Shown piece by piece: positions 1 to 64,000 of a stretch of 64,000 nt of DNA. The DNA comes from Candidatus Aminicenantota bacterium (GTDB lineage: Bacteria > Acidobacteriota > Aminicenantia > Aminicenantales > UBA4085), in the NCBI GenBank assembly GCA_003141555.1, contig PLMN01000005.1:62001-126000 (forward strand). The letters are read 5' to 3'. A program made the position numbers and the translations under genes. Every line of letters begins with the position of its first letter. Within the stretch, counting starts at the first letter, position 1. The notes beneath the pieces are model-generated. The model searched no databases and had not been told where the DNA came from. It saw only the letters and a program-made list of their open reading frames with translations.

Positions 1-380
1 GGAGCCAATGGCGGCCCTTGCTCCACGTCGAGGACGCGGCCGACGCGTTCGCCCGCTGCCTGGACGCCCCGCTCGAGAAGATCGGCAACCTGGTCTTCAA
101 CGTCGGCTCGAACGAGCAGAACTACCGGATCATCGAGATTGCGGACCTGATCGGCGCTTCGCTCCCGAAGGTGAAGATCGAGGTCGAGGCGGCTCAGCTC
201 GATGCCCGCGACTACCGGGTGTCGTTCGACAAGATCCGGCGCGCCCTCGGGTTCAAGGCCGGCGAGACCATCCCCCGGGCCGCCAAGCGGATCGACCGCG
301 AGCTCAGCCTGGGCAACCTCCGCAATCCCTACGCCAAGGTCTACTACAACCACTATTTCGACGCCGCCGAGGAATCGTAA
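1..380 (+). CDS. NAD-dependent epimerase/dehydratase (extended SDR), C-terminal part
   Basis: The reading frame is open from the window edge, so the N-terminal Rossmann half lies upstream and is not visible. The visible part begins WRPLLHVEDAADAF, the late conserved block of extended SDR nucleotide-sugar epimerases/dehydratases. It continues with the NVG...NY segment and a C-terminal tail ending YNHYFDAAEES. Family members interconvert nucleotide sugars in the cytoplasm. Substrate cannot be told from the C-terminus. It stops at TAA 378-380, 12 bp before the GH42 gene, so the two may be co-transcribed. Confidence 0.85.
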   Translation, partial: SQWRPLLHVEDAADAFARCLDAPLEKIGNLVFNVGSNEQNYRIIEIADLIGASLPKVKIEVEAAQLDARDYRVSFDKIRRALGFKAGETIPRAAKRIDRELSLGNLRNPYAKVYYNHYFDAAEES

Positions 381-392
381 GCCAGAACCCCT

Positions 393-2474
393 ATGAAATC
401 AATTTCCTTCACGCTGATTCTGCTTTGCGCCCTCGTCCTCTTCCCTTCTGCGTCCTATGCCGGAACACCCCCGAAATTCGGAACCATCCTCTACGGCGCC
501 TCCTATTATTGGGAATACATGCCCTACGAGCGGCTCGATCAGGACGTCCAATTGATGGAGAAGCTCGGCATCACGTTCGTCCGGCTCGGCGAATCCACGT
601 GGGGCGTCATGGAGCCGCGCGACGGCGAGTTCGACTTCGCCTGGCTCGACCGGGTCATCGACCGGCTACACAAGGCCGGCATCAAGGTCATCCTCGGCAC
701 ACCGACCTATTCCATCCCCGCCTGGCTCTACAAGAAGCACCCCGAGATCCAGGTGAAGCAGATCAACCAAGACCGCTACTCCTACGGCCTGCGGCAGATG
801 ACCGACCTCACCCACCCGGTTTACCGGCGCTATGCGGAGAGGATCATCCGCACGCTCGTCTCGCGCTACAAGGACCACCCGGCCGTCATCGGCTACCAGC
901 TCGACAACGAGACGCATGCCTCCGGCACGGCCGACGCGCCCGTCCAGCTCCGGTTCCGCGAAGAGATTCAGGCGAAATTCAAGACGCCCGAGGCCCTCAA
1001 TAAAGCTTGGGGATTGAACTACTGGGGTCAGAATATCGCTTCGTTCGAGGATCTCCCACCGCGGGACGGCATCCTCAACCCCGGCTACAAGCTCGAGTGG
1101 GAGCGGTTCCAGCAGAGGGTCATCGCCGAATTCCTGGGCTGGCAGGCGGGGATCGTGAACGGACTCAAGCGGCCCGACCAGTTCGTGAGCAATGATTTCG
1201 CCGGCGTCCAGACCGACCTCGACCCGTTCGAGGTTTCGCGGTCGCTCGACGTCCCGTCCATCAACATTTACCACGGCATGCAGGACCGCCTGACCGGCGT
1301 CGAGATCGCTCATATGGGCGACTACGCCCGATCGCTCAAGCGAAGCGGCTACCTGGTCACCGAGACCAACGCCCAGACGACAGGCTGGGATTCGGCCGGG
1401 CAGTTCCCGCCTTACGACGGGCAGCTGCGCCTCGCCGCGTTCGCCCACGCCGGGAGCGGGGCGGAGCTCGTCGGCTACTGGCACTGGCATTCGCTCCACT
1501 ACGGCCAGGAGACCTATTGGAAAGGCGTCCTGGCCCACGACCTCGAGCCCAACCGGGTCAGCGAGGAGGTCGGCCGGGTTGCACGCGATTTGAAGACTGC
1601 GGGCCCGGCCCTTGCCGGCCTGACCAAGAAGAACGACGTCGCCGTCCTCTACAGCCTCGATTCGATCTACGGCCTGAATTTCATGCCGTTCGACGATAAA
1701 AAAGATTACGGCTTCATCCTCGACCAATTCTATCGGACGCTCTACAATCTGAACGTCGAAACGGACTTCGTCTTCCCGCAGGAGCCGCGCTTCGAGGACT
1801 ATCGCCTGGTCATCGTCCCGCCGCTCTATATCGCGAGCGACGCCCTGCTCGACCGGCTGGCGGCCTACGTGAAGGGCGGCGGGCACGTCCTGGCCGCGTT
1901 CAAGAGCGGCTTCTGCAACGAAAACTCAACCGTCCGCCCGGTGATGGCTCCCGGCCCGCTCCGGGCCGCGGCCGGTTTCCGCTACCAGGAATTCTCGACG
2001 CTAACCAAACCGATGCCGTTACGGGGCGATCCGTTCAAGGCCGGAGCCAAAAACGAAGTCTCGGTCTGGGCCGAATTCCTCATTCCCGAGACCGCCAAAC
2101 CGCTGGCGTTCTATGACCATGAGTTCTTCGGCCGCTGGCCGGCGATCACCCGCAATTCCTTCGGCAAGGGAACGCTGACCTACGAAGGGACGATCCTCTC
2201 GGATGAGCTTCAGGAGAAGGTGGTCCGGGATGTCCTAGCGGACGCGGGGATTCCGATGCGCGACGCGGGATTGCCGCCCGGCATCCGGACCAAGCATGCG
2301 GTCGCGGCGGACGGACGTCCGCTCCATTTCTTCTACAATTTTTCGGGCCAGGCCGCGACGTTCGTTTACGGCTATAAAGCTGGGGCCGACGTCCTGGCCG
2401 GGGAGCCGGTAGCCGCGGGCGCGAAGATCACGCTGGCCCCCTGGGATCTATTGATCGTCAAAGCGACGAAATAA
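393..2474 (+). CDS. Secreted GH42-type beta-galactosidase-like glycoside hydrolase
   Basis: The 693-residue protein starts with a Sec signal peptide (about residues 1-23, ending SYAG). A TIM-barrel follows with GH42 signatures: YGASYYWEYMP near the start and RLGESTWGVMEP. The likely acid/base is E173 in QLDNETHA and the likely nucleophile is E324 in VTETNA. The later part matches the GH42 trimerisation-like and small C-terminal domains. GH42 enzymes hydrolyse beta-galactosides; some members act on other beta-linked sugars. The signal peptide suggests action outside the cytoplasm. It follows the epimerase gene by 12 bp and converges on the DUF5694 gene. Confidence 0.9.
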   Translation: MKSISFTLILLCALVLFPSASYAGTPPKFGTILYGASYYWEYMPYERLDQDVQLMEKLGITFVRLGESTWGVMEPRDGEFDFAWLDRVIDRLHKAGIKVILGTPTYSIPAWLYKKHPEIQVKQINQDRYSYGLRQMTDLTHPVYRRYAERIIRTLVSRYKDHPAVIGYQLDNETHASGTADAPVQLRFREEIQAKFKTPEALNKAWGLNYWGQNIASFEDLPPRDGILNPGYKLEWERFQQRVIAEFLGWQAGIVNGLKRPDQFVSNDFAGVQTDLDPFEVSRSLDVPSINIYHGMQDRLTGVEIAHMGDYARSLKRSGYLVTETNAQTTGWDSAGQFPPYDGQLRLAAFAHAGSGAELVGYWHWHSLHYGQETYWKGVLAHDLEPNRVSEEVGRVARDLKTAGPALAGLTKKNDVAVLYSLDSIYGLNFMPFDDKKDYGFILDQFYRTLYNLNVETDFVFPQEPRFEDYRLVIVPPLYIASDALLDRLAAYVKGGGHVLAAFKSGFCNENSTVRPVMAPGPLRAAAGFRYQEFSTLTKPMPLRGDPFKAGAKNEVSVWAEFLIPETAKPLAFYDHEFFGRWPAITRNSFGKGTLTYEGTILSDELQEKVVRDVLADAGIPMRDAGLPPGIRTKHAVAADGRPLHFFYNFSGQAATFVYGYKAGADVLAGEPVAAGAKITLAPWDLLIVKATK

Positions 2475-2495
2475 GGAAATTGGTATTGCGTCTCC

Positions 2496-3338
2496 CTAAT
2501 TAATGGGTCCGACGAATTCCGATAATTTCCTGAGCTCCAAGGCCGGATCGCTGGCGACGCATTGCCGCAGCCAGCCCAGATGGCCGGCCCCGTAGATCAC
2601 AAGCACGCGCTCGGTCGGAGACTCGACGATCTTGGTGATATTGTTATAAATGCGGATGTTCCGCTGATACCAGCTGGTCAGAAGGTCCGGCCCGGCATAA
2701 TCGCCGGGGTCTCCCAAGCGGGCTTCGCGGAAGTAGAATCCGACGTCCCGCGCGACCTGCTTGTCGTCGTTCATATAGAGAAGCGTCTCGAGCACGCTGT
2801 GCGAATGGAGGTAGGCATCCTGCTGCTTGACCATCTCGCCGATCTCGGCCATGATCTGGTCCAAGATTTGCGACTGCCCGTTGGCTTTGGCGTAATTGAT
2901 CACCCGCTGCAAGGGGAACTCGCCGTCGATGTCGACGGGGTAGATGGCCTTCATCCCGAGCTCCTTCGCCAGCCGGAAACCGATCTGCTCGATCTCGTTC
3001 TGCGTCAGCGTGTACTTGCCGGCCAGGTAATCGGCGTACTGCTTCGGCCGCCGGTCCAAATATACCGTCGACTCGATGGCGATCTTGGTCGGCTTGAATC
3101 GCTTCAAGACTTCGAGCAGCTCGCCGATCTCGGCTTGCCGCTTGGGCGCGAGCACGTCATCCGCCGACATGTTGAAGACATCGTGCCCCGGATTGGCCAT
3201 ATGGTATGTCCCGAGGATCAGGATTTCAGCCCGTTGCAGCGGGGCAGTTTGTGCAACGACGCTCATGGACAAGCCGGCGGCAAGGAACATGACTGCCGCC
3301 AGGCCTGTCGAGGCCGGGGCAAGAAGAGATTTTCTCAT
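2496..3338 (-). CDS. DUF5694-family secreted protein (TraB/GumN-like)
   Basis: A 280-residue protein with an N-terminal hydrophobic signal (about 1-29). The conserved opening ILGTYHMANPGHD, then IAIESTV, and a late VIYGAGHLGWLRQ block are the hallmarks of DUF5694, related to the TraB/PrgY/GumN (Tiki-like) fold. Biochemical role is not established; related TraB-fold proteins are proposed metallo-hydrolases using the conserved GxH and E motifs. The start is supported by a GGAGGA ribosome site 9 bp upstream. It is the last gene of a leftward run that begins with the GtaA-like gene. Confidence 0.8.
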   Translation of the reverse strand: MRKSLLAPASTGLAAVMFLAAGLSMSVVAQTAPLQRAEILILGTYHMANPGHDVFNMSADDVLAPKRQAEIGELLEVLKRFKPTKIAIESTVYLDRRPKQYADYLAGKYTLTQNEIEQIGFRLAKELGMKAIYPVDIDGEFPLQRVINYAKANGQSQILDQIMAEIGEMVKQQDAYLHSHSVLETLLYMNDDKQVARDVGFYFREARLGDPGDYAGPDLLTSWYQRNIRIYNNITKIVESPTERVLVIYGAGHLGWLRQCVASDPALELRKLSEFVGPIN

Positions 3339-3401
3339 CGATATAGTCCTCCACTTTGGGTTTCAATCGAATAGACGATCCGGACCAGCGGAAAGTTGCC
3401 G

Positions 3402-4631
3402 CTATTTCTTTTTGAACGCCGACTTGATCTCGTCGATTCCCACACCGAGCGCGGCCCGGGCGATGGGATCGAGGGCCTTCTCCGCCCCCTGGAAATGCAT
3501 CGTCGTGTGGACGTGGGTCAGGCTCTCGCCCGCCTTGAGGGCGGCGGCCGGCGACGAGGATTCGACCTCGTAGAACGGGCCGAGCGGCTTGGCGCCGGGC
3601 GAGGCCGGCCCGTCGTTGTAGCTGTTGGCCGCGTCCCCGGCGAACGGCTCTTTCTGGATCTCCCACATCGAATTGACGTAGTCGGCGGCCCCGTCAGGCA
3701 CGGTCAGGTGGATGAGGGTCAGGACCCCGGCCGCCGCGTCGTAGCTGCCGGCAAACGGCTTGACCCGGCGCGGCGAGATCCCGATCTTGCTCCGGTATTT
3801 GCCGTCGCCGCTGAAGAACAGGACGTCGTCCTTGACGATCAGGCGGTCGGCCGGGACTTTTCCGAAATAGGCGTCATTGACCTTGGGGCCGAGCTCGGCC
3901 TCGGCCCCCGGCTTGAAGGGGACGACGATCGTCGTCGCGGCCGAAGGGTTGAACATGCCCAGGATCCAGATCGAGAGCAGGCCGCCCTCCTTGGTCCAGG
4001 CTTTGGTCCCCGTGTTCGTGATCCGGTTGTCGGACCAGTAGGCGACGGCCTTCACGCCCTCGGCGATGGGCAAGCCCAGGTCCTTCAATTCCTCCATCGA
4101 CATCAGCCGGACTTCCCTGTTCACCTCGAGGTCGAACACCGTCCCGGAATAGTTCACGAGATGGATCGCCTTCTTGAGGCCGACCCGGTCCCGCGCCTGG
4201 GACGTGACGTCGAACGAGCCCTCGTTGATCGGGGGCGGAGTGAACCAGTTGTCCAGATTGAACGGCGCGCCCTTTTTGAAGAAGATAGAGAACTGCCCGC
4301 CCTCCGGCCCGAGCCAGAAGCGGTCTTCGCCGCCGAAAGCGTTCATGTGAACGTTGTTCTGCTTCGCGGGCAGGAGCTCGCGGTTGATCCAGCCGAAGCT
4401 CAGCCCGTCCGGCCCGCCGGCGGTGCTCGTCATGACCCGGCCCTGCAGGTCGGGATTGACCGCGACCTGAGCCTGGCCGCTTTCGTCCGTGAGGACGATC
4501 GGCTGGGTCTGCTGCTTCAAGAACGCGACGTCGTCTTTGAACATGATGCCTTTCGCCTCCTCATGGGGCGCTTTCGCGCAGCCGGCCGCCAGGGCCAGCG
4601 CCGCGACGAGAATGGGAATTGCGAGTTTCAT
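3402..4631 (-). CDS. DUF6786-type lipoprotein
   Basis: A 409-residue protein with a lipoprotein signal: hydrophobic h-region and lipobox LAAGC, Cys at about residue 18. The rest is a beta-rich sequence (SFGWINREL, NAFGGEDRFWLGPEGGQ, NREVRLMS) resembling DUF6786, a family with galactose-mutarotase-like folding. Exposure to periplasm or outer membrane is inferred from the lipobox. A GGAGG site precedes the ATG. It lies between the GtaA-like and DUF5694 genes on the same strand, so co-transcription is likely. No catalytic function can be assigned. Confidence 0.75.
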   Translation of the reverse strand: MKLAIPILVAALALAAGCAKAPHEEAKGIMFKDDVAFLKQQTQPIVLTDESGQAQVAVNPDLQGRVMTSTAGGPDGLSFGWINRELLPAKQNNVHMNAFGGEDRFWLGPEGGQFSIFFKKGAPFNLDNWFTPPPINEGSFDVTSQARDRVGLKKAIHLVNYSGTVFDLEVNREVRLMSMEELKDLGLPIAEGVKAVAYWSDNRITNTGTKAWTKEGGLLSIWILGMFNPSAATTIVVPFKPGAEAELGPKVNDAYFGKVPADRLIVKDDVLFFSGDGKYRSKIGISPRRVKPFAGSYDAAAGVLTLIHLTVPDGAADYVNSMWEIQKEPFAGDAANSYNDGPASPGAKPLGPFYEVESSSPAAALKAGESLTHVHTTMHFQGAEKALDPIARAALGVGIDEIKSAFKKK

Positions 4632-4703
4632 AGGACCTCCCGATTAAGCCTCACGGCCGCAATCGTACGCCATTCAGAAAATGGTGCCGGGCGGGTGGCG
4701 CCG

Positions 4704-6782
4704 TCATTTTGTCCAAAGCTTGACCGACGCGGGGTCGGCCAGCATTTTGATCAACAAGCCCCCCACCACCGGCCGGGCCTGAAAGCCCGTCTGCTTCCCC
4801 GTATTCGTCCAGTACCAGTCGGTGAGCGGGACGCGGTCGGGCGTCTTGTTCAGCCACTCGAAGACGGGATCCAGGAGCGCGGTGAAATCGGCGGGCGTCT
4901 CAGCCAGGGTCGCCGTCCAGAGGAGCCAGTCGATCTTGGTGTACTCCTTGCGGTTGTCGAGCGGCAGCCCGTAGGTGAGCTGGCTCTTCTTGTAGAAGGC
5001 CATCTCCTTGCGGGCGACGTCCTTTGGGAACAGATCGAACCCGAGGATCTTGTCCCAGACGAGGTTGTATTTCTGGCTCCAGGTGCCCGGCTTGTCGAAC
5101 GCCAGGCGATAATGATCTCCGTCGTCGGCCATCTTGACCCACTGGCCGGCGAAGTCCGCCGAAAGCTTCTTATAGGCCTCCGCTTCGGGCTTCTTCCCGG
5201 CGAGATCGCACAGATAGGCATATGCCCGGAGGGCCAGGATGGCCTTGATCGAGAGGTTGGCGTTGTGGGCCAGATGCCCGGCGAAGTCGTCCGTGCAGAG
5301 CTGGTTCTCGGGATCGAGACCCTTGGCCTTGAGATACTCCGCCCAGCGCTGGAGGAGCGGCCAGTATTTCAGGGCGTAATCGGCCTTGCCCTCGGCCTTG
5401 GCCAGAGCCGCCGTCAGGAGCAGCATGTTGCCGCTCTCCTCGACCGGCATCTGGTCCTCCTCGGTCATCGCCCCGCCGCCGTAGACCTGGCCGTCGGCCT
5501 TGGGATACGTGCCCAGGTCGTGGGGGGCGAACGGGAATTTCCACTCCGGCCCCTTCGCATATTCGAACACGGGGGTCATCATGGCCCGGGCGAGGGCCGG
5601 GCTCATGAGGAGATACAGCGGCGCCGCGGGATAGATGACGTCCACCGTGGAGATGCAGCCGTTGCTGAAGTTCTCCTTGGGGAAAAACAGCGGCGTCCCA
5701 TCGTAATCGGCCGCGAGCTTGTGGGCGGCGATCGACTGCCGATAGGCCAGCGTGGCCAGGGCGGCGTACTTTTCGCCGCCGGCGCGGACCATGTCCGCGG
5801 TCAGGGCGTCGTCGAACGCCCGGCAGCGCTTCACCAGCGCGTCGTAGTCCCGGGCCGCGGCCTCGAGCAAGTCGGCCGCGCCCCAGCCGCCCCGACGCCA
5901 ATACGGCCGGAGCTTGCGGAAGAGATATTCGATCGAGAACTGGTCGTCGTAGGCCAGCATGAGCCAGCGCGACGCCGGCTGGTCCCCCACCGTTCCGAGA
6001 TCGAACGTCACCGCAGCCAGGGGATAATCGTCCGAAACCGGGCGGGGCATGCGCAGGTCGTCGCGCGCCGGGAGGGTGCCCGTCTGGAGAAACGATCCCC
6101 GGTTCTCGCCGTCTGAAGCCAGGGCCATGTCGGGCTTCTCCGCCCCGGGGACGGCGAGGTAAAAATATCCCCAGTCGATCCGGAGGTTGTCGCCCGTCCG
6201 CTCGAGGACGGGCTGGTCCTTGGAGCCGAACGACAGGACCTGGAGATTTCCGACCCGCAGCCGCGACCAGTTGACCTTCTGGTCCACCGTGTTGACCGCG
6301 ATCTCGCTCGAGGCGTCATAGTACAGCTTGACGTCGTGAGGCTTGCCGTCGGCCGTGCGGACATCGAGAGTGACGTAAGAGACGGGCCGGGAGAGGATGT
6401 CCAGGTCGCCGATGAGGAGAGGCGAGAGGAACGTCACGGTGAGCTCGATGCCCGCGTCCTTGAACGTATAGACTGTCCGCGTCGGGTAAACCCGGCAGTC
6501 CGTCTGGGTCAGGGCGGGGATCCGGCGCCACTCCGGCCCCATGAACCGATAGGGACGGCCATCCACCCGGACCATGCCCATCATGGCCTGCACTCGTCCC
6601 GTCCAATGCTTCGGCCAGTCCTGGGTCAGGCGGTCGGCCATGGACCAGATGCTGAAATAAGGATCGTGGGTGACGAGGGGCACGGCCGGCGGCCGGACCG
6701 GGGCCGCGGCCTGGGCCAGGCACAGGCCGGCGGCGGCGAGGAGAAGAAGCGGGACGGCGAATCCCCGCATGGATGATTTCAT
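4704..6782 (-). CDS. GtaA-like glutaminase-family protein (DUF4964/DUF5127/DUF4965/DUF1793)
   Basis: A 692-residue secreted protein with signal peptide about 1-24 (LCLAQA cleavage region). The order of blocks matches the glutaminase A family: an N-terminal DUF4964-like stretch (PLVTHDPYFSIWS), a DUF5127-like beta region, then DUF4965/DUF1793 six-hairpin-type helices (LATLAYRQSIAAHKL, CISTVDVIYPAAPL, EEDQMPVEESGNML). Fungal GtaA hydrolyses glutamine, but most bacterial homologues are uncharacterised, and the fold resembles glycoside hydrolases with an (alpha/alpha)6 barrel. An AGGAGG site precedes the ATG. First gene of the leftward cluster ending at the DUF5694 gene. Confidence 0.85.
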   Translation of the reverse strand: MKSSMRGFAVPLLLLAAAGLCLAQAAAPVRPPAVPLVTHDPYFSIWSMADRLTQDWPKHWTGRVQAMMGMVRVDGRPYRFMGPEWRRIPALTQTDCRVYPTRTVYTFKDAGIELTVTFLSPLLIGDLDILSRPVSYVTLDVRTADGKPHDVKLYYDASSEIAVNTVDQKVNWSRLRVGNLQVLSFGSKDQPVLERTGDNLRIDWGYFYLAVPGAEKPDMALASDGENRGSFLQTGTLPARDDLRMPRPVSDDYPLAAVTFDLGTVGDQPASRWLMLAYDDQFSIEYLFRKLRPYWRRGGWGAADLLEAAARDYDALVKRCRAFDDALTADMVRAGGEKYAALATLAYRQSIAAHKLAADYDGTPLFFPKENFSNGCISTVDVIYPAAPLYLLMSPALARAMMTPVFEYAKGPEWKFPFAPHDLGTYPKADGQVYGGGAMTEEDQMPVEESGNMLLLTAALAKAEGKADYALKYWPLLQRWAEYLKAKGLDPENQLCTDDFAGHLAHNANLSIKAILALRAYAYLCDLAGKKPEAEAYKKLSADFAGQWVKMADDGDHYRLAFDKPGTWSQKYNLVWDKILGFDLFPKDVARKEMAFYKKSQLTYGLPLDNRKEYTKIDWLLWTATLAETPADFTALLDPVFEWLNKTPDRVPLTDWYWTNTGKQTGFQARPVVGGLLIKMLADPASVKLWTK

Positions 6783-6922
6783 GACGTCCTCCTGGGAGAT
6801 CGGTCGGGCATCCTTTTATATATCGCTTTTTCCCCCGGAGTTCAAACGCGGGAGCGGAATCCGGATATGGCTCAACGACGGGCCCCGGAATCCGATGACA
6901 CCCGGAATTCAGCTGACACGGT

Positions 6923-6942
6923 CCCAATTCAAAAGAATTGGG
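6923..6942 (-). terminator. Stem-loop just after the PiT gene
   Basis: A perfect 8-bp inverted repeat (CCCAATTC / GAATTGGG) with a four-base loop lies 5 bp beyond the stop codon of the phosphate transporter. There is no clear U-tract, so termination strength is uncertain. Confidence 0.5.
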
Positions 6943-6947
6943 TCATT

Positions 6948-7955
6948 TCACCACCGCGCGATCAGGCCGACGACTTCGTAGACCGCGCCCGCGCAGAGAG
7001 CGGCCGCGGGAATGGTCAGGACCCAGGCCCAGACGATTTTGATCGTAACCTGCCACTTGACCGCGGCCGCGTTCTTGGCCGTGCCCACGCCGGCCACGGC
7101 CCCGGTGATGACGTGCGTCGTCGAGACGGGTACGCCGACATGCGTCGCAAAGAAGATCGAGATGGCGCTGGCCGTCTCGGCGCAGAAGCCGTCGATCGGC
7201 CGGAGCTTGACGATCTTCTGGCCCATGGTCTTGACGATCCGCCAGCCGCCCGAGAGCGTCCCCAGGGCGATGGCCGAATGGGCGGAGAGGACGATCCAGA
7301 GCGGGATGTGGAAGGTCTTCATCCGCCCCGAAGTGAACATCAGGCTGGCGATGATGCCCATGGTCTTCTGGGCATCATTTCCGCCGTGGCCCAGGCTGTA
7401 GAGCGCGGCCGAGACGAGCTGCATGCGCCGCGACCAGAGGTTGATGCTTTTGAGAGGCCGCTTGTGCACGAGCCAATTCATCGCGACCATCAGCACGAAG
7501 CCCAGGATCAGACCGAGCACGGGCGCCAGGATGATGAAGATGAAGATCTTGATCCACCCGGAGAGGATGACCACGTGGAAGCCGCGGGCCTTGACGACCG
7601 CCGCCCCGAGGTAGCCGCCCATCAGCGAATGGGAGGAGCTCGAAGGCAGGCCCAGCAGCCAGGTCAGGACGTTCCAAGCAATCGCCCCGATCAGGGCGGC
7701 GAAGATGACGTGGGGGTCGACGACCGTGATGTCGATCAGGCCCTTGCCGATCGTCTCGGCCACGGCCGTGCCGAAGATAAGGAAGGCGACGAAATTGAAG
7801 AACGCCGCCCAGATCACGGCCTGCCTCGGGCTCAGGACCTGGGTGGAGACGATCGTGGCCACGGAGTTGGCCGCGTCGTGCATGCCGTTCGTGAAATCAA
7901 AGAGGAGGGCGAGACCCATCACCAGGGCGATGAAGGCGAAGCTCCAGCCGCCCAT
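6948..7955 (-). CDS. PiT-family inorganic phosphate permease
   Basis: A 335-residue polytopic membrane protein. It has the two PiT signature repeats: FDFTNGMHDAANSVAT near the N-terminus and SLGHGGNDAQKTMG in the second half, plus GLPSSSSHSLMGG and VPVSTTHVITG blocks. PiT proteins import phosphate with a cation across the inner membrane. The ATG at 7955 was chosen over a farther in-frame start because it begins the first membrane helix and follows the DUF47 stop by 2 bp. The DUF47-PiT pairing is a common operon in bacteria and archaea. Confidence 0.93.
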   Translation of the reverse strand: MGGWSFAFIALVMGLALLFDFTNGMHDAANSVATIVSTQVLSPRQAVIWAAFFNFVAFLIFGTAVAETIGKGLIDITVVDPHVIFAALIGAIAWNVLTWLLGLPSSSSHSLMGGYLGAAVVKARGFHVVILSGWIKIFIFIILAPVLGLILGFVLMVAMNWLVHKRPLKSINLWSRRMQLVSAALYSLGHGGNDAQKTMGIIASLMFTSGRMKTFHIPLWIVLSAHSAIALGTLSGGWRIVKTMGQKIVKLRPIDGFCAETASAISIFFATHVGVPVSTTHVITGAVAGVGTAKNAAAVKWQVTIKIVWAWVLTIPAAALCAGAVYEVVGLIARW

Positions 7956-7957
7956 GC

Positions 7958-8584
7958 TCAGCTCGTCTTGACGATGATGCCTTCGACCGTGTTGCTGAGG
8001 TTCTGGTAGACGTCCATGATCCGCTCGAGCGTGGTCAGGATGTCCTTCCACTTGATGATCAGGATCGGGTCCTTCTCCCCGTTGAGCAGGCTGCGGAGCT
8101 CGCGGTGATAGACGAGGTCGCCCTCGTCCTCGAGGTTGTGGATCTCGCAGATGAGCTTCCAGATCGAGTCCGTGTATTTCTGGTGCAGAAACAATTCCTT
8201 GATCAAGGTGTTCAGGGCGACGGACGCCTTGCCGATGAGCGCCGAAAAATCGTCGACGAACGATTTCTTCACCGGCACTTCATAGAGGTAGATGTTGTGG
8301 ACCGTGTTCTCGAGAAGGTCGATGACGTCGTCGAACTCGTGGATGAGCTGGTAGATGTCCTCCCGGTCGAAGGGGGTGATGAAGCTCTTGTTGAGGAGGT
8401 TGATGATCTCATGGGTGATCGTGTCGGCCTTGTGCTCGATCTCCTTGGACCGGTGCCAGTAATGGTCGAAGTCCCGGTAGTTCGCCACGAACTCCTGGAA
8501 GACCGCCGTGATCTCGGTCAGGCAGTCCGACATCGCCTTGAATTTTTCGGCGAAGGCCGGTTCTTTGGGGAGAAAGAACTTCAT
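7958..8584 (-). CDS. DUF47 (PhoU-like) phosphate transport regulator
   Basis: A 208-residue, mostly helical cytosolic protein starting MKFFLPKEPAFAEKF. It shows DUF47/PhoU-like features: FDREDIYQLIHEFDDVIDLLE and a C-terminal LTTLERIMDVYQNLSNTVEGI helix. DUF47 proteins usually sit directly before PiT permeases and are thought to modulate them, like PhoU with Pst. The reading frame is open upstream into unrelated fragment sequence, but the true start is the ATG at 8584, supported by the family N-terminus, a purine-rich GAGGAC upstream and a promoter about 35 bp before it. Confidence 0.92.
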   Translation of the reverse strand: MKFFLPKEPAFAEKFKAMSDCLTEITAVFQEFVANYRDFDHYWHRSKEIEHKADTITHEIINLLNKSFITPFDREDIYQLIHEFDDVIDLLENTVHNIYLYEVPVKKSFVDDFSALIGKASVALNTLIKELFLHQKYTDSIWKLICEIHNLEDEGDLVYHRELRSLLNGEKDPILIIKWKDILTTLERIMDVYQNLSNTVEGIIVKTS

Positions 8585-8618
8585 GGGTCGTCCTCGAAAC
8601 GGAATCTCGGGAAACCCC

Positions 8619-8646
8619 ATTATAGCGATTGCGGGAGGGAATGCAA
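8619..8646 (-). promoter_or_regulatory. Sigma70-like promoter for the DUF47-PiT operon
   Basis: Reading leftward, TTGCAT (8646-8641), a 16-bp spacer and a perfect TATAAT (8624-8619) lie about 35 bp before the DUF47 ATG. It sits at the junction with the upstream gene fragment, so the operon has its own promoter. Confidence 0.65.
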
Positions 8647-8647
8647 G

Positions 8648-9850
8648 GCGACGGCAGGGGCCGGACGGGGCCTTCTTGACGAGCAGGTCCGCCTTCTCGT
8701 TCTCGAGCTTGAAAACCATGATCCGACCGGCGACGCTCGCCCCCGTGGTCAGCCCGATGGAGCAATCGACCTTCCCCCCACCGCTGACATAGACCGTCAT
8801 CGGAGTCTTCTCGACCGTGACCTTGTCGCGCGGCATGTTCCGCTCGTCCAGGGTCAGGACGTACGCGCCGGGTTCCACGCCGCGGAAAAGGAAATCGCCC
8901 CGGGGATCGGTCACCGTCGCCAGGTCGTTGATCCGGACGAAGACGCCCGCCACGCCCGCCTTGTCGCGGTCCGCGTCGTACACCCGCCCGCGCAGGATCC
9001 CGGCCGAGGTTTTGCGGCCGACGGGCACACCGAGCGGGATCGAATACTCGAGAAGCCCGATCAGATGGCTGCCCGGCAGCCCTTGGCCGACGGGATTGGC
9101 CGCCCGCTGGATGCGCACGCCCAGTTGGTGGCCGTTGCCGAAGCGCTGGCTGAGGTTGAGCCCGAAGATGTCGTAGTTGTTGAGGAGGAAGGCTGGGTCC
9201 TTGAAGTCCTGGGCGGACAGCGCGTTGGCGTACAGCTCTTCATGAAGCGCCGTCCGGTAGAAGGCGTCGATCGACGTCCGGCCCGACTGGTAGCCCAGAT
9301 TGACATTCAGCTCCAGCCGCCGCGCCTTGTCGCCGGTGAAGGAGACGTCCTGGTCGCGGTAGTGGATGAAGCCGCCGAGGCTCAGCGACTTGAAAACCAT
9401 GACGTTCGCGGAAAGCGTGTATTCGAAGAGCCGGTCGTAGGCCCGGGTGAGCTCGTTGTAGGTCCGGCCCACATCCAGGTAATTCTGGACGCTGAGCGAG
9501 CCGCGGGCGAACAGGGCGCCGGCCCGCAGGGTCGTATCGCGGTAGCTGAACTGCGCGTCGGGCGACAAGTCCGAGCGGTCATGGATCCGCTCCTCGAGGG
9601 ACAGATCCAGACTCTTGACGGCCCGCCACAGGAGCCCGGCCTGGAGCGTCCGGTCCTCGAAAGGCGGGAAAAAGGGCAGGAGGGCCGCATTCCGCCGCTG
9701 GTCGACGTAGGAGGCCCGCAGCTGGAGGCTGGACAAAGGGCTGACCGTGAATTCTCCGCTCCGGAAATTCAAGTTCTGATAGTACCCGCCGTAGTCCGCC
9801 CCGGACTGGATGATGTTGGCCCGATAGCTGAAGAGCCGGGAATTCGCCCG
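8648..9850 (-). pseudogene. Internal fragment of a large surface protein with carboxypeptidase-regulatory-like domain
   Basis: About 400 residues of beta-strand-rich sequence (LFSYRANIIQSGADYGGYY onward), like the C-terminal region of an outer-membrane or repeat-containing surface protein. It ends with a CarboxypepD_reg/SdrD-like unit (LRGRVYDADRDKAGVAGVFV, TDPRGDFLFRGVEPG). It has no signal peptide, no plausible start and no stop of its own. The frame runs straight into DUF47, and the upstream edge abuts the symporter stop. Both ends are therefore missing. Either it is a decayed remnant or the assembly is chimeric here. Confidence 0.6.
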
Positions 9851-9882
9851 GGGTGGGGGTGATCCTCTTCGGGCGGAGGCGC

Positions 9883-11103
9883 TCAGCCCTCGGGCCGGGT
9901 TGCGGGATCGTCGATGAACTTGCCTTCCCACTTGGCGATCACGGCCGAGGCCAGGCAGTTGCCGACCACGTTGATCGTCGTCCGGACCATGTCCATCAGA
10001 CTGTCGATGCCGAGCAGGACCGCGACGCCCTCGAGCGGCAGGTTAAACGAGGCCAGCGTCCCGGCCAGGATCACGAGGGCGGAGCGGGGCACGCCCGCGA
10101 CGCCCTTGCTCGTCAGCATGAGGGTGAAGACCATGACGAACTGCTGGCCGAGCGTCAGAGGAACGCCGGCCGCCTGGGCGACGAAGACCGAGGCCAGGGA
10201 GAGATAGAGCGACGTGCCGTCCAGGTTGAAGCTGTAGCCCGTGGGGATGATGAACGACACGATCTCGCGCGGCACGCCGAAGGCCTCCATGGCCAGCATG
10301 GCCTTGGGCAGGGCCGCCTCCGAGCTCGTCGTGGAGAAAGCGATGATCGCCGGCTCCTTGACGGCCGCGAAGAACCGGACCATCGGAACCTTGAAAGCCA
10401 GTCCGACCGGGACGAGGATCAGGCCGAAGAAGGCCAGCGCGCAGGCGTAGAAGGTGAGGATCAGCAGGCCGAGGTTGAGCAGGACGCCGACGCCGCGGCT
10501 GCCGACCGTGACGGCGATCGCCGCTCCGACGCCGATCGGGGCGAACCTCATGATGATGCCCGTGAACTTGAACATGGTCTCGGCCAGGGTATCGCAGAAA
10601 TCCAGGATGGGCTTCTTCTTGGCGTGGACCATGCTGAGAGCCAGGGCGAAGATGATGCTGAAGACGACGACCTGGAGGATCTCGCCGTCCGCGGCGGCTT
10701 GGACGAAGCTCTGGGGAAAGACGTGGATGAGGACGTCGGCGAGCTTCTGGGGCCGGGCGGCGATGGCGCTGATGTCGCCGCCGCCGAGCTTCACCCCTAC
10801 GCCCGGCCGGACGAGGTTGACGAAGGCCAGCCCCAGGAAGAGAGCCAGGGTCGTCACGACCTCGAAGTAGACCAGGGCCTTCACGCCCATCCGGCCGACC
10901 GCCTTCAAATCGCTGTGGCCGGCGATGCCGACGACGAGGGTGGCGAAGATCAGGGGGGCGATGATCGATTTGATGAGCCGGATAAAAATGACGCTCAGCG
11001 GCCGGAGCGCTTCGCCGGCCTGGGGGAAGAAGGCCCCGATGAGCAGGCCCACCCCCATGCCGATGAAGATATACAGCGTCAGCCGGCTCTTCTTGGCGCT
11101 CAT
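9883..11103 (-). CDS. Dicarboxylate/amino acid:cation symporter (DAACS family)
   Basis: A 406-residue membrane protein with the GltP/DctA-type architecture of about eight helices and two re-entrant loops. Visible marks are LIKSIIAPLIFATLVVGIAG, the serine-rich hairpin equivalent TTSSEAALPKAM, and the NLDGTSLYL and GVAGVPRSALVILAGTL blocks. Family members take up C4-dicarboxylates, glutamate or aspartate with Na+ or H+. The exact substrate is not determinable. The ATG at 11103 has a short leader with no strong ribosome site. The next downstream sequence is the truncated surface-protein fragment. Confidence 0.92.
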   Translation of the reverse strand: MSAKKSRLTLYIFIGMGVGLLIGAFFPQAGEALRPLSVIFIRLIKSIIAPLIFATLVVGIAGHSDLKAVGRMGVKALVYFEVVTTLALFLGLAFVNLVRPGVGVKLGGGDISAIAARPQKLADVLIHVFPQSFVQAAADGEILQVVVFSIIFALALSMVHAKKKPILDFCDTLAETMFKFTGIIMRFAPIGVGAAIAVTVGSRGVGVLLNLGLLILTFYACALAFFGLILVPVGLAFKVPMVRFFAAVKEPAIIAFSTTSSEAALPKAMLAMEAFGVPREIVSFIIPTGYSFNLDGTSLYLSLASVFVAQAAGVPLTLGQQFVMVFTLMLTSKGVAGVPRSALVILAGTLASFNLPLEGVAVLLGIDSLMDMVRTTINVVGNCLASAVIAKWEGKFIDDPATRPEG

Positions 11104-11166
11104 GCCGGCCTAAAATAGCAGAACGCCGCCCGGGAAGTCAATGTCCTCCCGGGCGGAAAGGCCCGG

Positions 11167-12690
11167 CTAAGATTTCGCGACCGAGGTGTCTTTGGCCGCT
11201 TCCGTCCCTTCCATTCTATTCATGATGCTGTGTTTCCGCCCGTAAGAGAAATAGATCACAAAGCCGATCAGCAGCCAGCCGAAGAGGCGGAGCCAGTTGG
11301 CCGCAGGCAGGGAGAACATCAACAACAGGCAGAAAAAGACGCCCAGAATGGGGACCGCCGGGAACAAAGGCGCGCGGAACGGCCGTTCGGCCTCCGGGTG
11401 CGTTTTGCGCATGATCAACACCGCGCTGCAGACGATGACGAAGGCGAGCAGGGTCCCGATGTTGACCAGCTCGGCCAGGAGCTCGAGGGGCAGGGCGGCG
11501 GACAATATCGCGACGCCGAAACCCACGAGGATCGTCGATTTCCAGGGAGTACGAAACTTCTCATGCACGGCGCCGAAGAACTTCGGAGGGAGGAGGCCGT
11601 CGCGGGCGATCGCCAGCAGAACGCGGGGCAGGCTCAGCATCATGACCACGAGGACCGAGGTGATCCCGGCCAAGGCGCCGAGCGAGACCAGGAACTGGGC
11701 CCAGCCGAGGCCGACCTGCTTGAAGGCCTGGGAAACCGGCGCGTCGATGTCGATCTTGTCGTAAGGGACCATGCCCGTCAGGACCATGGAGACCAGAATG
11801 TAAAGGACCGTGCAGATGAGGAGCGAGCTGATGATGGCGATCGGAACGTCCTTGTGCGGCTTCTTGGCCTCTTCGGCGTGGGTCGAGATCGAGTCGAATC
11901 CGATGTAGGCGAAGAAGCTGATCGCCGCGCCGGCGAACATGCCGACCGGAGCCCCGCCCATCGATTTTCCGAAGATCGTCTTTCCGAAGAAGCTGACGCC
12001 GGCCCAGCCGAACGGGGCGAAGGGCTTCCAATTCGCGGGGTTGACGTAGAAAGCCCCGACGACGATGACGAAAACCACGATGATCAGCTTGAGAATGACC
12101 ATGGAGGCGTTGAACGTCGCGGTCTGGCGGATCCCCCGGACGAGGACGATCGTCACCAAAGCCGTGATGACGATGGCCGGCAAGTCGATCCAGCTCCCGC
12201 TCAGGCTGACCTTGCCGGTGGTCACATCAAGCTTGAACGGCGCCATGCCGATGATCTTCGGGATATAGAGCTTGAATGTGCTTATGAAATCCTGAAAATA
12301 ATGTGACCATCCATGGGCGACGGTGGCCGAGGCGACGGAGTATTCCAGGACCAGGTCCCAGCCGATGATCCAGGCGAACAGCTCGCCCAGCGTGGCGTAA
12401 GCGTAGGTGTAAGCCGACCCGGCCACGGGGACCATGGACGCGAACTCGGCATAGCAGAACGCCGCGAAAAGGCAGGTGATCCCGGCCACGACGAAGGACA
12501 CCATCAGGGCCGGGCCGGCTTTGTCGTGGGCCGCGACGCCGGTCAGGACGAAAATGCCGGTGCCGATGATGGCCCCGACGCCGAGGCTCGTCAGCGTCAC
12601 GGGCCCCAGGATCCGGCGGAGTCTGTTCTCGCCGTGGAGCTCTTCGAGGAGGACGTGGAGGGGTTTTCTTCGGAAAAGCTTATTGGCCAT
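11167..12690 (-). CDS. APC-superfamily amino acid permease (CAT-like)
   Basis: A 507-residue protein with about 12 membrane helices. The N-terminal GVGAIIGTGIFVLTG is the classic APC substrate-binding motif of helix 1. GSAYTYAYATLGE and FFAYIGFDSISTHAEEAKKP (helix 6 region) match the cationic amino acid transporter (CAT/YfnA-like) subgroup. It should import amino acids across the inner membrane. The start is supported by AAAGAGG 6 bp upstream. It stands alone between the symporter gene and the divergent M16 peptidase gene. Confidence 0.92.
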   Translation of the reverse strand: MANKLFRRKPLHVLLEELHGENRLRRILGPVTLTSLGVGAIIGTGIFVLTGVAAHDKAGPALMVSFVVAGITCLFAAFCYAEFASMVPVAGSAYTYAYATLGELFAWIIGWDLVLEYSVASATVAHGWSHYFQDFISTFKLYIPKIIGMAPFKLDVTTGKVSLSGSWIDLPAIVITALVTIVLVRGIRQTATFNASMVILKLIIVVFVIVVGAFYVNPANWKPFAPFGWAGVSFFGKTIFGKSMGGAPVGMFAGAAISFFAYIGFDSISTHAEEAKKPHKDVPIAIISSLLICTVLYILVSMVLTGMVPYDKIDIDAPVSQAFKQVGLGWAQFLVSLGALAGITSVLVVMMLSLPRVLLAIARDGLLPPKFFGAVHEKFRTPWKSTILVGFGVAILSAALPLELLAELVNIGTLLAFVIVCSAVLIMRKTHPEAERPFRAPLFPAVPILGVFFCLLLMFSLPAANWLRLFGWLLIGFVIYFSYGRKHSIMNRMEGTEAAKDTSVAKS

Positions 12691-12878
12691 GGATACCTCT
12701 TTCTTTAAGGTCTTCGCCTAGGAGCATTCACCGAACGAATATAAGGAAGGCATAATACAGAAGAAGAAGAAACAAAGTCAAACAAAATATCGGCTCCCGC
12801 CCGCCGGGCGCGATTTGACCGGCCGCCCCGTCCTCTGATACATTGACGACTCGCAACCGGTTCCAAGGAGGCTTCATC

Positions 12879-14204
12879 ATGCTCAAGAAATCCGCGGCGG
12901 CCATCACCGTCCTGGCCCTCTGGGCCGCCCCGCTCCCGGCCGCCTTCCGCCGGGAGGACGTCAAAGTCCACAAGCTCGACAACGGCCTCAAGATCCTGCT
13001 CCTGGAGGACCACGGCATCCCCAACATCGCCCTCTACACGTTCTTCCGCGTCGGATCGCGCAACGAGCGAACCGGCATCACCGGCGTCAGCCACTTCATC
13101 GAGCACATGATGTTCAACGGGACCCAAAAATACGCCCCCGGGGAGTTCGACCGGACGATGGAGTTCGCCGGCGGATCGAACAACGCCTTCACCGGCGACG
13201 ACATGACCGGCTACACCGACTGGTTCCCGGCCGCGGCCCTCGAGCCCATGATCGCCATGGAAGCCGACCGGATGCAGGGCTCGATCTTCGAGCCCAAGGT
13301 CCTCGAGTCCGAGCGAGGCGTCGTCGCCTCCGAGCGGCGGATGAGCGTCGAGAACAACAACGACGCGATCCTCGGCGAGAACGTCCGGGCCACGGCCATC
13401 ATGGCCCACCCCTATCACTGGGACGTCATCGGCTGGATGAGCGACATCCTGAGCTGGACGCGGGACGAGATCATGGCCTACTACAAGACCTACTACGCGC
13501 CGAACAACGCCGTCCTGATCCTGGTCGGCGACTTCGAGAGCGCCAAGGCCCTGGACCTCCTCCGCAAATATTACGCCGGCATTCCGGCCGGCCCGCCGCC
13601 GCCCCCCGTGACCACGGTCGAGCCGCCCCAAGCGGGCCCCAAGCGGGTCCTCATCCGCAAGGAAGCCCAGGCACCGTCGTTCACCGTGGTGTTCCACGCG
13701 CCGGCTTGCACCTCGCCCGACTTCCATCCCCTGAGCATCCTCGAAAGCGCCTTGCTCAGCGGCGAGAGCAGCCGTCTTTACAAGCGGCTCGTCCGCGACG
13801 AGCAGCTGGCCATCGGCGTGGGGGGCGGGATGAGCGAGACGCTCGACCCGCAGCTCTTCACGATCGACGTCAAGCCCCGGCCCGGCGCAGACCTGGACCG
13901 GATCGAAGCCGTCCTCCAGGAGGAGCTGGCCAAGGTCAAGGCGGACGGCATCACCGAGAGGGAGTTCCAGAAGGCGATGAACGAGGTCCGCCACGGCTTC
14001 TACGCGGGCCTCCAGACGATCGCCGGCAAGGCCGGCCAGATGGGCCACTACGAGATCTACTACGGCGGCTACGAGAAGCTGTTCACGATCATGGACGCCT
14101 ACGCGGCCGTCAAGCCTCTCCAGGTCCGGGACGCGGCCCGGGCGGTCTTCACCGAGAATAACATGACCGTCGGCCGCCTGATCCCCGAAGGAGGTGTGAA
14201 GTGA
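12879..14204 (+). CDS. M16-family zinc peptidase, catalytic subunit
   Basis: A 441-residue protein with a signal peptide (about 1-21). It contains the inverted zinc motif HFIEH in GVSHFIEHMMFNGT and the downstream ESERGVVASERRM helix supplying the third ligand, so the active site appears complete. Two M16 domains are visible: the N-terminal catalytic one and a C-terminal inactive half. The ATG at 12879 follows AAGGAGG by 7 bp; an in-frame start 36 bp upstream lacks such support. It overlaps the next gene by 4 bp, forming the classic pair of active and inactive M16 subunits. Confidence 0.93.
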   Translation: MLKKSAAAITVLALWAAPLPAAFRREDVKVHKLDNGLKILLLEDHGIPNIALYTFFRVGSRNERTGITGVSHFIEHMMFNGTQKYAPGEFDRTMEFAGGSNNAFTGDDMTGYTDWFPAAALEPMIAMEADRMQGSIFEPKVLESERGVVASERRMSVENNNDAILGENVRATAIMAHPYHWDVIGWMSDILSWTRDEIMAYYKTYYAPNNAVLILVGDFESAKALDLLRKYYAGIPAGPPPPPVTTVEPPQAGPKRVLIRKEAQAPSFTVVFHAPACTSPDFHPLSILESALLSGESSRLYKRLVRDEQLAIGVGGGMSETLDPQLFTIDVKPRPGADLDRIEAVLQEELAKVKADGITEREFQKAMNEVRHGFYAGLQTIAGKAGQMGHYEIYYGGYEKLFTIMDAYAAVKPLQVRDAARAVFTENNMTVGRLIPEGGVK

Positions 14205-15613
14205 AGACCCGGGCCCGAGTCCTCCTCGCGGCTTCCGCGACAACCGGGTTAGCCGTCCTCCTCGCGGCGGCCCTCCCGGCGTACGCCGCCTTCAAGCTGC
14301 CGGCTCCCGAAAAGCTGACCCTCAAGAACGGCCTCGTCGTTTACTTCCAGAGGAATTCCGACCTGCCTCTGATCAGCTTCCAGATGTGGCTCCGGGGTGC
14401 GGGCTCGGCGGCCGAGCCGGCCGAGCTCGAGGGCGCGGCCGGTCTGACCGCCGCGCTGATGACCAAAGGCACGGCCGGGATGGATGCCGATGCGCTGGCC
14501 GAGGCCGTGGACTTCATGGGGGCCGATCTCACCATCGCCGCCGCGGAGGAATATGCGAGCGTCGGCACTCAAAGCCTGGCCGAGCATTTCCCGAAGATCA
14601 TGGAGATCGCGGCCGATTGCCTGAAATCTCCGGCCTTCAAGGACGACGAGTTCGCCAAAGAGCGCAAGACGCGTCTCGACACCCTGAAGTCCATGAAGGA
14701 CAATCCGGCGGCGGCCGTCCGGGCGTATTTCAAGAAAGCCTATTTCGGGGCGCATCCCCTGGGACGCCTCGCCTCGGGGACCGAGACGTCCCTCGGCCGG
14801 ATGACGGCGGCCGACGTCCGAACGTTCTACAAGAAGTTCTACCATCCGGCGAACGGAATCGCCGCGGTCGTGGGCGACATCGACAAGGCTAAGCTCCTGG
14901 ACGTCCTCAATGCCACGATCGGCCGATGGACCGTGCCCGGGGCCGCGCCGGCCGCGCCGGCCGTCCCGCCGTTGCCCAGGCCCGCCGGCCGAACGCTCAT
15001 CCTGATCGACAAACCGGACGCGACCCAGGCTTATTGGGTGCTCGGCGCGCCGGGATATCGCCAGGGCGACCCGGTCTCCGGCCCGGCCGCGGTCATGAAC
15101 ACCCTCTTCGGGGGACGGTTCACGTCCTGGCTGAGCACCGAGCTCCGGATCAAGCGGGGCCTGACCTACGGGGCGGGATCCAATTTCCAGAGCTGGGCGG
15201 CCGGCGGGATCTTCAGCGCCTCGTCCTACACCAAGAACGACAAGATCGGCGAAATGCTCCAGATCGCCTTCGACCTCCTGAAGAAGGCCCGGAGCTCGGG
15301 CTTCGCAGCCGAGGAGGTCGAAAGCGCTCGGAATTATATCCTCGGCCAGTTCCCTCCCACCCTTGAATCGAACGCCAGCAAGGCCGGGACGTACGTCCGC
15401 CTGGCGTTTTACCGCCTGGGATTCGACTACCTCGACACGTACCTGGCCCGGATCCGGGCGGTCGCGCCGCCCGAGGCCAAGGACGCCGCCGCAAAGTTCA
15501 TCCCCGACGCCGATTTCATCCTGGTCGTCGTGGGCAAGGCGGCGGAAATCAAGTCCCAACTCGATAAATTCGGCACCTGGACCGTCAAGAAGATCACGGA
15601 TCCGGATTTTTAG
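14201..15613 (+). CDS. M16-family peptidase-like protein, non-catalytic partner
   Basis: A 470-residue secreted protein (signal peptide about 1-29, ending AYA). It has M16 folding (LTLKNGLVVYFQRN, LEGAAGLTAALMTKGT, YKKFYHPANGIAAVVGDI), but the HxxEH zinc motif is replaced by GAAGLTAAL, so it should be catalytically inactive. It starts at GTG 14201 within the stop of the catalytic gene, with GAAGGAGG just upstream. This arrangement indicates translational coupling and a heteromeric complex in the periplasm, as in mitochondrial processing peptidase-type pairs. Confidence 0.92.
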   Translation: MKTRARVLLAASATTGLAVLLAAALPAYAAFKLPAPEKLTLKNGLVVYFQRNSDLPLISFQMWLRGAGSAAEPAELEGAAGLTAALMTKGTAGMDADALAEAVDFMGADLTIAAAEEYASVGTQSLAEHFPKIMEIAADCLKSPAFKDDEFAKERKTRLDTLKSMKDNPAAAVRAYFKKAYFGAHPLGRLASGTETSLGRMTAADVRTFYKKFYHPANGIAAVVGDIDKAKLLDVLNATIGRWTVPGAAPAAPAVPPLPRPAGRTLILIDKPDATQAYWVLGAPGYRQGDPVSGPAAVMNTLFGGRFTSWLSTELRIKRGLTYGAGSNFQSWAAGGIFSASSYTKNDKIGEMLQIAFDLLKKARSSGFAAEEVESARNYILGQFPPTLESNASKAGTYVRLAFYRLGFDYLDTYLARIRAVAPPEAKDAAAKFIPDADFILVVVGKAAEIKSQLDKFGTWTVKKITDPDF

Positions 15614-15628
15614 GATGAAGCATCCAGC

Positions 15629-15654
15629 GGGGCTGGTCGGCGACAGGACCCGCT
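15629..15654 (-). repeat. Dispersed 26-bp intergenic repeat, copy 1
   Basis: Identical over 26 bp, in opposite orientation, to 30125-30150. A 17-bp core (GCGGGTCCTGTCGCCGA) also occurs at 31631-31647. This copy lies between the M16 and C69 genes and is partly palindromic (AGCGGG...CCCGCT ends). Confidence 0.7.
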
Positions 15655-15683
15655 CGACATATTCGTCTTCAAAGGAGGGTAGA

Positions 15684-17447
15684 ATGAAAAAGCGGATCCT
15701 ATTCCTTGCCATCCTGGTTACCGCAATCCTGGCCGCCGGGTCGTCCATCGGGAGCGGCGGCCTGCAAAACGCGACGACGCCCTGCCCGACGTGCCTCTCG
15801 GACGACCTGCGGGGCGACGCCTGCACGGTCATCATGGTCGGCCGTGCGGCCTCGACCGACGGCTCGGTCATGACCACCCACACCTGCGATTGCGGCGTCT
15901 GCGACTGGACGTTCCGCCGCGTGCCGGCGGCCGACCATAAGCCGGGCGACATGCGCCGGATCAACCACATCGACCAGTTCGGGACGTTCCCGCCGGAGAT
16001 CGGCCTCAAGTGGGAGAAATACAAGGATCAGTTCTCGGGCCTTGAAATCCCCGAGGTCGCCCACACCCACGCCTATATCCACGGCGACTTCGGCTACATG
16101 AACGATGCCCAGGTCTCGATCGGCGAATCCACGATCGGCAACGTCCGCAAAATGGAAAATCAGACGCCCACGCCCAAGTTCGACATCACCACCCTGACCA
16201 TGTTCGCCATGGAGCGGGGCGGGACGGCGCGCGAGGCGATCCGGGTCATGGGCGAGCTGGCCGAAAAGTACGGCTACGGCTTCACGGATTCCGGGGAGAT
16301 GCTGGCCGTGGCCGACCCCAAGGAAGTCTGGGTGTTCGAGATCATGTCCGTCGGCCCGCTGTGGACCCCGACCTCCGGCAAGCCCGGCGCCGTGTGGTGC
16401 GCGGAGCGCGTCCCGGACGACCAGGTCAGCGTCTGCCCCAACGAGTCGCGCATCGGCGAGATCGACCTGGCCAACAAGGATTTCTTCATGGCCTCGCCGA
16501 ACGCCGTCTCTTTCGCCGTCGAACAGAAGCTTTATGACCCCAAGAGCGGAAAGCCCTTCAATTGGAAGCGGGCCTATTCGCCGAACGAGGTTAGCGCCGC
16601 CGACACGAACGGGACCCGGGTCCGGCTGTGGCGCTTCTTCGACCTCGTCGCGCCGTCCCAAAAGTATTCGCCCGAGACGCCGAACATGGACCTGCCCTTT
16701 TCGGTCAAGCCCGAAAAGAAGCTGTCCGTCTACGACGTCATGCAGATGACCCGCGACCATTGCGAGGGGACGGCGTTCGATACGGCCCGCGGCCTGCAGG
16801 GCGGCGCGTTCACCAACCCGAACTACCTGCCCCGTGGCTTCAAGCTGGACGGCAAGCAATACAACCTCCCCCGGGTCATCGGCGTCAACCGGGCGGAATA
16901 CGTCACCGTCACCCAGGCCCGGAGCGGACTGCCCGATCCCATCGGAGGCATCATCTGGCTGGCCTTCGGCGCCCAGGACACGTCCTGCTTCATGCCCCTT
17001 TACGCCGGCATCACCGAGATTCCGCGCTCGTTCCAGGTCGGCGATCACTGGGAGTTCAGCCGGGATTCGGCCCGCTGGGCATTCGACTATGTCGATTTCC
17101 ATACCCAGGTCATCTATTTCCTGGCCGTCCAGGACGTCCGCGAGGCCCAGAAAAAATGGGAGAAGGCGGCCGTCGACCGGACGCCGCTCATCGACCGGCA
17201 GGCGCAGGAATTCTACGAGAAGGATCCGGCCGCGGCCCGGCAGTTCCTGAACGAGTACTGCAACAATAACGCCAACCTCGTCATCAATGCCTGGTGGAAG
17301 CTGGGCGACGATCTGCTCGTCAAATACAACCACCTCTGGCTCTATGATGCCAAGACCCGGAAGCAAAGCCGGATCGACTATCCGGAAGGATTCCTCCGGG
17401 CGCTCGTCGAATACAACAAGCTGAAACCGGCGGAGGACAAGAAATAA
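15684..17447 (+). CDS. C69-family dipeptidase (PepD-like), secreted
   Basis: A 587-residue protein of the N-terminal-nucleophile C69 family. After a signal peptide (about 1-20) and a short propeptide, the expected nucleophile is C47 in ACTVIMVGRAASTDG, matching the family start CTxxxVGxxASxDGS. Later blocks (HAYIHGDFGYMNDAQVSIGEST, EVWVFEIM, ANKDFFMASPNAVSFAV) are also typical. The enzyme would be autoprocessed and cleave dipeptides, here outside the cytoplasm. ATG 15684 follows AAAGGAGGG by a good distance; a longer in-frame ORF upstream is an overlap with the M16 gene and was rejected. Confidence 0.92.
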   Translation: MKKRILFLAILVTAILAAGSSIGSGGLQNATTPCPTCLSDDLRGDACTVIMVGRAASTDGSVMTTHTCDCGVCDWTFRRVPAADHKPGDMRRINHIDQFGTFPPEIGLKWEKYKDQFSGLEIPEVAHTHAYIHGDFGYMNDAQVSIGESTIGNVRKMENQTPTPKFDITTLTMFAMERGGTAREAIRVMGELAEKYGYGFTDSGEMLAVADPKEVWVFEIMSVGPLWTPTSGKPGAVWCAERVPDDQVSVCPNESRIGEIDLANKDFFMASPNAVSFAVEQKLYDPKSGKPFNWKRAYSPNEVSAADTNGTRVRLWRFFDLVAPSQKYSPETPNMDLPFSVKPEKKLSVYDVMQMTRDHCEGTAFDTARGLQGGAFTNPNYLPRGFKLDGKQYNLPRVIGVNRAEYVTVTQARSGLPDPIGGIIWLAFGAQDTSCFMPLYAGITEIPRSFQVGDHWEFSRDSARWAFDYVDFHTQVIYFLAVQDVREAQKKWEKAAVDRTPLIDRQAQEFYEKDPAAARQFLNEYCNNNANLVINAWWKLGDDLLVKYNHLWLYDAKTRKQSRIDYPEGFLRALVEYNKLKPAEDKK

Positions 17448-17506
17448 GACACCGTTCTCTTTTCGGCTGGCTTCGCCAGGCCCCGCCCGCGTCCCGGCGG
17501 GCTCTC

Positions 17507-18685
17507 ATGGCGGCCTCGCTCGGCTGGATGCTGGACGCGTTCGACGTCATGCTCTATGCCATGGTCCTGGCCAGGATGATGGCCGAGATGGGCATGAGCA
17601 AGGCGACGGGCGGTCTGATGAGCTCGCTGACCCTCTTGGCCGCGGCCGCGGGCGGGATCGTCTTCGGCGTCCTGGCCGACCGCCACGGCCGCACCTGGGC
17701 TCTGCGGGCGAGCGTCCTGATCTATTCCATGTTCACCGCGGCTTGCGGCCTGGCCGGGACGGTGCCCATGCTGGCCGTCTTCCGGATCTGCCTTGGGCTG
17801 GGCATGGGCGGCGAATGGGCGAGCGGCGCGGCCCTCGTCTCCGAGACCTGGCCGGCCGAGCATCGCGGCAAGGCGTTGGGTTTCGTCCAGAGCTTCTGGG
17901 CCGTCGGCTATGCGGCCGCAGCCCTTGTCTCGGGCCTGGTTCTGCCCTGGGGCGGCTGGCGGGCGGTCTTCTTCATCGGCGTCCTCCCGGCCCTCCTTGT
18001 CTTCTGGGTGCAGAAGCGCGTGGACGAGCCCGTCCTGTGGCGGGCCCAGATGGCGACCGCCAAAGACGCGCCCCGGTTCAAGATCCGATCCGTCATCCGC
18101 GGGCGCCTGCTCGGGACGACGGCCGCCGTGACGCTGATGAACGGCTTCACCCTGTTCGCCTGGTGGGGATTCAACACCTGGATCCCGGGCTACTTATCTC
18201 TCGCCGGCAGCCAGGGCGGGATGGGCTTATCGACCGGGCTGACGTCCGCGGTCGTCTTCGTCATGCAGTTCGGCATGTGGCTCGGATATCTGACGTTCGG
18301 CTATTTCAGCGACACCCTCGGCCGGCGCCGGACATATCTCGTCTACCTCCTGACGGCGGCCGTGCTGATCGTCGTCTACGCCAACGTGCGCCGTCCGCTG
18401 CTCCTGTTCGCCCTCGGGCCGCTCGTGGCGTTCTTCGGCACCGGGTACTTCACCGGCTTCGGCGCCCTGACGGCCGAGCTCTATCCGACCCGCATCCGAG
18501 CGACCCTCCAGGGCTTCACCTACAACATCGGGCGAGTGGGTTCGGCCGTCGCCCCCCTGGCCATCGGAACCCTGGCTCAAGACAAAGGATTCGGCACGGC
18601 ATTCCTCCTGGCGGCCGCTTCTTTCATCGCCGCCGCCGTCTGTTGGATCTGGATCCCCGAGACGCGCGGCCGCACTCTGACCTGA
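17507..18685 (+). CDS. MFS transporter (sugar/aromatic-acid:H+ symporter type)
   Basis: A major facilitator protein, about 392 residues from ATG 17507, with 12 predicted helices. Marks are GWMLDAFDVMLYAMVL in helix 1, the loop 2-3 motif GVLADRHGRTWALRAS, and GYFSDTLGRRRTYL in the second half. The codons just upstream (17462-17506) read FGWLRQAPPASRRAL in frame, which looks like a normal cytosolic N-terminus, yet no standard start codon precedes them. Either translation starts at 17507 without a good ribosome site or the true start is non-canonical. Substrate unknown. Confidence 0.85.
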   Translation: MAASLGWMLDAFDVMLYAMVLARMMAEMGMSKATGGLMSSLTLLAAAAGGIVFGVLADRHGRTWALRASVLIYSMFTAACGLAGTVPMLAVFRICLGLGMGGEWASGAALVSETWPAEHRGKALGFVQSFWAVGYAAAALVSGLVLPWGGWRAVFFIGVLPALLVFWVQKRVDEPVLWRAQMATAKDAPRFKIRSVIRGRLLGTTAAVTLMNGFTLFAWWGFNTWIPGYLSLAGSQGGMGLSTGLTSAVVFVMQFGMWLGYLTFGYFSDTLGRRRTYLVYLLTAAVLIVVYANVRRPLLLFALGPLVAFFGTGYFTGFGALTAELYPTRIRATLQGFTYNIGRVGSAVAPLAIGTLAQDKGFGTAFLLAAASFIAAAVCWIWIPETRGRTLT

Positions 18686-18697
18686 CTCGGTTTCCTG

Positions 18698-18724
18698 TTG
18701 AATAAATCCCTCCATTGGTATAAG
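18698..18724 (+). promoter_or_regulatory. Promoter before the TIM-barrel/oxidoreductase genes
   Basis: TTGAAT (18698-18703), a 15-bp spacer and an extended -10 (TGG then TATAAG at 18719-18724) precede the GTG start at 18759, with GGAAGGAGG as ribosome site. This separates the sugar gene cluster from the MFS gene. Confidence 0.5.
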
Positions 18725-18758
18725 GAATACCTAACGTCCACGGAAGGAGGATCGCGCA

Positions 18759-19679
18759 GTGAACCGCAGAGCATTCATCCATAACGGCATCGGTGCGGCA
18801 TCGGTTCTTGCCCTCGCCGGAACCGGAAAAGGCTCGTCCTCGCCCCGGAGCGCGGCTCCGGCCGGAAAAGCCTTCAAGCTCAAATACGCCCCCGCCATCG
18901 GCGCTTTCAAGGCACATGCCGGGGACGATCCCCTGGCCCAGATCGCCTTCGCCGCCGACGAGGGCTTCGGGGCCATGTTCGACAACGGCATCATGGGCCG
19001 CCCCGCCGCCCAGCAGGAGGCCATCGCCCGCGAGATCGCGAAGCGGAACATGGTCCTCGGCCCGTTCGTCCTGTACGCGGACTTCGGGAAAAAGAGCTTC
19101 GTCACCCGGGACAAGGACGTCGGGGACATGCTCCTCCAGAAGATGAAGGACGGCATCGCCTGCATGAAGCGGACGGGGATCAAGCAGGCCCTCGTCGTGC
19201 CGGGGCACTTCGACGAGAGCCTGGGCTGGGACTACCAGACGGCCAACGTCGTGGACAACCTCCGCCTCTGCGCGGACGCCTGTGCCCCCGCCGGACTCGT
19301 CCTGGTCCTCGAGCCGTTGAATCCCCGCAACCACCCCGGCCTATTCCTGACGAAGATCGGCCAGGCCTACCAGATCTGCAAGGCCGTCCGGAGCCCGAGC
19401 TGCAAGATCGTGGACGACATTTACCACCAGCAGATCACCGAGGGCGACCTGATCCCCAACATCGAGGCGGCCTGGGACGAAATCGCGGCCTTCCATCTCG
19501 GCGACAACCCCGGCCGCAACGAGCCGGGCACGGGCGAGATCAACTTCAAGAACATCTTCCGGCGCCTGGCCGAAAAGGGCTACCAGGGCGTCCTGTGCAT
19601 GGAGCACGGCCAGAGCAAGCCGGGCAAGGACGGCGAGCGGGCCGTGATCGACGCCTACCGGGCCTGCGACGATTTCTAA
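18759..19679 (+). CDS. Tat-exported TIM-barrel sugar isomerase/epimerase-like protein
   Basis: A 306-residue protein with an N-terminal RRAFI twin-arginine-type signal, then an AP-endonuclease-2/hydroxypyruvate-isomerase-like barrel. Metal-site blocks are visible: VLEPLNPRNHPG (Glu ligand), CKIVDDIYHQQI (Asp and His), AAFHLGDNPGRNEPGTGEINF and VLCMEHGQ (last Glu). These resemble hydroxypyruvate isomerase (Hyi-like) but the true sugar substrate is unknown. It starts at GTG 18759 with GGAAGGAGG 8 bp upstream, and is followed 10 bp later by a Tat-exported Gfo/Idh/MocA gene. The pair probably act on the same sugar outside the cytoplasm. Confidence 0.85.
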   Translation: MNRRAFIHNGIGAASVLALAGTGKGSSSPRSAAPAGKAFKLKYAPAIGAFKAHAGDDPLAQIAFAADEGFGAMFDNGIMGRPAAQQEAIAREIAKRNMVLGPFVLYADFGKKSFVTRDKDVGDMLLQKMKDGIACMKRTGIKQALVVPGHFDESLGWDYQTANVVDNLRLCADACAPAGLVLVLEPLNPRNHPGLFLTKIGQAYQICKAVRSPSCKIVDDIYHQQITEGDLIPNIEAAWDEIAAFHLGDNPGRNEPGTGEINFKNIFRRLAEKGYQGVLCMEHGQSKPGKDGERAVIDAYRACDDF

Positions 19680-19689
19680 GGAGCGCATC

Positions 19690-20967
19690 ATGAGCACCCC
19701 CGAATCCAAATCCGGACTCTCCCGGCGCGACTTCCTCAAGACGGCGGGCGCGGCCTCGCTGGCCGCGGCCATTCCCGGCGGGCTCGGCCTGCACGCCGCC
19801 GGCGCGGACACGATCAAGATCGGCGTCATCGGCTGCGGCGGCCGCGGCACGGGCGCGGCCATCGACTGCCTCGACGCCGACCCCGGCGTGGAGGTCGTGG
19901 CCCTGGGCGACCTGCTGATGGAGCGCGTCGAGAGCTCGCTCAAAAAGCTCCAGGAAGCGCACCCCGGCCGGATCAAGGTGCCGCGGGAGCGGATGTTCGC
20001 CGGCTTCGACAGCTATCTCAAAGTGACATCCTGCCCCAACGTCAACCTGATCGTGACCGCCGCCCCGCCGGGCTTCCGGCCGATCCACCTCAAGGCCGCG
20101 GTCGAGGCGGGCAAGCACGTGTTCATGGAGAAGCCCGTGGCCGTCGACCCCGCCGGCGTGAGGTCGGTCATCGCCTCCTCCGAGCTCGCGGACCGGAAGG
20201 GGCTATCGATCGTGGCCGGCACCCAGCGCCGCCACCAGCAGCGCTACCTCGAGCTCATGAAGCGCGTCCACGGCGGGGCCATCGGCGAGATCGTGGGCGG
20301 CCAGTGCTATTGGAACCAGGGCGAGCTGTGGGTCGTCAAGAAGACGCCGGCCATGTCCGAAATGGAATGGCAGTGCCGCAACTGGCTGTACTTCTCCTGG
20401 CTGTCGGGTGATCATATCGTCGAGCAGCACGTCCACAACATCGACGTCATGAACTGGGCGTTCGGGACGCTGCCGGTCAAGGTGACGGCCATGGGCGGCC
20501 GCCAGCAGCGCGTCGCGCCGGAATACGGGAACATCTTCGACCACTTCGCCGTGGAGTTCGAGTACCCCAACGGCGTGCACGTGGCGAGCTACTGCCGCCA
20601 GATCCCCGGCTGCGCCGACCGGGTCGAGGAGAAGATCGTGGGCACCAAGGGCACGGCCATGGGCTACGGCGAGATTCACGGCGACACGTTCTGGAAGTTC
20701 GAGGGGGACGAAATCAACCCCTACGTCCAGGAGCATATCGACCTCATCGCCGGCCTGCGGAGCGGCAAACGCCTCAACGAAGGGCGGCGCGTCGCCGAAA
20801 GCACGATGTGCGCCATCTTGGGCCGGATGAGCGCCTACACCGGCCGGGCGATCAGCTGGGAATGGGCGATGGCGAGTTCAAAACTGGACCTCAGCCCGGC
20901 CAAGTTCGAATTCGGCCCGAACCCGGTCGACCCGGTGGCGATTCCGGGCAAGACGCCGCTGGTATGA
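19690..20967 (+). CDS. Tat-exported Gfo/Idh/MocA oxidoreductase
   Basis: A 425-residue protein with a clear Tat signal (SRRDFLKTAGAASLAA). The nucleotide-binding motif is IGVIGCGGRGTGA, and the catalytic-type lysine motif is MEKPVAV. The C-terminal domain contains SGDHIVEQHVHNIDVMNWA, typical of exported members of this family. Family enzymes oxidise or reduce sugars and sugar derivatives with bound NAD(P). Periplasmic relatives such as glucose-fructose oxidoreductase keep the cofactor tightly bound. It follows the TIM-barrel gene by 10 bp. Substrate not known. Confidence 0.92.
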   Translation: MSTPESKSGLSRRDFLKTAGAASLAAAIPGGLGLHAAGADTIKIGVIGCGGRGTGAAIDCLDADPGVEVVALGDLLMERVESSLKKLQEAHPGRIKVPRERMFAGFDSYLKVTSCPNVNLIVTAAPPGFRPIHLKAAVEAGKHVFMEKPVAVDPAGVRSVIASSELADRKGLSIVAGTQRRHQQRYLELMKRVHGGAIGEIVGGQCYWNQGELWVVKKTPAMSEMEWQCRNWLYFSWLSGDHIVEQHVHNIDVMNWAFGTLPVKVTAMGGRQQRVAPEYGNIFDHFAVEFEYPNGVHVASYCRQIPGCADRVEEKIVGTKGTAMGYGEIHGDTFWKFEGDEINPYVQEHIDLIAGLRSGKRLNEGRRVAESTMCAILGRMSAYTGRAISWEWAMASSKLDLSPAKFEFGPNPVDPVAIPGKTPLV

Positions 20968-20973
20968 CTAGCT

Positions 20974-21031
20974 GGGGACACGAACCGCTGGATCTCGTTA
21001 CGGTGAACGAGGACAACTGGTTCGTGTCCCC
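20974..21031. repeat. REP-like nested palindrome
   Basis: A perfect 13-bp inverted repeat (GGGGACACGAACC / GGTTCGTGTCCCC) encloses 32 bp that contain a second inverted repeat (CTCGTT / AACGAG). Another TGTCCCC follows at about 21050. It lies between two Gfo/Idh genes and resembles palindromes mobilised by RAYT (REP-associated tyrosine) transposases. Confidence 0.65.
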
Positions 21032-21102
21032 GGACTTCAGTTGGCTCTGTGTCCCCAACCCTGAGGACGGGCCGCGCGCTTAACCAAGAAAGGAAAACAG
21101 AA

Positions 21103-22428
21103 ATGCCGATGAAATCCACTGGTATCCGCCGCCGGGACTTCCTGAAGGGCGTCCCGGCCGCCGTCGTCGGACTGGCCGGCTTCCCGACCATCGTCCGGGC
21201 CGCGTCCCTCGGCCTCAACGGGGCCGTGCCGCCGAGCGACAAGATCGTCATGGCCGGCATCGGCTTCGGGATGCAAGGCCCCTCGAACATGAAGGACTTC
21301 GTCGCTCAGGACGACGTCCAGTGGGTCGCGGTCTGCGATCTCGACACCGAGCACCTGGCCCAGGCCAAGAAGATCGCCGACGACAAGTACGGCAACGCCG
21401 CCTGCGCGACCTACCACGATTTCCGCGAGCTCTACGCCCGGGGCGACCTCGACGCGGTTTCGATCGCCGTGCCCGACCACTGGCACGCCATCCTGTCGAT
21501 CTCCGCCCTCCGGGCCGGGCTCGACGTCTTCGGCGAGAAGCCCCTCACCCACAGCCTGCTCGAGGGCCGGGCCCTGTGCGACGCGGTCCGCCGCTACGGC
21601 CGGGTCTGGCAGACCGGCAGCTGGCAGCGGTCCGTGGACAACTTCCACCGCGCCTGCGAGCTCGTCCGCAACGGCCGGATCGGGAAGATCCTCCGGGTCG
21701 AGGTGGGCCTACCCTCCGGCCACTACGACTTCGCCAAGACGTTCGGCCAGTGGAAGATCGAGCCTCCCCCGCCCGAGCTCGACTATGACTTCTGGATCGG
21801 CCCGGCGCCTTTCGTCCCCTACTGCAAAGCGCGCGTCCATATGAACTGGCGCTGGAACACGGACTTCGGCGGCGGCCAGCTCATGGACTGGATCGGACAT
21901 CATCTCGACATCGCCCACTGGGGCCTCGGATTCGACCTCACCGGCCCGGTCGAGGTTGCGGGCACGGGCGAATACCCGACGACCGGCATCTACAACAGCC
22001 CCGTCCGCTACTGGGTCGACGCGAAATACGCCGACGGCACGCCGATCGTCGTCGCCGGCGGCTACGACGAGATCCAGAGCGGCACCAAGTGGATCGGCGA
22101 ATACGGCTGGATCTGGGTGGACCGGGAGGAGTTCGAGACGCAACCGGCCCACCTGGTCAACGAGATCATCGGGCCGAACGAGATCCGCCTGACCAAGAGC
22201 CGCAACCACGCCCGCAACTTCCTGGACGCCGTCCGGAGCCGCGGCCGGGCAATCGCCGACTGCGAGATCGCCCACCGCTCGGCGAGCGTCGGCCATCTCG
22301 GCGTGATCGCCATCGCCACCGGCCATAAGATCAAATGGGATCCCGCCACGGAGACCATCCAGGGCGACGAGGAGGCGACCCGCCTGCTCGGCCGGGCCTA
22401 CCGCGAGCCCTGGCAGCTGCCGGTCTGA
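21103..22428 (+). CDS. Tat-exported Gfo/Idh/MocA oxidoreductase
   Basis: A 441-residue protein with the Tat motif RRRDFLKGVPAA followed by a hydrophobic stretch. Nucleotide-binding motif GIGFGMQGPSNM, then VCDLDTEHLAQAKK, and the conserved GEKPLTHS lysine motif. The C-terminal half has WRWNTDFGGGQLMDWIGHHLDIAHWG, a frequent block in planctomycete/acidobacterial paralogues. ATG 21103 has AGGA 8 bp upstream and was chosen over a farther in-frame start. It lies after the REP-like repeat and 4 bp before the HEAT gene. Probable extracytoplasmic sugar dehydrogenase; substrate unknown. Confidence 0.92.
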   Translation: MPMKSTGIRRRDFLKGVPAAVVGLAGFPTIVRAASLGLNGAVPPSDKIVMAGIGFGMQGPSNMKDFVAQDDVQWVAVCDLDTEHLAQAKKIADDKYGNAACATYHDFRELYARGDLDAVSIAVPDHWHAILSISALRAGLDVFGEKPLTHSLLEGRALCDAVRRYGRVWQTGSWQRSVDNFHRACELVRNGRIGKILRVEVGLPSGHYDFAKTFGQWKIEPPPPELDYDFWIGPAPFVPYCKARVHMNWRWNTDFGGGQLMDWIGHHLDIAHWGLGFDLTGPVEVAGTGEYPTTGIYNSPVRYWVDAKYADGTPIVVAGGYDEIQSGTKWIGEYGWIWVDREEFETQPAHLVNEIIGPNEIRLTKSRNHARNFLDAVRSRGRAIADCEIAHRSASVGHLGVIAIATGHKIKWDPATETIQGDEEATRLLGRAYREPWQLPV

Positions 22429-22432
22429 GGGA

Positions 22433-24445
22433 ATGACCATGAAAGCTCAAACGAACCATCGAAACGCCTTCCCGTTGCTCGGACTCGTCCTGGCGATCGT
22501 CACGGCCCTGGCCGCCCCCACCCTCGCGGGGCAGGCGGCCGCTCCGGCGGCATCCGCCGCGGCAGCCTCGCTCGACGCCGTCCTCAAGGACCTGGCGACC
22601 TTTGACGGCGGAATCAATTCGGACGCCTTCTGGAAGATGCGAATGATCGTTCTGGCCGCCAAGGACGATCCGGCCGCCCGCAAGGGCGTCGAGGCCAAGC
22701 TCCTGGCCTTCCTCGACACCCCGGCCACGCCCGTCGCCAAGGATTCCGTCTGCCGGATGCTGCGCCTCATCGGCGGCGACGCGTCCGTCCCCGTCCTCCG
22801 GCGGCTGCTGGCCGCGCCCGAGACCACGAACATGGCCCGCTACGCGCTCGAACGGATCCCCGGCGACGCGGCCGAGGCGACCCTGCTCGATGCCCTGGGG
22901 GCGGCCGGCGAGGCCGTCAAGCTGGGCGTCATCTCTTCGCTCGCGGACCGGAAATCGGCGAAGGCCGTGGCCGCGCTCGGCACCCTCCTCTCGGATTCGA
23001 ATCCCGATGTCGCCGTCGCCTCCGCGTTCGCCCTCGGCCGCATCGGGGGCAAGGGCGCCGCGGACGCCCTCGGAAAAGCCCTCGGGCCGAGCCTTCCGCC
23101 CCTCAAGGGAGCCGTCGCCTCCGCCCTGGTCCTCTGCGCCGACCAGTTCCTGGCCCAGAAAGACGTTCGCGCCGCGGCCGCTATCTATGACCGCGTCCAG
23201 GCCGAAAAGCTCACGCCGGCCCTCCGCCGGGCCGCCCTGCGGGGCAAGATTCTGGCCTCCGGCGACCGGGCGGCCAAGCTGATCCTGGCCGCGCTGGCCG
23301 GCTCGGATCCCGATCTCCAGCTCTCCGCGATCGGGCTGATCAAGCCCAGTTTCGCCGAAGCGGACATCGCCCCGGTCTGCGCGGCGCTGGACAAGCTGCC
23401 GGACGCGAGCCGGGTCGCGTTGATCGCGGTCCTGTCGGAATACAAGGGCGCCGCCGTGACGGCGGCCCTGACGAATGCCGTCCGCGGCGGCACGAAGGAC
23501 GTCCGGCTGGCCGCCCTCAAGGCCTTCGAAAAGGCGGGCGACGCCTCGAGCGTCGCTTTGTTGGCCGAGATCGCGGCCGCGGCCCCGCCCGACGAACAGG
23601 CGGCCGCCCGGACCTCGCTGGGAGGGATGAAGGGCAAGCCGGTCGACGCCGCCATCCTCGCCCTCCTGGGCGGCTCGCCGGCCGATTCCGTCAAGGCCGA
23701 GCTCGTCCGGAGCATCGGCGAACGGGCGATCTTTACCGGCAAGGTCGCCGCCGCGAAACTGGTTGACTCCCCCTCGGAAAAAGTCCGCCGGGAGGCCGTC
23801 AGAACGATCAGGGCCATCGGTACCCCCTCGGACATCGCGGGGCTGCTGAGCGTCCTGCTCAAGACCGCGGACGAGAATGAGCAGATCGGGATCGAGTCCG
23901 CCATCGCCGGGCTGGCCCTGAAAATCTCCCAGCCCGAGGGCCGGGCCAGGGCCGTCAAGGACAGGTGGGGCGCGGTGAAGGATGGACCGGGCCGGGCCGT
24001 GCTCTGCCGGCTTCTCGGCAGGATCGGCGACAACAGCACCCTGCCCCTCCTCCGTCAGGCGCTCGACGGCGACGACCCGGCGGCGGCCGACGCCGCGGGT
24101 CGGGCGCTGGCCGGCTGGCCGACGTCCGCGGCAAAGGACGATATTATCCGCCTCGCCCGCGCCTCCAAGAACACCACGATCCGGGTGCTGGCCGTCCGGG
24201 GCTATATCCGGTTGACGGGAAACGAAAAATACCGCCGGCCCGAAGAGGCGGTTAAGGACTTGAAGCTGGCCCTGGACCTTTCGCCCCGGCCCGAGGAAAT
24301 GAAGCTCGTCCTCGGCGCGCTGCCCGATTTCGCCGGGCCCGAGGCGCTCGCCCTCGCCGAATCCCTGGCCGAAACGCCCGCGGTCCAGGAGGAAGCCAAG
24401 ACCGCGGTGAAGAAGATCCAGGACAAGTTGAAATCGGCCGGTTGA
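22433..24445 (+). CDS. Secreted HEAT-repeat protein
   Basis: A 670-residue Ala-rich helical protein with a signal peptide (about 1-33). Successive HEAT-type units are visible, for example SVPVLRRLLAAPETTNMARYAL, EAVKLGVISSLADRKSAKAV and NPDVAVASAFALGRIGGKGAADAL, continuing almost to the C-terminus. HEAT solenoids act as protein-binding scaffolds; no catalytic domain is seen. It resembles the HEAT portion of the HEAT-DUF1080 protein at 49.6-53.2 kb. It begins 4 bp after the upstream oxidoreductase and probably shares its transcript. A second in-frame ATG lies two codons downstream. Confidence 0.85.
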   Translation: MTMKAQTNHRNAFPLLGLVLAIVTALAAPTLAGQAAAPAASAAAASLDAVLKDLATFDGGINSDAFWKMRMIVLAAKDDPAARKGVEAKLLAFLDTPATPVAKDSVCRMLRLIGGDASVPVLRRLLAAPETTNMARYALERIPGDAAEATLLDALGAAGEAVKLGVISSLADRKSAKAVAALGTLLSDSNPDVAVASAFALGRIGGKGAADALGKALGPSLPPLKGAVASALVLCADQFLAQKDVRAAAAIYDRVQAEKLTPALRRAALRGKILASGDRAAKLILAALAGSDPDLQLSAIGLIKPSFAEADIAPVCAALDKLPDASRVALIAVLSEYKGAAVTAALTNAVRGGTKDVRLAALKAFEKAGDASSVALLAEIAAAAPPDEQAAARTSLGGMKGKPVDAAILALLGGSPADSVKAELVRSIGERAIFTGKVAAAKLVDSPSEKVRREAVRTIRAIGTPSDIAGLLSVLLKTADENEQIGIESAIAGLALKISQPEGRARAVKDRWGAVKDGPGRAVLCRLLGRIGDNSTLPLLRQALDGDDPAAADAAGRALAGWPTSAAKDDIIRLARASKNTTIRVLAVRGYIRLTGNEKYRRPEEAVKDLKLALDLSPRPEEMKLVLGALPDFAGPEALALAESLAETPAVQEEAKTAVKKIQDKLKSAG

Positions 24446-24495
24446 GCGGCGCGGGCGGCCTCGTCCGCGGTCCGCCTCCCCGAAGGAGGCTTCGG

Positions 24496-26499
24496 ATGAA
24501 ACGAGTCATGCCCGCTGCGCTTTGTTGCGCCCTGGTCCTCATATCTTTTGGCTGCGCATCCGGCGAGCGGCCGAGCCCGCCGGCGGCGGCCGCCCAACCC
24601 TTCTATTCTCCCTCGATCCCGCCCTCGAGCCGATACGTCATCGACGCCCGGATCGGCGCCGGGGGAAGCCCGATCGAAGGGCGCGAAACCATCTCGCTGA
24701 AGAATTCCGGCCGCGAGGCTCTGGGCGTCATCGCCTTCGATTGGAACGTCGGCGCCTTCTCGACGCTCGAAGTGTCGGCCGGCGGCCGCCGGCTTTTCCC
24801 GCCCGACGGCCCTTCCTCCGCCCCGCCGCAGCGGCCGATTCTTGTCCCCCTTCCGCAACCGCTCGCGCCCGGCGCCGGCCTAGAATTGAGCATTTCGTTC
24901 AGCCTGAAGAGCGGGACCGCGCAGACGGGGACGGAATTCTCGAGCAGCCAATGGTATCCCCGGCTTTGGTGGGACGGCCTGGAACATCACGACTCGTTCT
25001 CGGTGAAGCTCGAGACGCCCCAGGGCTTCGCGGCCGCCGCGAGCGGGCGCCTCGACCCGAAGACCGGACGCTACGAAGCCGCCGCGGCAAGGACGTTCGG
25101 AATCTACATCGCGGAAGGACTAAAGACCGCGGTCCGCGAAACGGACGGTGTCCTGATCACATCCTATTTCACGGACAAGGGGGCGAAGGCCGCTGCCATC
25201 TGCCTGGAGACCGCGGCGGATGCGGTCCATTTCTACAAGCAATGGCTGGGCTTCTACCCCTTTTCGTTCCTGGCCATCGTCCCCGGCGGAGCCGGGCGCT
25301 GGGGCGGCTATCCGATGGCGACCGGCATCGTCGCGATCCACGGCCTGGAGACCTACATCGACGGCGAATCGCCGCGCCACTGGCAGCACATCACGTCGCA
25401 TGAGATCGGCCACGAATACTGGAGCGAGTGGGTCCTCGATCCCGACCAGCCCGCCTGGCTGTGGATTGCCCTGGGAATCTTCGCCGACACGGAATTCATG
25501 ACCGCCCGCGGCTTCGATCCGGATCGCCGGGCGGAGTGGATGGGGAATTACATCAACGCGATCCCGATGTATTACGACACGACCTTGGACGCCCCGCCGG
25601 ACAGGGAAGACGCGGTCAAGTTCGATTTCAACAACACCATCGTCCACAGCAAAGGTCCGGCGGCGATCTTCGCCCTCGATTCCGTGCTCGGACGCGACGT
25701 CTTTCTCCGCATCTACAAGCGGTGCCTGCGCGACTTCGGCGGCAATCCCCTCGGGTGGCGGGACTTCCGCGCGGTCGCGGAGGCGGAGAGCAGCCGGAGC
25801 CTGGCCTGGTTCTTCGACGCCTGGGTCCGCTCGAACCAATACCTCTGTTACGGCCTGGATTCCAAAGAGACCCGGCCGGACGGAAAGGACGGGTTCAGGA
25901 CCGAGGTCCGCGTGAAGCGCCTCGGGACCATGGCCATGCCGGTACCGGTTCGGGCCGTGTTCGAGGACGGCTCGGCGCAGACTGCCCTGACCGACCGGAC
26001 GCGGATCGTCACGACCCTGGTCTTCGAGAGCCGGTCGCCCCTCCGGGACGTTGTCCTCGATCCGGAGAAGAGGCTGGCCCGGATCGAAGTCCCTCTCCCG
26101 AAGATTTCGGCATCCGCGGCGGCGAAGCTGGCGTTCGGCTGGGAAGCCAAAGCCGCGCCGGACGTGTATGCGGCCGTCAAGATCGAGCCGATCGCTTCCG
26201 CGGACATCTGGTATCGCCTCGGCCTGCAGCTCTATGAAACGAACCACGTCGATGAGGCCGCCGATTGCTTCGCCCGGATCGACGGCTTGAAGACGGACCC
26301 GATGTGGAAATTCGGGGCGCAGGGGTGGCTCGGCATCCTCGAGGACCTGAAAGGACGCCGGGCCGCGGCGCTGGCCCACTATCGGGCCGCGTTGGCCATG
26401 GTTCCCGACCGGCCGCTACGCCACGATCAATTCAGGATCACCATGGATCGGGGGTGGCTGGAAGAGCGCCTGAAGACGCCGTTCGCCGGGGAAAAGTGA
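24496..26499 (+). CDS. M1-peptidase-like lipoprotein, probably inactive
   Basis: A 667-residue protein with lipobox ISFGC (C20). It has an N-terminal beta domain, then an M1/gluzincin-like domain with H302-E303-I-G-H306. The family expects WLxEG about 18-19 residues later to supply the third zinc ligand, but here the sequence reads LWIALGIFADTEF, with Ala/Leu in place of Glu. The C-terminal part holds tetratricopeptide-like helices (YETNHVDEAADCFARI). AAGGAGG lies 6 bp before ATG 24496. It may bind peptides or use another ligand; classical aminopeptidase activity is doubtful. It follows the HEAT gene closely. Confidence 0.8.
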   Translation: MKRVMPAALCCALVLISFGCASGERPSPPAAAAQPFYSPSIPPSSRYVIDARIGAGGSPIEGRETISLKNSGREALGVIAFDWNVGAFSTLEVSAGGRRLFPPDGPSSAPPQRPILVPLPQPLAPGAGLELSISFSLKSGTAQTGTEFSSSQWYPRLWWDGLEHHDSFSVKLETPQGFAAAASGRLDPKTGRYEAAAARTFGIYIAEGLKTAVRETDGVLITSYFTDKGAKAAAICLETAADAVHFYKQWLGFYPFSFLAIVPGGAGRWGGYPMATGIVAIHGLETYIDGESPRHWQHITSHEIGHEYWSEWVLDPDQPAWLWIALGIFADTEFMTARGFDPDRRAEWMGNYINAIPMYYDTTLDAPPDREDAVKFDFNNTIVHSKGPAAIFALDSVLGRDVFLRIYKRCLRDFGGNPLGWRDFRAVAEAESSRSLAWFFDAWVRSNQYLCYGLDSKETRPDGKDGFRTEVRVKRLGTMAMPVPVRAVFEDGSAQTALTDRTRIVTTLVFESRSPLRDVVLDPEKRLARIEVPLPKISASAAAKLAFGWEAKAAPDVYAAVKIEPIASADIWYRLGLQLYETNHVDEAADCFARIDGLKTDPMWKFGAQGWLGILEDLKGRRAAALAHYRAALAMVPDRPLRHDQFRITMDRGWLEERLKTPFAGEK

Positions 26500-26549
26500 G
26501 GATTCGATGACGGACAACCCAATTCCTGAATCCAAGAGGCCCGGACGGA

Positions 26550-26825
26550 TTGAGAACCACGTCGGACGTGGACGCCGTTCTCCAGAAAGGGCCGCGCGAG
26601 CGGGTCGAACTTTATGAAAGCGCTCTCCGGAAATGGGCGAAAAAGATGGCGAAGTTCGACGAAAAGCGGACGGATCCCGCCAAAGTGGCGGAGGCCGTCT
26701 TCAAGGCGCTGTCCGCCCAGCGGCCAAAACGGCGCTATTCGGTCGGGCACATGGCGAAAGCCGCCCGTTTCCTCGAGGCTCTGCCCCAATCGGCCGCGGA
26801 CTGGATTCTGAAGAAGCGTATTTGA
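26550..26825 (+). pseudogene. C-terminal remnant of a short-chain dehydrogenase (SDR)
   Basis: The 91-codon frame (TTG start) ends with DPAKVAEAVFKALSAQRPKRRYSVG and SAADWILKKRI, the typical C-terminal tail of classical SDR oxidoreductases. The glycine-rich NAD(P) motif, NNAG and YxxxK segments are absent here and upstream. It is best read as the decayed end of a gene, not a functional protein. Confidence 0.6.
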
Positions 26826-26851
26826 CCTTCGCCCTCACGCCCTTTCGGAAA

Positions 26852-27781
26852 TCAGAGCGGCCGCGCCCCCGGGTCAAGGACGGGAGGGGGAGGACAAACG
26901 ACCTCCACGTCCTCGCCCCCGGCCGGATGAGGGAACCGAATCTTCCATGAATGCAGGAAATAGCCGACGTCGCCGGGCCGCGCGGAGATCTCGTCGCCGG
27001 CGCCGAGGGCGCGGGGAATTCCCCCCGCCTGATAGAGCGGATCCCCGACCAGGGGAAAGCCCGCATGGCTGAGGTGGATCCTGATCTGCTGGGATCGACC
27101 CGTGGGGATCGTCACCTCGAGGAGCGTCGCAGCCAGGCCGGGGCATCGCCGGATCACCCGGACATGGCTGATCGAAGGCCGGCCATGGGGACTGTACGCG
27201 TGGACGGTCGCCGGGCACCGATAGGGAACCGGACCGATGGGCGCGTCGATCGTGAACGCATCGGCCATGGAAGTTCCCGACGCCAGGGCCAGATACACTT
27301 TGCGGATCCGCCGTTCCCGCATGGCCGCCCCCAAGAGCCGGCCGGCTTGGGCGCTGCGGGTGAACAGGATGGCTCCCGACGTGCCGCGCCCCAGTCGATG
27401 GACCGGCGAACACCGGGCGCCGAACCTTTCGCGCACGAGCTGGAGGAGGGTGTTCTCCAGGAAGCCCCCGCCGGGAAGGACCGCCAGTCCGGACGGCTTG
27501 CCCAAGACCAGGACGTCGTCGTCTTCAAACAGGGTCATGAAATCCCTCGGGGCCTCGGGCTCCTCCCAAGGGAGGCGCTGATAGATCAGGCCATCGCCCC
27601 GGGTCAGGAAGTCGTCCGGCGCCGCCGGCCGGCCGTTGAGGAGAACCTGGCCCGCCAGGATCCGCCGCCGCCAGGCTTCCCCGGAGGAATGCAGGTAATG
27701 ACGAGCATAGAAGTCCGCGACCGAAACGCCTTCATCGAAGGCGGAGGCGCGGTCCGAATACCTGTATCCGCTGTTCTTCAT
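26852..27781 (-). CDS. RluA-family pseudouridine synthase-like protein with altered catalytic motif
   Basis: A 309-residue cytosolic protein: S4-like N-terminus (RRRILAGQVLLNGRPA), then an RluA/RsuA core (VLVLGKPSGLAVLPGGGFLENTLL, PTGRSQQIRIHLSHAGFPLVGDPLY). RluA enzymes convert uridine to pseudouridine in rRNA or tRNA using the Asp in HRLDxxTSG. Here the motif is HRLGRGTSG, with Gly at about residue 131 in the Asp position. It may be inactive, use another residue, or belong to a divergent subgroup. The ATG at 27781 was chosen because upstream residues overlap the neighbouring promoter and look non-coding. Confidence 0.82.
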   Translation of the reverse strand: MKNSGYRYSDRASAFDEGVSVADFYARHYLHSSGEAWRRRILAGQVLLNGRPAAPDDFLTRGDGLIYQRLPWEEPEAPRDFMTLFEDDDVLVLGKPSGLAVLPGGGFLENTLLQLVRERFGARCSPVHRLGRGTSGAILFTRSAQAGRLLGAAMRERRIRKVYLALASGTSMADAFTIDAPIGPVPYRCPATVHAYSPHGRPSISHVRVIRRCPGLAATLLEVTIPTGRSQQIRIHLSHAGFPLVGDPLYQAGGIPRALGAGDEISARPGDVGYFLHSWKIRFPHPAGGEDVEVVCPPPPVLDPGARPL

Positions 27782-27875
27782 CCGAATTCCCGGTCCCACT
27801 GTAGCACAGCGAGGCCGCGACCAGAAGGGCGGGCGCATTTCAGCCCCGCGACGAAAGGCCGGAAGGAATCGGGTA

Positions 27876-27904
27876 TTGTGTCTCCGTTTTCGATTCATTA
27901 TGAT
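27876..27904 (+). promoter_or_regulatory. Promoter for the cytosolic oxidoreductase/TIM-barrel pair
   Basis: TTGTGT (27876-27881), a 17-bp spacer and TATGAT (27899-27904) lie 29 bp before ATG 27934, which has AAGGAG 7 bp upstream. Confidence 0.6.
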
Positions 27905-27933
27905 ATGGGCGCCCAAAAACAAGGAGATTGCTC

Positions 27934-29109
27934 ATGATCGAAGGACAGGAGACCCTGACCCGAGTCGCGCGCCTGAAATACGGCATGGTCGGCGGCGGCA
28001 AGGGCGCCTTCATCGGCGACGTCCACCGCAAGGCCATCGCCATGGACGGCCAGGCCGAGCTCGCGGCCGGCTGCTTCTCCCAGTCCATGAAGACCACACT
28101 CGCCACCGGCGAATCGTGGGGCATCGCCAGGGACCGGATGTATCCGGATTTCGAGGAGATGATCGCGGCCGAGGCGCGGCGCAAGAGCGACAGGCTCGAC
28201 TTCATTCTCATCGTCACTCCGAACGACACGCACTACCGCATCGCCCGCCTCGCCCTGGAGAAAGGCTTCCACGTCGTCTGCGACAAGCCCCTGACGACGA
28301 GCTCCCGCGACGCGGAGAAGCTCGCGGCCCTGGCGGCCCGGAAAGACCGCCTGTTCTGCGTCACATACGCCTACCGCGGATATCCCATCGTCTTCCAGAT
28401 GCGGGAGATGATCGCCGCCGGGGAGCTGGGCGACATCCGCTTCGTCGCGGCCGAGTATCCCCAGGACTGGCTGGCAACCCTGGTCGAGAAGACGGGCTCG
28501 AAGCAGGCCGCCTGGCGGACAGATCCCAAGCGCGCCGGCCTCTCCAACTGCGTCGGCGACATCGGCAGCCATGTCGAGAACATGGTCGCCTACCTCACCG
28601 GCCTGGAGATCGAGACGCTCTGCGCCAGGCTCGACATCTTCGGCAAGGGCCGGACGCTCGACGACAACGCCTCGATCCTGTTGAACTACAAGGGCGGAGC
28701 GAAAGGGATGTACTGGAGCTCGCAGATCGCCGTCGGGTACGACAACGGGTTCCGCGTCCGGATCTTCGGCACCAAGGCCTCGCTCGAGTGGGCTCAGGAG
28801 GAATGCAACTACTGCAAGGTCGGCTACCTCGACAAGCCCACGGTCCGCCTGTCCCGGGGACGGGACAAGATGTATCCGTCCGCCCAGGCGCGGTCGCGGA
28901 TCCCGTCCGGGCATCCCGAGGGCTATTTCGAGGCGTTCGCCAACATCTATACGACCTATCTCACGGCCCTGGCCAAGAAGAAGGCGGGCGGGAAGCTGTC
29001 CGCGGGCGACCTCGATTTTCCGAACGCCTTGGACGGCCTCCGCGGCGTGCGGTTCATCGAAACCTGCGTCAAGAGCTCGAAAAAAGGCGCGGCCTGGGTC
29101 CAGGCCTGA
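27934..29109 (+). CDS. Gfo/Idh/MocA oxidoreductase, cytosolic
   Basis: A 391-residue protein without signal peptide. The Rossmann motif is YGMVGGGKGAFIGDVHR, and the conserved lysine motif is CDKPLTTSSRDAEKL. The C-terminal domain has GDIGSHVENMVAYLTGLEIE, which carries the usual catalytic His region. Such enzymes oxidise sugars, inositols or keto-sugars with NAD(P). It starts with AAGGAG and its own promoter, and is followed 15 bp later by a TIM-barrel isomerase-like gene also lacking a signal. The pair is the cytosolic counterpart of the exported pair at 18.8-21 kb. Confidence 0.92.
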   Translation: MIEGQETLTRVARLKYGMVGGGKGAFIGDVHRKAIAMDGQAELAAGCFSQSMKTTLATGESWGIARDRMYPDFEEMIAAEARRKSDRLDFILIVTPNDTHYRIARLALEKGFHVVCDKPLTTSSRDAEKLAALAARKDRLFCVTYAYRGYPIVFQMREMIAAGELGDIRFVAAEYPQDWLATLVEKTGSKQAAWRTDPKRAGLSNCVGDIGSHVENMVAYLTGLEIETLCARLDIFGKGRTLDDNASILLNYKGGAKGMYWSSQIAVGYDNGFRVRIFGTKASLEWAQEECNYCKVGYLDKPTVRLSRGRDKMYPSAQARSRIPSGHPEGYFEAFANIYTTYLTALAKKKAGGKLSAGDLDFPNALDGLRGVRFIETCVKSSKKGAAWVQA

Positions 29110-29124
29110 CCGAAAGAGGAAATC

Positions 29125-30114
29125 ATGAACAGACCGATCACCCTTTTCACCGGCCAATGGGCCGACCTGCCCTTCGAGGACATCTGCAAAAAAGCGAGCG
29201 GATGGGGCTACGACGGCCTGGAAATCGCCTGCTGGGGCGACCACATGGACGTCCGCAAAGCGGCGTCCGATCCGGCGTATGTCCGGAAGAAGAAGCAAAT
29301 CCTCCGGAAATACAAGCTCCAATGCTGGGCCCTCGGGACTCACCTCGCCGGGCAATGCGTCGGCGACGACTGGGACAAGCGCCTGGACGGCTTCGCCCCC
29401 GCTCCGGTCAAGGGCAAGCCCGGGAAGCTGCGCGCTTGGGCGATCGAGGAGATGAAGGCCGCGGCCCAGGCCGCCCGGGCCATGGATTGCGCCGTGGTCA
29501 CGGGATTCATGGGTTCGCCGATCTGGAAATACCTCTATTCGTTCCCGGCGACGACCGAGGAGATGGTCGAGGCGGGCTTCGACAAGATCCTCAAGCTCTG
29601 GACGCCCATCCTGGACGCCTTCGACGCGGCCGGCGTCAAGTTCGCCCTCGAAGTCCATCCGACCGAAATCGCCTTCGATTTTCACACCGCGGCCCGCCTC
29701 CTCGCCAAGTTCGGCCGGCGGCCGGCGCTCGGGTTCAACTTCGACCCGAGCCACCTGGTCTGGCAGGGTATGGAGCCCCACCTTTTCCTCCGCGAGTTCG
29801 CCGATCGGATCTATCACGTCCACATGAAGGACGCGGCCGTCACCCTCGACGGCAAGTCCGGGATTCTCGGCTCGCACCTCCCCTTCGGCGACCTGCGCCG
29901 GGGCTGGAATTTCCGATCGCTCGGGCACGGCGACGTGGACTTCGAAAAGATCATCCGCGAGCTCAACCGCATCGGCTATCCCGGCCCGCTCTCCGTGGAA
30001 TGGGAGGACAACGGCATGGACCGCGAGTTCGGGGCCGAGGAATCGCTCGACTTCGTCCAAGGAATCAATTTCTCGCCGTCCTCGGTGGAATTCGACAAGA
30101 ACATGAAGAAGTAA
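29125..30114 (+). CDS. Sugar phosphate isomerase/epimerase-like TIM-barrel protein, cytosolic
   Basis: A 329-residue AP-endonuclease-2-type barrel. Recognisable blocks are WGYDGLEIACWGDHMD near the N-terminus, KFALEVHPTEIAFD (Glu and His metal ligands), GFNFDPSHLVWQGMEP (Asp, His), YHVHMKDAA, and LSVEWEDNGMDRE (last Glu). Members isomerise or epimerise sugars and keto-sugars, and some are keto-sugar lyases or dehydratases. No signal peptide. Ribosome site GAAAGAGG precedes the ATG. Gene order with the upstream Gfo/Idh gene implies a shared substrate. Confidence 0.9.
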   Translation: MNRPITLFTGQWADLPFEDICKKASGWGYDGLEIACWGDHMDVRKAASDPAYVRKKKQILRKYKLQCWALGTHLAGQCVGDDWDKRLDGFAPAPVKGKPGKLRAWAIEEMKAAAQAARAMDCAVVTGFMGSPIWKYLYSFPATTEEMVEAGFDKILKLWTPILDAFDAAGVKFALEVHPTEIAFDFHTAARLLAKFGRRPALGFNFDPSHLVWQGMEPHLFLREFADRIYHVHMKDAAVTLDGKSGILGSHLPFGDLRRGWNFRSLGHGDVDFEKIIRELNRIGYPGPLSVEWEDNGMDREFGAEESLDFVQGINFSPSSVEFDKNMKK

Positions 30115-30124
30115 ATGATGCGGA

Positions 30125-30150
30125 AGCGGGTCCTGTCGCCGACCAGCCCC
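30125..30150 (+). repeat. Dispersed 26-bp intergenic repeat, copy 2
   Basis: Identical over 26 bp to the reverse complement of 15629-15654; the core is GCGGGTCCTGTCGCCGA. It lies in the gap between the TIM-barrel gene and the next Gfo/Idh gene. Confidence 0.7.
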
Positions 30151-30202
30151 ACCGGCCTCCGGAAAAAGGGGACAATCATAATCATGTCACCAGGAAATGC
30201 CG

Positions 30203-31612
30203 ATGAACGATAACGACCGCCGCGAATATCCCCTCTCCCGCCGCGGGTTCATCAAGACGACCGCCGCGGCCGCAGCCGGCCTGGCCGCCCTAGCCGGCCC
30301 GACCGGCGCAAACGCCGGGCAGGCCGCGGCGCCGGCGGCCTCGCAGGCCCCCCCAGCCGGCGCGCCGATCCCGGCGGCCAAGCCCTCGCCCGACGATCTG
30401 CGCGTGGCCCTCGTCGGCGCGGGCGAGCAGGGCCGCGTCCTCCTCGAGTCCTGCCTGCGCATCCCGGGGATCCGGATCGCGGCCGTGTGCGACATCTGGG
30501 AATACAGCCGCCAATACGCCTCCGGCTATCTCCGGAAATACGGCCACAATCCGGCCGTCTACGAGGACTTCCGGGATATGCTGGCCAAGGAGAAAAGCCT
30601 CGCCGCGCTGATCGTCGCCACGCCCGACTGGATGCACGCCGAGCACGCGAACGCGGGGCTCGAGGCGGGGCTCCACGTCTACTGCGAAAAGGAGATGTCG
30701 AACTCGCTCGACAAGGCCCGGACCATGGTCGAGACGCAGCGGCGGACGGGCAAGCTCCTCCAGATCGGCCACCAGCGGCGGAGCAATCCCCGCTACATCC
30801 ACGCCATCGACCGGCTTATCCGGGAGAAAAAGCTCCTCGGCCGGGTGAACCTGGCCTACGCCCAATGGAACCGGTCCAAGGCCGACATGCTCGGCTGGCC
30901 CAAGAATTACGCCCTGCCCCAGGACCGGCTCCAGAAATACGGCTACGAATCCATGGTCGAATTCCGGAATTGGCGCTGGTATCGGAAGTTCGGGGGCGGG
31001 CCGATCGTCGACCTGGGCTCGCACCAGATCGACCTCTTCGGCTGGCTTTTCGGCGTGAACCCGAGTACGGTCGTCGCGAGCGGCGGCGTCGATTACTACA
31101 AGAACCGCGAGTGGTACGACAACGTCATGGCCATCTACGAGTTCGAGACCGCCGAGGGCACGGCCCGGGCTTTTTATCAGGTTCAGACCACCACCAAGAA
31201 CGGCGGCTTCTACGAGACGTTCATGGGCGACGACGGCGCGCTCCAGATCTCCGAGGTCGCGACGCGCGGCAACTGGGCGATGCGCGAGGCTCACGCCCCG
31301 GAGTGGGACTCGCTCGTGAAGGACGGCCTGCTCCTTTCCGAGGCGCCCGCGATCCAGAAAATCGACACCCGGAACGTCTTCGTCGACGTCCGGGTGACCG
31401 CCGAGGCCGGCCGCTGGCCGATCCCGGTGGACCTGGCCAAGCCCGCCCACCAGCCGCACCTCGAGAACTTCTTCAGCGCCGTCAGGCTCGGCACGCCCCT
31501 GAGCTGCCCGGCTTCGCTGGCTTACGAAAGCGCGGTCGCCGTCTTGAAGGTCAACGAGGCGGTCCGAACGCGCAGCCTCATCCGCTTCCGGCCGGAGCAG
31601 TTCAAGGCATGA
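30203..31612 (+). CDS. Tat-exported Gfo/Idh/MocA oxidoreductase linked to a cytochrome module
   Basis: A protein of about 469 residues with a Tat signal (SRRGFIKTTAAAAAGLAAL) and an Ala/Pro-rich linker. Its Rossmann motif is VALVGAGEQGRV. The lysine motif is varied to CEKEMSNS (usual EKP). The C-terminal domain includes KFGGGPIVDLGSHQIDLFGWLFG. ATG 30203 has AGGAA about 6 bp upstream; another ATG two codons earlier is too close to that site. Its stop overlaps the heptaheme cytochrome start by 4 bp, so electrons from its extracytoplasmic substrate might enter that cytochrome (inference). Confidence 0.9.
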   Translation: MNDNDRREYPLSRRGFIKTTAAAAAGLAALAGPTGANAGQAAAPAASQAPPAGAPIPAAKPSPDDLRVALVGAGEQGRVLLESCLRIPGIRIAAVCDIWEYSRQYASGYLRKYGHNPAVYEDFRDMLAKEKSLAALIVATPDWMHAEHANAGLEAGLHVYCEKEMSNSLDKARTMVETQRRTGKLLQIGHQRRSNPRYIHAIDRLIREKKLLGRVNLAYAQWNRSKADMLGWPKNYALPQDRLQKYGYESMVEFRNWRWYRKFGGGPIVDLGSHQIDLFGWLFGVNPSTVVASGGVDYYKNREWYDNVMAIYEFETAEGTARAFYQVQTTTKNGGFYETFMGDDGALQISEVATRGNWAMREAHAPEWDSLVKDGLLLSEAPAIQKIDTRNVFVDVRVTAEAGRWPIPVDLAKPAHQPHLENFFSAVRLGTPLSCPASLAYESAVAVLKVNEAVRTRSLIRFRPEQFKA

Positions 31613-33978
31613 ATATGTTTAGCCGTCGCTGCGGGTCCTGTCGCCGATCGGGCGCCGGGGCGCCCGATCGGCGCCACCCGCGACTCCGGCTCGCGGTGCA
31701 ATTGGTTGCAAGTCTGCTTGCGATCACGCTCACGGCAAGCTCTTCGTCCGACACCCAGAAGTGGGCGGGGAGCCGGATCTCGCCCGTGCATCAGATCCCG
31801 CTCAAGGACGAGCTCAACCAGCCGATCGTCCCGACGGAATCGAACCCGCTCCCCTTCTCCGCGCGCTATACCTGCGCCCCCTGCCACCATTACGACGTCA
31901 TCAAGAAGGGCCTCCACTTCGCCGGCCCCGCATCGGGCGCGGGCGGCCGCCCCGGCGAGCCCTGGATCTGGCTGGACGAGCGGACGGGAACGCAGATTCC
32001 CGTGTCCGCTCATCCTTGGAAAGGCGTCTGGGATCCGGCCCGGCTCGGTCTTTCGGACTGGGACCTCACCCTCCTCTTCGGCCGCCACATGCCGGGCGGC
32101 GGCGCGGCCGAGCCGTCCGACAAGGACATGACCCCCGGATCGCGGTGGGGCGTTTCGGGAAAGATCGAGATCAACTGCCTCGGCTGCCACAACGCCTCGC
32201 GGCGCCAGAATCCGAGCGAGTGGGCGAAACAGGTGCTCCGCGAGAATTTTCGCTGGGCGGCGACGGCAGCCGCCGGCTTGGGAGAGGTCGGGGGCATATC
32301 CTCCCGGCTCCGGCCGACCTGGGACGTCTTCGACGGCCCCAACCCCGACGACAGCGAATGGGCCGTGGCCCCCTCCGTCAAGTACGATCGGACGCTCTTC
32401 GACTCCAAGCACCGGGCGTTCCTGGACATCGCCTACAAACCTGACGACGCCCGCTGCCTGGCCTGCCACTCGACCGCGCCCGTCGCCCAGCGCAAGTTCG
32501 AGGCCGAAGACGACGTCCATTCGGCGGCCGGGATCAAATGCGTAAGCTGCCACCGCCACGACGTCAGCCACGCCATGGTCCGCGGCTACGAGGGCGAAGC
32601 CGCGGACGACCCGGCGCTCCTCTCGGAGGACTTCACCTGCAAGGCCTGCCACCTGGGCGGCGTTTCGAGCAAGGGCGAAAAGATTCCGGCGGGGCGCCTG
32701 GGGGCGCCTTACCCCCTGCACAAAGGCATCCCCGCCGCCCACTTCGACCGGCTGGCCTGCACGGTCTGCCATTCCGGGCCGGCGCCGGCGAAGGAGACGA
32801 CCCGGGTCCGGACCTCGCGGGCCAACCGCCTGGGCATTTTCGGCGTGGCCGATTGGGCCACGCCCCTGCCCGCGATCCAGGAACCCGTCTACCTCCGGGA
32901 CAAGAACAACCGGCTGACCCCAAACCGCATGATGTGGCCCGCCTTCTGGGGAGAAACGAAGGACGGGAAAGTCTCCCCCCTGGCGCCCGACAAAGTTCTC
33001 ACCGCGGCGGGAGACATCCTTTTCCCGGAGAAGGCTGCGACGCGCGTCCTGGCCGCGCTCCTCAACGTCGCCGACCTCGAGGGAACGCCCATCCTGGTCA
33101 TCGGTGAGACGGCCTTCGAGATGAACGTCGACGGAGGGCTTACCGCGTCGCCCTATGACGGCGAAAAAATCGGGGGCGAGCCCATCTGGGCGGTCCGCAA
33201 GGACGGTAAATTCTCGGCCCTCCTGCCGACGTTCGACCCAGCCAACGCCGAAACCTCGGCTGACCCGGAAGCGCGAATCCAGAAGATCCTCGAAGCCCTG
33301 AATGCGGCCGAAGGCGCCCCGGGAAAAGCGGGGATCCAGGTCAAGGGCTACCTCTACCGGCTCGTCGATAACGCCCTGGACAAGTCGGAGAAGAAGGAGG
33401 CGGCGGATGCCGCGCCCCGATTCGGCTGGCTCAAGGACGGAGGGCTGATGCCGTTCATCCCGGAGCCCGAGCGCAAAGCGATCTCCGCCCTGGCGGGCTC
33501 GGACCAGACCCTGACGGAAGACCAGGTCTCCGGCGTCCTGAAGGCGCTCGGCCGAGCCGATCACGTCTACGTCTCCGGCGGCGTCCTGTTCCGGCTGAAC
33601 GACAAGGGCGCCCTCGCCGCGGAGACGAACGCCGCCGCCGACCCCGTGGCCTGGCCGTTGGCCCACCAGGTCCGGCCGGCGCGGCAGGCCCTGGGCGTCA
33701 ACGGCTGCACGGACTGCCATAGCCCGACCTCGAATTTCTTCTTCGGCCGGGTTCGGGGCGCGGGGCCGCTCAAAACGGAGACGGTCACGACGCGGTCAGC
33801 TTCCTCAACCATGGGCCTGGTCAAGCCCTACCAGCTCCTCTTCGGCCTGACGTTCACCGCCCGCCCGGCCTTCAAGATGTTCCTGGCCGCCGCCGCCGCC
33901 CTTATCGGCGCGCTCCTGCTCATCGCCGGCCTGGTCGCCCTGGGAAGATTCGCGGGCCTGATCGAGAAGAGGAGCTAG
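31609..33978 (+). CDS. Heptaheme c-type cytochrome with C-terminal membrane anchor
   Basis: A 789-residue protein with seven CxxCH heme-binding motifs: CAPCH, CLGCH, CLACH, CVSCH, CKACH, CTVCH and CTDCH. A hydrophobic segment near residues 28-45 could be a signal. A C-terminal helix (FLAAAAALIGALLLIAGLVAL) anchors it to the membrane. The heme domain should face the periplasm. ATG 31609 overlaps the preceding stop, but its first codons contain a dispersed repeat and a strong hairpin, so an in-frame GTG at 31696 is an alternative start. It is followed by a membrane cytochrome-b-like gene and apbE. Confidence 0.85.
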   Translation: MNMFSRRCGSCRRSGAGAPDRRHPRLRLAVQLVASLLAITLTASSSSDTQKWAGSRISPVHQIPLKDELNQPIVPTESNPLPFSARYTCAPCHHYDVIKKGLHFAGPASGAGGRPGEPWIWLDERTGTQIPVSAHPWKGVWDPARLGLSDWDLTLLFGRHMPGGGAAEPSDKDMTPGSRWGVSGKIEINCLGCHNASRRQNPSEWAKQVLRENFRWAATAAAGLGEVGGISSRLRPTWDVFDGPNPDDSEWAVAPSVKYDRTLFDSKHRAFLDIAYKPDDARCLACHSTAPVAQRKFEAEDDVHSAAGIKCVSCHRHDVSHAMVRGYEGEAADDPALLSEDFTCKACHLGGVSSKGEKIPAGRLGAPYPLHKGIPAAHFDRLACTVCHSGPAPAKETTRVRTSRANRLGIFGVADWATPLPAIQEPVYLRDKNNRLTPNRMMWPAFWGETKDGKVSPLAPDKVLTAAGDILFPEKAATRVLAALLNVADLEGTPILVIGETAFEMNVDGGLTASPYDGEKIGGEPIWAVRKDGKFSALLPTFDPANAETSADPEARIQKILEALNAAEGAPGKAGIQVKGYLYRLVDNALDKSEKKEAADAAPRFGWLKDGGLMPFIPEPERKAISALAGSDQTLTEDQVSGVLKALGRADHVYVSGGVLFRLNDKGALAAETNAAADPVAWPLAHQVRPARQALGVNGCTDCHSPTSNFFFGRVRGAGPLKTETVTTRSASSTMGLVKPYQLLFGLTFTARPAFKMFLAAAAALIGALLLIAGLVALGRFAGLIEKRS
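31642..31673. repeat. Strong hairpin next to repeat copy 3
   Basis: A perfect 14-bp inverted repeat (CGCCGATCGGGCGC and its complement) with a 4-base loop immediately follows the third copy (17-bp core, 31631-31647) of the dispersed repeat. It falls inside the nominal first codons of the cytochrome gene and may be an inter-gene processing or attenuation hairpin. Confidence 0.6.
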
Positions 33979-33983
33979 GGGCC

Positions 33984-34670
33984 ATGCTGTTCATCGTCAT
34001 CACCGCGGCGACGCTCCTCGGGGTCATCTTCATCCGGACGAGGCTCCGCTATGCGGAAGCGAGCGCAGCCGGAACAAACGGGACGGAAACGACGGCGCCG
34101 CCTCTCACGTACGGCCGATGGCTCTCCGCCCGGGTGAAAGCGCTTGCCGCGCGCGACACCTGGAAGAAAGCCTGGAAGGCCCTGGTCGCCTGGGCGACGG
34201 CCCATTACCCGGGCTGGACAAAATGGATCTTCGCCGCCTTCGGCGCGAGCCTGGCCTATCTGGCCGCGAGCGGGATTTTCTACGCCGTGTTCATTCCCCG
34301 GGGAATGTCCGGCTTTCCCCTCCTCGGCCACATGGCCTTCGGCGGGCTTTTCGCCGCGGCTCTGGCCGGCCTGCTGTTGTGGCGTGGACGAGCCTATGCC
34401 TCGGGCAGAGGAAGCGCCGGGTCCGTCTCAGGATCGGCCTGCCCCGTCTTCAGGAACCTATCCAAGGACACGCTTCGAGCCGCCCTCTTCTGGGCGATCG
34501 CCGCCTGCGGGTTCGTCCTGATCACGACCGCGCTCGGGTCCATGTTGCCCCTTTTCGCGTTCGACGCCCAGCGGACGCTCATCGGCATCCATCGTTATGC
34601 GGCCTTGGGCATCGTCCTGGGCGCGATCGTCTTCGCCGACCTCACGTTTATCCCCCCGCCGAAAACATGA
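33984..34670 (+). CDS. Membrane protein, cytochrome b-like
   Basis: A 228-residue protein with about four transmembrane helices: N-terminal helix (LFIVITAATLLGVIFI), WIFAAFGASLAYLAASGIFY, LLGHMAFGGLFAAALAGLLLW and two C-terminal helices ending IHRYAALGIVLGAIVFADL. Histidines within helices (GHMAFGG, GIHRYAALG) are suited to heme b ligation, as in quinone-interacting cytochrome b subunits. It starts 5 bp after the heptaheme gene and overlaps apbE by 4 bp. Probable role: quinone link for the periplasmic cytochrome. Assignment rests on context and histidines, not on a recognised family. Confidence 0.65.
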   Translation: MLFIVITAATLLGVIFIRTRLRYAEASAAGTNGTETTAPPLTYGRWLSARVKALAARDTWKKAWKALVAWATAHYPGWTKWIFAAFGASLAYLAASGIFYAVFIPRGMSGFPLLGHMAFGGLFAAALAGLLLWRGRAYASGRGSAGSVSGSACPVFRNLSKDTLRAALFWAIAACGFVLITTALGSMLPLFAFDAQRTLIGIHRYAALGIVLGAIVFADLTFIPPPKT

Positions 34671-35563
34671 CCTCTCCCTCCGTGCCCCGGTTCTCGCACC
34701 AGGCGATGGGGACTTTTTACGAGATTTTCATCGCCGGGGAGGACGAAGCCTATTCCGGCCAGGCCGCCCGGGCGGCTTTCGGCGAAATCGACCGGCTCGA
34801 AGGCTTCCTCAGCCGCTTCGATCCGGCGAGCGAGATCGCCCGGCTCAGCCGTCTGGGCCCCGGGGAATCGCTCCCCATCGGCCTGGAGACGTACGAATGC
34901 CTGTCCCTCGCCGAGCGAGTCCGCGCGGCGACCGCCGGGGCCTTCGACGTCAACTGGCGTCGGCCTGCGCCGTCCGGATCCCCGCTCGAGCTCATTCAGA
35001 CCGGGACGGGGTTCGCGGCGCGCGCCCGCGAATCGCCGGACAAATTCTTGCGGCCTTTGGACCTCGACCTCGGGGCGATCGGCAAAGGCTACGCCCTAGA
35101 CCGGGCCCTCGAAATCCTCGGCGAATGGAGCATCGAAAACGCCCTGATTCATGGCGGAACGAGCACGGCGATCGCCGTGGGAGGGCCCGGGCTCGAAACC
35201 GGGGCCGGGCGCGGACCATCTCCCCAAGGCTCGCTCCCGGACGGCTGGCCCGTCGGCGTGGGCGGCGGCTGGCCGGTCGAAAACGCACCGCGCGAGATCG
35301 TTCTGACCGGCCGCCGGGCGCTGAGCGGATCCGGGACCGAGGTCAAGGGCCGCCATATTCTCGACCCGCGGACCGGAGAGCCGGCCGCCGGACATCTCGC
35401 CGCCTGGGCGCTCACCGGATCGGCCGCGGAAGCCGATGCCCTCTCGACCGCGTTCATGGTGATGGACACCGCGGCCGTCGAGGAATTCTGCCTCCGCCGC
35501 CCGGACGTCTGGGCCCTGGTGATCAAAGCCTACGGCGACGTCCGCATCTTCGGAAATCGGTGA
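34667..35563 (+). CDS. apbE: ApbE, FAD:protein FMN transferase
   Basis: A 298-residue ApbE-family protein. Motifs are LDLGAIGKGYALDRA, the ALIHGGTSTAIAVG glycine-rich block, GRHILDPRTGEPA, and EADALSTAFMVMD (metal-binding Asp and Thr/Ser). The enzyme transfers FMN from FAD to a Ser/Thr of target proteins carrying an FMN-binding domain. No signal peptide or lipobox is seen, so it may act in the cytoplasm, unlike many ApbE lipoproteins. No obvious flavinylation motif is present in its neighbours, so the target lies elsewhere or is atypical. The stop codon lies inside the left end of the adjacent MITE-like element. Confidence 0.9.
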   Translation: MTSPSVPRFSHQAMGTFYEIFIAGEDEAYSGQAARAAFGEIDRLEGFLSRFDPASEIARLSRLGPGESLPIGLETYECLSLAERVRAATAGAFDVNWRRPAPSGSPLELIQTGTGFAARARESPDKFLRPLDLDLGAIGKGYALDRALEILGEWSIENALIHGGTSTAIAVGGPGLETGAGRGPSPQGSLPDGWPVGVGGGWPVENAPREIVLTGRRALSGSGTEVKGRHILDPRTGEPAAGHLAAWALTGSAAEADALSTAFMVMDTAAVEEFCLRRPDVWALVIKAYGDVRIFGNR

Positions 35564-35706
35564 CAGTAACCTGATTTCCGAATTTATTTTGTGAAAAGAC
35601 AACGCTATACACTAATTTTAACAAGTGCGAAAAATTGCGAGTTTCGTTTTTTCTTTTCCATTCAATCACATAGAAATTGAAATGCGGAAATCAGGTTACT
35701 GTCACC
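35559..35706. mobile_element. 148-bp MITE-like element
   Basis: Perfect 22-bp terminal inverted repeats (beginning GGTGACAGTAACCTGATT) at 35559-35580 and 35685-35706 enclose about 104 bp of AT-rich, non-coding DNA. A 13-bp tandem duplication (GTCACCAATTGAT) starts in the right end (35701-35726). No transposase is inside, so it would be mobilised in trans, possibly by a RAYT-type enzyme. Its left end supplies the apbE stop codon. Confidence 0.7.
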
Positions 35707-35810
35707 AATTGATGTCACCAATTGATAGGCGCTTGCCCAAAGCCGGGCCAATCGTTATATTAGAGTGGCCCCCGCGGCTCATCGTCAATCCAACGGAGAA
35801 GGAGTTCGGT

Positions 35811-36500
35811 ATGGCCAAGAGAACATGGATGGGCGCCGTCGCGCTGCTCGTTTTGGCCCTGGCGGGAACGGCCGCCACGGCCTTTTCGCAATCCCAGGAC
35901 CCCAATAAAGAAGAGCTGAAGCTCCAACTGCCCAAGCCGATGTTCATCGGCACGCCCCGGAACATCCGCACCCCGAACCTGGAAGCCGTCACGGGCAAGC
36001 CCCGCGGCCCGTTCTACGCCCCGAAAGGCACGAAGCTCGTCTCGACCCGCAAGCCCGTGCTTTCGAGCGACATGCAGCCCGTCATCGGCGAGCCGAAATT
36101 CGTCACGGACGGCGAAAAATCGGGCGAGGACGGCTACTTCGTCGAGCTCGGGCCCGGTCCGCAGTGGGTCCAGATCGACCTCCAGGGCGAATTCAACCTG
36201 GCCGCGATCCTGGTCTGGCACTACCACGCCCAGGCGCGCGTCTACCGGGACGTCGTGATCCAGATCTCGGACGACAAGGACTTCGTGGCCGGGGTGACGA
36301 CGGTCTTCAACAACGACCGCGACAACACGTCCGGCCTCGGCCTCGGCAAGGACAAGGAATACATCGAAACCAACGAAGGCCGGCTCGTCGACGCCAAGGG
36401 GATCAAGGGCCGCTACGTCCGCCTTTACAGCAACGGGAACACGTCGAACGACATGAACCACTACGTCGAGGTGGAGGTCTACGGAACGCCGGCCAAATGA
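35811..36500 (+). CDS. Secreted discoidin-like (F5/8 type C-like) carbohydrate-binding protein
   Basis: A 229-residue protein with signal peptide (about 1-27). After a linker rich in Pro/Lys, the sequence KFVTDGEKSGEDGYFVELG, WVQIDLQGEFNLAAILVWHY and YVRLYSNGN matches galactose-binding/discoidin-like beta-sandwich modules, which bind sugars on cell surfaces or polymers. ATG 35811 has GGAGAAGGAG 6 bp upstream. It overlaps the following membrane glycosyltransferase gene by 4 bp (ATGA), implying coordinated expression. Ligand unknown. Confidence 0.75.
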   Translation: MAKRTWMGAVALLVLALAGTAATAFSQSQDPNKEELKLQLPKPMFIGTPRNIRTPNLEAVTGKPRGPFYAPKGTKLVSTRKPVLSSDMQPVIGEPKFVTDGEKSGEDGYFVELGPGPQWVQIDLQGEFNLAAILVWHYHAQARVYRDVVIQISDDKDFVAGVTTVFNNDRDNTSGLGLGKDKEYIETNEGRLVDAKGIKGRYVRLYSNGNTSNDMNHYVEVEVYGTPAK

Positions 36501-38056
36501 GCAAAGCGGTCTTCCGGGGACTCGTCCCGCTCGTCGTTCTGGGCGCCTTGCTGCTCCGCCTGCCGGGGCTCGGCCTGCGTCCCATGCACCACGACGAGGC
36601 CAATCAGGCCCTGAAGTTCGGGCGCCTCCTCGAAACGGGCGAGTACCGGTACGACCCTTCGGACCACCACGGCCCGTCCCTTTATTACCTGTCCTGGGTC
36701 CTGACGCGGGTCCTTGGGCGGACGACGCTGGCCTCGCTCGATGAGGCCGATCTCAGGCTCCTGCCCGCGCTCTTCGGCGCCGGGACGGTCCTCCTGCTCC
36801 TCTTTTTCGCCGGGGCCGTGGGCCGGCCGGCCGCCCTGGCCGCCGGCGCCCTGGCCGCGGCGTCGCCGGCCTTCACCTATTACAGCCGGTTTTACATCCA
36901 GGAATCGATCTTCGTTTTCTTCATCGCCGGCTTCGCCCTGGCGCTCTGGAAGTACCGGACCAGGCCGTCGCCCGGCTGGGCCCTCGCCGCCGGCGGGGCG
37001 GCGGGGATGATGTTCGCCACGAAGGAGACGTCGGTGATCATTTTCGCCGCGCTCGCGGCCGCAATTGCGGGAACCCGTGTTCTTCTCGGGAAAAAGGGGA
37101 CCTCCCCCGCCGGGAAGCGCCGGCCGGCGCTCCGCGACCTGGCCCTCGGCGCCGGCGCGGCCGCCGCGACGTCCGCGCTTCTCTTCTCCTCGTTCCTCCG
37201 CCATCCGAGGGGAATCCTCGATTCCCTCCTGGCTTTCCAGAACTACCTCGCCAAGAGTGGGGACCCGGGCTTCCACGCCCATCCGGCGGGATACTACATC
37301 GGACTCCTGACCTATTCGCGGAGCGGAGGCCTCGTCTGGAGCGAATCGCTCATCCTGGCCCTCGCCTGCCTTGGGATCATCGCCGCGATCCGGGCGCGCG
37401 AGGAATTCCGGACCGCCGCCGCCCTCGCCGCGCTCCTCGCGGCCGCCGTTTTTTCCCTGATTTCCTACAAGACGCCCTGGAATGCGCTTCCTTTCTTCCT
37501 CGGATTCGTCCTCCTGGCGGGCGTCGGGACGGATTTCATCTTCCGGTCGATCAAGAGGATCCCGGTCAAGGCGGCCGCGGGCGTCCTCCTCGGGGCGGGG
37601 CTCCTCAACCTCGGTTGGCAGAGCTGCCAAGCGAACTTCCGCTATCCCGCGGATCCGCGCAATCCCTATGTCTACGCCCAGACCAGCTCCGATTACGCGC
37701 GGCTGGTCAAGCGCGTGGACGAGATCACCCCTTTCCTCCCCGGAAGCGAAAAGGCCCTGATCAAGGTCGTCTGCGGGCCTTACGAAACCTGGCCCCTGCC
37801 CTGGTCGCTCCGCCGCCACCCCAACGCGGGCTATTGGACGGATGCCGCTTCGGCCGGCCTCGGGCCTTCCGCCGCAGCCGGCGGATCACCCGCGGCGTCA
37901 ATCGTCATCGCTTCGGAGGATCAGGCCGCCCTGATCCGTCCCGCCCTCCAGGACGCCTACCACGCGGAGTTCTACGGGCTCCGGCCCGGCGTGCTCCTGA
38001 CCCTTTTCATCGCCAACGAGCCTTGGGAGCGGTTCCTGGGCGAGCGGAGACACTGA
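36497..38056 (+). CDS. Membrane glycosyltransferase-like protein (TIGR03663-type, GT-C fold)
   Basis: A 519-residue integral membrane protein with an N-terminal helix and MHHDEANQALKFGRLL, where the DEA motif is the GT-C catalytic loop signature seen in ArnT/PMT-like and TIGR03663 proteins. YYSRFYIQESIFVFF and MFATKETSVIIFAALAA also fit. Such enzymes use polyprenyl-linked sugars on the periplasmic side. It overlaps the discoidin-like gene by 4 bp and the GT2 gene by 1 bp. The downstream gene could supply the polyprenyl-phosphate sugar donor. Confidence 0.82.
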   Translation: MSKAVFRGLVPLVVLGALLLRLPGLGLRPMHHDEANQALKFGRLLETGEYRYDPSDHHGPSLYYLSWVLTRVLGRTTLASLDEADLRLLPALFGAGTVLLLLFFAGAVGRPAALAAGALAAASPAFTYYSRFYIQESIFVFFIAGFALALWKYRTRPSPGWALAAGGAAGMMFATKETSVIIFAALAAAIAGTRVLLGKKGTSPAGKRRPALRDLALGAGAAAATSALLFSSFLRHPRGILDSLLAFQNYLAKSGDPGFHAHPAGYYIGLLTYSRSGGLVWSESLILALACLGIIAAIRAREEFRTAAALAALLAAAVFSLISYKTPWNALPFFLGFVLLAGVGTDFIFRSIKRIPVKAAAGVLLGAGLLNLGWQSCQANFRYPADPRNPYVYAQTSSDYARLVKRVDEITPFLPGSEKALIKVVCGPYETWPLPWSLRRHPNAGYWTDAASAGLGPSAAAGGSPAASIVIASEDQAALIRPALQDAYHAEFYGLRPGVLLTLFIANEPWERFLGERRH

Positions 38057-38802
38057 TGGACATCTCGATCGTCATCCCCGCCCTGAACGAGGAGCGCAAG
38101 ATCGCCCCGGACATCACGACCGCAGCCTTCTTCTTCGGCGAGGCCGGCCTGAAGGGCGAGGTCATCGTCGTCGACGACGGGAGCACCGACCACACTTTCC
38201 ACAACGCCCTCACGGCCATGGTCCCCGAGGCCGTCCGCCGCTGGGTCCTCCGGCTCGACAAGAACTCCGGCAAGGGCGCCGCCCTCCAGGCCGGCGTGCG
38301 CGAGACCACGGGCGCGGTCGTCCTCGTGGCCGACAGCGGGACCTGCATCCCCTACGCCGACGCCCTGCCCGCCTATGCCCGCATCCGAGCCGGGGAGGCC
38401 GACATCGCCCTCGCCTCCCGCGTCCATCCGGATACGGTCATCTGCCGCAACCGGCCGTTCGCCCGGCGGGTCGTTTCCCGGGCCTTCCGCGGGGCGGCCA
38501 GCCTCGTGGCGAAGCTGCCGAAGGAGATCAGCGACTCCCAGTGCGGTTTCAAGCTCTACCGGGGCGACGTCGCCCGCGATCTTTTCGCGGGGCTCGAGAC
38601 GAAAGGCTTCGTCTTCGAGGTCGAGATCCTCCTCAAGGCGAAAGGCCTGAACCTGCGGATCGAGGAATTTCCCGTCCACTGGAGCTGCGATCCCGACACC
38701 CGCCTGCGCCCGGGGAGCCAGGCGATAACCGTCTTCAAGGAGCTCCGGCGAATCCGAAAGATCATGCGCCTGGATACGGGCGCTTCAAATGCTCACCCCT
38801 AA
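38056..38802 (+). CDS. Family 2 glycosyltransferase (dolichyl/polyprenyl-phosphate glucosyltransferase-like)
   Basis: A 248-residue GT-A enzyme: VIPALNEERKIAPDI, EVIVVDDGSTDHTF, NSGKGAALQAGV, and SDSQCGFKLYRGDVARDLF are the standard motifs of dolichyl-phosphate beta-glucosyltransferase-like GT2 proteins. In place of the usual DADL-type motif it has VADSGTCIPYAD. It would transfer a sugar from a nucleotide donor to polyprenyl phosphate at the cytoplasmic membrane face. The TGATG overlap with the GT-C gene indicates a two-step lipid-linked glycosylation unit. Confidence 0.9.
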   Translation: MDISIVIPALNEERKIAPDITTAAFFFGEAGLKGEVIVVDDGSTDHTFHNALTAMVPEAVRRWVLRLDKNSGKGAALQAGVRETTGAVVLVADSGTCIPYADALPAYARIRAGEADIALASRVHPDTVICRNRPFARRVVSRAFRGAASLVAKLPKEISDSQCGFKLYRGDVARDLFAGLETKGFVFEVEILLKAKGLNLRIEEFPVHWSCDPDTRLRPGSQAITVFKELRRIRKIMRLDTGASNAHP

Positions 38803-38815
38803 GGAGAATACCGAC

Positions 38816-40231
38816 ATGACAACCCCATCCGTGGATAGGATTCTGGAGACGCTCGGCGGGGCGATCGCCCGCGATGGAGGGCGGATCGTCGTCCGGGACG
38901 AGGCGCGCCTCCCCGGCCTGATGGACAACCTCATCCGCGAGGCCGTATTCGGCGGGGCCGACTCCAAGGCCGCGGCCCGCTGGGTCATTTGGGAGACCGC
39001 CCAGGCGCTGGGCGTCCGCCCGGCCTCGATCCATGCCTTCTACAAGGCCGTGGGCCGGGGCGAGGTGCCGGGCCGGTTCACCGTGCCGGCCATGAACCTC
39101 CGGATGATGGCCTATGACTCGGCCCGGGCCGTCTTCCGGGCCGCACGCCGGATCGGCGCCGGGGCCATGATCTTCGAAATCGCCCGGAGCGAGATCGTCT
39201 ACACCGACCAGAGCCCGGCCGAATACGCCTCCGCGACCCTGGCCGCGGCGATCCGCGAGGAGTACCGCGGCCCGGTGTTCATCCAGGGCGACCATTTCCA
39301 GATTTCGAGCAAGAAATACGCCTCCGGCCCCGAGGCCGAGGTCAAGGCTATCCGGGGCCTGATCCTCGAAGCCATGGCCGCCGGGTTTTTCAACATCGAC
39401 ATCGACACTTCGACCCTCGTCGACCTCAGCCAGCCCACGCTCGAGGCCCAGCAGCGGCTGAACTACGAGCTGTGCGCCGATTTCACGAATTTCATCCGGA
39501 GCCGGCAGCCGGCCGGCGTCACGATCTCCGTCGGCGGGGAGATCGGCGAAGTGGGGCGGAAGAACAGCACCCCCGAAGACCTGGACGCCTTCATGCACGG
39601 CTACAACGCCGGGCTCGCCGGCGGAGAGGGGATCTCCAAGATCAGCATCCAGACGGGAACGAGCCACGGCGGAGTCGTCCTGCCCGACGGATCGCTCGCC
39701 CAGGTGGCCATCGACTTCGACGTCCTCAAGGCCCTGAGCGAGAAGGCCCGCCGGAGCTACGGGATGGGCGGAGCCGTCCAGCACGGGGCGAGCACCCTGC
39801 CGGAGTCCGCCTTCCACAAGTTCGTGGATGCCGGGACGTGCGAAGTCCACCTGGCGACAGCCTTCCAATCGCTCATCATCGAGCACGAGGCCGTCCCTAA
39901 AGCGCTCCGGCACGAGATGCACGAGTGGCTCAACGCGAACGCGGCCGACGAACGGAAGCCCACGGATACCGACGCCCAGTTCTTCTACAAAGCGCGCAAG
40001 AATGCGGTCGGCCCCTTCAAAAAACAATTCTGGACGCTGCCCGCCGAAGCGCGCGCCGCGATCGGAGCAAGCCTCGAAAAGACATTCTCGTTCCTGTTCG
40101 GGCAGCTCGGGATCGGCGGGACGGCGGACGCCGTCCGCAGGATCGCCGCCCAGCCGGAGCTCCACCATCCGCTTCCGGCCGGCGGCGTCAAGAGCGTCAA
40201 GGGCGAGGACGTCGGCGAACTGGCCGACTGA
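38816..40231 (+). CDS. Class II aldolase-family protein (fructose/tagatose-bisphosphate aldolase-like)
   Basis: A 471-residue cytosolic protein with a TIM-barrel of the class II (zinc) aldolase type. Blocks include FTVPAMNLRMMAYDSARAVF, VFIQGDHFQISSKKY (metal-binding His), NIDIDTSTLVDL, ISVGGEIGEVG (with metal ligand region) and HGGVVLPDGS. It is longer than classical FbaA (about 350 residues), with extra helices at both ends. The likely reaction is aldol cleavage of a sugar phosphate; the substrate is uncertain. ATG 38816 is supported by AAGGAG 9 bp upstream. It follows the GT2 gene by 13 bp. Confidence 0.8.
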   Translation: MTTPSVDRILETLGGAIARDGGRIVVRDEARLPGLMDNLIREAVFGGADSKAAARWVIWETAQALGVRPASIHAFYKAVGRGEVPGRFTVPAMNLRMMAYDSARAVFRAARRIGAGAMIFEIARSEIVYTDQSPAEYASATLAAAIREEYRGPVFIQGDHFQISSKKYASGPEAEVKAIRGLILEAMAAGFFNIDIDTSTLVDLSQPTLEAQQRLNYELCADFTNFIRSRQPAGVTISVGGEIGEVGRKNSTPEDLDAFMHGYNAGLAGGEGISKISIQTGTSHGGVVLPDGSLAQVAIDFDVLKALSEKARRSYGMGGAVQHGASTLPESAFHKFVDAGTCEVHLATAFQSLIIEHEAVPKALRHEMHEWLNANAADERKPTDTDAQFFYKARKNAVGPFKKQFWTLPAEARAAIGASLEKTFSFLFGQLGIGGTADAVRRIAAQPELHHPLPAGGVKSVKGEDVGELAD

Positions 40232-40313
40232 TCGGGATGAACCTCCAGGCTCGCTAGTCCCGCGAATTCCGGATCAGAAGCAGGCGGACCAGCTGGAGGA
40301 TGGATATCGCCCG

Positions 40314-41111
40314 CTATTTCTTATAGACGGGGCGGACGGAGGGCTCGCCGCCGATGATCCGGGCCGCCCACAGCAGGCCGCGCTTGACGATCTCGCGGGC
40401 CTGGGGCACGTCAAAGTCCTTGGCCACGTGGCCGAGCGACGTATAGAAGACCCGCCCCTTGCCGTAGAGCTTCTTCCAGACGACGGGCATGACGATCCCC
40501 TTGGTCTGGGGGGCGTACTGCCCGGAGAACGTCGTCGTGGCCAGGACCTCGTTGCCCGGATCGACGAGCATGAAATACTGCTCGCTGTGCATCTTGAAGT
40601 CGGCCAAGCCCTTCGTGATCGGATCCGTGGGGTCGGTGATGTTCACTTCGTAGTCGATGATCCCGCCGGGATGGGCGGCCCATGCCCCTCCGACCATGAA
40701 CTCGTACTCGGTCGCGCTCCGGAAGGAGTCCGCCAGCCCGCCGTGCCAGCCGGCCAGACCGACGCCGCTCTGGACCGCCGCCTCCAGATTCCGCTCCTGG
40801 TCGCCCTTGAGCGCGCCCTGGGTGACCACCTGGACGATGAGATCGAGCTTTTTCAGCTTTTCCCCGTCGTTGTAGGCGTCCAGGGTGTCGGCGATTTCGA
40901 CGTCGAAGCCCCGCTCGACGAGCCAGGGGGCGAAAATGTCGACGCACTGCTTGGGCTCATGGCCCGCCCAACCTCCCCAGACGACCAGGGCCTTCTTCTT
41001 GGCCGCCGGCGCCTGCCCGGCGCCGGCCGCCGTCGCGACCATGAGGACGAGCGCGGCCGCGGCGAGCCCGGCGCCCGGTCGCAGCCCCCGGATGCGCGCC
41101 GCGGCGCTCAC
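40314..41111 (-). CDS. Secreted ThuA-like protein
   Basis: A 265-residue protein with N-terminal signal (about 1-35). The ThuA fold is seen in [20 protein letters not shown], then [16 protein letters not shown], and [23 protein letters not shown]. ThuA proteins are glutamine-amidotransferase-like folds associated with trehalose utilisation and 3-keto-disaccharide handling. Their chemistry is not fully settled. GTG start 41111 overlaps the DUF1080 stop by 4 bp, so these two are translated together. With the upstream Gfo/Idh gene it forms a ThuA-DUF1080-dehydrogenase cluster. Confidence 0.9.
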
Positions 41112-41866
41112 GACAGCTCCCGGATCCAGATGTTCCGGTAGCGGACCGGGTTGCCGTGATCCTGGAGACCGAGCGGCAACTTGTCGGCGTGGGCCGCGTA
41201 AGGCGGCCGCGCCTTGTGGGCCGTCGGCCCGGTCAGGACGTCGTTATCGTGGACCAGGATCCCGTTGTGGAACACGGTCATCCGGGCCGGCGCGAGAAGC
41301 GTCCCGTCCTTGCCGAACCGGGGCCGGTGAAAGACGATGTCGTAGGCCTGCCACTCGCCGGGCTTGCGGCAGGCATTGACGAGCGGCGGATACTGGCCGT
41401 AGATGGCGGCCGCGGAACCGTCGGCGTAGGTCTTGTTGTTCCAGCTGTCCAGCACCTGCACTTCGTAGAGGTTCATCAAGAACACGCCGCTGTTGCCCCG
41501 GCCCTGGTCCTCGCCTTTGACCTCGGCGGGCGAGGCCCATTCGACGTGGAGCTGGCAGTCGCCGAAGCCCCGCTTCGTCTGGATCGATCCGGCCTTGGCC
41601 GCGACCTCCATATAGCCGTTCGCGACCGTCCACTTCGCGGGAGCACCCTTGGCGTCCTCCCACCCGGCGAGCGACTTGCCGTCGAACAGCACGACGGCGT
41701 CGGCGGGCACGGCCGCGGGCGGGCAGGACGGCCCGGGATCGACGACCGGCGGGGCGGGGCGGGCCGGGTCATGGACGGGCCAGTCGATCTTGGGAATCGA
41801 CTGGGAGACCGCGAGGCCGAAGGCGCCGAGAGCGATCGCGACAAAAATCAATGTCCGCTTTTTCAT
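41108..41866 (-). CDS. Secreted DUF1080 (3-keto-disaccharide hydrolase-type) protein
   Basis: A 252-residue protein with signal peptide (about 1-21). The DUF1080/PF06439 lectin-like jelly-roll is seen in [65 protein letters not shown] and IWIRELS. Pfam names this family 3-keto-disaccharide hydrolase; characterised members cleave keto-glycosides. AAAGGAA lies 6-7 bp before the ATG. It sits 81 bp after the Gfo/Idh gene, which could generate the keto-sugar, and is coupled to ThuA. Confidence 0.92.
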
Positions 41867-41947
41867 GGTCTTATTCCTTTCGTTACCCGTGGAACGATCG
41901 GCGGCCCCGGATTCCCGAGGCCGCCGACCGATGCCGTTCCTTCTTGC

Positions 41948-43345
41948 TTACAGCGACCAACCCTGCCGGTATTCCTTGTGAATCCAGACATTGGCTTCCG
42001 GCAGGTTGGGGAATTCCATCTTCACCCCGTCCCACTGGAGGATCGTCTTGGCCTCATTCGTCCGGAGGGCGACGTTGCCCAGGAGCATCGTCTCGGTCAG
42101 CATCCCGGAATAGGAGAAGTCCGTGGTGGACTTCTTGCCGGTCTTGATGGCCGCGATCCATTCCTCCATGATGCCGGGCGAGCGGGGGATCGTCTTCTCG
42201 GGCCGCTTGTAATCCTTCATGAGCTTTTCGGGCAGGAGGCGGGGATTCGCGCCGTAGGTGCTGCACATGAGCATGCCCTTGGAGCCCACGAACAGGCAGC
42301 CGCCGCCGTCGTCGCCCATCATCCGGCCGGCGTCGAGGACGGCCGGCCGCGGGGGCATCAGGCCGCCGTCATACCAGACCATCTTCACCGGGGGCATCTT
42401 GCCGCGCGCCGGGAAGGTGTAGGTGATCATCTCGGCCACGGGATAGGAATCCTTGGTGTATTTGGACGAGCTGGCCTGGACGGTCTCGGCGTGGCCGAGC
42501 TTGAGGGCCCAGTAGATCTGGTCGATGAGGTGGGCGCCCATGTCACCCACCGCGCCCGTGCCGTAGTCCCACCAGCCCCGCCAGCTGAATGGCAGGTAGG
42601 CCGGGTGGTAAGGCCGCCAGGGGGCGGGGCCGAGCCACGTGTCCCAATCGAGGGTCGGCGGCACGGAAGGGATCTCTTTCGGCGCATCGATGCCCTGGGG
42701 CCAGATCGGACGGTTGGTCCAGACGTGGGCCTCGCGGACGTCGCCGATCGCCCCATCCCAAATCCATTCGCAGACCAGGCGCGCGCCTTCCTGGGAGTGA
42801 CCTTGGTTACCCATCTGGGTCACGAGGTTCCGCTTCTTGGCCTCCTCGGCCAGAAGGCGGGCCTCCTTAATGGTGTGGGTCAGCGGCTTCTGGACGAACG
42901 CGTGCTTGCCCATCTTCATGGCCGTCATGGCGATGACGGCGTGATTGTGATCGGGCGTGCTGACCGTGACCGCATCCAGGCTCTTCTCCTTGTCGAGCAT
43001 CTGGCGGAAGTCGCGGTATTTGACCGCCTTCTCGTACTTGGGCTGGTATTCCGGCTTGTTGCCCTTGTTGGTCATGAAGCCGGCCAGCTGGGTGTCGTCC
43101 ACGTCGCACAGGGCGACGATGTTCTCGGTGCTCGCGGCCCAGACGTCGGACGTGCCCTTGCCGCCCACGCCCACGCAGCCGATGTTGAGCGTGTCGCTCG
43201 GCGCCGTGTAGCCGGGGCCGCCCAGAACCCGCCGCGGGACGATCAGCATCCCGGCGGCCGCGCCGGCGGCGGCGGCCGTCGTCCCCAGAAACTCGCGCCG
43301 GCTCAGGGGCGTGCCGGTCTTTCCGCTATCGTTCGGATCGGTCAT
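41948..43345 (-). CDS. Tat-exported Gfo/Idh/MocA oxidoreductase (ThuA/DUF1080 cluster)
   Basis: A 465-residue protein with Tat signal LSRREFLGTTAAAAGAAAG. Rossmann motif IGCVGVGGKGTSD, then VALCDVDDTQLAGF. The lysine motif is VQKPLTHTIKEAR, the variant common in the large exported clade. The C-terminal half has WWDYGTGAVGDMGAHLIDQIYW. GGGAGGAGG precedes the ATG. Gene order Gfo/Idh, DUF1080, ThuA suggests oxidation of a glycoside to its 3-keto form followed by hydrolysis and processing, all outside the cytoplasm (inference). Confidence 0.93.
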   Translation of the reverse strand: MTDPNDSGKTGTPLSRREFLGTTAAAAGAAAGMLIVPRRVLGGPGYTAPSDTLNIGCVGVGGKGTSDVWAASTENIVALCDVDDTQLAGFMTNKGNKPEYQPKYEKAVKYRDFRQMLDKEKSLDAVTVSTPDHNHAVIAMTAMKMGKHAFVQKPLTHTIKEARLLAEEAKKRNLVTQMGNQGHSQEGARLVCEWIWDGAIGDVREAHVWTNRPIWPQGIDAPKEIPSVPPTLDWDTWLGPAPWRPYHPAYLPFSWRGWWDYGTGAVGDMGAHLIDQIYWALKLGHAETVQASSSKYTKDSYPVAEMITYTFPARGKMPPVKMVWYDGGLMPPRPAVLDAGRMMGDDGGGCLFVGSKGMLMCSTYGANPRLLPEKLMKDYKRPEKTIPRSPGIMEEWIAAIKTGKKSTTDFSYSGMLTETMLLGNVALRTNEAKTILQWDGVKMEFPNLPEANVWIHKEYRQGWSL

Positions 43346-43457
43346 GAGTCCTCCTCCCTGTGAAAATGGCGTATTGCCTGATCGCAGGCAAAAATACTAT
43401 ATATATGAATGAAGACCGGAGTCAATTCCGAAAACGAGCGGCTGGAGCGAAAAGGCG

Positions 43458-43910
43458 ATGCCCGAGACAAAGACGGACGAGAAGCTCATCGGCTACTGCG
43501 GCCTGTATTGCGGCGACTGCCAGGGCTTCAAGGGGATCATCCCCGACCTGGCCCGCGACCTGCGCAAGGAGCTCCGGGCCGCGAAATACGCGAAATTCGC
43601 CGAGGCGATCTCCGCGACGGGCTTCGCCAACGAGCTCGCCGACTACGACAAGGCCTACGCCGCCCTGGGGGCCATGGTCAGGTTCCGCTGCCGGCGCGGG
43701 TGCCGGGGCGGGGGCGGGTCGCCGTATTGCCAGATCCGCATCTGCGCCCAGGAGCGGGAACTCGAGGGCTGCTGGGAATGCGACGAGTTCGAGAGCTGCG
43801 CCAAGCTGGAGTTCCTGAAGGCCGTCCACGCCGACGGGCACCTCAAAAACCTCCGGACCATCAAGAAAAAGGGGAAAGAGGCGTTCCTCGTCGGCAAGCA
43901 CTGCTGGTGA
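43458..43910 (+). CDS. DUF3795 cysteine-rich protein
   Basis: A 150-residue cytosolic protein with paired cysteine clusters: YCGLYCGDC at the N-terminus and CRRGCRGGGGSPYCQIRIC followed by CWECDEFESC. This arrangement is the DUF3795 signature and is presumably a zinc- or metal-binding site. No enzymatic role is established. It is transcribed divergently from the Gfo/Idh gene across a short AT-rich gap with TATA-type sequence. Confidence 0.85.
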   Translation: MPETKTDEKLIGYCGLYCGDCQGFKGIIPDLARDLRKELRAAKYAKFAEAISATGFANELADYDKAYAALGAMVRFRCRRGCRGGGGSPYCQIRICAQERELEGCWECDEFESCAKLEFLKAVHADGHLKNLRTIKKKGKEAFLVGKHCW

Positions 43911-43988
43911 AGCGCGCCGGCCCCTCGGGCCGGACGATCGTCCCCATGCGCAGATCCGGACCGCAAAAGCGGCGGGCAAGGCTCCGGG

Positions 43989-44594
43989 TTAGATCCGGAA
44001 GCCAATCCCCAGGCTGATCGTCAGCCCGCCGATATTGATGTCGAAATCGGCCGGCTTCATGCGGCAGGAGCTGTATTTGATGCGGCAATCCAGGACGATC
44101 AACGAGCCCGCCAGATAGCTAGCGCCGCCCAAGACGCAGAATCCCATCCCGCCTTTCGACGCCTGCCCGATGAACGAGTTGCTTTCCTTGAAGGAATAAT
44201 ATCCCGCCCCGGCCCCCACGTAAGGCGAGAAGGCGCCGGTCATGAATCGGTAAAGGGCGCCCGCTTCGAGGCCGATGACGCTGACCTTGGTCTCCTCCTT
44301 CGTGAACGAAGACGCCCCCGTGTCCGAACGGTAGCTCCCTTCGAGCCAGCCGGCCAGCTTCTCTTTGCCGATCCGGAGCTCGAGCCCGTATACGGGCGTA
44401 TCGCCGTAGATGTCTTTATAAGCCGAATCCGTTGCCAGGAAGACGCCCGCCCGGGCGAGCATCATGGAAAACGGGAGGACTTCCCGCCCGGTGGCCGCCG
44501 GACCGGCCGCGCCGACGGGACCGCCCGGCTGCTGGGCCCGGGCCGACGGAAGAGCCATTCCCAGGACAAGCAAGGCGAGTGTCAGCTTTCGCAT
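43989..44594 (-). CDS. Small outer-membrane beta-barrel-type protein
   Basis: A 201-residue protein with signal peptide (about 1-20, ending ARA). Alternating strand pattern follows (YGLELRIGKEKLAGWLEGSY, VSVIGLEAGALYRF, FSPYVGAGAGYYSF, TISLGIGFRI), with a C-terminal aromatic/hydrophobic strand expected of outer-membrane barrels. ATG 44594 is preceded by AAAGGAG; a second ATG 15 bp upstream is less well placed. It follows the subtilase gene by 11 bp and may be co-expressed. No specific function recognised. Confidence 0.75.
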   Translation of the reverse strand: MRKLTLALLVLGMALPSARAQQPGGPVGAAGPAATGREVLPFSMMLARAGVFLATDSAYKDIYGDTPVYGLELRIGKEKLAGWLEGSYRSDTGASSFTKEETKVSVIGLEAGALYRFMTGAFSPYVGAGAGYYSFKESNSFIGQASKGGMGFCVLGGASYLAGSLIVLDCRIKYSSCRMKPADFDINIGGLTISLGIGFRI

Positions 44595-44605
44595 GTCGGC
44601 TCCTT

Positions 44606-46618
44606 TCATCGGACCGTGATCGCGGCCGGCTCCCCTTCACGGCCGCCGCCCGTCGCCGCCGCGATCTCGTATTGAAGGCTCGCGGCGCCCGCCTTGCGGC
44701 GCTGATACTCGGTCTGGCCGGCGGCGATCTCGGCGATCAGCGTCCGGGTCGTTCCGCTGACCTGGTAGATCCGGTACGAGGCGATGTCCAGGCCCGCATT
44801 GGCCGGATTGGCCTGCCAGGTCAGGATGTCGATAAACTCCGCCTGGGAATACGTCCGGTTCAATTGCTTCCGCCCCGAGATGCTCGGGGCGAAGATGTAG
44901 CGGAAATTGGCCAGGATCGTCTTGCTGCCGGTCACGGTGATGGAGAGCGGATTCGCGCTCCCCGATGCCCCCCCGCTCCAATTGATGAAAACGGCGTACG
45001 TGTTCGGGACGGCCGTGACCTTGAAAACGGTGCCCGAAGCAACATAGTAAACGTCCGGCGCGGGGTCCGTGCTTCCGTAGGCGGACGATTGGATCGTCAG
45101 CAAAGAGTCGGCCAGGGTCGCGATCGCCCGGTCGATCTGGATCCGGGCGATCGGCTGGCGATACCCGTCGCAGACGCTCGTGATCGGAACGCCCGTGGAT
45201 TGGAGCGCGTTGACGAACGCCGTGACCGTCCCCGTGCGGATCATCGATTTCAAGACCGCCCAGGTCCCGGTCACGTGGGGCGTGGCCATGGACGTCCCGC
45301 TCCAGAACGCATAGCTGCTGTCGGACGTCCCGGTCGACGAGTTGATCGAGGATCCGGGAGCGAACAAGGTTTGAAGGGTCGCGCTCCAATTGTTGAAGTA
45401 CGATTCCTGGTCGGCTTTCGTGCTCGAGCCGACGGCGACGGCGCTGGAGATGCACGCCGGAGAACAGATAGAACCGCAATAGGCTCCGTTGCCGGTGGCG
45501 ATGACCGTGGCGATCCCCGCCGCCCGAAGGTTGTCGATCGCGGTCTTCTCGGAATCGCTGTTGCAGGCCGACGCGTACTTTCCCCCGCCCAGGCTCATGT
45601 TGACGGCGGCGATCGGGTAGGATCCCCGGATCGAGAAGATATAATCCAATCCCGCCTGGCAGTCCGAAGTCCAGGTCATGACGCACGGGGAGGCGGCCCC
45701 TGAGCCGCATTGGCTCGCCGGGAATTTCGAAAAAACCTGGACGGCGATGATGCCGGCGTCCTTGGCGACCCCGGCCAAGGTTCCGTAATTGCCGGTCGCG
45801 ATGCCGGAGACGTGGGTTCCATGATCATAGCCTTCGTAGGAACTGGGCAAATGGGCCGCGGAACCGCTGCCGGTCATGCTCGACCGCCCGTTCGGGCAGT
45901 CCCCTCCCGTGTCGTATCCGCTCGAAAAACAGGCCTCGACGATGGCCTTGCCGGTGAAGAACTGATGGGTCTTGCGAATGCCCGTATCCAGGACGGCGAC
46001 GAACCATCCGGCTCCGGAATATCCGCTGGCCCAGGCCTTCTTGGCCCCGATCAGGGGAACGGAATCGGCCAGCATCGGAAGGTCCGGCGAATCCGGGAGC
46101 GCGGAGGACTTGGCGGCGCCGGACGACTTGCCCGGCTCCTCCGGATCGATCAGCCTGAGGGGGACGTCCTCCTCAATATCCAGGACCAACGGGCTGTCCT
46201 GAAGGATGGACAGGGATTTCGGCGTGACCTGGAGGGCCAGGAAGGGGATGCTCCGATAGCCCGCCTTGATCGTGAACTCGGTCCCCCGGAGCTCCGCCAC
46301 AACGCGAGCCGCGGTATCGTCGATCGCGGTCCGGAGCGCCGTGTCCGCCTGGACCATGGCCGCGCTCGCGGTTTGAGTCAGGGCGAGGCCGTCGAACCGG
46401 GTCGAAGCGGCCGTCAGCTCCTGGATCATGGGCACGTCCAACCGGACGATCACCCGGACATCTCCCTCGGCCGCGACTTTTTGCCAGATCGGGTTGAAGT
46501 GATCGAGATTTTTCCGGGGCGGATTCATCGGAAAGACCGGCGCCGGCAAAAGCACGGACAAGGAAAAAACGAGAAAGACGGCAGCCTTACGGTGAGCAAA
46601 CCTCTCATCGAATTTCAT
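44606..46618 (-). CDS. Secreted S8-family serine peptidase (subtilase)
   Basis: A 670-residue preproenzyme. Signal peptide about 1-30, an inhibitor I9-like propeptide (DVRVIVRLDVP ... VLDIEEDVPLRL), then the S8 domain. The catalytic triad is D211 in VAVLDTGI, H266 in DHGTHVSG and S443 in GTSMATPHV. A C-terminal region holds a repeat-like domain (FKVTAVPNTYAVFINWSGGA) and a fibronectin-like segment. Several cysteine pairs suggest disulfides. ATG 46618 has AAGGAAG upstream. It should act on proteins outside the cell. Base composition is typical of the host. Confidence 0.93.
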   Translation of the reverse strand: MKFDERFAHRKAAVFLVFSLSVLLPAPVFPMNPPRKNLDHFNPIWQKVAAEGDVRVIVRLDVPMIQELTAASTRFDGLALTQTASAAMVQADTALRTAIDDTAARVVAELRGTEFTIKAGYRSIPFLALQVTPKSLSILQDSPLVLDIEEDVPLRLIDPEEPGKSSGAAKSSALPDSPDLPMLADSVPLIGAKKAWASGYSGAGWFVAVLDTGIRKTHQFFTGKAIVEACFSSGYDTGGDCPNGRSSMTGSGSAAHLPSSYEGYDHGTHVSGIATGNYGTLAGVAKDAGIIAVQVFSKFPASQCGSGAASPCVMTWTSDCQAGLDYIFSIRGSYPIAAVNMSLGGGKYASACNSDSEKTAIDNLRAAGIATVIATGNGAYCGSICSPACISSAVAVGSSTKADQESYFNNWSATLQTLFAPGSSINSSTGTSDSSYAFWSGTSMATPHVTGTWAVLKSMIRTGTVTAFVNALQSTGVPITSVCDGYRQPIARIQIDRAIATLADSLLTIQSSAYGSTDPAPDVYYVASGTVFKVTAVPNTYAVFINWSGGASGSANPLSITVTGSKTILANFRYIFAPSISGRKQLNRTYSQAEFIDILTWQANPANAGLDIASYRIYQVSGTTRTLIAEIAAGQTEYQRRKAGAASLQYEIAAATGGGREGEPAAITVR

Positions 46619-46798
46619 GATTTCTTCCTTTTGAAGAACCGTTGTTGCGGTCGTCCACCCCTTTGAGGTTTCGACCCATCCCATCCTCCAAAAATGCTAG
46701 AAAATAAAACCTAATCGCTGACCTTTTTATTCAATGTTAAAATAATATCCCGTTTTTGTTTTAGAACACAAGAGGGCGTTTTCCCCCGCCGCCCGGCG

Positions 46799-47755
46799 CT
46801 ATTTATTTTTCCTCTCGAGATCCAAAAGGTACCGCTTCCGCCACAGGCCGCCGCCGTAGCCGACGAGCTTGCCGTTCTTGCCGATGACCCGGTGGCAGGG
46901 AATGAGAATGGCGAGGCGGTTGTCGCCGTTGGCCCGGGCCACGGCCCGGACGGCCCGAGGATCTCCCATGAGGCGGGCCTGCTCCTCGTAGGACCGCGTC
47001 GTGCCGTAAGGAATGGCGCGCAGGACGCTCCAAACCCGCTCCTGGAACGCGGTCCCCGGGCAAGCAAGCGGGACGCTGAATTCGCGGCGACTTCCCGCGA
47101 AATATTCTTCGAGCTGGCCGGACAGGACCCGGAAATGGGGACTATCCCCGGGGACGAATTCCGCATGGAAGAGGCGCCGCAATCGGGCGAGCTGCGTCTC
47201 GAGCATGCGCCGGTCGGCGAATTCCAGCAGGCATACGCCCTCGGCCACGGCCCCGGCGAACATGGGCCCGAGCGGGGTCAGGATCCGGGTGATCGCGATC
47301 ACCCGCCCCTGAGGACTCGTACGGGGAGCGAAGCCGGCCGTCTTCTTGAACGAATCCGTGAATCCGCTCAACGATTCGTAGCCCGAGTCGAAGGCCGCCT
47401 GGCTGACCTTGTCGCCGTAGCGGATACGGCCGAAAGCCTGGCCGATGCGCAGCGACCGAAGATACGCCTGGAACGTGAGCCCGTGGCTCTTCAAGAACCA
47501 GCGCCGGATGCGGCTCGGCTCCAGTCCTCGGGCGCGGAGATCGCGATCCCGGAGGCGGATCGAGGGGTCGGCGTCGATGTCGTCGATCAGGGACTTCAGC
47601 CATCCGGGGAACTCCCCTTTCCGGCCGAGCGGCCGGCAGATCTTGCAGGGCCGGTAGCCGCGGAGAAGTGCCTCACGCGGGGAGCGGAAAAATTCGACAT
47701 TTTCGCGCTTTGGCGTTTTGGCGATGCAGGCCGGACGGCAACCGGAAATTGGACA
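46799..47755 (-). CDS. Ada-like regulator/methyltransferase lacking its 5' end
   Basis: In frame leftward from 47755, the sequence has a zinc-domain core GCRPACIAKTPKRENVEFF and CKICRPLG (the four Cys of Ada), an AraC-type helix-turn-helix (LEPSRIRRWFLKSHGLTFQAY, QAAFDSGYESLSGFTDSF), and an O6-alkylguanine-DNA methyltransferase domain with IPCHRVIG (acceptor Cys). However, the frame has an in-frame stop just upstream (47759-47761) and no ATG/GTG/TTG until TTG 47494. The first ~30 residues of a normal Ada are missing. If translated from 47494 only the HTH tail and repair domain remain. Probable decaying gene. Confidence 0.72.
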   Translation of the reverse strand, partial: CPISGCRPACIAKTPKRENVEFFRSPREALLRGYRPCKICRPLGRKGEFPGWLKSLIDDIDADPSIRLRDRDLRARGLEPSRIRRWFLKSHGLTFQAYLRSLRIGQAFGRIRYGDKVSQAAFDSGYESLSGFTDSFKKTAGFAPRTSPQGRVIAITRILTPLGPMFAGAVAEGVCLLEFADRRMLETQLARLRRLFHAEFVPGDSPHFRVLSGQLEEYFAGSRREFSVPLACPGTAFQERVWSVLRAIPYGTTRSYEEQARLMGDPRAVRAVARANGDNRLAILIPCHRVIGKNGKLVGYGGGLWRKRYLLDLERKNK

Positions 47756-47887
47756 TTGTTATTTTATGCGGTCAGGCGTCTTATTCAGATCAGCCGGAGA
47801 TAAAAAACTTCCCTGCCAACTGATCATCTCTCATGGACGTATACTATTCAGGGCGGCATTTCGGCGCACATCCCTGAAGGATTTTCA

Positions 47888-49540
47888 ATGAAAAAGACCA
47901 TCATCCCCGCAGCGCTTTATCTTTCGCTTTCCCTCGTTCTCCAAGGACAAGACCAAGACCTGGTCAAGAATGAAGGCATCACGAGTTCTTTGCACCGGGC
48001 CCATATCGGCGAAGTTACGTTCATGTCCAAGCCCATCCCCATTCAGGACTATCGGGAATCGGATTTTCTGAAAACGTTTGAATTGATGGAAAACTGCGAC
48101 TTGAACATTCGGACGTTCATGGGAAATTCCCTGACGAATTATCTGCATCAATTGGCTCCGGGCCTGAGCGCGGAAGAACTGAACAAAATCGGCAATTATC
48201 AATTTTCGTTCTATGTCGATGGGGCTATGGTTTACATGGAAAACATCCCGCCCGGAGCGGGCGGTCTCGCCGGCAAGAATAGACAAACGGCATTTCGCGT
48301 CCCTTTGATCAGTTCTACGGAAGAGGACTCGTGGGGCCGATTTCTTTGGGGGCGGTTTATGATGAAAGGCGGCCAGGAAGCCTTAGCGGAAGGAAAGCAT
48401 GCTTTAATAATCGAGATCAGGCCGTATATCAAGAACCCGACCTTAAAGACAGGGGGAATGATCGCCGCGGGGCGGATCATTCTGAATGTCGTCAAACCCA
48501 ATGTTGACGAAATGGAAATCGCTCCTCAGCCCATCCGGCCCGACAGCGGTTGGCCGGTCTCGAACGACTCCTACGATCGCAAAAAGATCCGGGATCTCAA
48601 CCGGAAGATCGCTCAGAAAGATTTCAAAGACATCACAAGCCTCGTCGTCATCAAAGACGGAAAGCTCCTGATCGAGGAATATTTCAACGGGGCGGATCGG
48701 ACGACGCTCCACGATACGCGTTCGGTGGGAAAAACATTCACCTCGGCGCTTATGGGCATGGCGATCCGGGACGGCTATATCAAGGATATGACTCGGACCC
48801 TGGCTGATTTTTATGATCTCAAGTCTTTCTCGAACTTCGCCCCGAAGAAAAGCGGCGTCACCCTTAAAAACTTGTTGACGATGAGCTCGGCCTTCGCCGG
48901 ATCGGATCAGGACGAGAATTCGCCCGGCAACGAAGAAAAAATGTATCCGACTTCGAATTGGGTGAAATTCGCGCTGGACCTGCCCGTGGACGATGCCAAG
49001 GAAAACGGGAGGCAATGGGATTATTTTACGGCCGGCGTCATCCTGCTGGGCGATATCCTCGACAAATCCGTCCCCGGCGGATTGGAGCGGTACGCTGAAA
49101 TAGGGTTGTTCAAGCCCCTCGGGATCACGAGATACAAATGGCAATACACGCCCAAAAAGATCGCAAACACCGCGGGAAGCCTTCAGATGGCCTCCCTCGA
49201 CTACGCCAAATTCGGGCAACTCTATAAAAACGGGGGCCTATGGGACGGCAAGCGCGTACTGCCGGAACAGTGGGTCGAGGCGACATTTCAAAAATACCTC
49301 CCGATCCCGGACGTCGAAAACGGCTTCTATGGGCTTTTGTTCTGGAACACGACATACAAGGTGAACGGCCATCCCTACGAGACGTTCTATTGCTCCGGAA
49401 ACGGCGGCAACAAGATCTTTGTCTTCACCGACCAGCCTCTGGTCATCGTCATCACAGCGACCGCCTATAACAAGCCCTACGCGCATCCCCAGGTTGATAA
49501 GATGATGGAAAGGTATATCCTGCCAGCCGTCGTCAGATAG
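47888..49540 (+). CDS. Secreted serine hydrolase (beta-lactamase/esterase family)
   Basis: A 550-residue protein with signal peptide (about 1-20). The first 200 residues are a divergent N-terminal domain. The catalytic part shows S279-V-G-K282 (TRSVGKTFTSALMG, the SxxK motif), DYFTAG in the YxN position, and SGNGGN near the C-terminus in place of the KTG/HxG box. It belongs to the class C beta-lactamase-related serine hydrolases (PF00144), whose substrates range from peptides to esters. GC content looks lower than in surrounding genes, a hint of separate origin. The start is the ATG after GAAGGATTTTCA. Confidence 0.85.
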   Translation: MKKTIIPAALYLSLSLVLQGQDQDLVKNEGITSSLHRAHIGEVTFMSKPIPIQDYRESDFLKTFELMENCDLNIRTFMGNSLTNYLHQLAPGLSAEELNKIGNYQFSFYVDGAMVYMENIPPGAGGLAGKNRQTAFRVPLISSTEEDSWGRFLWGRFMMKGGQEALAEGKHALIIEIRPYIKNPTLKTGGMIAAGRIILNVVKPNVDEMEIAPQPIRPDSGWPVSNDSYDRKKIRDLNRKIAQKDFKDITSLVVIKDGKLLIEEYFNGADRTTLHDTRSVGKTFTSALMGMAIRDGYIKDMTRTLADFYDLKSFSNFAPKKSGVTLKNLLTMSSAFAGSDQDENSPGNEEKMYPTSNWVKFALDLPVDDAKENGRQWDYFTAGVILLGDILDKSVPGGLERYAEIGLFKPLGITRYKWQYTPKKIANTAGSLQMASLDYAKFGQLYKNGGLWDGKRVLPEQWVEATFQKYLPIPDVENGFYGLLFWNTTYKVNGHPYETFYCSGNGGNKIFVFTDQPLVIVITATAYNKPYAHPQVDKMMERYILPAVVR

Positions 49541-49575
49541 GTATCCCTCGATTCGGACCATTCATGCGTCGCTCC

Positions 49576-52500
49576 TCACCGGCCGAAGTCCCGGATCCGG
49601 ATGTTCCGGAATTCGACCCGCGAGCCGTGGCCCAGGAAGCCGATGTGGCCGGTCTCGTTCTTCAAGCCGGGATGCTCGCGGTGGTCGGGTGTCCCGCCCG
49701 CCGAGGCCAGGTCGATGTCGTCGTCGATAATCGTCACGCCGTTCAGGACGACGATGACGCGCCGGCCCTTGACCGTGATCTCTTCGGCGTTCCATTCGCC
49801 CACGGGCCTCAACTCTCCCCGCTTGGCCGGGACGACGCCGTAGATCGAGCCGTGGTACTGGTAGGGATGCAGGTTCCGGTACACCTCCGCCGAGTCGTCG
49901 AGGACCTGGATCTCCATGCCCACGTAGGCGGCATCGCCCGTGAGCGGGGCCCGGATGCCGATCCCGTTGTTCGCACCCGGCGTCAGCTTGAATTCGAACC
50001 GGAAGACGAAATCCCTGTACTCGCGCTCGGTGTAAAGGTTCCCGCTTCCTTCGGGCGAGACCACGATCTTCCCGTCCTCGGCCTTATAACCTTTGATATC
50101 GCCCGTCCAGCCGGCGAGGTCGCGGCCGTTGAATAGGGATGTGAAGCCGTCTTCGACCGCCGGCAACGGCGCGGTCTGAGCGGGAGGCAACGCCGCGGCT
50201 GCGGGAGCGGCCGGAGTGGGCTTCGCGGGAGGGGGCGGGGCTGCAACCGCCCCGGCGGAGACCGGGACGGCCGCCGGAATCGGATTCCGGGCCTGGGACG
50301 AGGACTGGGCCGCCGGCGCAGGCGGAGCCGGGGCGGCCGCGGCGGCAGGCGCGCGAACCGAGGGCGCGGCCGTCGCGGGCGCCTCGCCGGGGCGCGGAAT
50401 CTCGCGGATGTAGATGTTGCGGAATCGCAGCGGCGTGCTGTGAGCTTGGAGCTCGATCTGGCCTGACGGGTAGATCGGCTTGCCCCGCTCCCAGTAATTC
50501 TCCATGACGACATCGTCCGTCACGAGCACTCCGTTCAGCCGGACGGTCACGCGCTCCCCGGTCATCCGGATATGAAACGTGTTCCACTCGCCGACCGGCT
50601 TATCCGCCCGGACCAAGGGCTTGGAGGGATGGATCTGATTGTTGTAGAGCCCGCCGGACCCGTCGGGACTCTGGGTCTGGTCCCAGATCTGGACCTGGGG
50701 CGAACCGCGGAGATAGATGCCGCTGTCGCCTTTCGGCTCGATCTTCCAATCCACAAACATCTCAAAATCGGCATAGTCCCGCAAGGTGCAAAGGCTCCGC
50801 CCCTTGCCGTCGAAGAAGAGCATCCCATCGACGACGGTCCAGTGAGCGCGCATCAGGGCGTCGGCCTCGGCCTGGACCTTCTTCAAGGCACCCGGCGCCA
50901 TCCTGGCCCGCTGAGGCGGATCGGCCACGAGGCCCTTCCATCCCGCGAGGGTCTTTCCGTTGAACAGGGCCGAAAAGCCCTCCCCAAACAGGATCTTCCG
51001 GGCATATGCTTCGGCTTGGTCCCGGTCGTATTCGTTGTCGACGTGGATCAGCGCCTTCTTGAGGATCAAGGCAGTTTCGTATCCGGTCATTCCCGCGACT
51101 CCGGGCCCGGGCAGGACCGCCTTGAGGACGGCTTGGGCGGCTCTTGCCTGAGTGGCCGGTGCGTCGATGGACCGGGACAGCGTCCGCAGGGATTCGAGGC
51201 TGCGGACGTCCCCCAAGGCCGTTAGGACGAGGTTCTTCTCGTCGTTTTCGACGGCGATCTTGAGGGCCGACCGGAGGACCGCGAGCTGCCGTTCAGCGTC
51301 GAAGCCCGCCGTCCCGGCGAGCCGGGCGACGCCCAGGAGGGCCATGTAGCGGGTGCGGCGGTCCGCCCCGGACTGGGCGGCCTTGAACAGCTCGTCCAGG
51401 GCGGCCGCGTCCTTCCAGTTCGACAGCGCGTAGAGGGCCGCCGCCCGGATCTGGGGATCGGCGTCCCCGAGCTTTTCCGCGACCAGGCGGAGGGCCTTCT
51501 CGCCGCCGATCCTGGCCAGAGGCCGGATGAGGTCGCCCCGCTTCGGGGCCGGGGTCTTGTCGAGCGCGGCCAGGACGGGCTCCGCCCGGCGCTCGGGATC
51601 CGCCGCGCCGTTGGCCGCCGCGGCCAGGGCGTTCTGGAGGAGAGCGATCTCGGGAGCCGCGGTCGATGCCTGCAGCAGCTCGATGATCCGGGGGACGTCC
51701 TCGCTCCGGGCCAGCGTTTCAAGGGCGGTCAGGGCCGCCTTACGGACGGCGTCATCGCCGCTCCCGGCCTGGGCCAGGACGGCGGCCGCCTGTCCCGCGG
51801 CTCTGCGCTCGGCCAGGATTTCGATCAACGCGATCTTGGCCTTCGGAGGAGCATCCGGCAGCAGAGCCGCGGCGCGCGGCACGATGAGGTCCGACGGGAA
51901 TCCCGAAAGGACGTCCTTGACCGCGCCGGCCTGGTCGGCGTCGTCCGTCGACATCAGGGGCCAGATCTCTCCGAGGACATCGGCCCCGCCAAGCCTCGCC
52001 GCGGCCGCCGCGGCGGACAGCCGCACGGCCTTCTCGCCGCTCGCCAGCCCGGCCCGGACGGCGCCGAGGGCCGATTTGTCCCCGTGCCGGCCGAGCGCGG
52101 CGAGAATGTCCGCCTGGGCCTCGGGAGAGGCCTTGGCCGCCGCTTCGACGAGCCCGGCCGTCACGGGGTTTCCCGGGAATTCGATCGCCAGATCGAGGGC
52201 TTTCCGCCGAAACGACGGATCGCTCGACCCGGCCGCCTCGAGGAGGAGGTCGAGGATCGCAGGACCCTGGATCTTCGAAAGGAGAGTCAGCGCCGCGGAG
52301 CGGACCTGGCCCTCTCCGGGGAGGGAAAAGGCGCCGATGAAATCGCGGCAGATGAGGGCGGCCTGCTCTCCCCGGCCGGATTCCCAGAGCCGGCGGGCGA
52401 AGAGGAGGTAGAGGGACGCGGCGTGCGACCTTTCCAAGGAAGATGCGGTCACGGCCATCTTTTCGAGAAGGGGCCGGGCGGCCGGATCGCCGATATTGGC

Positions 52501-53178
52501 CAGGGCGGCTTCAGCCGCGCGGCGCAACTCCGCGTCGGAGCTCCCGGCGAGGGGCAGGAGGCTCTTCACCGCGGCGGCGCTCCGCAGCTCGCCGAGCGCC
52601 AGGACGATTGCCCGCGCCGCAAGGCGAGGCGCCGACGGGAGGGCGCGCAGGAGCATCCGCTCGGCCTCGGGCGTCCCGACGGCGATCAAGGCGCGCGCCG
52701 CCGGTCCGGCCAGGCGGGAATCCGCGAGCAGGACGCCCACCGGTCGGACGATTTCGCCTTTCCCGACGAGCTGAAGCTCGCCCAGGAGGAATTCCTTGAC
52801 CTCGGGCTCGCGGGGCGCATCGAGCGCCCTGAGCAATTCCCTGACCAGGCCCTGGCGCTCGCTTTCGGCGCCGGGCCGGGCGGCATAGACGGCCGCCGCA
52901 TCCAGGGCGAACCGGGCAAGGCTGTCGTCGGCGGCGCCCGGCGCGGCCAGCCCTCGGCAGACGAACTGCAGGCCTTCCGGACCGAGGGCCAGGAGCTCGG
53001 CGGCCGCGGCATCGCGCTCGGCCGCGGTTTCGGCCGGGAATCTGGCCAGGACGGCCGCGGCCTTGGCCGCCGCGGACGCGTTCTCCTGGCCGCCGGTCGC
53101 GGCGCCGAAGCCGAGGGCGAGGACGAGGAAGAAGACGGCGGGCTTGAGAAGGCGGGGGGGACGAGGGCGGGTGGTCAT
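49576..53178 (-). CDS. Secreted HEAT-repeat protein with two C-terminal DUF1080 domains
   Basis: A 1200-residue protein. Signal peptide about 1-35, then some 650 residues of HEAT repeats (EAERMLLRALPSAPRLAARAI, LRRAAEAALANIGDPAARPL). DUF1080 domain 1 covers about 740-935 (FSALFNGKTLAGW, GDSGIYLRGSPQVQIWD). A linker rich in Ala/Pro of about 80 residues follows. DUF1080 domain 2 covers about 1015-1200 (GFTSLFNGRDLAGW, GANNGIGIRAPL). The ATG at 53178, with AAGGGGAG upstream, was chosen over a GTG at 53199. It follows a Gfo/Idh gene by 17 bp. It probably binds and cleaves a polymeric or complex keto-glycoside outside the cell. Confidence 0.88.
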   Translation of the reverse strand: MTTRPRPPRLLKPAVFFLVLALGFGAATGGQENASAAAKAAAVLARFPAETAAERDAAAAELLALGPEGLQFVCRGLAAPGAADDSLARFALDAAAVYAARPGAESERQGLVRELLRALDAPREPEVKEFLLGELQLVGKGEIVRPVGVLLADSRLAGPAARALIAVGTPEAERMLLRALPSAPRLAARAIVLALGELRSAAAVKSLLPLAGSSDAELRRAAEAALANIGDPAARPLLEKMAVTASSLERSHAASLYLLFARRLWESGRGEQAALICRDFIGAFSLPGEGQVRSAALTLLSKIQGPAILDLLLEAAGSSDPSFRRKALDLAIEFPGNPVTAGLVEAAAKASPEAQADILAALGRHGDKSALGAVRAGLASGEKAVRLSAAAAAARLGGADVLGEIWPLMSTDDADQAGAVKDVLSGFPSDLIVPRAAALLPDAPPKAKIALIEILAERRAAGQAAAVLAQAGSGDDAVRKAALTALETLARSEDVPRIIELLQASTAAPEIALLQNALAAAANGAADPERRAEPVLAALDKTPAPKRGDLIRPLARIGGEKALRLVAEKLGDADPQIRAAALYALSNWKDAAALDELFKAAQSGADRRTRYMALLGVARLAGTAGFDAERQLAVLRSALKIAVENDEKNLVLTALGDVRSLESLRTLSRSIDAPATQARAAQAVLKAVLPGPGVAGMTGYETALILKKALIHVDNEYDRDQAEAYARKILFGEGFSALFNGKTLAGWKGLVADPPQRARMAPGALKKVQAEADALMRAHWTVVDGMLFFDGKGRSLCTLRDYADFEMFVDWKIEPKGDSGIYLRGSPQVQIWDQTQSPDGSGGLYNNQIHPSKPLVRADKPVGEWNTFHIRMTGERVTVRLNGVLVTDDVVMENYWERGKPIYPSGQIELQAHSTPLRFRNIYIREIPRPGEAPATAAPSVRAPAAAAAPAPPAPAAQSSSQARNPIPAAVPVSAGAVAAPPPPAKPTPAAPAAAALPPAQTAPLPAVEDGFTSLFNGRDLAGWTGDIKGYKAEDGKIVVSPEGSGNLYTEREYRDFVFRFEFKLTPGANNGIGIRAPLTGDAAYVGMEIQVLDDSAEVYRNLHPYQYHGSIYGVVPAKRGELRPVGEWNAEEITVKGRRVIVVLNGVTIIDDDIDLASAGGTPDHREHPGLKNETGHIGFLGHGSRVEFRNIRIRDFGR

Positions 53179-53195
53179 GGCGTCTCTCCCCTTCT

Positions 53196-54467
53196 TCACA
53201 TCCGCCAGGGGGCGCGCATCGGCTCGTCGGCGAGCCGGCTCGCCTCTTCGTCGCCGAGGAACCGCTGAGCCAGCGGATCGAACTTGAGCGGCCGGCCGAG
53301 CCGGACCGCGATCTTGGCCAGGTTGACGATCGTGCAGGACCGATGAGCGTTCCCCTCATTGAGGGCGAATTTCGTCCGGGACCGTACGGCCTCGGCGAAG
53401 TCCGTGGCTTGGGGCTCGGGATCGGGAAAAGCGGCCGCCTTCTCCCGGATGTCCGGGATGTCGGACTGGAACCCCCGGAAGAGCTTCCCCCGGGGGCCTT
53501 CGAGGAACGGGACGCCGGGATCGGGGCATTCGCCGTCGAGGACGATCTCGCATCCGTCGGCGTATTTCAGGCTGATGCGCCGCCAGCTGCCGCAGGCGTC
53601 GGGGTGCTGCTGGGGGGCGTCGGCGACGATCTCGACCGGGCTGGTGTCGTCCTTTTCGAGCAGATACTGGACCGGGTCCAGGTAATGCATTCCCATGTCG
53701 CCGAGGCCGCCGCCGTCATAATCCCAGTAGCCCCGGAACGTCTGGTGGACGCGGTGGGGATGGTAGGGCTTGAACGGGGCGGGCCCGAGCCAGAAGTCAT
53801 AATCCAGCTCCTTCGGCACGGACTGGGGTGGGAGATAGGTCTTCCCGCTCCAGTAGAATTTCCAGTCGAAGCCCGTGACGGCGCTGACCGTCACCTTCAA
53901 GGGCCAGCCCAGCAGGCGGTTCTGGACGACCTTCTTGATCGGCTTGACGGGGGTGCCGAAGCCGTAGAAGCGATCGGTGAAGCGGAACCAGGTGTTGACC
54001 CGGAAAATGCGGCCGTTGCGCTGGACGGCGTCGACGACCTTCCGGCCCTCGCCGATCGTCCGGGTCATGGGCTTCTCGCACCAGATATCCTTGCCCGCCT
54101 CGGCCGCGGCCACCGAGATCAAGCCATGCCAGTGGGGCGGGGTGGCGATGTGGACGATGTCGATGTCGGTCCGGGCCAGGACGTCCCGGAAATCCCGGTA
54201 GCCCCGCACACCGGGCCCGGCCGCCTCGAGGGCGGTCTTCAGGTGGCCTTCGTCCACGTCGCAGACGGCGAGGAGGCGGCCGTCCTCATACTTGATGTGC
54301 CCGAGCCCCATGCCTCCGAGGCCGACGATCGCCCGGGTCAGCTGGTCGCTCGGGGCCGGGGATCCCGACCTGGCGAGGACCGTCCGGGGGACGATCGTGA
54401 GCGCGGCCGCCGCAGCTATGGACTTTTTAACGAATTCCCGCCGACTCAGGGGATTGCCGTCGGCCAT
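53196..54467 (-). CDS. Tat-exported Gfo/Idh/MocA oxidoreductase
   Basis: A 423-residue protein with Tat signal (LSRREFVKKSIAAAAAL). Rossmann motif AIVGLGGMGLGH, then LAVCDVDEGHLK; lysine motif CEKPMTRTIGEGRK. The C-terminal domain has YWDYDGGGLGDMGMHYLDPVQYLL. A GAGGAGG site precedes the ATG. It is the first gene of a leftward pair with the HEAT-double-DUF1080 gene and is divergent from another Gfo/Idh gene at 54568. Likely the dehydrogenase feeding that hydrolase (inference). Confidence 0.92.
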   Translation of the reverse strand: MADGNPLSRREFVKKSIAAAAALTIVPRTVLARSGSPAPSDQLTRAIVGLGGMGLGHIKYEDGRLLAVCDVDEGHLKTALEAAGPGVRGYRDFRDVLARTDIDIVHIATPPHWHGLISVAAAEAGKDIWCEKPMTRTIGEGRKVVDAVQRNGRIFRVNTWFRFTDRFYGFGTPVKPIKKVVQNRLLGWPLKVTVSAVTGFDWKFYWSGKTYLPPQSVPKELDYDFWLGPAPFKPYHPHRVHQTFRGYWDYDGGGLGDMGMHYLDPVQYLLEKDDTSPVEIVADAPQQHPDACGSWRRISLKYADGCEIVLDGECPDPGVPFLEGPRGKLFRGFQSDIPDIREKAAAFPDPEPQATDFAEAVRSRTKFALNEGNAHRSCTIVNLAKIAVRLGRPLKFDPLAQRFLGDEEASRLADEPMRAPWRM

Positions 54468-54549
54468 GAAGACCTCCTCTTCGCGAACGTCGCCAGGGTG
54501 CCGGGGCCTATCTTATCTTTTTCCGCGGGAGGCAATCAACCCGCGAGTT

Positions 54550-54558
54550 TGGTATAAT
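54550..54558 (+). promoter_or_regulatory. Extended -10 promoter, short leader
   Basis: TGG followed directly by TATAAT (54553-54558), with no good -35 box, lies only 9 bp before ATG 54568. The transcript would start next to the start codon, suggesting leaderless or near-leaderless translation. Confidence 0.55.
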
Positions 54559-54567
54559 CCGGTCCCG

Positions 54568-55560
54568 ATGAAGAACCTCCGCTGGGGCATCCTCGGCTGC
54601 GCCCGGATCGCCGAGCGGGCCCTCATCCCGGCTTTGAGGCAGGCGAAGGGCGCCGAGCTTCTGGGGATCGCCGCTCGCGACGCGTCGCGAGCCCGGGAAT
54701 GGGCCGTCCGGCATTCGATCCCCCGGTCCTATCCCGATTACGCCGCCCTGCTCGATGATCCGGACATCGACGCCATCTACCTCCCCCTGCCGAATCATCT
54801 CCACGCCGCCTGGGCGATCCGGGCGGCCCGCGCCGGGAAGCATGTCCTCTGTGAAAAGCCCCTGGCTCTCGACGGGCGCGAGGCGGCCCGCATGTTCCTC
54901 GCCGCCGAGCGGGCCGGCGTCCGCCTGCTCGAAGCCTTCATGTACCGCTTTCATCCCCTGTTCGAGACCGCCCTCCGGCTGGCGGACAAGAGCGGAATCG
55001 GGGAGATCCGGACCGTCCGGTCGGCATTCACTTTCCGGATCGCGAGCGGCGCCGAGGACTACCGCTGGAATCCGGCCATGGGCGGCGGCTCGATCTACGA
55101 CGTCGGCTGCTACCCGGTCCATGCCGCGCGGACGATTTTCCATGAGGAGCCGGTTTCGGTCTTCGCCCGGGCGCGGTTCGACAAGAAACGCGGGATCGAC
55201 CTGGGCGCGGCGCTCCTCCTGGAGTTTCCCGGAGGGCGGCAGGCCCTTCTCGACTGCGCCTTCGACGCCTCGTTTCAAAGCGAGCTCGAAATCGCCGGCT
55301 CGGACGGACGGATCATCGTCCCCCGCGCCTATTCGGCCAAGCATTTCGACGTCCCGATCGAGGTTCGCAAGGGCGACGACGCCAGGACGATCCTCGTCCC
55401 GGCGGCGAACGCCTATGTCCGGATGATCGGACGCTTCCAGGACGCCATTCTCCACGGCCGGCCGCTCTGCTGCGGCCTGGCCGACGCCCGGGGAAACGCG
55501 CGCTTGCTTGCCGCGGCGCTGCGGTCCGCGAAATCGGGCCGGGTGGTCCGGATGGCCTGA
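54568..55560 (+). CDS. Gfo/Idh/MocA oxidoreductase, cytosolic
   Basis: A 330-residue protein without signal peptide, of the classical short Gfo/Idh type. Rossmann motif WGILGCARIAERALIPAL; lysine motif CEKPLALDGREA; the VGCYPVHAARTIF block carries a His near the active site. This clade includes NAD(P)-dependent dihydrodiol/xylose-type and inositol-type dehydrogenases. It has its own near-leaderless promoter. It ends 34 bp before the left end of the IS1-type transposon at 55595. Confidence 0.92.
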   Translation: MKNLRWGILGCARIAERALIPALRQAKGAELLGIAARDASRAREWAVRHSIPRSYPDYAALLDDPDIDAIYLPLPNHLHAAWAIRAARAGKHVLCEKPLALDGREAARMFLAAERAGVRLLEAFMYRFHPLFETALRLADKSGIGEIRTVRSAFTFRIASGAEDYRWNPAMGGGSIYDVGCYPVHAARTIFHEEPVSVFARARFDKKRGIDLGAALLLEFPGGRQALLDCAFDASFQSELEIAGSDGRIIVPRAYSAKHFDVPIEVRKGDDARTILVPAANAYVRMIGRFQDAILHGRPLCCGLADARGNARLLAAALRSAKSGRVVRMA

Positions 55561-55586
55561 CCGCGGTGGTGGGGATATCCCCTCGA

Positions 55587-55594
55587 CGGTTGCC
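55587..55594 (+). repeat. Target-site duplication, left copy
   Basis: CGGTTGCC directly outside the left inverted repeat, matched by the copy at 58941-58948. Confidence 0.8.
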
Positions 55595-55610
55595 GGTAGT
55601 GGGTCAGTTT
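55595..55610 (+). repeat. Left terminal inverted repeat of the transposon
   Basis: GGTAGTGGGTCAGTTT, a perfect complement of 58925-58940. It begins GGTA like the ends of the classic IS1 element. Confidence 0.85.
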
Positions 55611-55647
55611 CAATATATTTTTAATCTACTGAACAATAGAGGAAATT

Positions 55648-56043
55648 GTGATAAAATTATTATTGAAAATGGCCGATCAGATTCCTTTCTTCAAAGATCT
55701 TTTCCAACGGGCCGACGTTAGGGTTTCTCGTACACATATATTAAATCCTCTTATGTGGGCCGTGCCTATTTTATTCAGCATGGCCCTTTATGCCTATACC
55801 CATGCGGTTCCATTGGCGGTATGTATAATTATTTTTTCAATGGCATTAGCATCTACAATTATATTTCTATTCGTATACGTATTTTACGCATTCAAAGACC
55901 CGGATAAATTGCGATCAGAAAGATATTTAATTCAAAAAACGCTAATAGAAAGAGGGGCGTTCGGAGACAATCGAACAGAACTCCTGACTATGGAGGAAAT
56001 GACTAAAATAGAAAAATTGGAATCGGGTCAAACGGGAAGATGA
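55648..56043 (+). CDS. Cargo: small membrane protein of unknown function
   Basis: A 131-residue protein from GTG 55648 with AGGAA upstream. It has an N-terminal amphipathic segment, two transmembrane helices (AVPILFSMALYAYTHAVPLA and a following hydrophobic stretch about 55-80) and a charged C-terminal tail (MEEMTKIEKLESGQTGR). No family was recognised. Several AUA codons fall in the transmembrane helices, which argues that AUA is read as a hydrophobic residue here. Eleven bp separate it from the next gene, so the two form a cargo pair. AT-rich, unlike the host. Confidence 0.75.
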   Translation: MIKLLLKMADQIPFFKDLFQRADVRVSRTHILNPLMWAVPILFSMALYAYTHAVPLAVCIIIFSMALASTIIFLFVYVFYAFKDPDKLRSERYLIQKTLIERGAFGDNRTELLTMEEMTKIEKLESGQTGR

Positions 56044-56053
56044 CTAAGACAAA

Positions 56054-56365
56054 ATGAGTAAGAGATTTATTATTGCCGTTAATACGACAAACGCCGAGCA
56101 GGAATCGGCGGTTACAGAATATTTAAGAGCAAAAACTGGGGTGTGGTGGCATTGGATAAATAATATTTGGCTTGCTATAGATAAAACGAATAATATCACC
56201 GTTGATCAATTGAATAATGAAATCTTGAAGCTTGTCCCTGGGGCCTATATGTTAATCCTTGAAATTCGAGGGGAAGACAACTGGCATGGATATGGTCCCG
56301 CTAGCGAAACAGATAAGAATAAAAATATGTTTGAATGGCTGTTGAAAACCTGGTCTGGGAAATAG
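56054..56365 (+). CDS. Cargo: conserved small protein of unknown function
   Basis: A 103-residue soluble protein: RFIIAVNTTNAEQESAVTEYL, then WWHWINNIWLAIDKTNN, and MFEWLLKTW at the C-terminus. The pattern of strand-helix-strand with a WWHWI motif resembles small ferredoxin-like proteins seen on mobile DNA, but no function is known to me. It lies 11 bp after the membrane-protein gene on the same strand, and converges on the transposase gene. Co-expression with the membrane protein suggests a two-component cargo module (inference). Confidence 0.72.
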   Translation: MSKRFIIAVNTTNAEQESAVTEYLRAKTGVWWHWINNIWLAIDKTNNITVDQLNNEILKLVPGAYMLILEIRGEDNWHGYGPASETDKNKNMFEWLLKTWSGK

Positions 56366-56385
56366 CCAAGCAATCCGGCGTCTGT

Positions 56386-57207
56386 TTATAATAAGCCCAA
56401 TATTTCTTCGATGCCCCAAACATGATCTGTGACCTTGGCCTCCATAGCCGGGGTAACTCTCAAGGTCTGATGAACGCGGCAGAAATTGTAATACATGAAG
56501 TGCAAGGCAACGGCATAGGATAGGTTTTCTACTTTCTTTGAAAAGCCGTTAGTCAGTCTCGTAAACCTCCGCAAGTTCATCCTCATCGTTAAATTCTGCC
56601 GTTCAACATAGCTTGTGGAGACTTTTTCTTTTTCGGGATATCCGTTTATTTCCGTCTTTATTGTCCCTATGCAGATCGGGGGGCTGTAACGCTTCTGGCC
56701 CTCAACTGATTGGCCGTATATCTTCACGAGCTGGCTAAAATCAATGTCCTTTCCAAAGGCATTCTCTACGGCCTCTAAATACATCTTGTGGCCGTCCGTC
56801 GTTAATTGGACACGATTCTTTAGCCGCCCCGCAAGGTCTTTCATGAAGATCGTAGCATCTTCCAGATCGCGCCGCCCGATATACCATGAGGGGACGAGTT
56901 TTGTATCAGCATCAATCGCCGTAAACGTCCAAACGTCCCCATATCCGAATTGCCCCTTTTTATCTTTGGGGACATTCTTTTCCTTGGCATAGCAAAATGA
57001 CCAAATTTTATCGCATTGAATATTCTTACAGGGAAGACCGCGCAAAACCTTATCTTGATGGTCTGAACAAGCCTGTCCAACATCAGCCAGGAGCTTAACT
57101 ACCGTATTCTTGGCTACCCCAGTCATGCGGCAAGTAGCCCTAATTGAGTTGCCCTCCACCAAAGAGGCAATAACCGCCACTTGCTTTTCGATCTTTAGCT
57201 TGTTCAT
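56386..57207 (-). CDS. IS1-family transposase, single ORF
   Basis: A 273-residue protein matching IS1-type transposases. The N-terminal helix-turn-helix is SLVEGNSIRATCRMTGVAKNTV. The DDE-type catalytic residues are D66 in QCDKIWSFC, D138 in LTTDGHKMY, and E202 in YVERQNL. Unlike classic IS1 it is one continuous ORF without the InsA/InsB frameshift, as in the single-ORF IS1 subgroup. It catalyses movement of the whole 3.3-kb element through the 16-bp ends. It has a consensus promoter with the ATG 6 nt after the -10 box. Confidence 0.92.
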   Translation of the reverse strand: MNKLKIEKQVAVIASLVEGNSIRATCRMTGVAKNTVVKLLADVGQACSDHQDKVLRGLPCKNIQCDKIWSFCYAKEKNVPKDKKGQFGYGDVWTFTAIDADTKLVPSWYIGRRDLEDATIFMKDLAGRLKNRVQLTTDGHKMYLEAVENAFGKDIDFSQLVKIYGQSVEGQKRYSPPICIGTIKTEINGYPEKEKVSTSYVERQNLTMRMNLRRFTRLTNGFSKKVENLSYAVALHFMYYNFCRVHQTLRVTPAMEAKVTDHVWGIEEILGLL

Positions 57208-57213
57208 GGTTAC

Positions 57214-57242
57214 ATTATACTTGACCGCTCAAGCATTGTCAA
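57214..57242 (-). promoter_or_regulatory. Consensus sigma70 promoter of the transposase with spacer motif
   Basis: Reading leftward: TTGACA (57242-57237), 17-bp spacer, TATAAT (57219-57214), then 6 bp to the ATG. Both boxes are perfect consensus. The spacer contains CTTGAGCGGTCA, also present in the promoter of the 71-residue gene at the right end. The short distance implies a leaderless mRNA. Confidence 0.8.
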
Positions 57243-57293
57243 GTGTTTCTTATGGGAATTTGACAAGTCGTTAAATATGCTGTATATAAAGAA

Positions 57294-57385
57294 CGGAGGC
57301 GGCAGGATTTGAACCTGCGGCGGGTGGTATCAGCACTCGCTACCAATTATAAGTTGGCTCCAATCGACCACTCTGGCACGCCTCC
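57294..57385 (-). tRNA. Type II tRNA with serine-like body and UAU anticodon
   Basis: A complete cloverleaf folds on the minus strand. Acceptor GGAGGCG/CGCCTCC (7 bp), discriminator G73, no encoded CCA. D-stem CCA/TGG with loop GAGTGGTCGAT. Anticodon stem GCCAA/TTGGT with loop CTTATAA, giving anticodon TAT. A long variable arm (GCGAGTG/CACCCGC, one mismatch). T-stem GCAGG/CCTGC with loop TTCAAAT. A long variable arm plus G73 are serine-tRNA features, whereas UAU would read the isoleucine codon AUA; normal tRNA-Ile is type I. The amino acid cannot be assigned from sequence alone. It lies inside the transposon. Confidence 0.85.
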
Positions 57386-57423
57386 GGAATTATTAGGGAG
57401 TGGACGGCGAGGAAATCGCCTAG

Positions 57424-57514
57424 GCCCTAGGTTCGCTATCCGTAGAAAGAAGAACGAACCTAGGGCTTCTTGCTTTACGCCCCCGTTGACGGCGATTCAA
57501 TTATCAATGGGGGC
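57424..57514. other. Two adjacent strong hairpins, possible structured RNA
   Basis: Hairpin 1: perfect 12-bp inverted repeat GCCCTAGGTTCG at 57424-57435 with its complement at 57455-57466. Hairpin 2: 11-bp stem, 57479-57489 with 57504-57514 (GCCCCCGTTGA), with one G-U pair if transcribed from the plus strand but an A-C mismatch from the minus strand. They lie between the tRNA and the DUF5343 gene and are not explained by a coding sequence. They could be a small RNA or back-to-back terminators. Confidence 0.5.
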
Positions 57515-57555
57515 ATAATCTCTTCTCATCATTCCCTCCATAATTTATTTGCGCG

Positions 57556-58239
57556 TTACTTTTTCGATTCTTCCTTTAGCCAATTAAATCCATCGAGCCA
57601 TTTAGATTTAATATCATCTGGCCATGCGGGATCGAAGATAGGGAATTTTTCTAAAAGTAGCTTCCATCGATCTGGGAAACCTTGGGCCGGAGGGGGATTA
57701 TTCCCATCAATGAATTCGGCGGAATGGGGTTCATCTTTTTGTTTCTTGGGCTTAGGGCTACTATTGCTACGGGGGGCCCGATCTTTTGGCTTACTGATAT
57801 ACTGAGACAACTCGATCCCGGCGTCTTTTGCCACCATTAGAAAGAATTTAATGGATTTCCTAGAAGTTTCCCCGGTAGTGCCAGTATCTTCAAATTTCTC
57901 TTGAAGCATTTTTGATGTCATAATGCCAAGGTTGTCTTTCTCTCCGAACAAGAAAGGGTAGGCGGAAGTTATGATTTCTTTTAGCACAGCCGGTTTTTCT
58001 TTGTCGGCATTGATCAGTTTTTTCAAATTTTCCGCAGGGATTCCGCCCTCGCTCATAAGACCTAAATACTGCAAGGCACTAAATAGTTGACGTTGGATTG
58101 CGCCGGAAAATGAACCGACGACGCTTCGATCAATCCTCATCGGAACACCCTGGACCTTAAGCCGCTCCAAGAAATTTAAAAATGTCTTGTAAGATAAATA
58201 GGGTGGCTTTAATTGTTTCGCCTCATTCGCTTCGCTCAT
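57556..58239 (-). CDS. Cargo: DUF5343-family protein
   Basis: A 227-residue soluble protein. The N-terminal PPYLSYKTFLNFLERLK and PMRIDRSVVGSFSG blocks are characteristic of DUF5343, with LFSALQYLGLMSEGGIP following, which looks like a winged-helix region. The C-terminal third is charged and Pro/Lys-rich (PRSNSSPKPKKQKDE), then WLDGFNWLKEESKK. Function unknown; DNA binding is possible. The start is supported by TAGGAGGAG. Its -10 region is a perfect palindrome, so autoregulation is plausible. AT-rich cargo gene. Confidence 0.8.
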   Translation of the reverse strand: MSEANEAKQLKPPYLSYKTFLNFLERLKVQGVPMRIDRSVVGSFSGAIQRQLFSALQYLGLMSEGGIPAENLKKLINADKEKPAVLKEIITSAYPFLFGEKDNLGIMTSKMLQEKFEDTGTTGETSRKSIKFFLMVAKDAGIELSQYISKPKDRAPRSNSSPKPKKQKDEPHSAEFIDGNNPPPAQGFPDRWKLLLEKFPIFDPAWPDDIKSKWLDGFNWLKEESKK

Positions 58240-58275
58240 CTTCTCCTCCTAATCGAATTACGATACCAAGTTACC

Positions 58276-58309
58276 GTATTATAATACCATCCATAAGCGT
58301 CCCCGTCAA
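58276..58309 (-). promoter_or_regulatory. Promoter with palindromic -10 region (possible operator)
   Basis: GTATTATAATAC (58276-58287) is a perfect 12-bp palindrome covering the -10 box (TATTAT 58286-58281). TTGACG (58309-58304) lies 17 bp upstream as the -35. It serves the DUF5343 gene; GTTACCGT-like half sites recur at 58271 and 58333 in the divergent intergenic region. Confidence 0.55.
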
Positions 58310-58403
58310 GTAATAAATAAAAATAATCTCTACGTTACCGTGTCCGACTATATTTTACTTTGTTTAATGGTAACAATATCATACGTGTTGAAAGGAGCAT
58401 GAT

Positions 58404-58652
58404 ATGCACGGAGAAACAGTTGTTGTAAGGGCTTTCGGGGGAGTGCCGTTAATCAGAAAAGTATGGGAAGTTGGGGAAGATGTGGTTTATCTGGTTTCCG
58501 ATAATCATTATAACCTATTGACAAAAGAAGACCCAAGGGCCATCGGCCCAATTGGGTTTCCAAAAGAAGATGTTTTTCTATATGAGCCCGAGATTGTGAA
58601 ATTAAATAAAAAGACAATCCCCAGATGGGAGAAATTGAGGCCCGCATTTTAA
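58404..58652 (+). CDS. Cargo: small protein of unknown function
   Basis: An 82-residue soluble protein (MHGETVVVRAFGGVPLIRKV ... LNKKTIPRWEKLRPAF), beta-rich, with no recognised family. AAAGGAG lies 7 bp before the ATG, and a TTTACT / TATCAT promoter pair with 17-bp spacing is visible upstream. It is divergent from the DUF5343 gene and convergent with the 71-residue gene, with only 7 bp between stops. Confidence 0.65.
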   Translation: MHGETVVVRAFGGVPLIRKVWEVGEDVVYLVSDNHYNLLTKEDPRAIGPIGFPKEDVFLYEPEIVKLNKKTIPRWEKLRPAF

Positions 58653-58659
58653 TTATTGG

Positions 58660-58875
58660 TTACTTCCCCCATCTGGCCTTGGCCGCGTTCCTGGCGATTT
58701 CTTTCCTCTTTTTAGGGGACAACTTTTCGGCCCTGGCCTTGCCGCCCTTCAATCCGCCTAGGCGGCCTAGAGACACGGCGGCAGGATTCTTCTCTGGCTT
58801 CTTTTCTTCTGTTGGCGCTGTCGTTTGAGATACTATCCTATGAGCCATTTGGTTTTCATCTTCGTGTTTCTTCAT
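58660..58875 (-). CDS. Cargo: small basic protein
   Basis: A 71-residue protein starting at ATG 58875. The N-terminus is polar. The C-terminal part GRLGGLKGGKARAEKLSPKK...ARNAAKARWGK is a conserved basic motif found in many short proteins on mobile or accessory DNA, reminiscent of histone-H1-like or DNA-binding tails. Function is unknown. Its promoter (TTGATT, 17 bp, TATGTT) ends 6 bp before the ATG, so the mRNA would be leaderless, as for the transposase. Confidence 0.7.
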   Translation of the reverse strand: MKKHEDENQMAHRIVSQTTAPTEEKKPEKNPAAVSLGRLGGLKGGKARAEKLSPKKRKEIARNAAKARWGK

Positions 58876-58881
58876 GCTCAA

Positions 58882-58910
58882 AACATACAGCATGACCGCT
58901 CAAGAATCAA
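58882..58910 (-). promoter_or_regulatory. Promoter of the basic-protein gene sharing the transposase spacer motif
   Basis: TTGATT (58910-58905), 17-bp spacer starting with CTTGAGCGGTCA (58904-58893), TATGTT (58887-58882). The same 12-mer occurs in the transposase promoter at 57233-57222, shifted by 3 bp relative to the -35 box. Confidence 0.6.
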
Positions 58911-58924
58911 GCCCCCAAGATTTC

Positions 58925-58940
58925 AAACTGACCCACTACC
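58925..58940 (-). repeat. Right terminal inverted repeat of the transposon
   Basis: The complement strand reads GGTAGTGGGTCAGTTT, identical to the left end. Confidence 0.85.
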
Positions 58941-58948
58941 CGGTTGCC
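58941..58948 (+). repeat. Target-site duplication, right copy
   Basis: CGGTTGCC directly outside the right inverted repeat, identical to 55587-55594. Confidence 0.8.
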
Positions 58949-59060
58949 GTTCACCTGGATTTTGGGCTAGACTAGGTGCCAGGGCGCGGGCGCGCGCCCC
59001 CCGAGCGCGAAGATGAAGTCCGAAGCCGGCGGCGGCGGACTTCGAAAGGGAGTCGTTCCC

Positions 59061-59939
59061 ATGAAGAATCGCAAAGTCGGGGTTCTCATCGCCCTGTCGT
59101 TGATCCTGATCGCCGCGGGCGCCGCGTGCGCGCGCAAGACCCCCTCGGACCGGGACGCCAAAGCGCCCATCGTCTTCGACGCCCAGAGAGGATTCCCCTC
59201 CCCCAAGGAGATCACGATCCGCAACGTGACCAAAGAGGAAGTGAGCTATAGCCTCGTCCCCCTCGGCTCGAACGCCAAGCCCGAAATTCGGAAGCTCGCG
59301 GTGGGGGCCATCGATCGCGTCCGGGCGGTCGACACGATGACGATCGCCTACGAGAAATACGGGCGCGAAGTCTCCTATTCCCTGTACCCGGGAAAGCCTT
59401 ACTCCTTCCGCTACGACAGCGGCGGCAAGATCGACATCTGGCAGGGGTCGCACGGCCGCGGCGACGCCGAGGATCTGGCCCCCTTCGTGCCCACGCCGCC
59501 CGAGGTCGTGGCCAAGATGTTCGAGCTGGCCAAGGCCGACAAGGACTCGGTCATCTACGACATCGGCTGCGGGGACGGACGGATCGTGGTCTACGCGGCC
59601 AAGACCTTCGGCGCCCACGGGGTGGGCATCGACATCGACCCCGCCCGGATCAGTGAATCGAAGGAAAACGCCAAGAAGGAAGGCGTGGAAAAGCTGGTCA
59701 AGTTCCTGATGGAGGACGCCACCAAGACCGACATCTCCCCGGCCACGATCGTGACGACCTATCTCCTCCCCGAATCGAACGAGCTCCTCCGGCCGAAGTT
59801 CGAGCGCGAGCTGAAGCCGGGGACGATCATCGTCACCCACAATTACATCGTCCCGGGCTGGGAGGGCAAGGAAATCAACTCGGCCACGCTCACCGACACA
59901 TCCGGAACCGAGCATACCGTCTTCGTTTACAAAAAATAG
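59061..59939 (+). CDS. Lipoprotein with SAM-dependent methyltransferase domain
   Basis: A 292-residue protein with a lipoprotein-type signal (hydrophobic stretch ending AAGAAC, C23). The first ~110 residues are a beta-rich domain. A class I methyltransferase follows, with VIYDIGCGDGRIVVYAAK (SAM-binding motif I), GVGIDIDPARISESKENAK and TIVTTYLLPE. SAM is not normally available outside the cytoplasm, so the lipobox is odd; the signal may be non-functional or the domain repurposed. ATG 59061 follows AAAGGGAG. It lies 112 bp after the transposon insertion, so its promoter region may have been affected. Confidence 0.82.
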   Translation: MKNRKVGVLIALSLILIAAGAACARKTPSDRDAKAPIVFDAQRGFPSPKEITIRNVTKEEVSYSLVPLGSNAKPEIRKLAVGAIDRVRAVDTMTIAYEKYGREVSYSLYPGKPYSFRYDSGGKIDIWQGSHGRGDAEDLAPFVPTPPEVVAKMFELAKADKDSVIYDIGCGDGRIVVYAAKTFGAHGVGIDIDPARISESKENAKKEGVEKLVKFLMEDATKTDISPATIVTTYLLPESNELLRPKFERELKPGTIIVTHNYIVPGWEGKEINSATLTDTSGTEHTVFVYKK

Positions 59940-59959
59940 CGCCCAAGGAGCCTCCGCCG

Positions 59960-62005
59960 ATGATGAACATGACCCGCCGGATTTCGCTGGCCGCCGCTGT
60001 CTTCCTCCTCCCCATGATCGCCGCCGCGCAAGGCGCGCCCGGCGCCCCCCAGGGCAGCCCGGGCGCAAAACACGTCCCGACCGTCGACGATCTCCTGCTT
60101 CTCAAGTCGGCGGGCGGGCCGAGGATCTCGCCGGACGGCGGGCGGGTGGCCTACACCCTAACCGAAACCGATATGAAGCAAGACGCCTATGTCACCCAGA
60201 TTTGGGTGGCCGAGGTCGCGAGCGGGCGAATTTATCAGTTGACCCAGGGCGAGAAATCCTGCACCGGGCCGGACTGGTCCCCCGACGGGAAATGGATCGC
60301 GTTCACGAGCAGCCGGGTCGGGGACAAGAGCCAGGTCTTCGTCATCGATCCGGCCGGCGGCGAGGCCGTCCGGCTGACGAACGCCGAGACTTCCGTGGGC
60401 GGATTCGAGTGGTCGCCGGACGGCAAGACCATCGCCTTCCTCGCGGCGGAGCCCTCCCCGAAATCGTCTCAGGACCGCAAGGACGCTTACGGCGACTTCG
60501 AGGTCGTCCGGAAGGAATACTCGTTTAACCACATCTGGACGTTCGACGTCGCCGAAGCCCTCGCCTCGCCCCAGGCCGGGCGTCCGAGGACGAAGGGCCG
60601 CGATTTCACGGTCGGGTCGTTCTCCTGGGCGCCGGGCGGGAGGCGGATCGCCTTCAGCGCGACGGTCAACGCGGACCTCATCCAGGGCGCCACCGCGGAC
60701 ATTTACGTCCTCGACCTGGCCGATGACGCCGTGAAGAAGATCGTCGCCCAGCCCGGGCCGGACAATTCCCCGCAATGGTCGCCCGACGGCACGCGGATCA
60801 TCTTCTCCTCGGCCATGGGCAACCCCAATTATTTCGCGGCCGACACCCGCCTGGCCGTCGTCCCCGCGGAAGGCGGGCCGATCCGGGCGCTCACCGGGGG
60901 ATTCGACGAAAATCCGGCCTTCATCGCCTGGACGCCGGACGGCATCTATTTCTCGGCCCAGCAGAAGATGGCCTCCCACCTGTTCCGCCTGGATCCGACG
61001 AGCCTGAAAATCTGGCGCGTGACCTCGCCCGACGCCTTCATGGGCGGGAGCTTCTCGTTCTCCCGGAGCGGGATGCGAATGGCCTTCTCGATGGCCTCGC
61101 CCGCGTCGCTCTCCGAGATCTGCGTTTCGGACGCCGAGTTCCGGCCGCGCCGGCTGACCGACATGACGGCCCAGGCCGCGAATTTCATCCTCGGAACGCG
61201 GGAAGCCGTCTCCTGGAATAGCGTGGACGGCACGCCGATCGAGGGCGTCCTGATCAAGCCCGCGGACTTCAACCCGGCCAAGAAGTACGCTCTGCTCTGC
61301 GTCATCCACGGCGGGCCGACCGGCGTCGACCGGCCGGCACTCCTCTCGCCCGACGCACGGACTTATCCGTCCGACATCTGGGCCGCCCGCGGGGCGCTCA
61401 TCCTCAAGGTGAATTACCGCGGCAGCGCGGGATACGGCGAGAGGTTCCGAAGGCTCAACTATCGCAACCTCGGCGTGGGCGACGCCTGGGACGTTATCTC
61501 GGGCGTGGATTTCCTGATCAAGAAGGGCTGGGTCGACCCCGCCCGCGTGGGCTGCATGGGCTGGAGCCAGGGCGGCTACATCTCGGCCTTCCTGACCACC
61601 TCGTCCAATCGGTTCAAGGCGATCTCGGTCGGGGCAGGCATCTCCGACTGGGCGACATACTACTACAACACCGACATCACGCCTTTCACGATCAACTACC
61701 TCGGGGCCAATCCGGCCGACGACCCGAAGATCTACCAACTCACCTCGCCCATGACCTACATCAAAAAGGCCGTGACCCCGACCCTCATCCAGCACGGCGA
61801 GCTCGACCGCCGCGTTCCCATTCCCAACGCCTACGAGCTGCGGCAGGGCCTGGAGGACCGCGGCGTCCCGGTGGAAATGGTGGTTTACAAGGGATATGGC
61901 CACGGGATCACCAAGCCAAAGTCCATGCGGGCGGTGATGACCCACAATTTGGCCTGGTTCGGCCATTACATCTTCGGCGACCCGAAGCCCGACCTGACCA
62001 AATAA
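59960..62005 (+). CDS. Secreted S9-family peptidase (acylaminoacyl/dipeptidyl peptidase-like)
   Basis: A 681-residue protein with signal peptide (about 1-23). A seven-bladed beta-propeller shows repeated units such as GPDWSPDGKWIAFTSSR and GFEWSPDGKTIAFLA. The alpha/beta hydrolase domain contains nucleophile S536 in MGWSQGGYISAF, HGGPTGVD at the oxyanion region, an Asp in LDRRVPIPNA and catalytic His in GYGHGITKP. It would cleave short peptides in the periplasm. CAAGGAG precedes the ATG. It follows the methyltransferase lipoprotein gene by 20 bp. Confidence 0.93.
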   Translation: MMNMTRRISLAAAVFLLPMIAAAQGAPGAPQGSPGAKHVPTVDDLLLLKSAGGPRISPDGGRVAYTLTETDMKQDAYVTQIWVAEVASGRIYQLTQGEKSCTGPDWSPDGKWIAFTSSRVGDKSQVFVIDPAGGEAVRLTNAETSVGGFEWSPDGKTIAFLAAEPSPKSSQDRKDAYGDFEVVRKEYSFNHIWTFDVAEALASPQAGRPRTKGRDFTVGSFSWAPGGRRIAFSATVNADLIQGATADIYVLDLADDAVKKIVAQPGPDNSPQWSPDGTRIIFSSAMGNPNYFAADTRLAVVPAEGGPIRALTGGFDENPAFIAWTPDGIYFSAQQKMASHLFRLDPTSLKIWRVTSPDAFMGGSFSFSRSGMRMAFSMASPASLSEICVSDAEFRPRRLTDMTAQAANFILGTREAVSWNSVDGTPIEGVLIKPADFNPAKKYALLCVIHGGPTGVDRPALLSPDARTYPSDIWAARGALILKVNYRGSAGYGERFRRLNYRNLGVGDAWDVISGVDFLIKKGWVDPARVGCMGWSQGGYISAFLTTSSNRFKAISVGAGISDWATYYYNTDITPFTINYLGANPADDPKIYQLTSPMTYIKKAVTPTLIQHGELDRRVPIPNAYELRQGLEDRGVPVEMVVYKGYGHGITKPKSMRAVMTHNLAWFGHYIFGDPKPDLTK

Positions 62006-62007
62006 GT

Positions 62008-62070
62008 CAAGGGGTCAAGTCCCAAAATTTGACAAATGGATCGTCATCCCTCGCTAAGCTCGGGATGACG
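62008..62070. terminator. Repeat-type hairpins between convergent genes
   Basis: GGGGTCAAGTCCC with AATTTGAC downstream resembles a REP-like palindrome. It is followed by a 9-bp inverted repeat (CGTCATCCC at 62042-62050, complement 62062-62070) with an 11-nt loop. The position between two convergent stops suggests bidirectional termination. Confidence 0.55.
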
Positions 62071-62081
62071 GTGCGGCACCC

Positions 62082-63719
62082 TCACCTGACAAGCAGGGTG
62101 AAGGGCGGGACATAGGCCTGGAGCAAAACGAGCAGTCCCATCAGGGAGGCTAGGGCCAGGCTGTGGAAGAAGACGTAGCGCAGGATCTCGCCCTCCCGGC
62201 CGTACCATTTCGTGGCGGTGCTCGCCACGACGATGCTCTGGGCATCGATCATCTTGCCCATGACCCCGCCCGAGCTGTTGGCTGCGGCCATGAGCACGGG
62301 GTCGAGGCCGAGCTGGCGGGCCGAGATCTGCTGCAGGCTCCCGAAAAGCACGTTCGAGGACGTATCCGAACCCGTAAGGGCGACGCCCAGCCAGCCGAGC
62401 AGCGTCCCAAAGAACGGATAGAATACTCCCGTGCGGGAGAAGGCCAGCCCCAAGGTCGCGTCGAGGCCCGCGTACCGGCAAGTATAGCCGAGGGCCAACA
62501 TGGCCGCCACCGTCAGAAGCGAGAACCGGACTTTTTTCACGGTCCTCAGCCAGACGGCCGCCGCTTCGCGCGGCCCGTACCTCAAAGCGGCCGCCGAGAT
62601 CAGAGCCGCAAGGAGAATCCCCGTCCCGGTGAACGTCAGCCCATTGAACGTGAACACCGCCCCTTCCGCCGTCGGCCGGGGCACTACGGGAGGGACGCGG
62701 AAGATCAGCTGATCGACGCCGGGGACCGGGATCCTCGCGATCCACACGCCATCGAGAAAAGCCTTGACCTGGGGAATGCCCCAGAGGAAGACCGTCAGGC
62801 TGAGGATGAGCCAGGGCAGCCAGGCCTTGAAGACCTCGTTTCGGGAGTGGCTGCAATCGGCCCGCGTCCCGGCTTCGGCGCCGCCCTTCTCCGCGCCCCA
62901 GATCCGGCGCGGCCGCCAGACATGGAGGAAGGCGACAAGGGCCCCGATCGAGGCGATCGACGACAGCACGCCGGCGAGCCAGGGGCCGTGAAAATTCGAA
63001 ACCAGGAACTGGACGATCCCGAACGAGACGCCGGCGACGAGAAGCGCGGGCCAGATCTCGAACATCGCCCCGAAGCCGGCGAACGCCGCCACGAGCCAGA
63101 AGGGTATGATCATGGAGAACAGCGAGAGCTGCCGCCCGACCATGGCGCTGAGCGCCCGGACGTCGAGTCCGGTGACCCCGGCCAGGGCGATGATCGGCGT
63201 GCCGAGGGCACCGAAGGCCACGGGCGCGGTGTTGGCGATGAGCGACAAGCCGGACGCCTGGAGAGGCCCGAACCCCAGACCGATCAGGATTGCCGCCGTC
63301 ACGGCGACCGGCGTGCCGAACCCGGCCGCGCCCTCGACGAACGCCCCGAATCCGAAGGCGATGAGCAGGAGCTGGAGGCGGCGGTCCCGGGTGATGCCCG
63401 TCAGGCTGTCGCGGAGCACGCGGAAGAGCCCCCGCCCGTCGGCCAGGTCGTAAAGGAAGATGACGTTGAGGATGATCCAGCCGATGGGGAACAGGCCGTA
63501 GGCCCCTCCATAAGCCGCCACGGTCAAGGCTTTGCCGACGGGCATGCCGAAGCCCAGGATGGCGATCGCAAGGGCGGAGAAAAGTCCCAGGGCCGCCGCC
63601 CGATGGGCTTTGAGCTTCAGGAAGGCGAGCGTCCCGAGCAGGACGAAAACCGGGATGGCCGCGAGGGCCGTGGACAAAAGCCAGCTGCCCGTCGGGTCAT
63701 AGGCCTGGCTCCAGGTCAT
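62082..63719 (-). CDS. L-lactate permease (LctP family)
   Basis: A 545-residue polytopic protein of the lactate permease family. Blocks are AFGFGAFVEGAAGFGTPVAV, IANTAPVAFGALGTPIIALAG, LGWLGVALTGSDTSSNVLFG and AANSSGGVMGKMIDAQSIVVA, all hallmark LctP sequences. It imports lactate or glycolate with protons across the inner membrane. ATG 63719 overlaps the stop of the next upstream gene by 4 bp, so the two are co-translated. Longer in-frame starts lie inside that gene and were rejected. Confidence 0.95.
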   Translation of the reverse strand: MTWSQAYDPTGSWLLSTALAAIPVFVLLGTLAFLKLKAHRAAALGLFSALAIAILGFGMPVGKALTVAAYGGAYGLFPIGWIILNVIFLYDLADGRGLFRVLRDSLTGITRDRRLQLLLIAFGFGAFVEGAAGFGTPVAVTAAILIGLGFGPLQASGLSLIANTAPVAFGALGTPIIALAGVTGLDVRALSAMVGRQLSLFSMIIPFWLVAAFAGFGAMFEIWPALLVAGVSFGIVQFLVSNFHGPWLAGVLSSIASIGALVAFLHVWRPRRIWGAEKGGAEAGTRADCSHSRNEVFKAWLPWLILSLTVFLWGIPQVKAFLDGVWIARIPVPGVDQLIFRVPPVVPRPTAEGAVFTFNGLTFTGTGILLAALISAAALRYGPREAAAVWLRTVKKVRFSLLTVAAMLALGYTCRYAGLDATLGLAFSRTGVFYPFFGTLLGWLGVALTGSDTSSNVLFGSLQQISARQLGLDPVLMAAANSSGGVMGKMIDAQSIVVASTATKWYGREGEILRYVFFHSLALASLMGLLVLLQAYVPPFTLLVR

Positions 63720-64000
63720 GCCCTTCTCCGCCGCCCGATCCCCCGGAGCTTCGCTAGAATCGGCCGGCCGAAGACGAGGACGTTGATCAGGACCAGGACC
63801 GGCAGGAAATAGAAGGACTCGTCTCCCCAGATGAGCGGAATCTGGAAGCTCGCCCACGAAAACGGGAAGAGCCACGGCGGGCCGTATGTCACGGTCTTTT
63901 GCAGCAGATCCAAGGCGAAGTGAAAGGCCGCGCCGAACCCGAGGCAGAGGATCGTCTCGCGCCGCCGGTCCTCGGGAAAGAGCATCGCCAGGCCGAAGAT
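63716..64000 (-). CDS. Membrane-bound metal-dependent hydrolase-like protein (DUF457), C-terminal part
   Basis: The frame is open to the window edge, so the N-terminus is missing. The visible 94 residues read IFGLAMLFPEDRRRETILCL, then AFHFALDLLQKTVTYGPPWL, with a membrane segment (FYFLPVLVLINVLVFGRPIL). The FHFALDLL segment, with its His and Asp, resembles the YdjM/DUF457 inner-membrane metal-dependent hydrolase family. Its stop overlaps the lactate permease start. Function in this operon is unclear. Confidence 0.65.
   Translation of the reverse strand: MFGLAMLFPEDRRRETILCLGFGAAFHFALDLLQKTVTYGPPWLFPFSWASFQIPLIWGDESFYFLPVLVLINVLVFGRPILAKLRGIGRRRRA

Follow-up and report, generated by a model that had tools for sequence, protein, structure and literature searches.

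A serine-type tRNA with the isoleucine anticodon UAU inside an IS1-type transposon, a candidate natural missense suppressor

The only tRNA gene in the 64-kb stretch of DNA analysed here (the window) combines a complete serine-type body with the anticodon UAU and lies inside an IS1-type transposon. We propose, with a confidence somewhat short of even, that it is a functional passenger gene whose product would accept serine and decode AUA, acting as a natural missense suppressor in the manner of the allo-tRNAs. The proposal draws on the fold of the tRNA, on a homologue in a second genus and on a survey of the transposon family, in which tRNAs whose body and anticodon disagree recur; the evidence throughout is sequence, much of it from metagenome assemblies.

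The gene was called by ARAGORN as tRNA-Ile(tat) at 57293-57386 on the minus strand, and Rfam model RF00005 covers 57294-57385 on the same strand (55.5 bits, E 3.1e-9). Its stems measure 7 bp in the acceptor (GGAGGCG/CGCCUCC), 5 bp each in the T and anticodon arms, and 3 bp in the D arm, as in Ser tRNAs. The anticodon occupies 57349-57351 (minus strand; ARAGORN and the sequence itself) within the loop CUUAUAA, position 73 is G and no CCA is encoded. The variable arm comprises 7 bp including one A.C mismatch, of which there is none in the relative at locus L079. The RNA fold (z = -2.85) is better than those of all 200 shuffles. When compared with the native tRNAs of the window's own genome (a 3.79-Mb assembly of 33 contigs), the closest is Ser-GCU (66%), followed by the remaining three Ser tRNAs. 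The long variable arm and G73 are those of a tRNA-Ser body, with an anticodon that belongs to no Ser codon, and the type II body with G73 departs from the type I body with A73 that characterises tRNA-Ile. The first-pass annotation had described a complete type II, G73 tRNA with UAU on a Ser-type body and had advised the use of a tRNA finder and a covariance model; both programs, the inspection of the stems and the comparison with the natives agree with that description.

The transposon itself (55595-58940, minus strand, 3346 bp) was delimited by its terminal inverted repeats and target duplication, and has a GC content of 0.43 against 0.68 in the flanks. The repeat on the tRNA/DUF5343 side (58922-58940, minus strand; GGTAGTGGGTCAGTTTGAA on that strand) shows one difference from the opposite end, on the 3' side of the transposase (55595-55613, plus strand; TTGAAACTGACCCACTACC on the minus strand), and the two sit 1,714 bp upstream of the transposase start and 773 bp past its stop. 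The target site duplication CGGTTGCC is found at 55587-55594 and 58941-58948. An IS1-type DDE transposase, ends starting with GGTR and an 8-bp target duplication place the element in the IS1 family. With inverted repeats at both ends and the duplication outside them, the earlier placing of the tRNA inside a transposon proved right, and a reading in which the element had inserted beside a host tRNA as its target site was rejected for the window, the tRNA lying between the repeats. Ordinary host tRNAs do occur outside the right inverted repeat at five other loci (L103, L148, L151, L131 and L133), at a distance of about 50 to 130 bp, and the family may insert preferentially near tRNA genes.

Downstream of the tRNA lies the gene of the IS1-type transposase (56386-57207, minus strand), which scores barely over the cut-off for PF03400 (25.5 bits, cut-off 24.1) and whose plasmid relatives are annotated as IS1 family transposases. 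Its promoter (57214-57242, minus strand) is a perfect sigma-70-type TTGACA-17-TATAAT with the palindrome CTTGAGCGGTCAAG in the spacer; this palindrome is probably an operator. Spacer sequences resembling it were seen in many sister elements. Upstream of the tRNA and on the same strand is a gene for a DUF5343 protein (57556-58239, minus strand; PF17278, 36.9 bits, cut-off 27), and between the two a 12-bp perfect inverted repeat read from the sequence (57424-57466, minus strand), without a U-tract, forms a putative functional hairpin; comparable hairpins stand 5' of the tRNAs in sister elements. A small ORF with the motif NPAAVSLGRLGGLKGGKARA (58660-58893, minus strand) adjoins the terminal repeat and has no Pfam match; motifs of this type recur in the upstream ORFs of many sister elements. 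The cargo is completed by three ORFs on the plus strand, an AUA-rich one of 131 aa (55648-56043) and two without Pfam match, of 103 aa (56054-56365) and 82 aa (58404-58652).

A 74%-identical tRNA is present in a related element of another genus of the same family, that of Ca. Aminicenantes PFL34 (G003; L048/L032 and L079), with position, orientation and UAU all as in the window element. Between the window and L079 tRNAs, paired (compensatory) changes are found in three stems, those of the anticodon, variable and T arms; both tRNAs share the variable-arm loop CUGAUAC and a 7/5 acceptor/T branch. The L079 tRNA adjoins a transposase with an in-frame stop, which counts against a missense suppressor, and an intact transposase copy in the same genome has no adjacent tRNA. 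The first-pass annotation had listed an inert integration relic among its options, and had taken eroded stems or an unconserved anticodon among homologues as the mark of a pseudo-tRNA. Capture of tRNA genes by mobile elements is common and some units in the tRNA slot are degenerate (L086, L225), so the decay of a host tRNA after a single capture deserves mention; it is nevertheless very unlikely, as the fold is intact, the anticodon loop is conserved in a second genus and mismatched tRNAs recur in one slot across phyla. Since the homologue keeps UAU and the stems are maintained by compensatory changes, the window tRNA does not behave as an eroding relic, and that option fails by its own test.

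Relatives of the transposase were taken from named genomes, from the window genome's own relatives, from further genomes of the phyla to which the Chloroflexi, Zixibacteria and Nitrospirae hits belong, and from viral contigs. In the resulting 181 distinct loci of the transposase family tRNAs were called by ARAGORN with default settings. Target duplications matching at 7 or more of 8 bases were present at 50 of the 69 related loci with both ends. Twenty-four tRNAs lie inside elements, about half of them so placed only by position, an element end being missing from the fetched stretch. Nearly all are located immediately 5' of the transposase; of the 21 tRNAs on that side, 20 share its strand. 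The variable-arm class contradicts the anticodon in 16 of the 24, against none of the natives of the window genome and 1 of 20 flanking tRNAs (L061); the Fisher p for this excess, 5e-10 as printed, treats the tRNAs as more independent than they are, several being related to one another. The single mismatch among the 45 tRNAs tallied as native is L032, that is, the G003 transposon tRNA.

The mismatched tRNAs comprise Ser-like bodies with UAU (window, L079) or UUA (L126), a Leu-like body with UGC (L224), and type I Arg-like bodies with ACU (L084, L095, L105, L191, L226, L254) or GCU (L233, L263, L273); the arm-class count leaves out one more kind of mismatch, UAG on a Ser-like body (L202, L135). 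ArgRS reads A20, C35 and G/U36, while LeuRS and AlaRS ignore the anticodon. In an alignment of eight Arg-like passengers and three host Arg tRNAs, counted together, A20 and C35 are invariant, 97.4% of the cells are paired and 16 of 21 pairs are doubly changed. The Arg assignment was made because of the A20/C35 determinants, several of these bodies not being closest to Arg by overall identity to the window genome's natives. The kept synthetase determinants and changed anticodons therefore suggest a rule for the family, by which synthetase identity would be retained and the anticodon be that of another amino acid or a stop. The presence of such mismatched tRNAs in related transposons of many phyla suggests that selection keeps them in the element and that they are no mere leftovers. 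A search of viral contigs for UAU with the variable-arm motif gave two matches, neither of them a tRNA, and model R2, run on 376 genomes, found mainly ordinary tRNAs at 30 to 45 bits, with a few matches higher.

Some loci show other arrangements. In another family of the phylum a transposase remnant is followed by three tRNAs, one of them type II with UAU and an encoded CCA (L061:1724-2998). In an Eremiobacterota element (L135:2915-3098, minus strand) the Ser-like UAG tRNA is accompanied by a tRNA that has CUG on a non-Gln-like body; both lie 3' of the transposase and on the strand opposite to it. A 5.3-kb element (L097, 820-6097) holds a 943-aa methyltransferase-like cargo gene and, on the 3' side, a long-variable-arm tRNA with GAC.

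The main rival to missense suppression is a role in which only the fold matters. The tRNA would then separate the upstream cargo gene from the transposase promoter as a signal for cleavage and termination, by which read-through transcripts are cut and transposase expression is not raised, and its anticodon would be irrelevant. The near-fixed place and strand of the 5'-side tRNAs fit such an insulator, and so do the hairpins often lying 5' of them. A search of 180 upstream regions for minihelices, that is, a 7-bp acceptor joined to a T arm, points the same way: they occur in 20 of the 180 on the transposase strand, in none on the other strand and in none of 3920 shuffles. Several of these units are canonical in acceptor and T arm only and keep little else of a canonical tRNA, a pattern for which decoding has no need and which counts against a missense suppressor. 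An insulator predicts neither the conservation of the anticodon (UAU is shared by the two Aminicenantes elements, and the Arg-like tRNAs have ACU/GCU) nor the mismatch rule, as an ordinary tRNA would serve equally; we regard it as possible, though doubtful.

The minihelix search also brought to light a second kind of RNA 5' of the IS1-type transposases. It is about 68 nt long, alanine-type (G3:U70, A73) and tmRNA-like, and is present in ten elements (L224:2552-2620, L225:2499-2566 and L231:2346-2414, all on the minus strand; L088:468-535, L098:219-285, L084:4671-4738, L112:4730-4798, L138:4886-4954, L194:1343-1412 and L086:1030-1099). In the best-aligned copies the D arm is reduced to a mini arm and the anticodon-like arm is longer, several having UGC there; the fold is backed by covariation in five well-aligned copies, and three copies match RF00023 below the gathering score (E 5e-9 to 9e-7). 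In five of the ten elements it stands before another tRNA. This RNA is absent from the window, and a related unit was seen in one complete element from the order to which the window belongs (G013; L309). An IS1595 transposase of G047 has as neighbours a coiled-coil gene, the alanine-type RNA and a UUA tRNA, in an element for whose ends the search gave a weak candidate pair; modules of this kind were recorded at L278:1416-1965 and L308:3258-4908. Judged from this arrangement, the gene-plus-tRNA module can occur with another transposase.

Of the 22 loci with a tRNA, 16 have a same-strand ORF upstream, compared with 55 of the 147 loci that lack one (p = 0.002); this ORF usually encodes a DUF5343 or coiled-coil-winged-helix protein. 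This association and the occurrence of the module next to an IS1595 transposase (L278) would also fit a non-translational function, in which the aminoacyl-tRNA is a partner or decoy of the adjacent protein, for instance in a toxin-antitoxin or regulatory pair, and the anticodon change bars normal decoding; a transposon or toxin-antitoxin role has been proposed for the allo-tRNA-UAU group (PMC7609411). Such a partnership seems unlikely, as DUF5343 is not an obligate companion of the tRNA, most DUF5343 genes of the phylum having no tRNA nearby, and many elements with such a gene lack the tRNA. At L162 the tRNA neighbouring the DUF5343 gene is degenerate.

The use of AUA differs between host and element. 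It accounts for 4 of the 6,268 codons in twelve host ORFs (0.64 per 1000) and for 5 of the 274 transposase codons (18 per 1000), a frequency 28 times that of the host genes, and reaches 45 per 1000 in the 131-aa cargo ORF, where it makes up 6 of 12 Ile codons. In the transposases of both UAU elements the AUA sites are mostly I/V/L positions in homologues. AUA thus means Ile in the transposase, and Ser at these sites would damage the element's own enzyme; the earlier opinion that AUA is still Ile in the cargo is upheld as far as the transposase is concerned. A recoding of AUA to Ser in the element's genes was rejected for the transposase on the same grounds, and a recoding of AGU to Arg in the ACU elements was rejected too, since two of them use AGU at a position where 65 of 69 homologues have conserved the Ser. 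The frequency of AUA in the transposase, with the meaning Ile, might speak for an Ile-charged tRNA that supplies AUA decoding to an AT-rich element. The Ser-type body and G73 make this highly improbable, and the host is already equipped with TilS and three CAU tRNAs, one of them Ile2-like; nor can codon supply explain ACU, GCU, UUA and UGC on the wrong bodies in sister elements. Among the three readings that the annotation had offered, the allo-tRNA-like insertion of Ser at AUA is thus the best supported, while the relic and the Ile-charged mimic lose ground; that mismatch prevails throughout this transposon family goes beyond what the annotation had noticed.

Missense suppression is, on the sequence evidence, the most likely activity of the window tRNA, and we envisage it as follows. 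Transcription would start either ahead of the upstream DUF5343 gene, in one transcript with it, or at a weak promoter nearby, and the host's tRNA-processing enzymes would excise the tRNA. Host SerRS, ignoring the anticodon, would charge it through the long variable arm and G73, as expected from the established SerRS identity rules. The charged tRNA would then compete at AUA with the scarce lysidine-modified tRNA-Ile2 and insert Ser. These three steps fit the rule proposed for the family. Mistranslation would fall mainly on element-borne and other foreign AT-rich mRNAs at low cost to the host, a Ser-charged UAU tRNA being expected to be nearly harmless to host genes because AUA is nearly absent there and common in the AT-rich element. 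In the most speculative part of the scheme, the tRNA would provide a trans-acting, copy-number-dependent brake on the element's proteins. Control of the element is the most likely use of the window tRNA, and is put forward with low confidence because no corresponding signal is seen in the codons of the transposases: in those of tRNA-bearing elements the matching codons are neither consistently enriched nor depleted once GC is allowed for, and hence there is no sign of co-adaptation.

A broader and more tentative proposal concerns the family as a whole. IS1-type transposons of many phyla, and at least once an IS1595-associated one, might carry a translation-directed module formed by a DUF5343 or coiled-coil/winged-helix gene, a hairpin, in some cases the 68-nt alanine-type tmRNA-like RNA, and a mismatched tRNA. 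The tRNAs would be kept as missense or nonsense suppressors which control the element or other foreign genes via mistranslation. Allo-tRNAs came from sequence surveys without a clear role, and a link to transposons had merely been guessed. The present study adds a defined genomic location, immediately 5' of the transposase in transposons that have repeats and target duplications. It also adds a rule, by which the codon changes and the synthetase identity stays, with natural examples in many phyla; among these are a tRNA that reads ochre and Arg-like tRNAs that read Ser codons. Our literature search found no paper on passenger tRNAs of IS1 or IS1595 elements; many subscription papers were outside its reach and novelty is not proven. 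Deliberate mistranslation by mobile elements becomes directly testable, and a catalogue of natural suppressor tRNAs is supplied.

With regard to known systems, the transposon family shares with IS1-family insertion sequences the DDE transposase, GGTRRTG-type ends and a short target duplication. The IS1 duplication is usually 8 to 10 bp, and those of the transposon family are mostly 8 bp; unlike these insertion sequences, its members are mostly about 2 to 5 kb long with cargo genes and, in some, tRNA genes. The ~68-nt RNA resembles the tRNA-like domain of tmRNA (RF00023) in G3:U70, A73, a reduced D arm and a canonical T arm, but a stem of about 9 bp with a 7-nt loop replaces the mRNA domain and pseudoknots. 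The tRNA-Ile(UAU) of Mycoplasma and lactic acid bacteria is an ordinary tRNA-Ile served by an adapted IleRS; the window tRNA has the same anticodon, whereas it is type II with G73 and TilS is present. Bacterial tRNA-Ser is matched in the type II body, G73 and the 3-bp D stem, but UAU reads AUA and serves no Ser codon. The closest parallel is given by the allo-tRNAs (Mukai et al. 2017), which are of Ser type, have an 8/4 or 9/3 branch and count UAU among their leading anticodons (PMC7609411). SerRS ignores the anticodon, and two allo-tRNAs insert Ser at Leu codons in E. coli (PMC7609411). The allo-tRNA-UAU group was reported to be unusable for translation in E. coli, which counts against missense suppression by the window tRNA; a UAU pseudogene overlaps a transposon-related ORF, and a transposon or toxin-antitoxin link was guessed (PMC7609411). 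The window tRNA likewise joins a Ser-type long-variable-arm body to the non-Ser anticodon UAU. It differs in its 7/5 branch, which is neither 8/4 nor 9/3 and falls outside the strict 12-bp-branch criterion, in its sound stems, those of the allo-tRNA-UAU group being damaged, and in a defined place inside IS1-type transposons as opposed to a single transposon-overlapping pseudogene. The window tRNA may thus work like an allo-tRNA, yet we do not class it as one because of its branch, which is not 8/4 or 9/3, and its sound stems.
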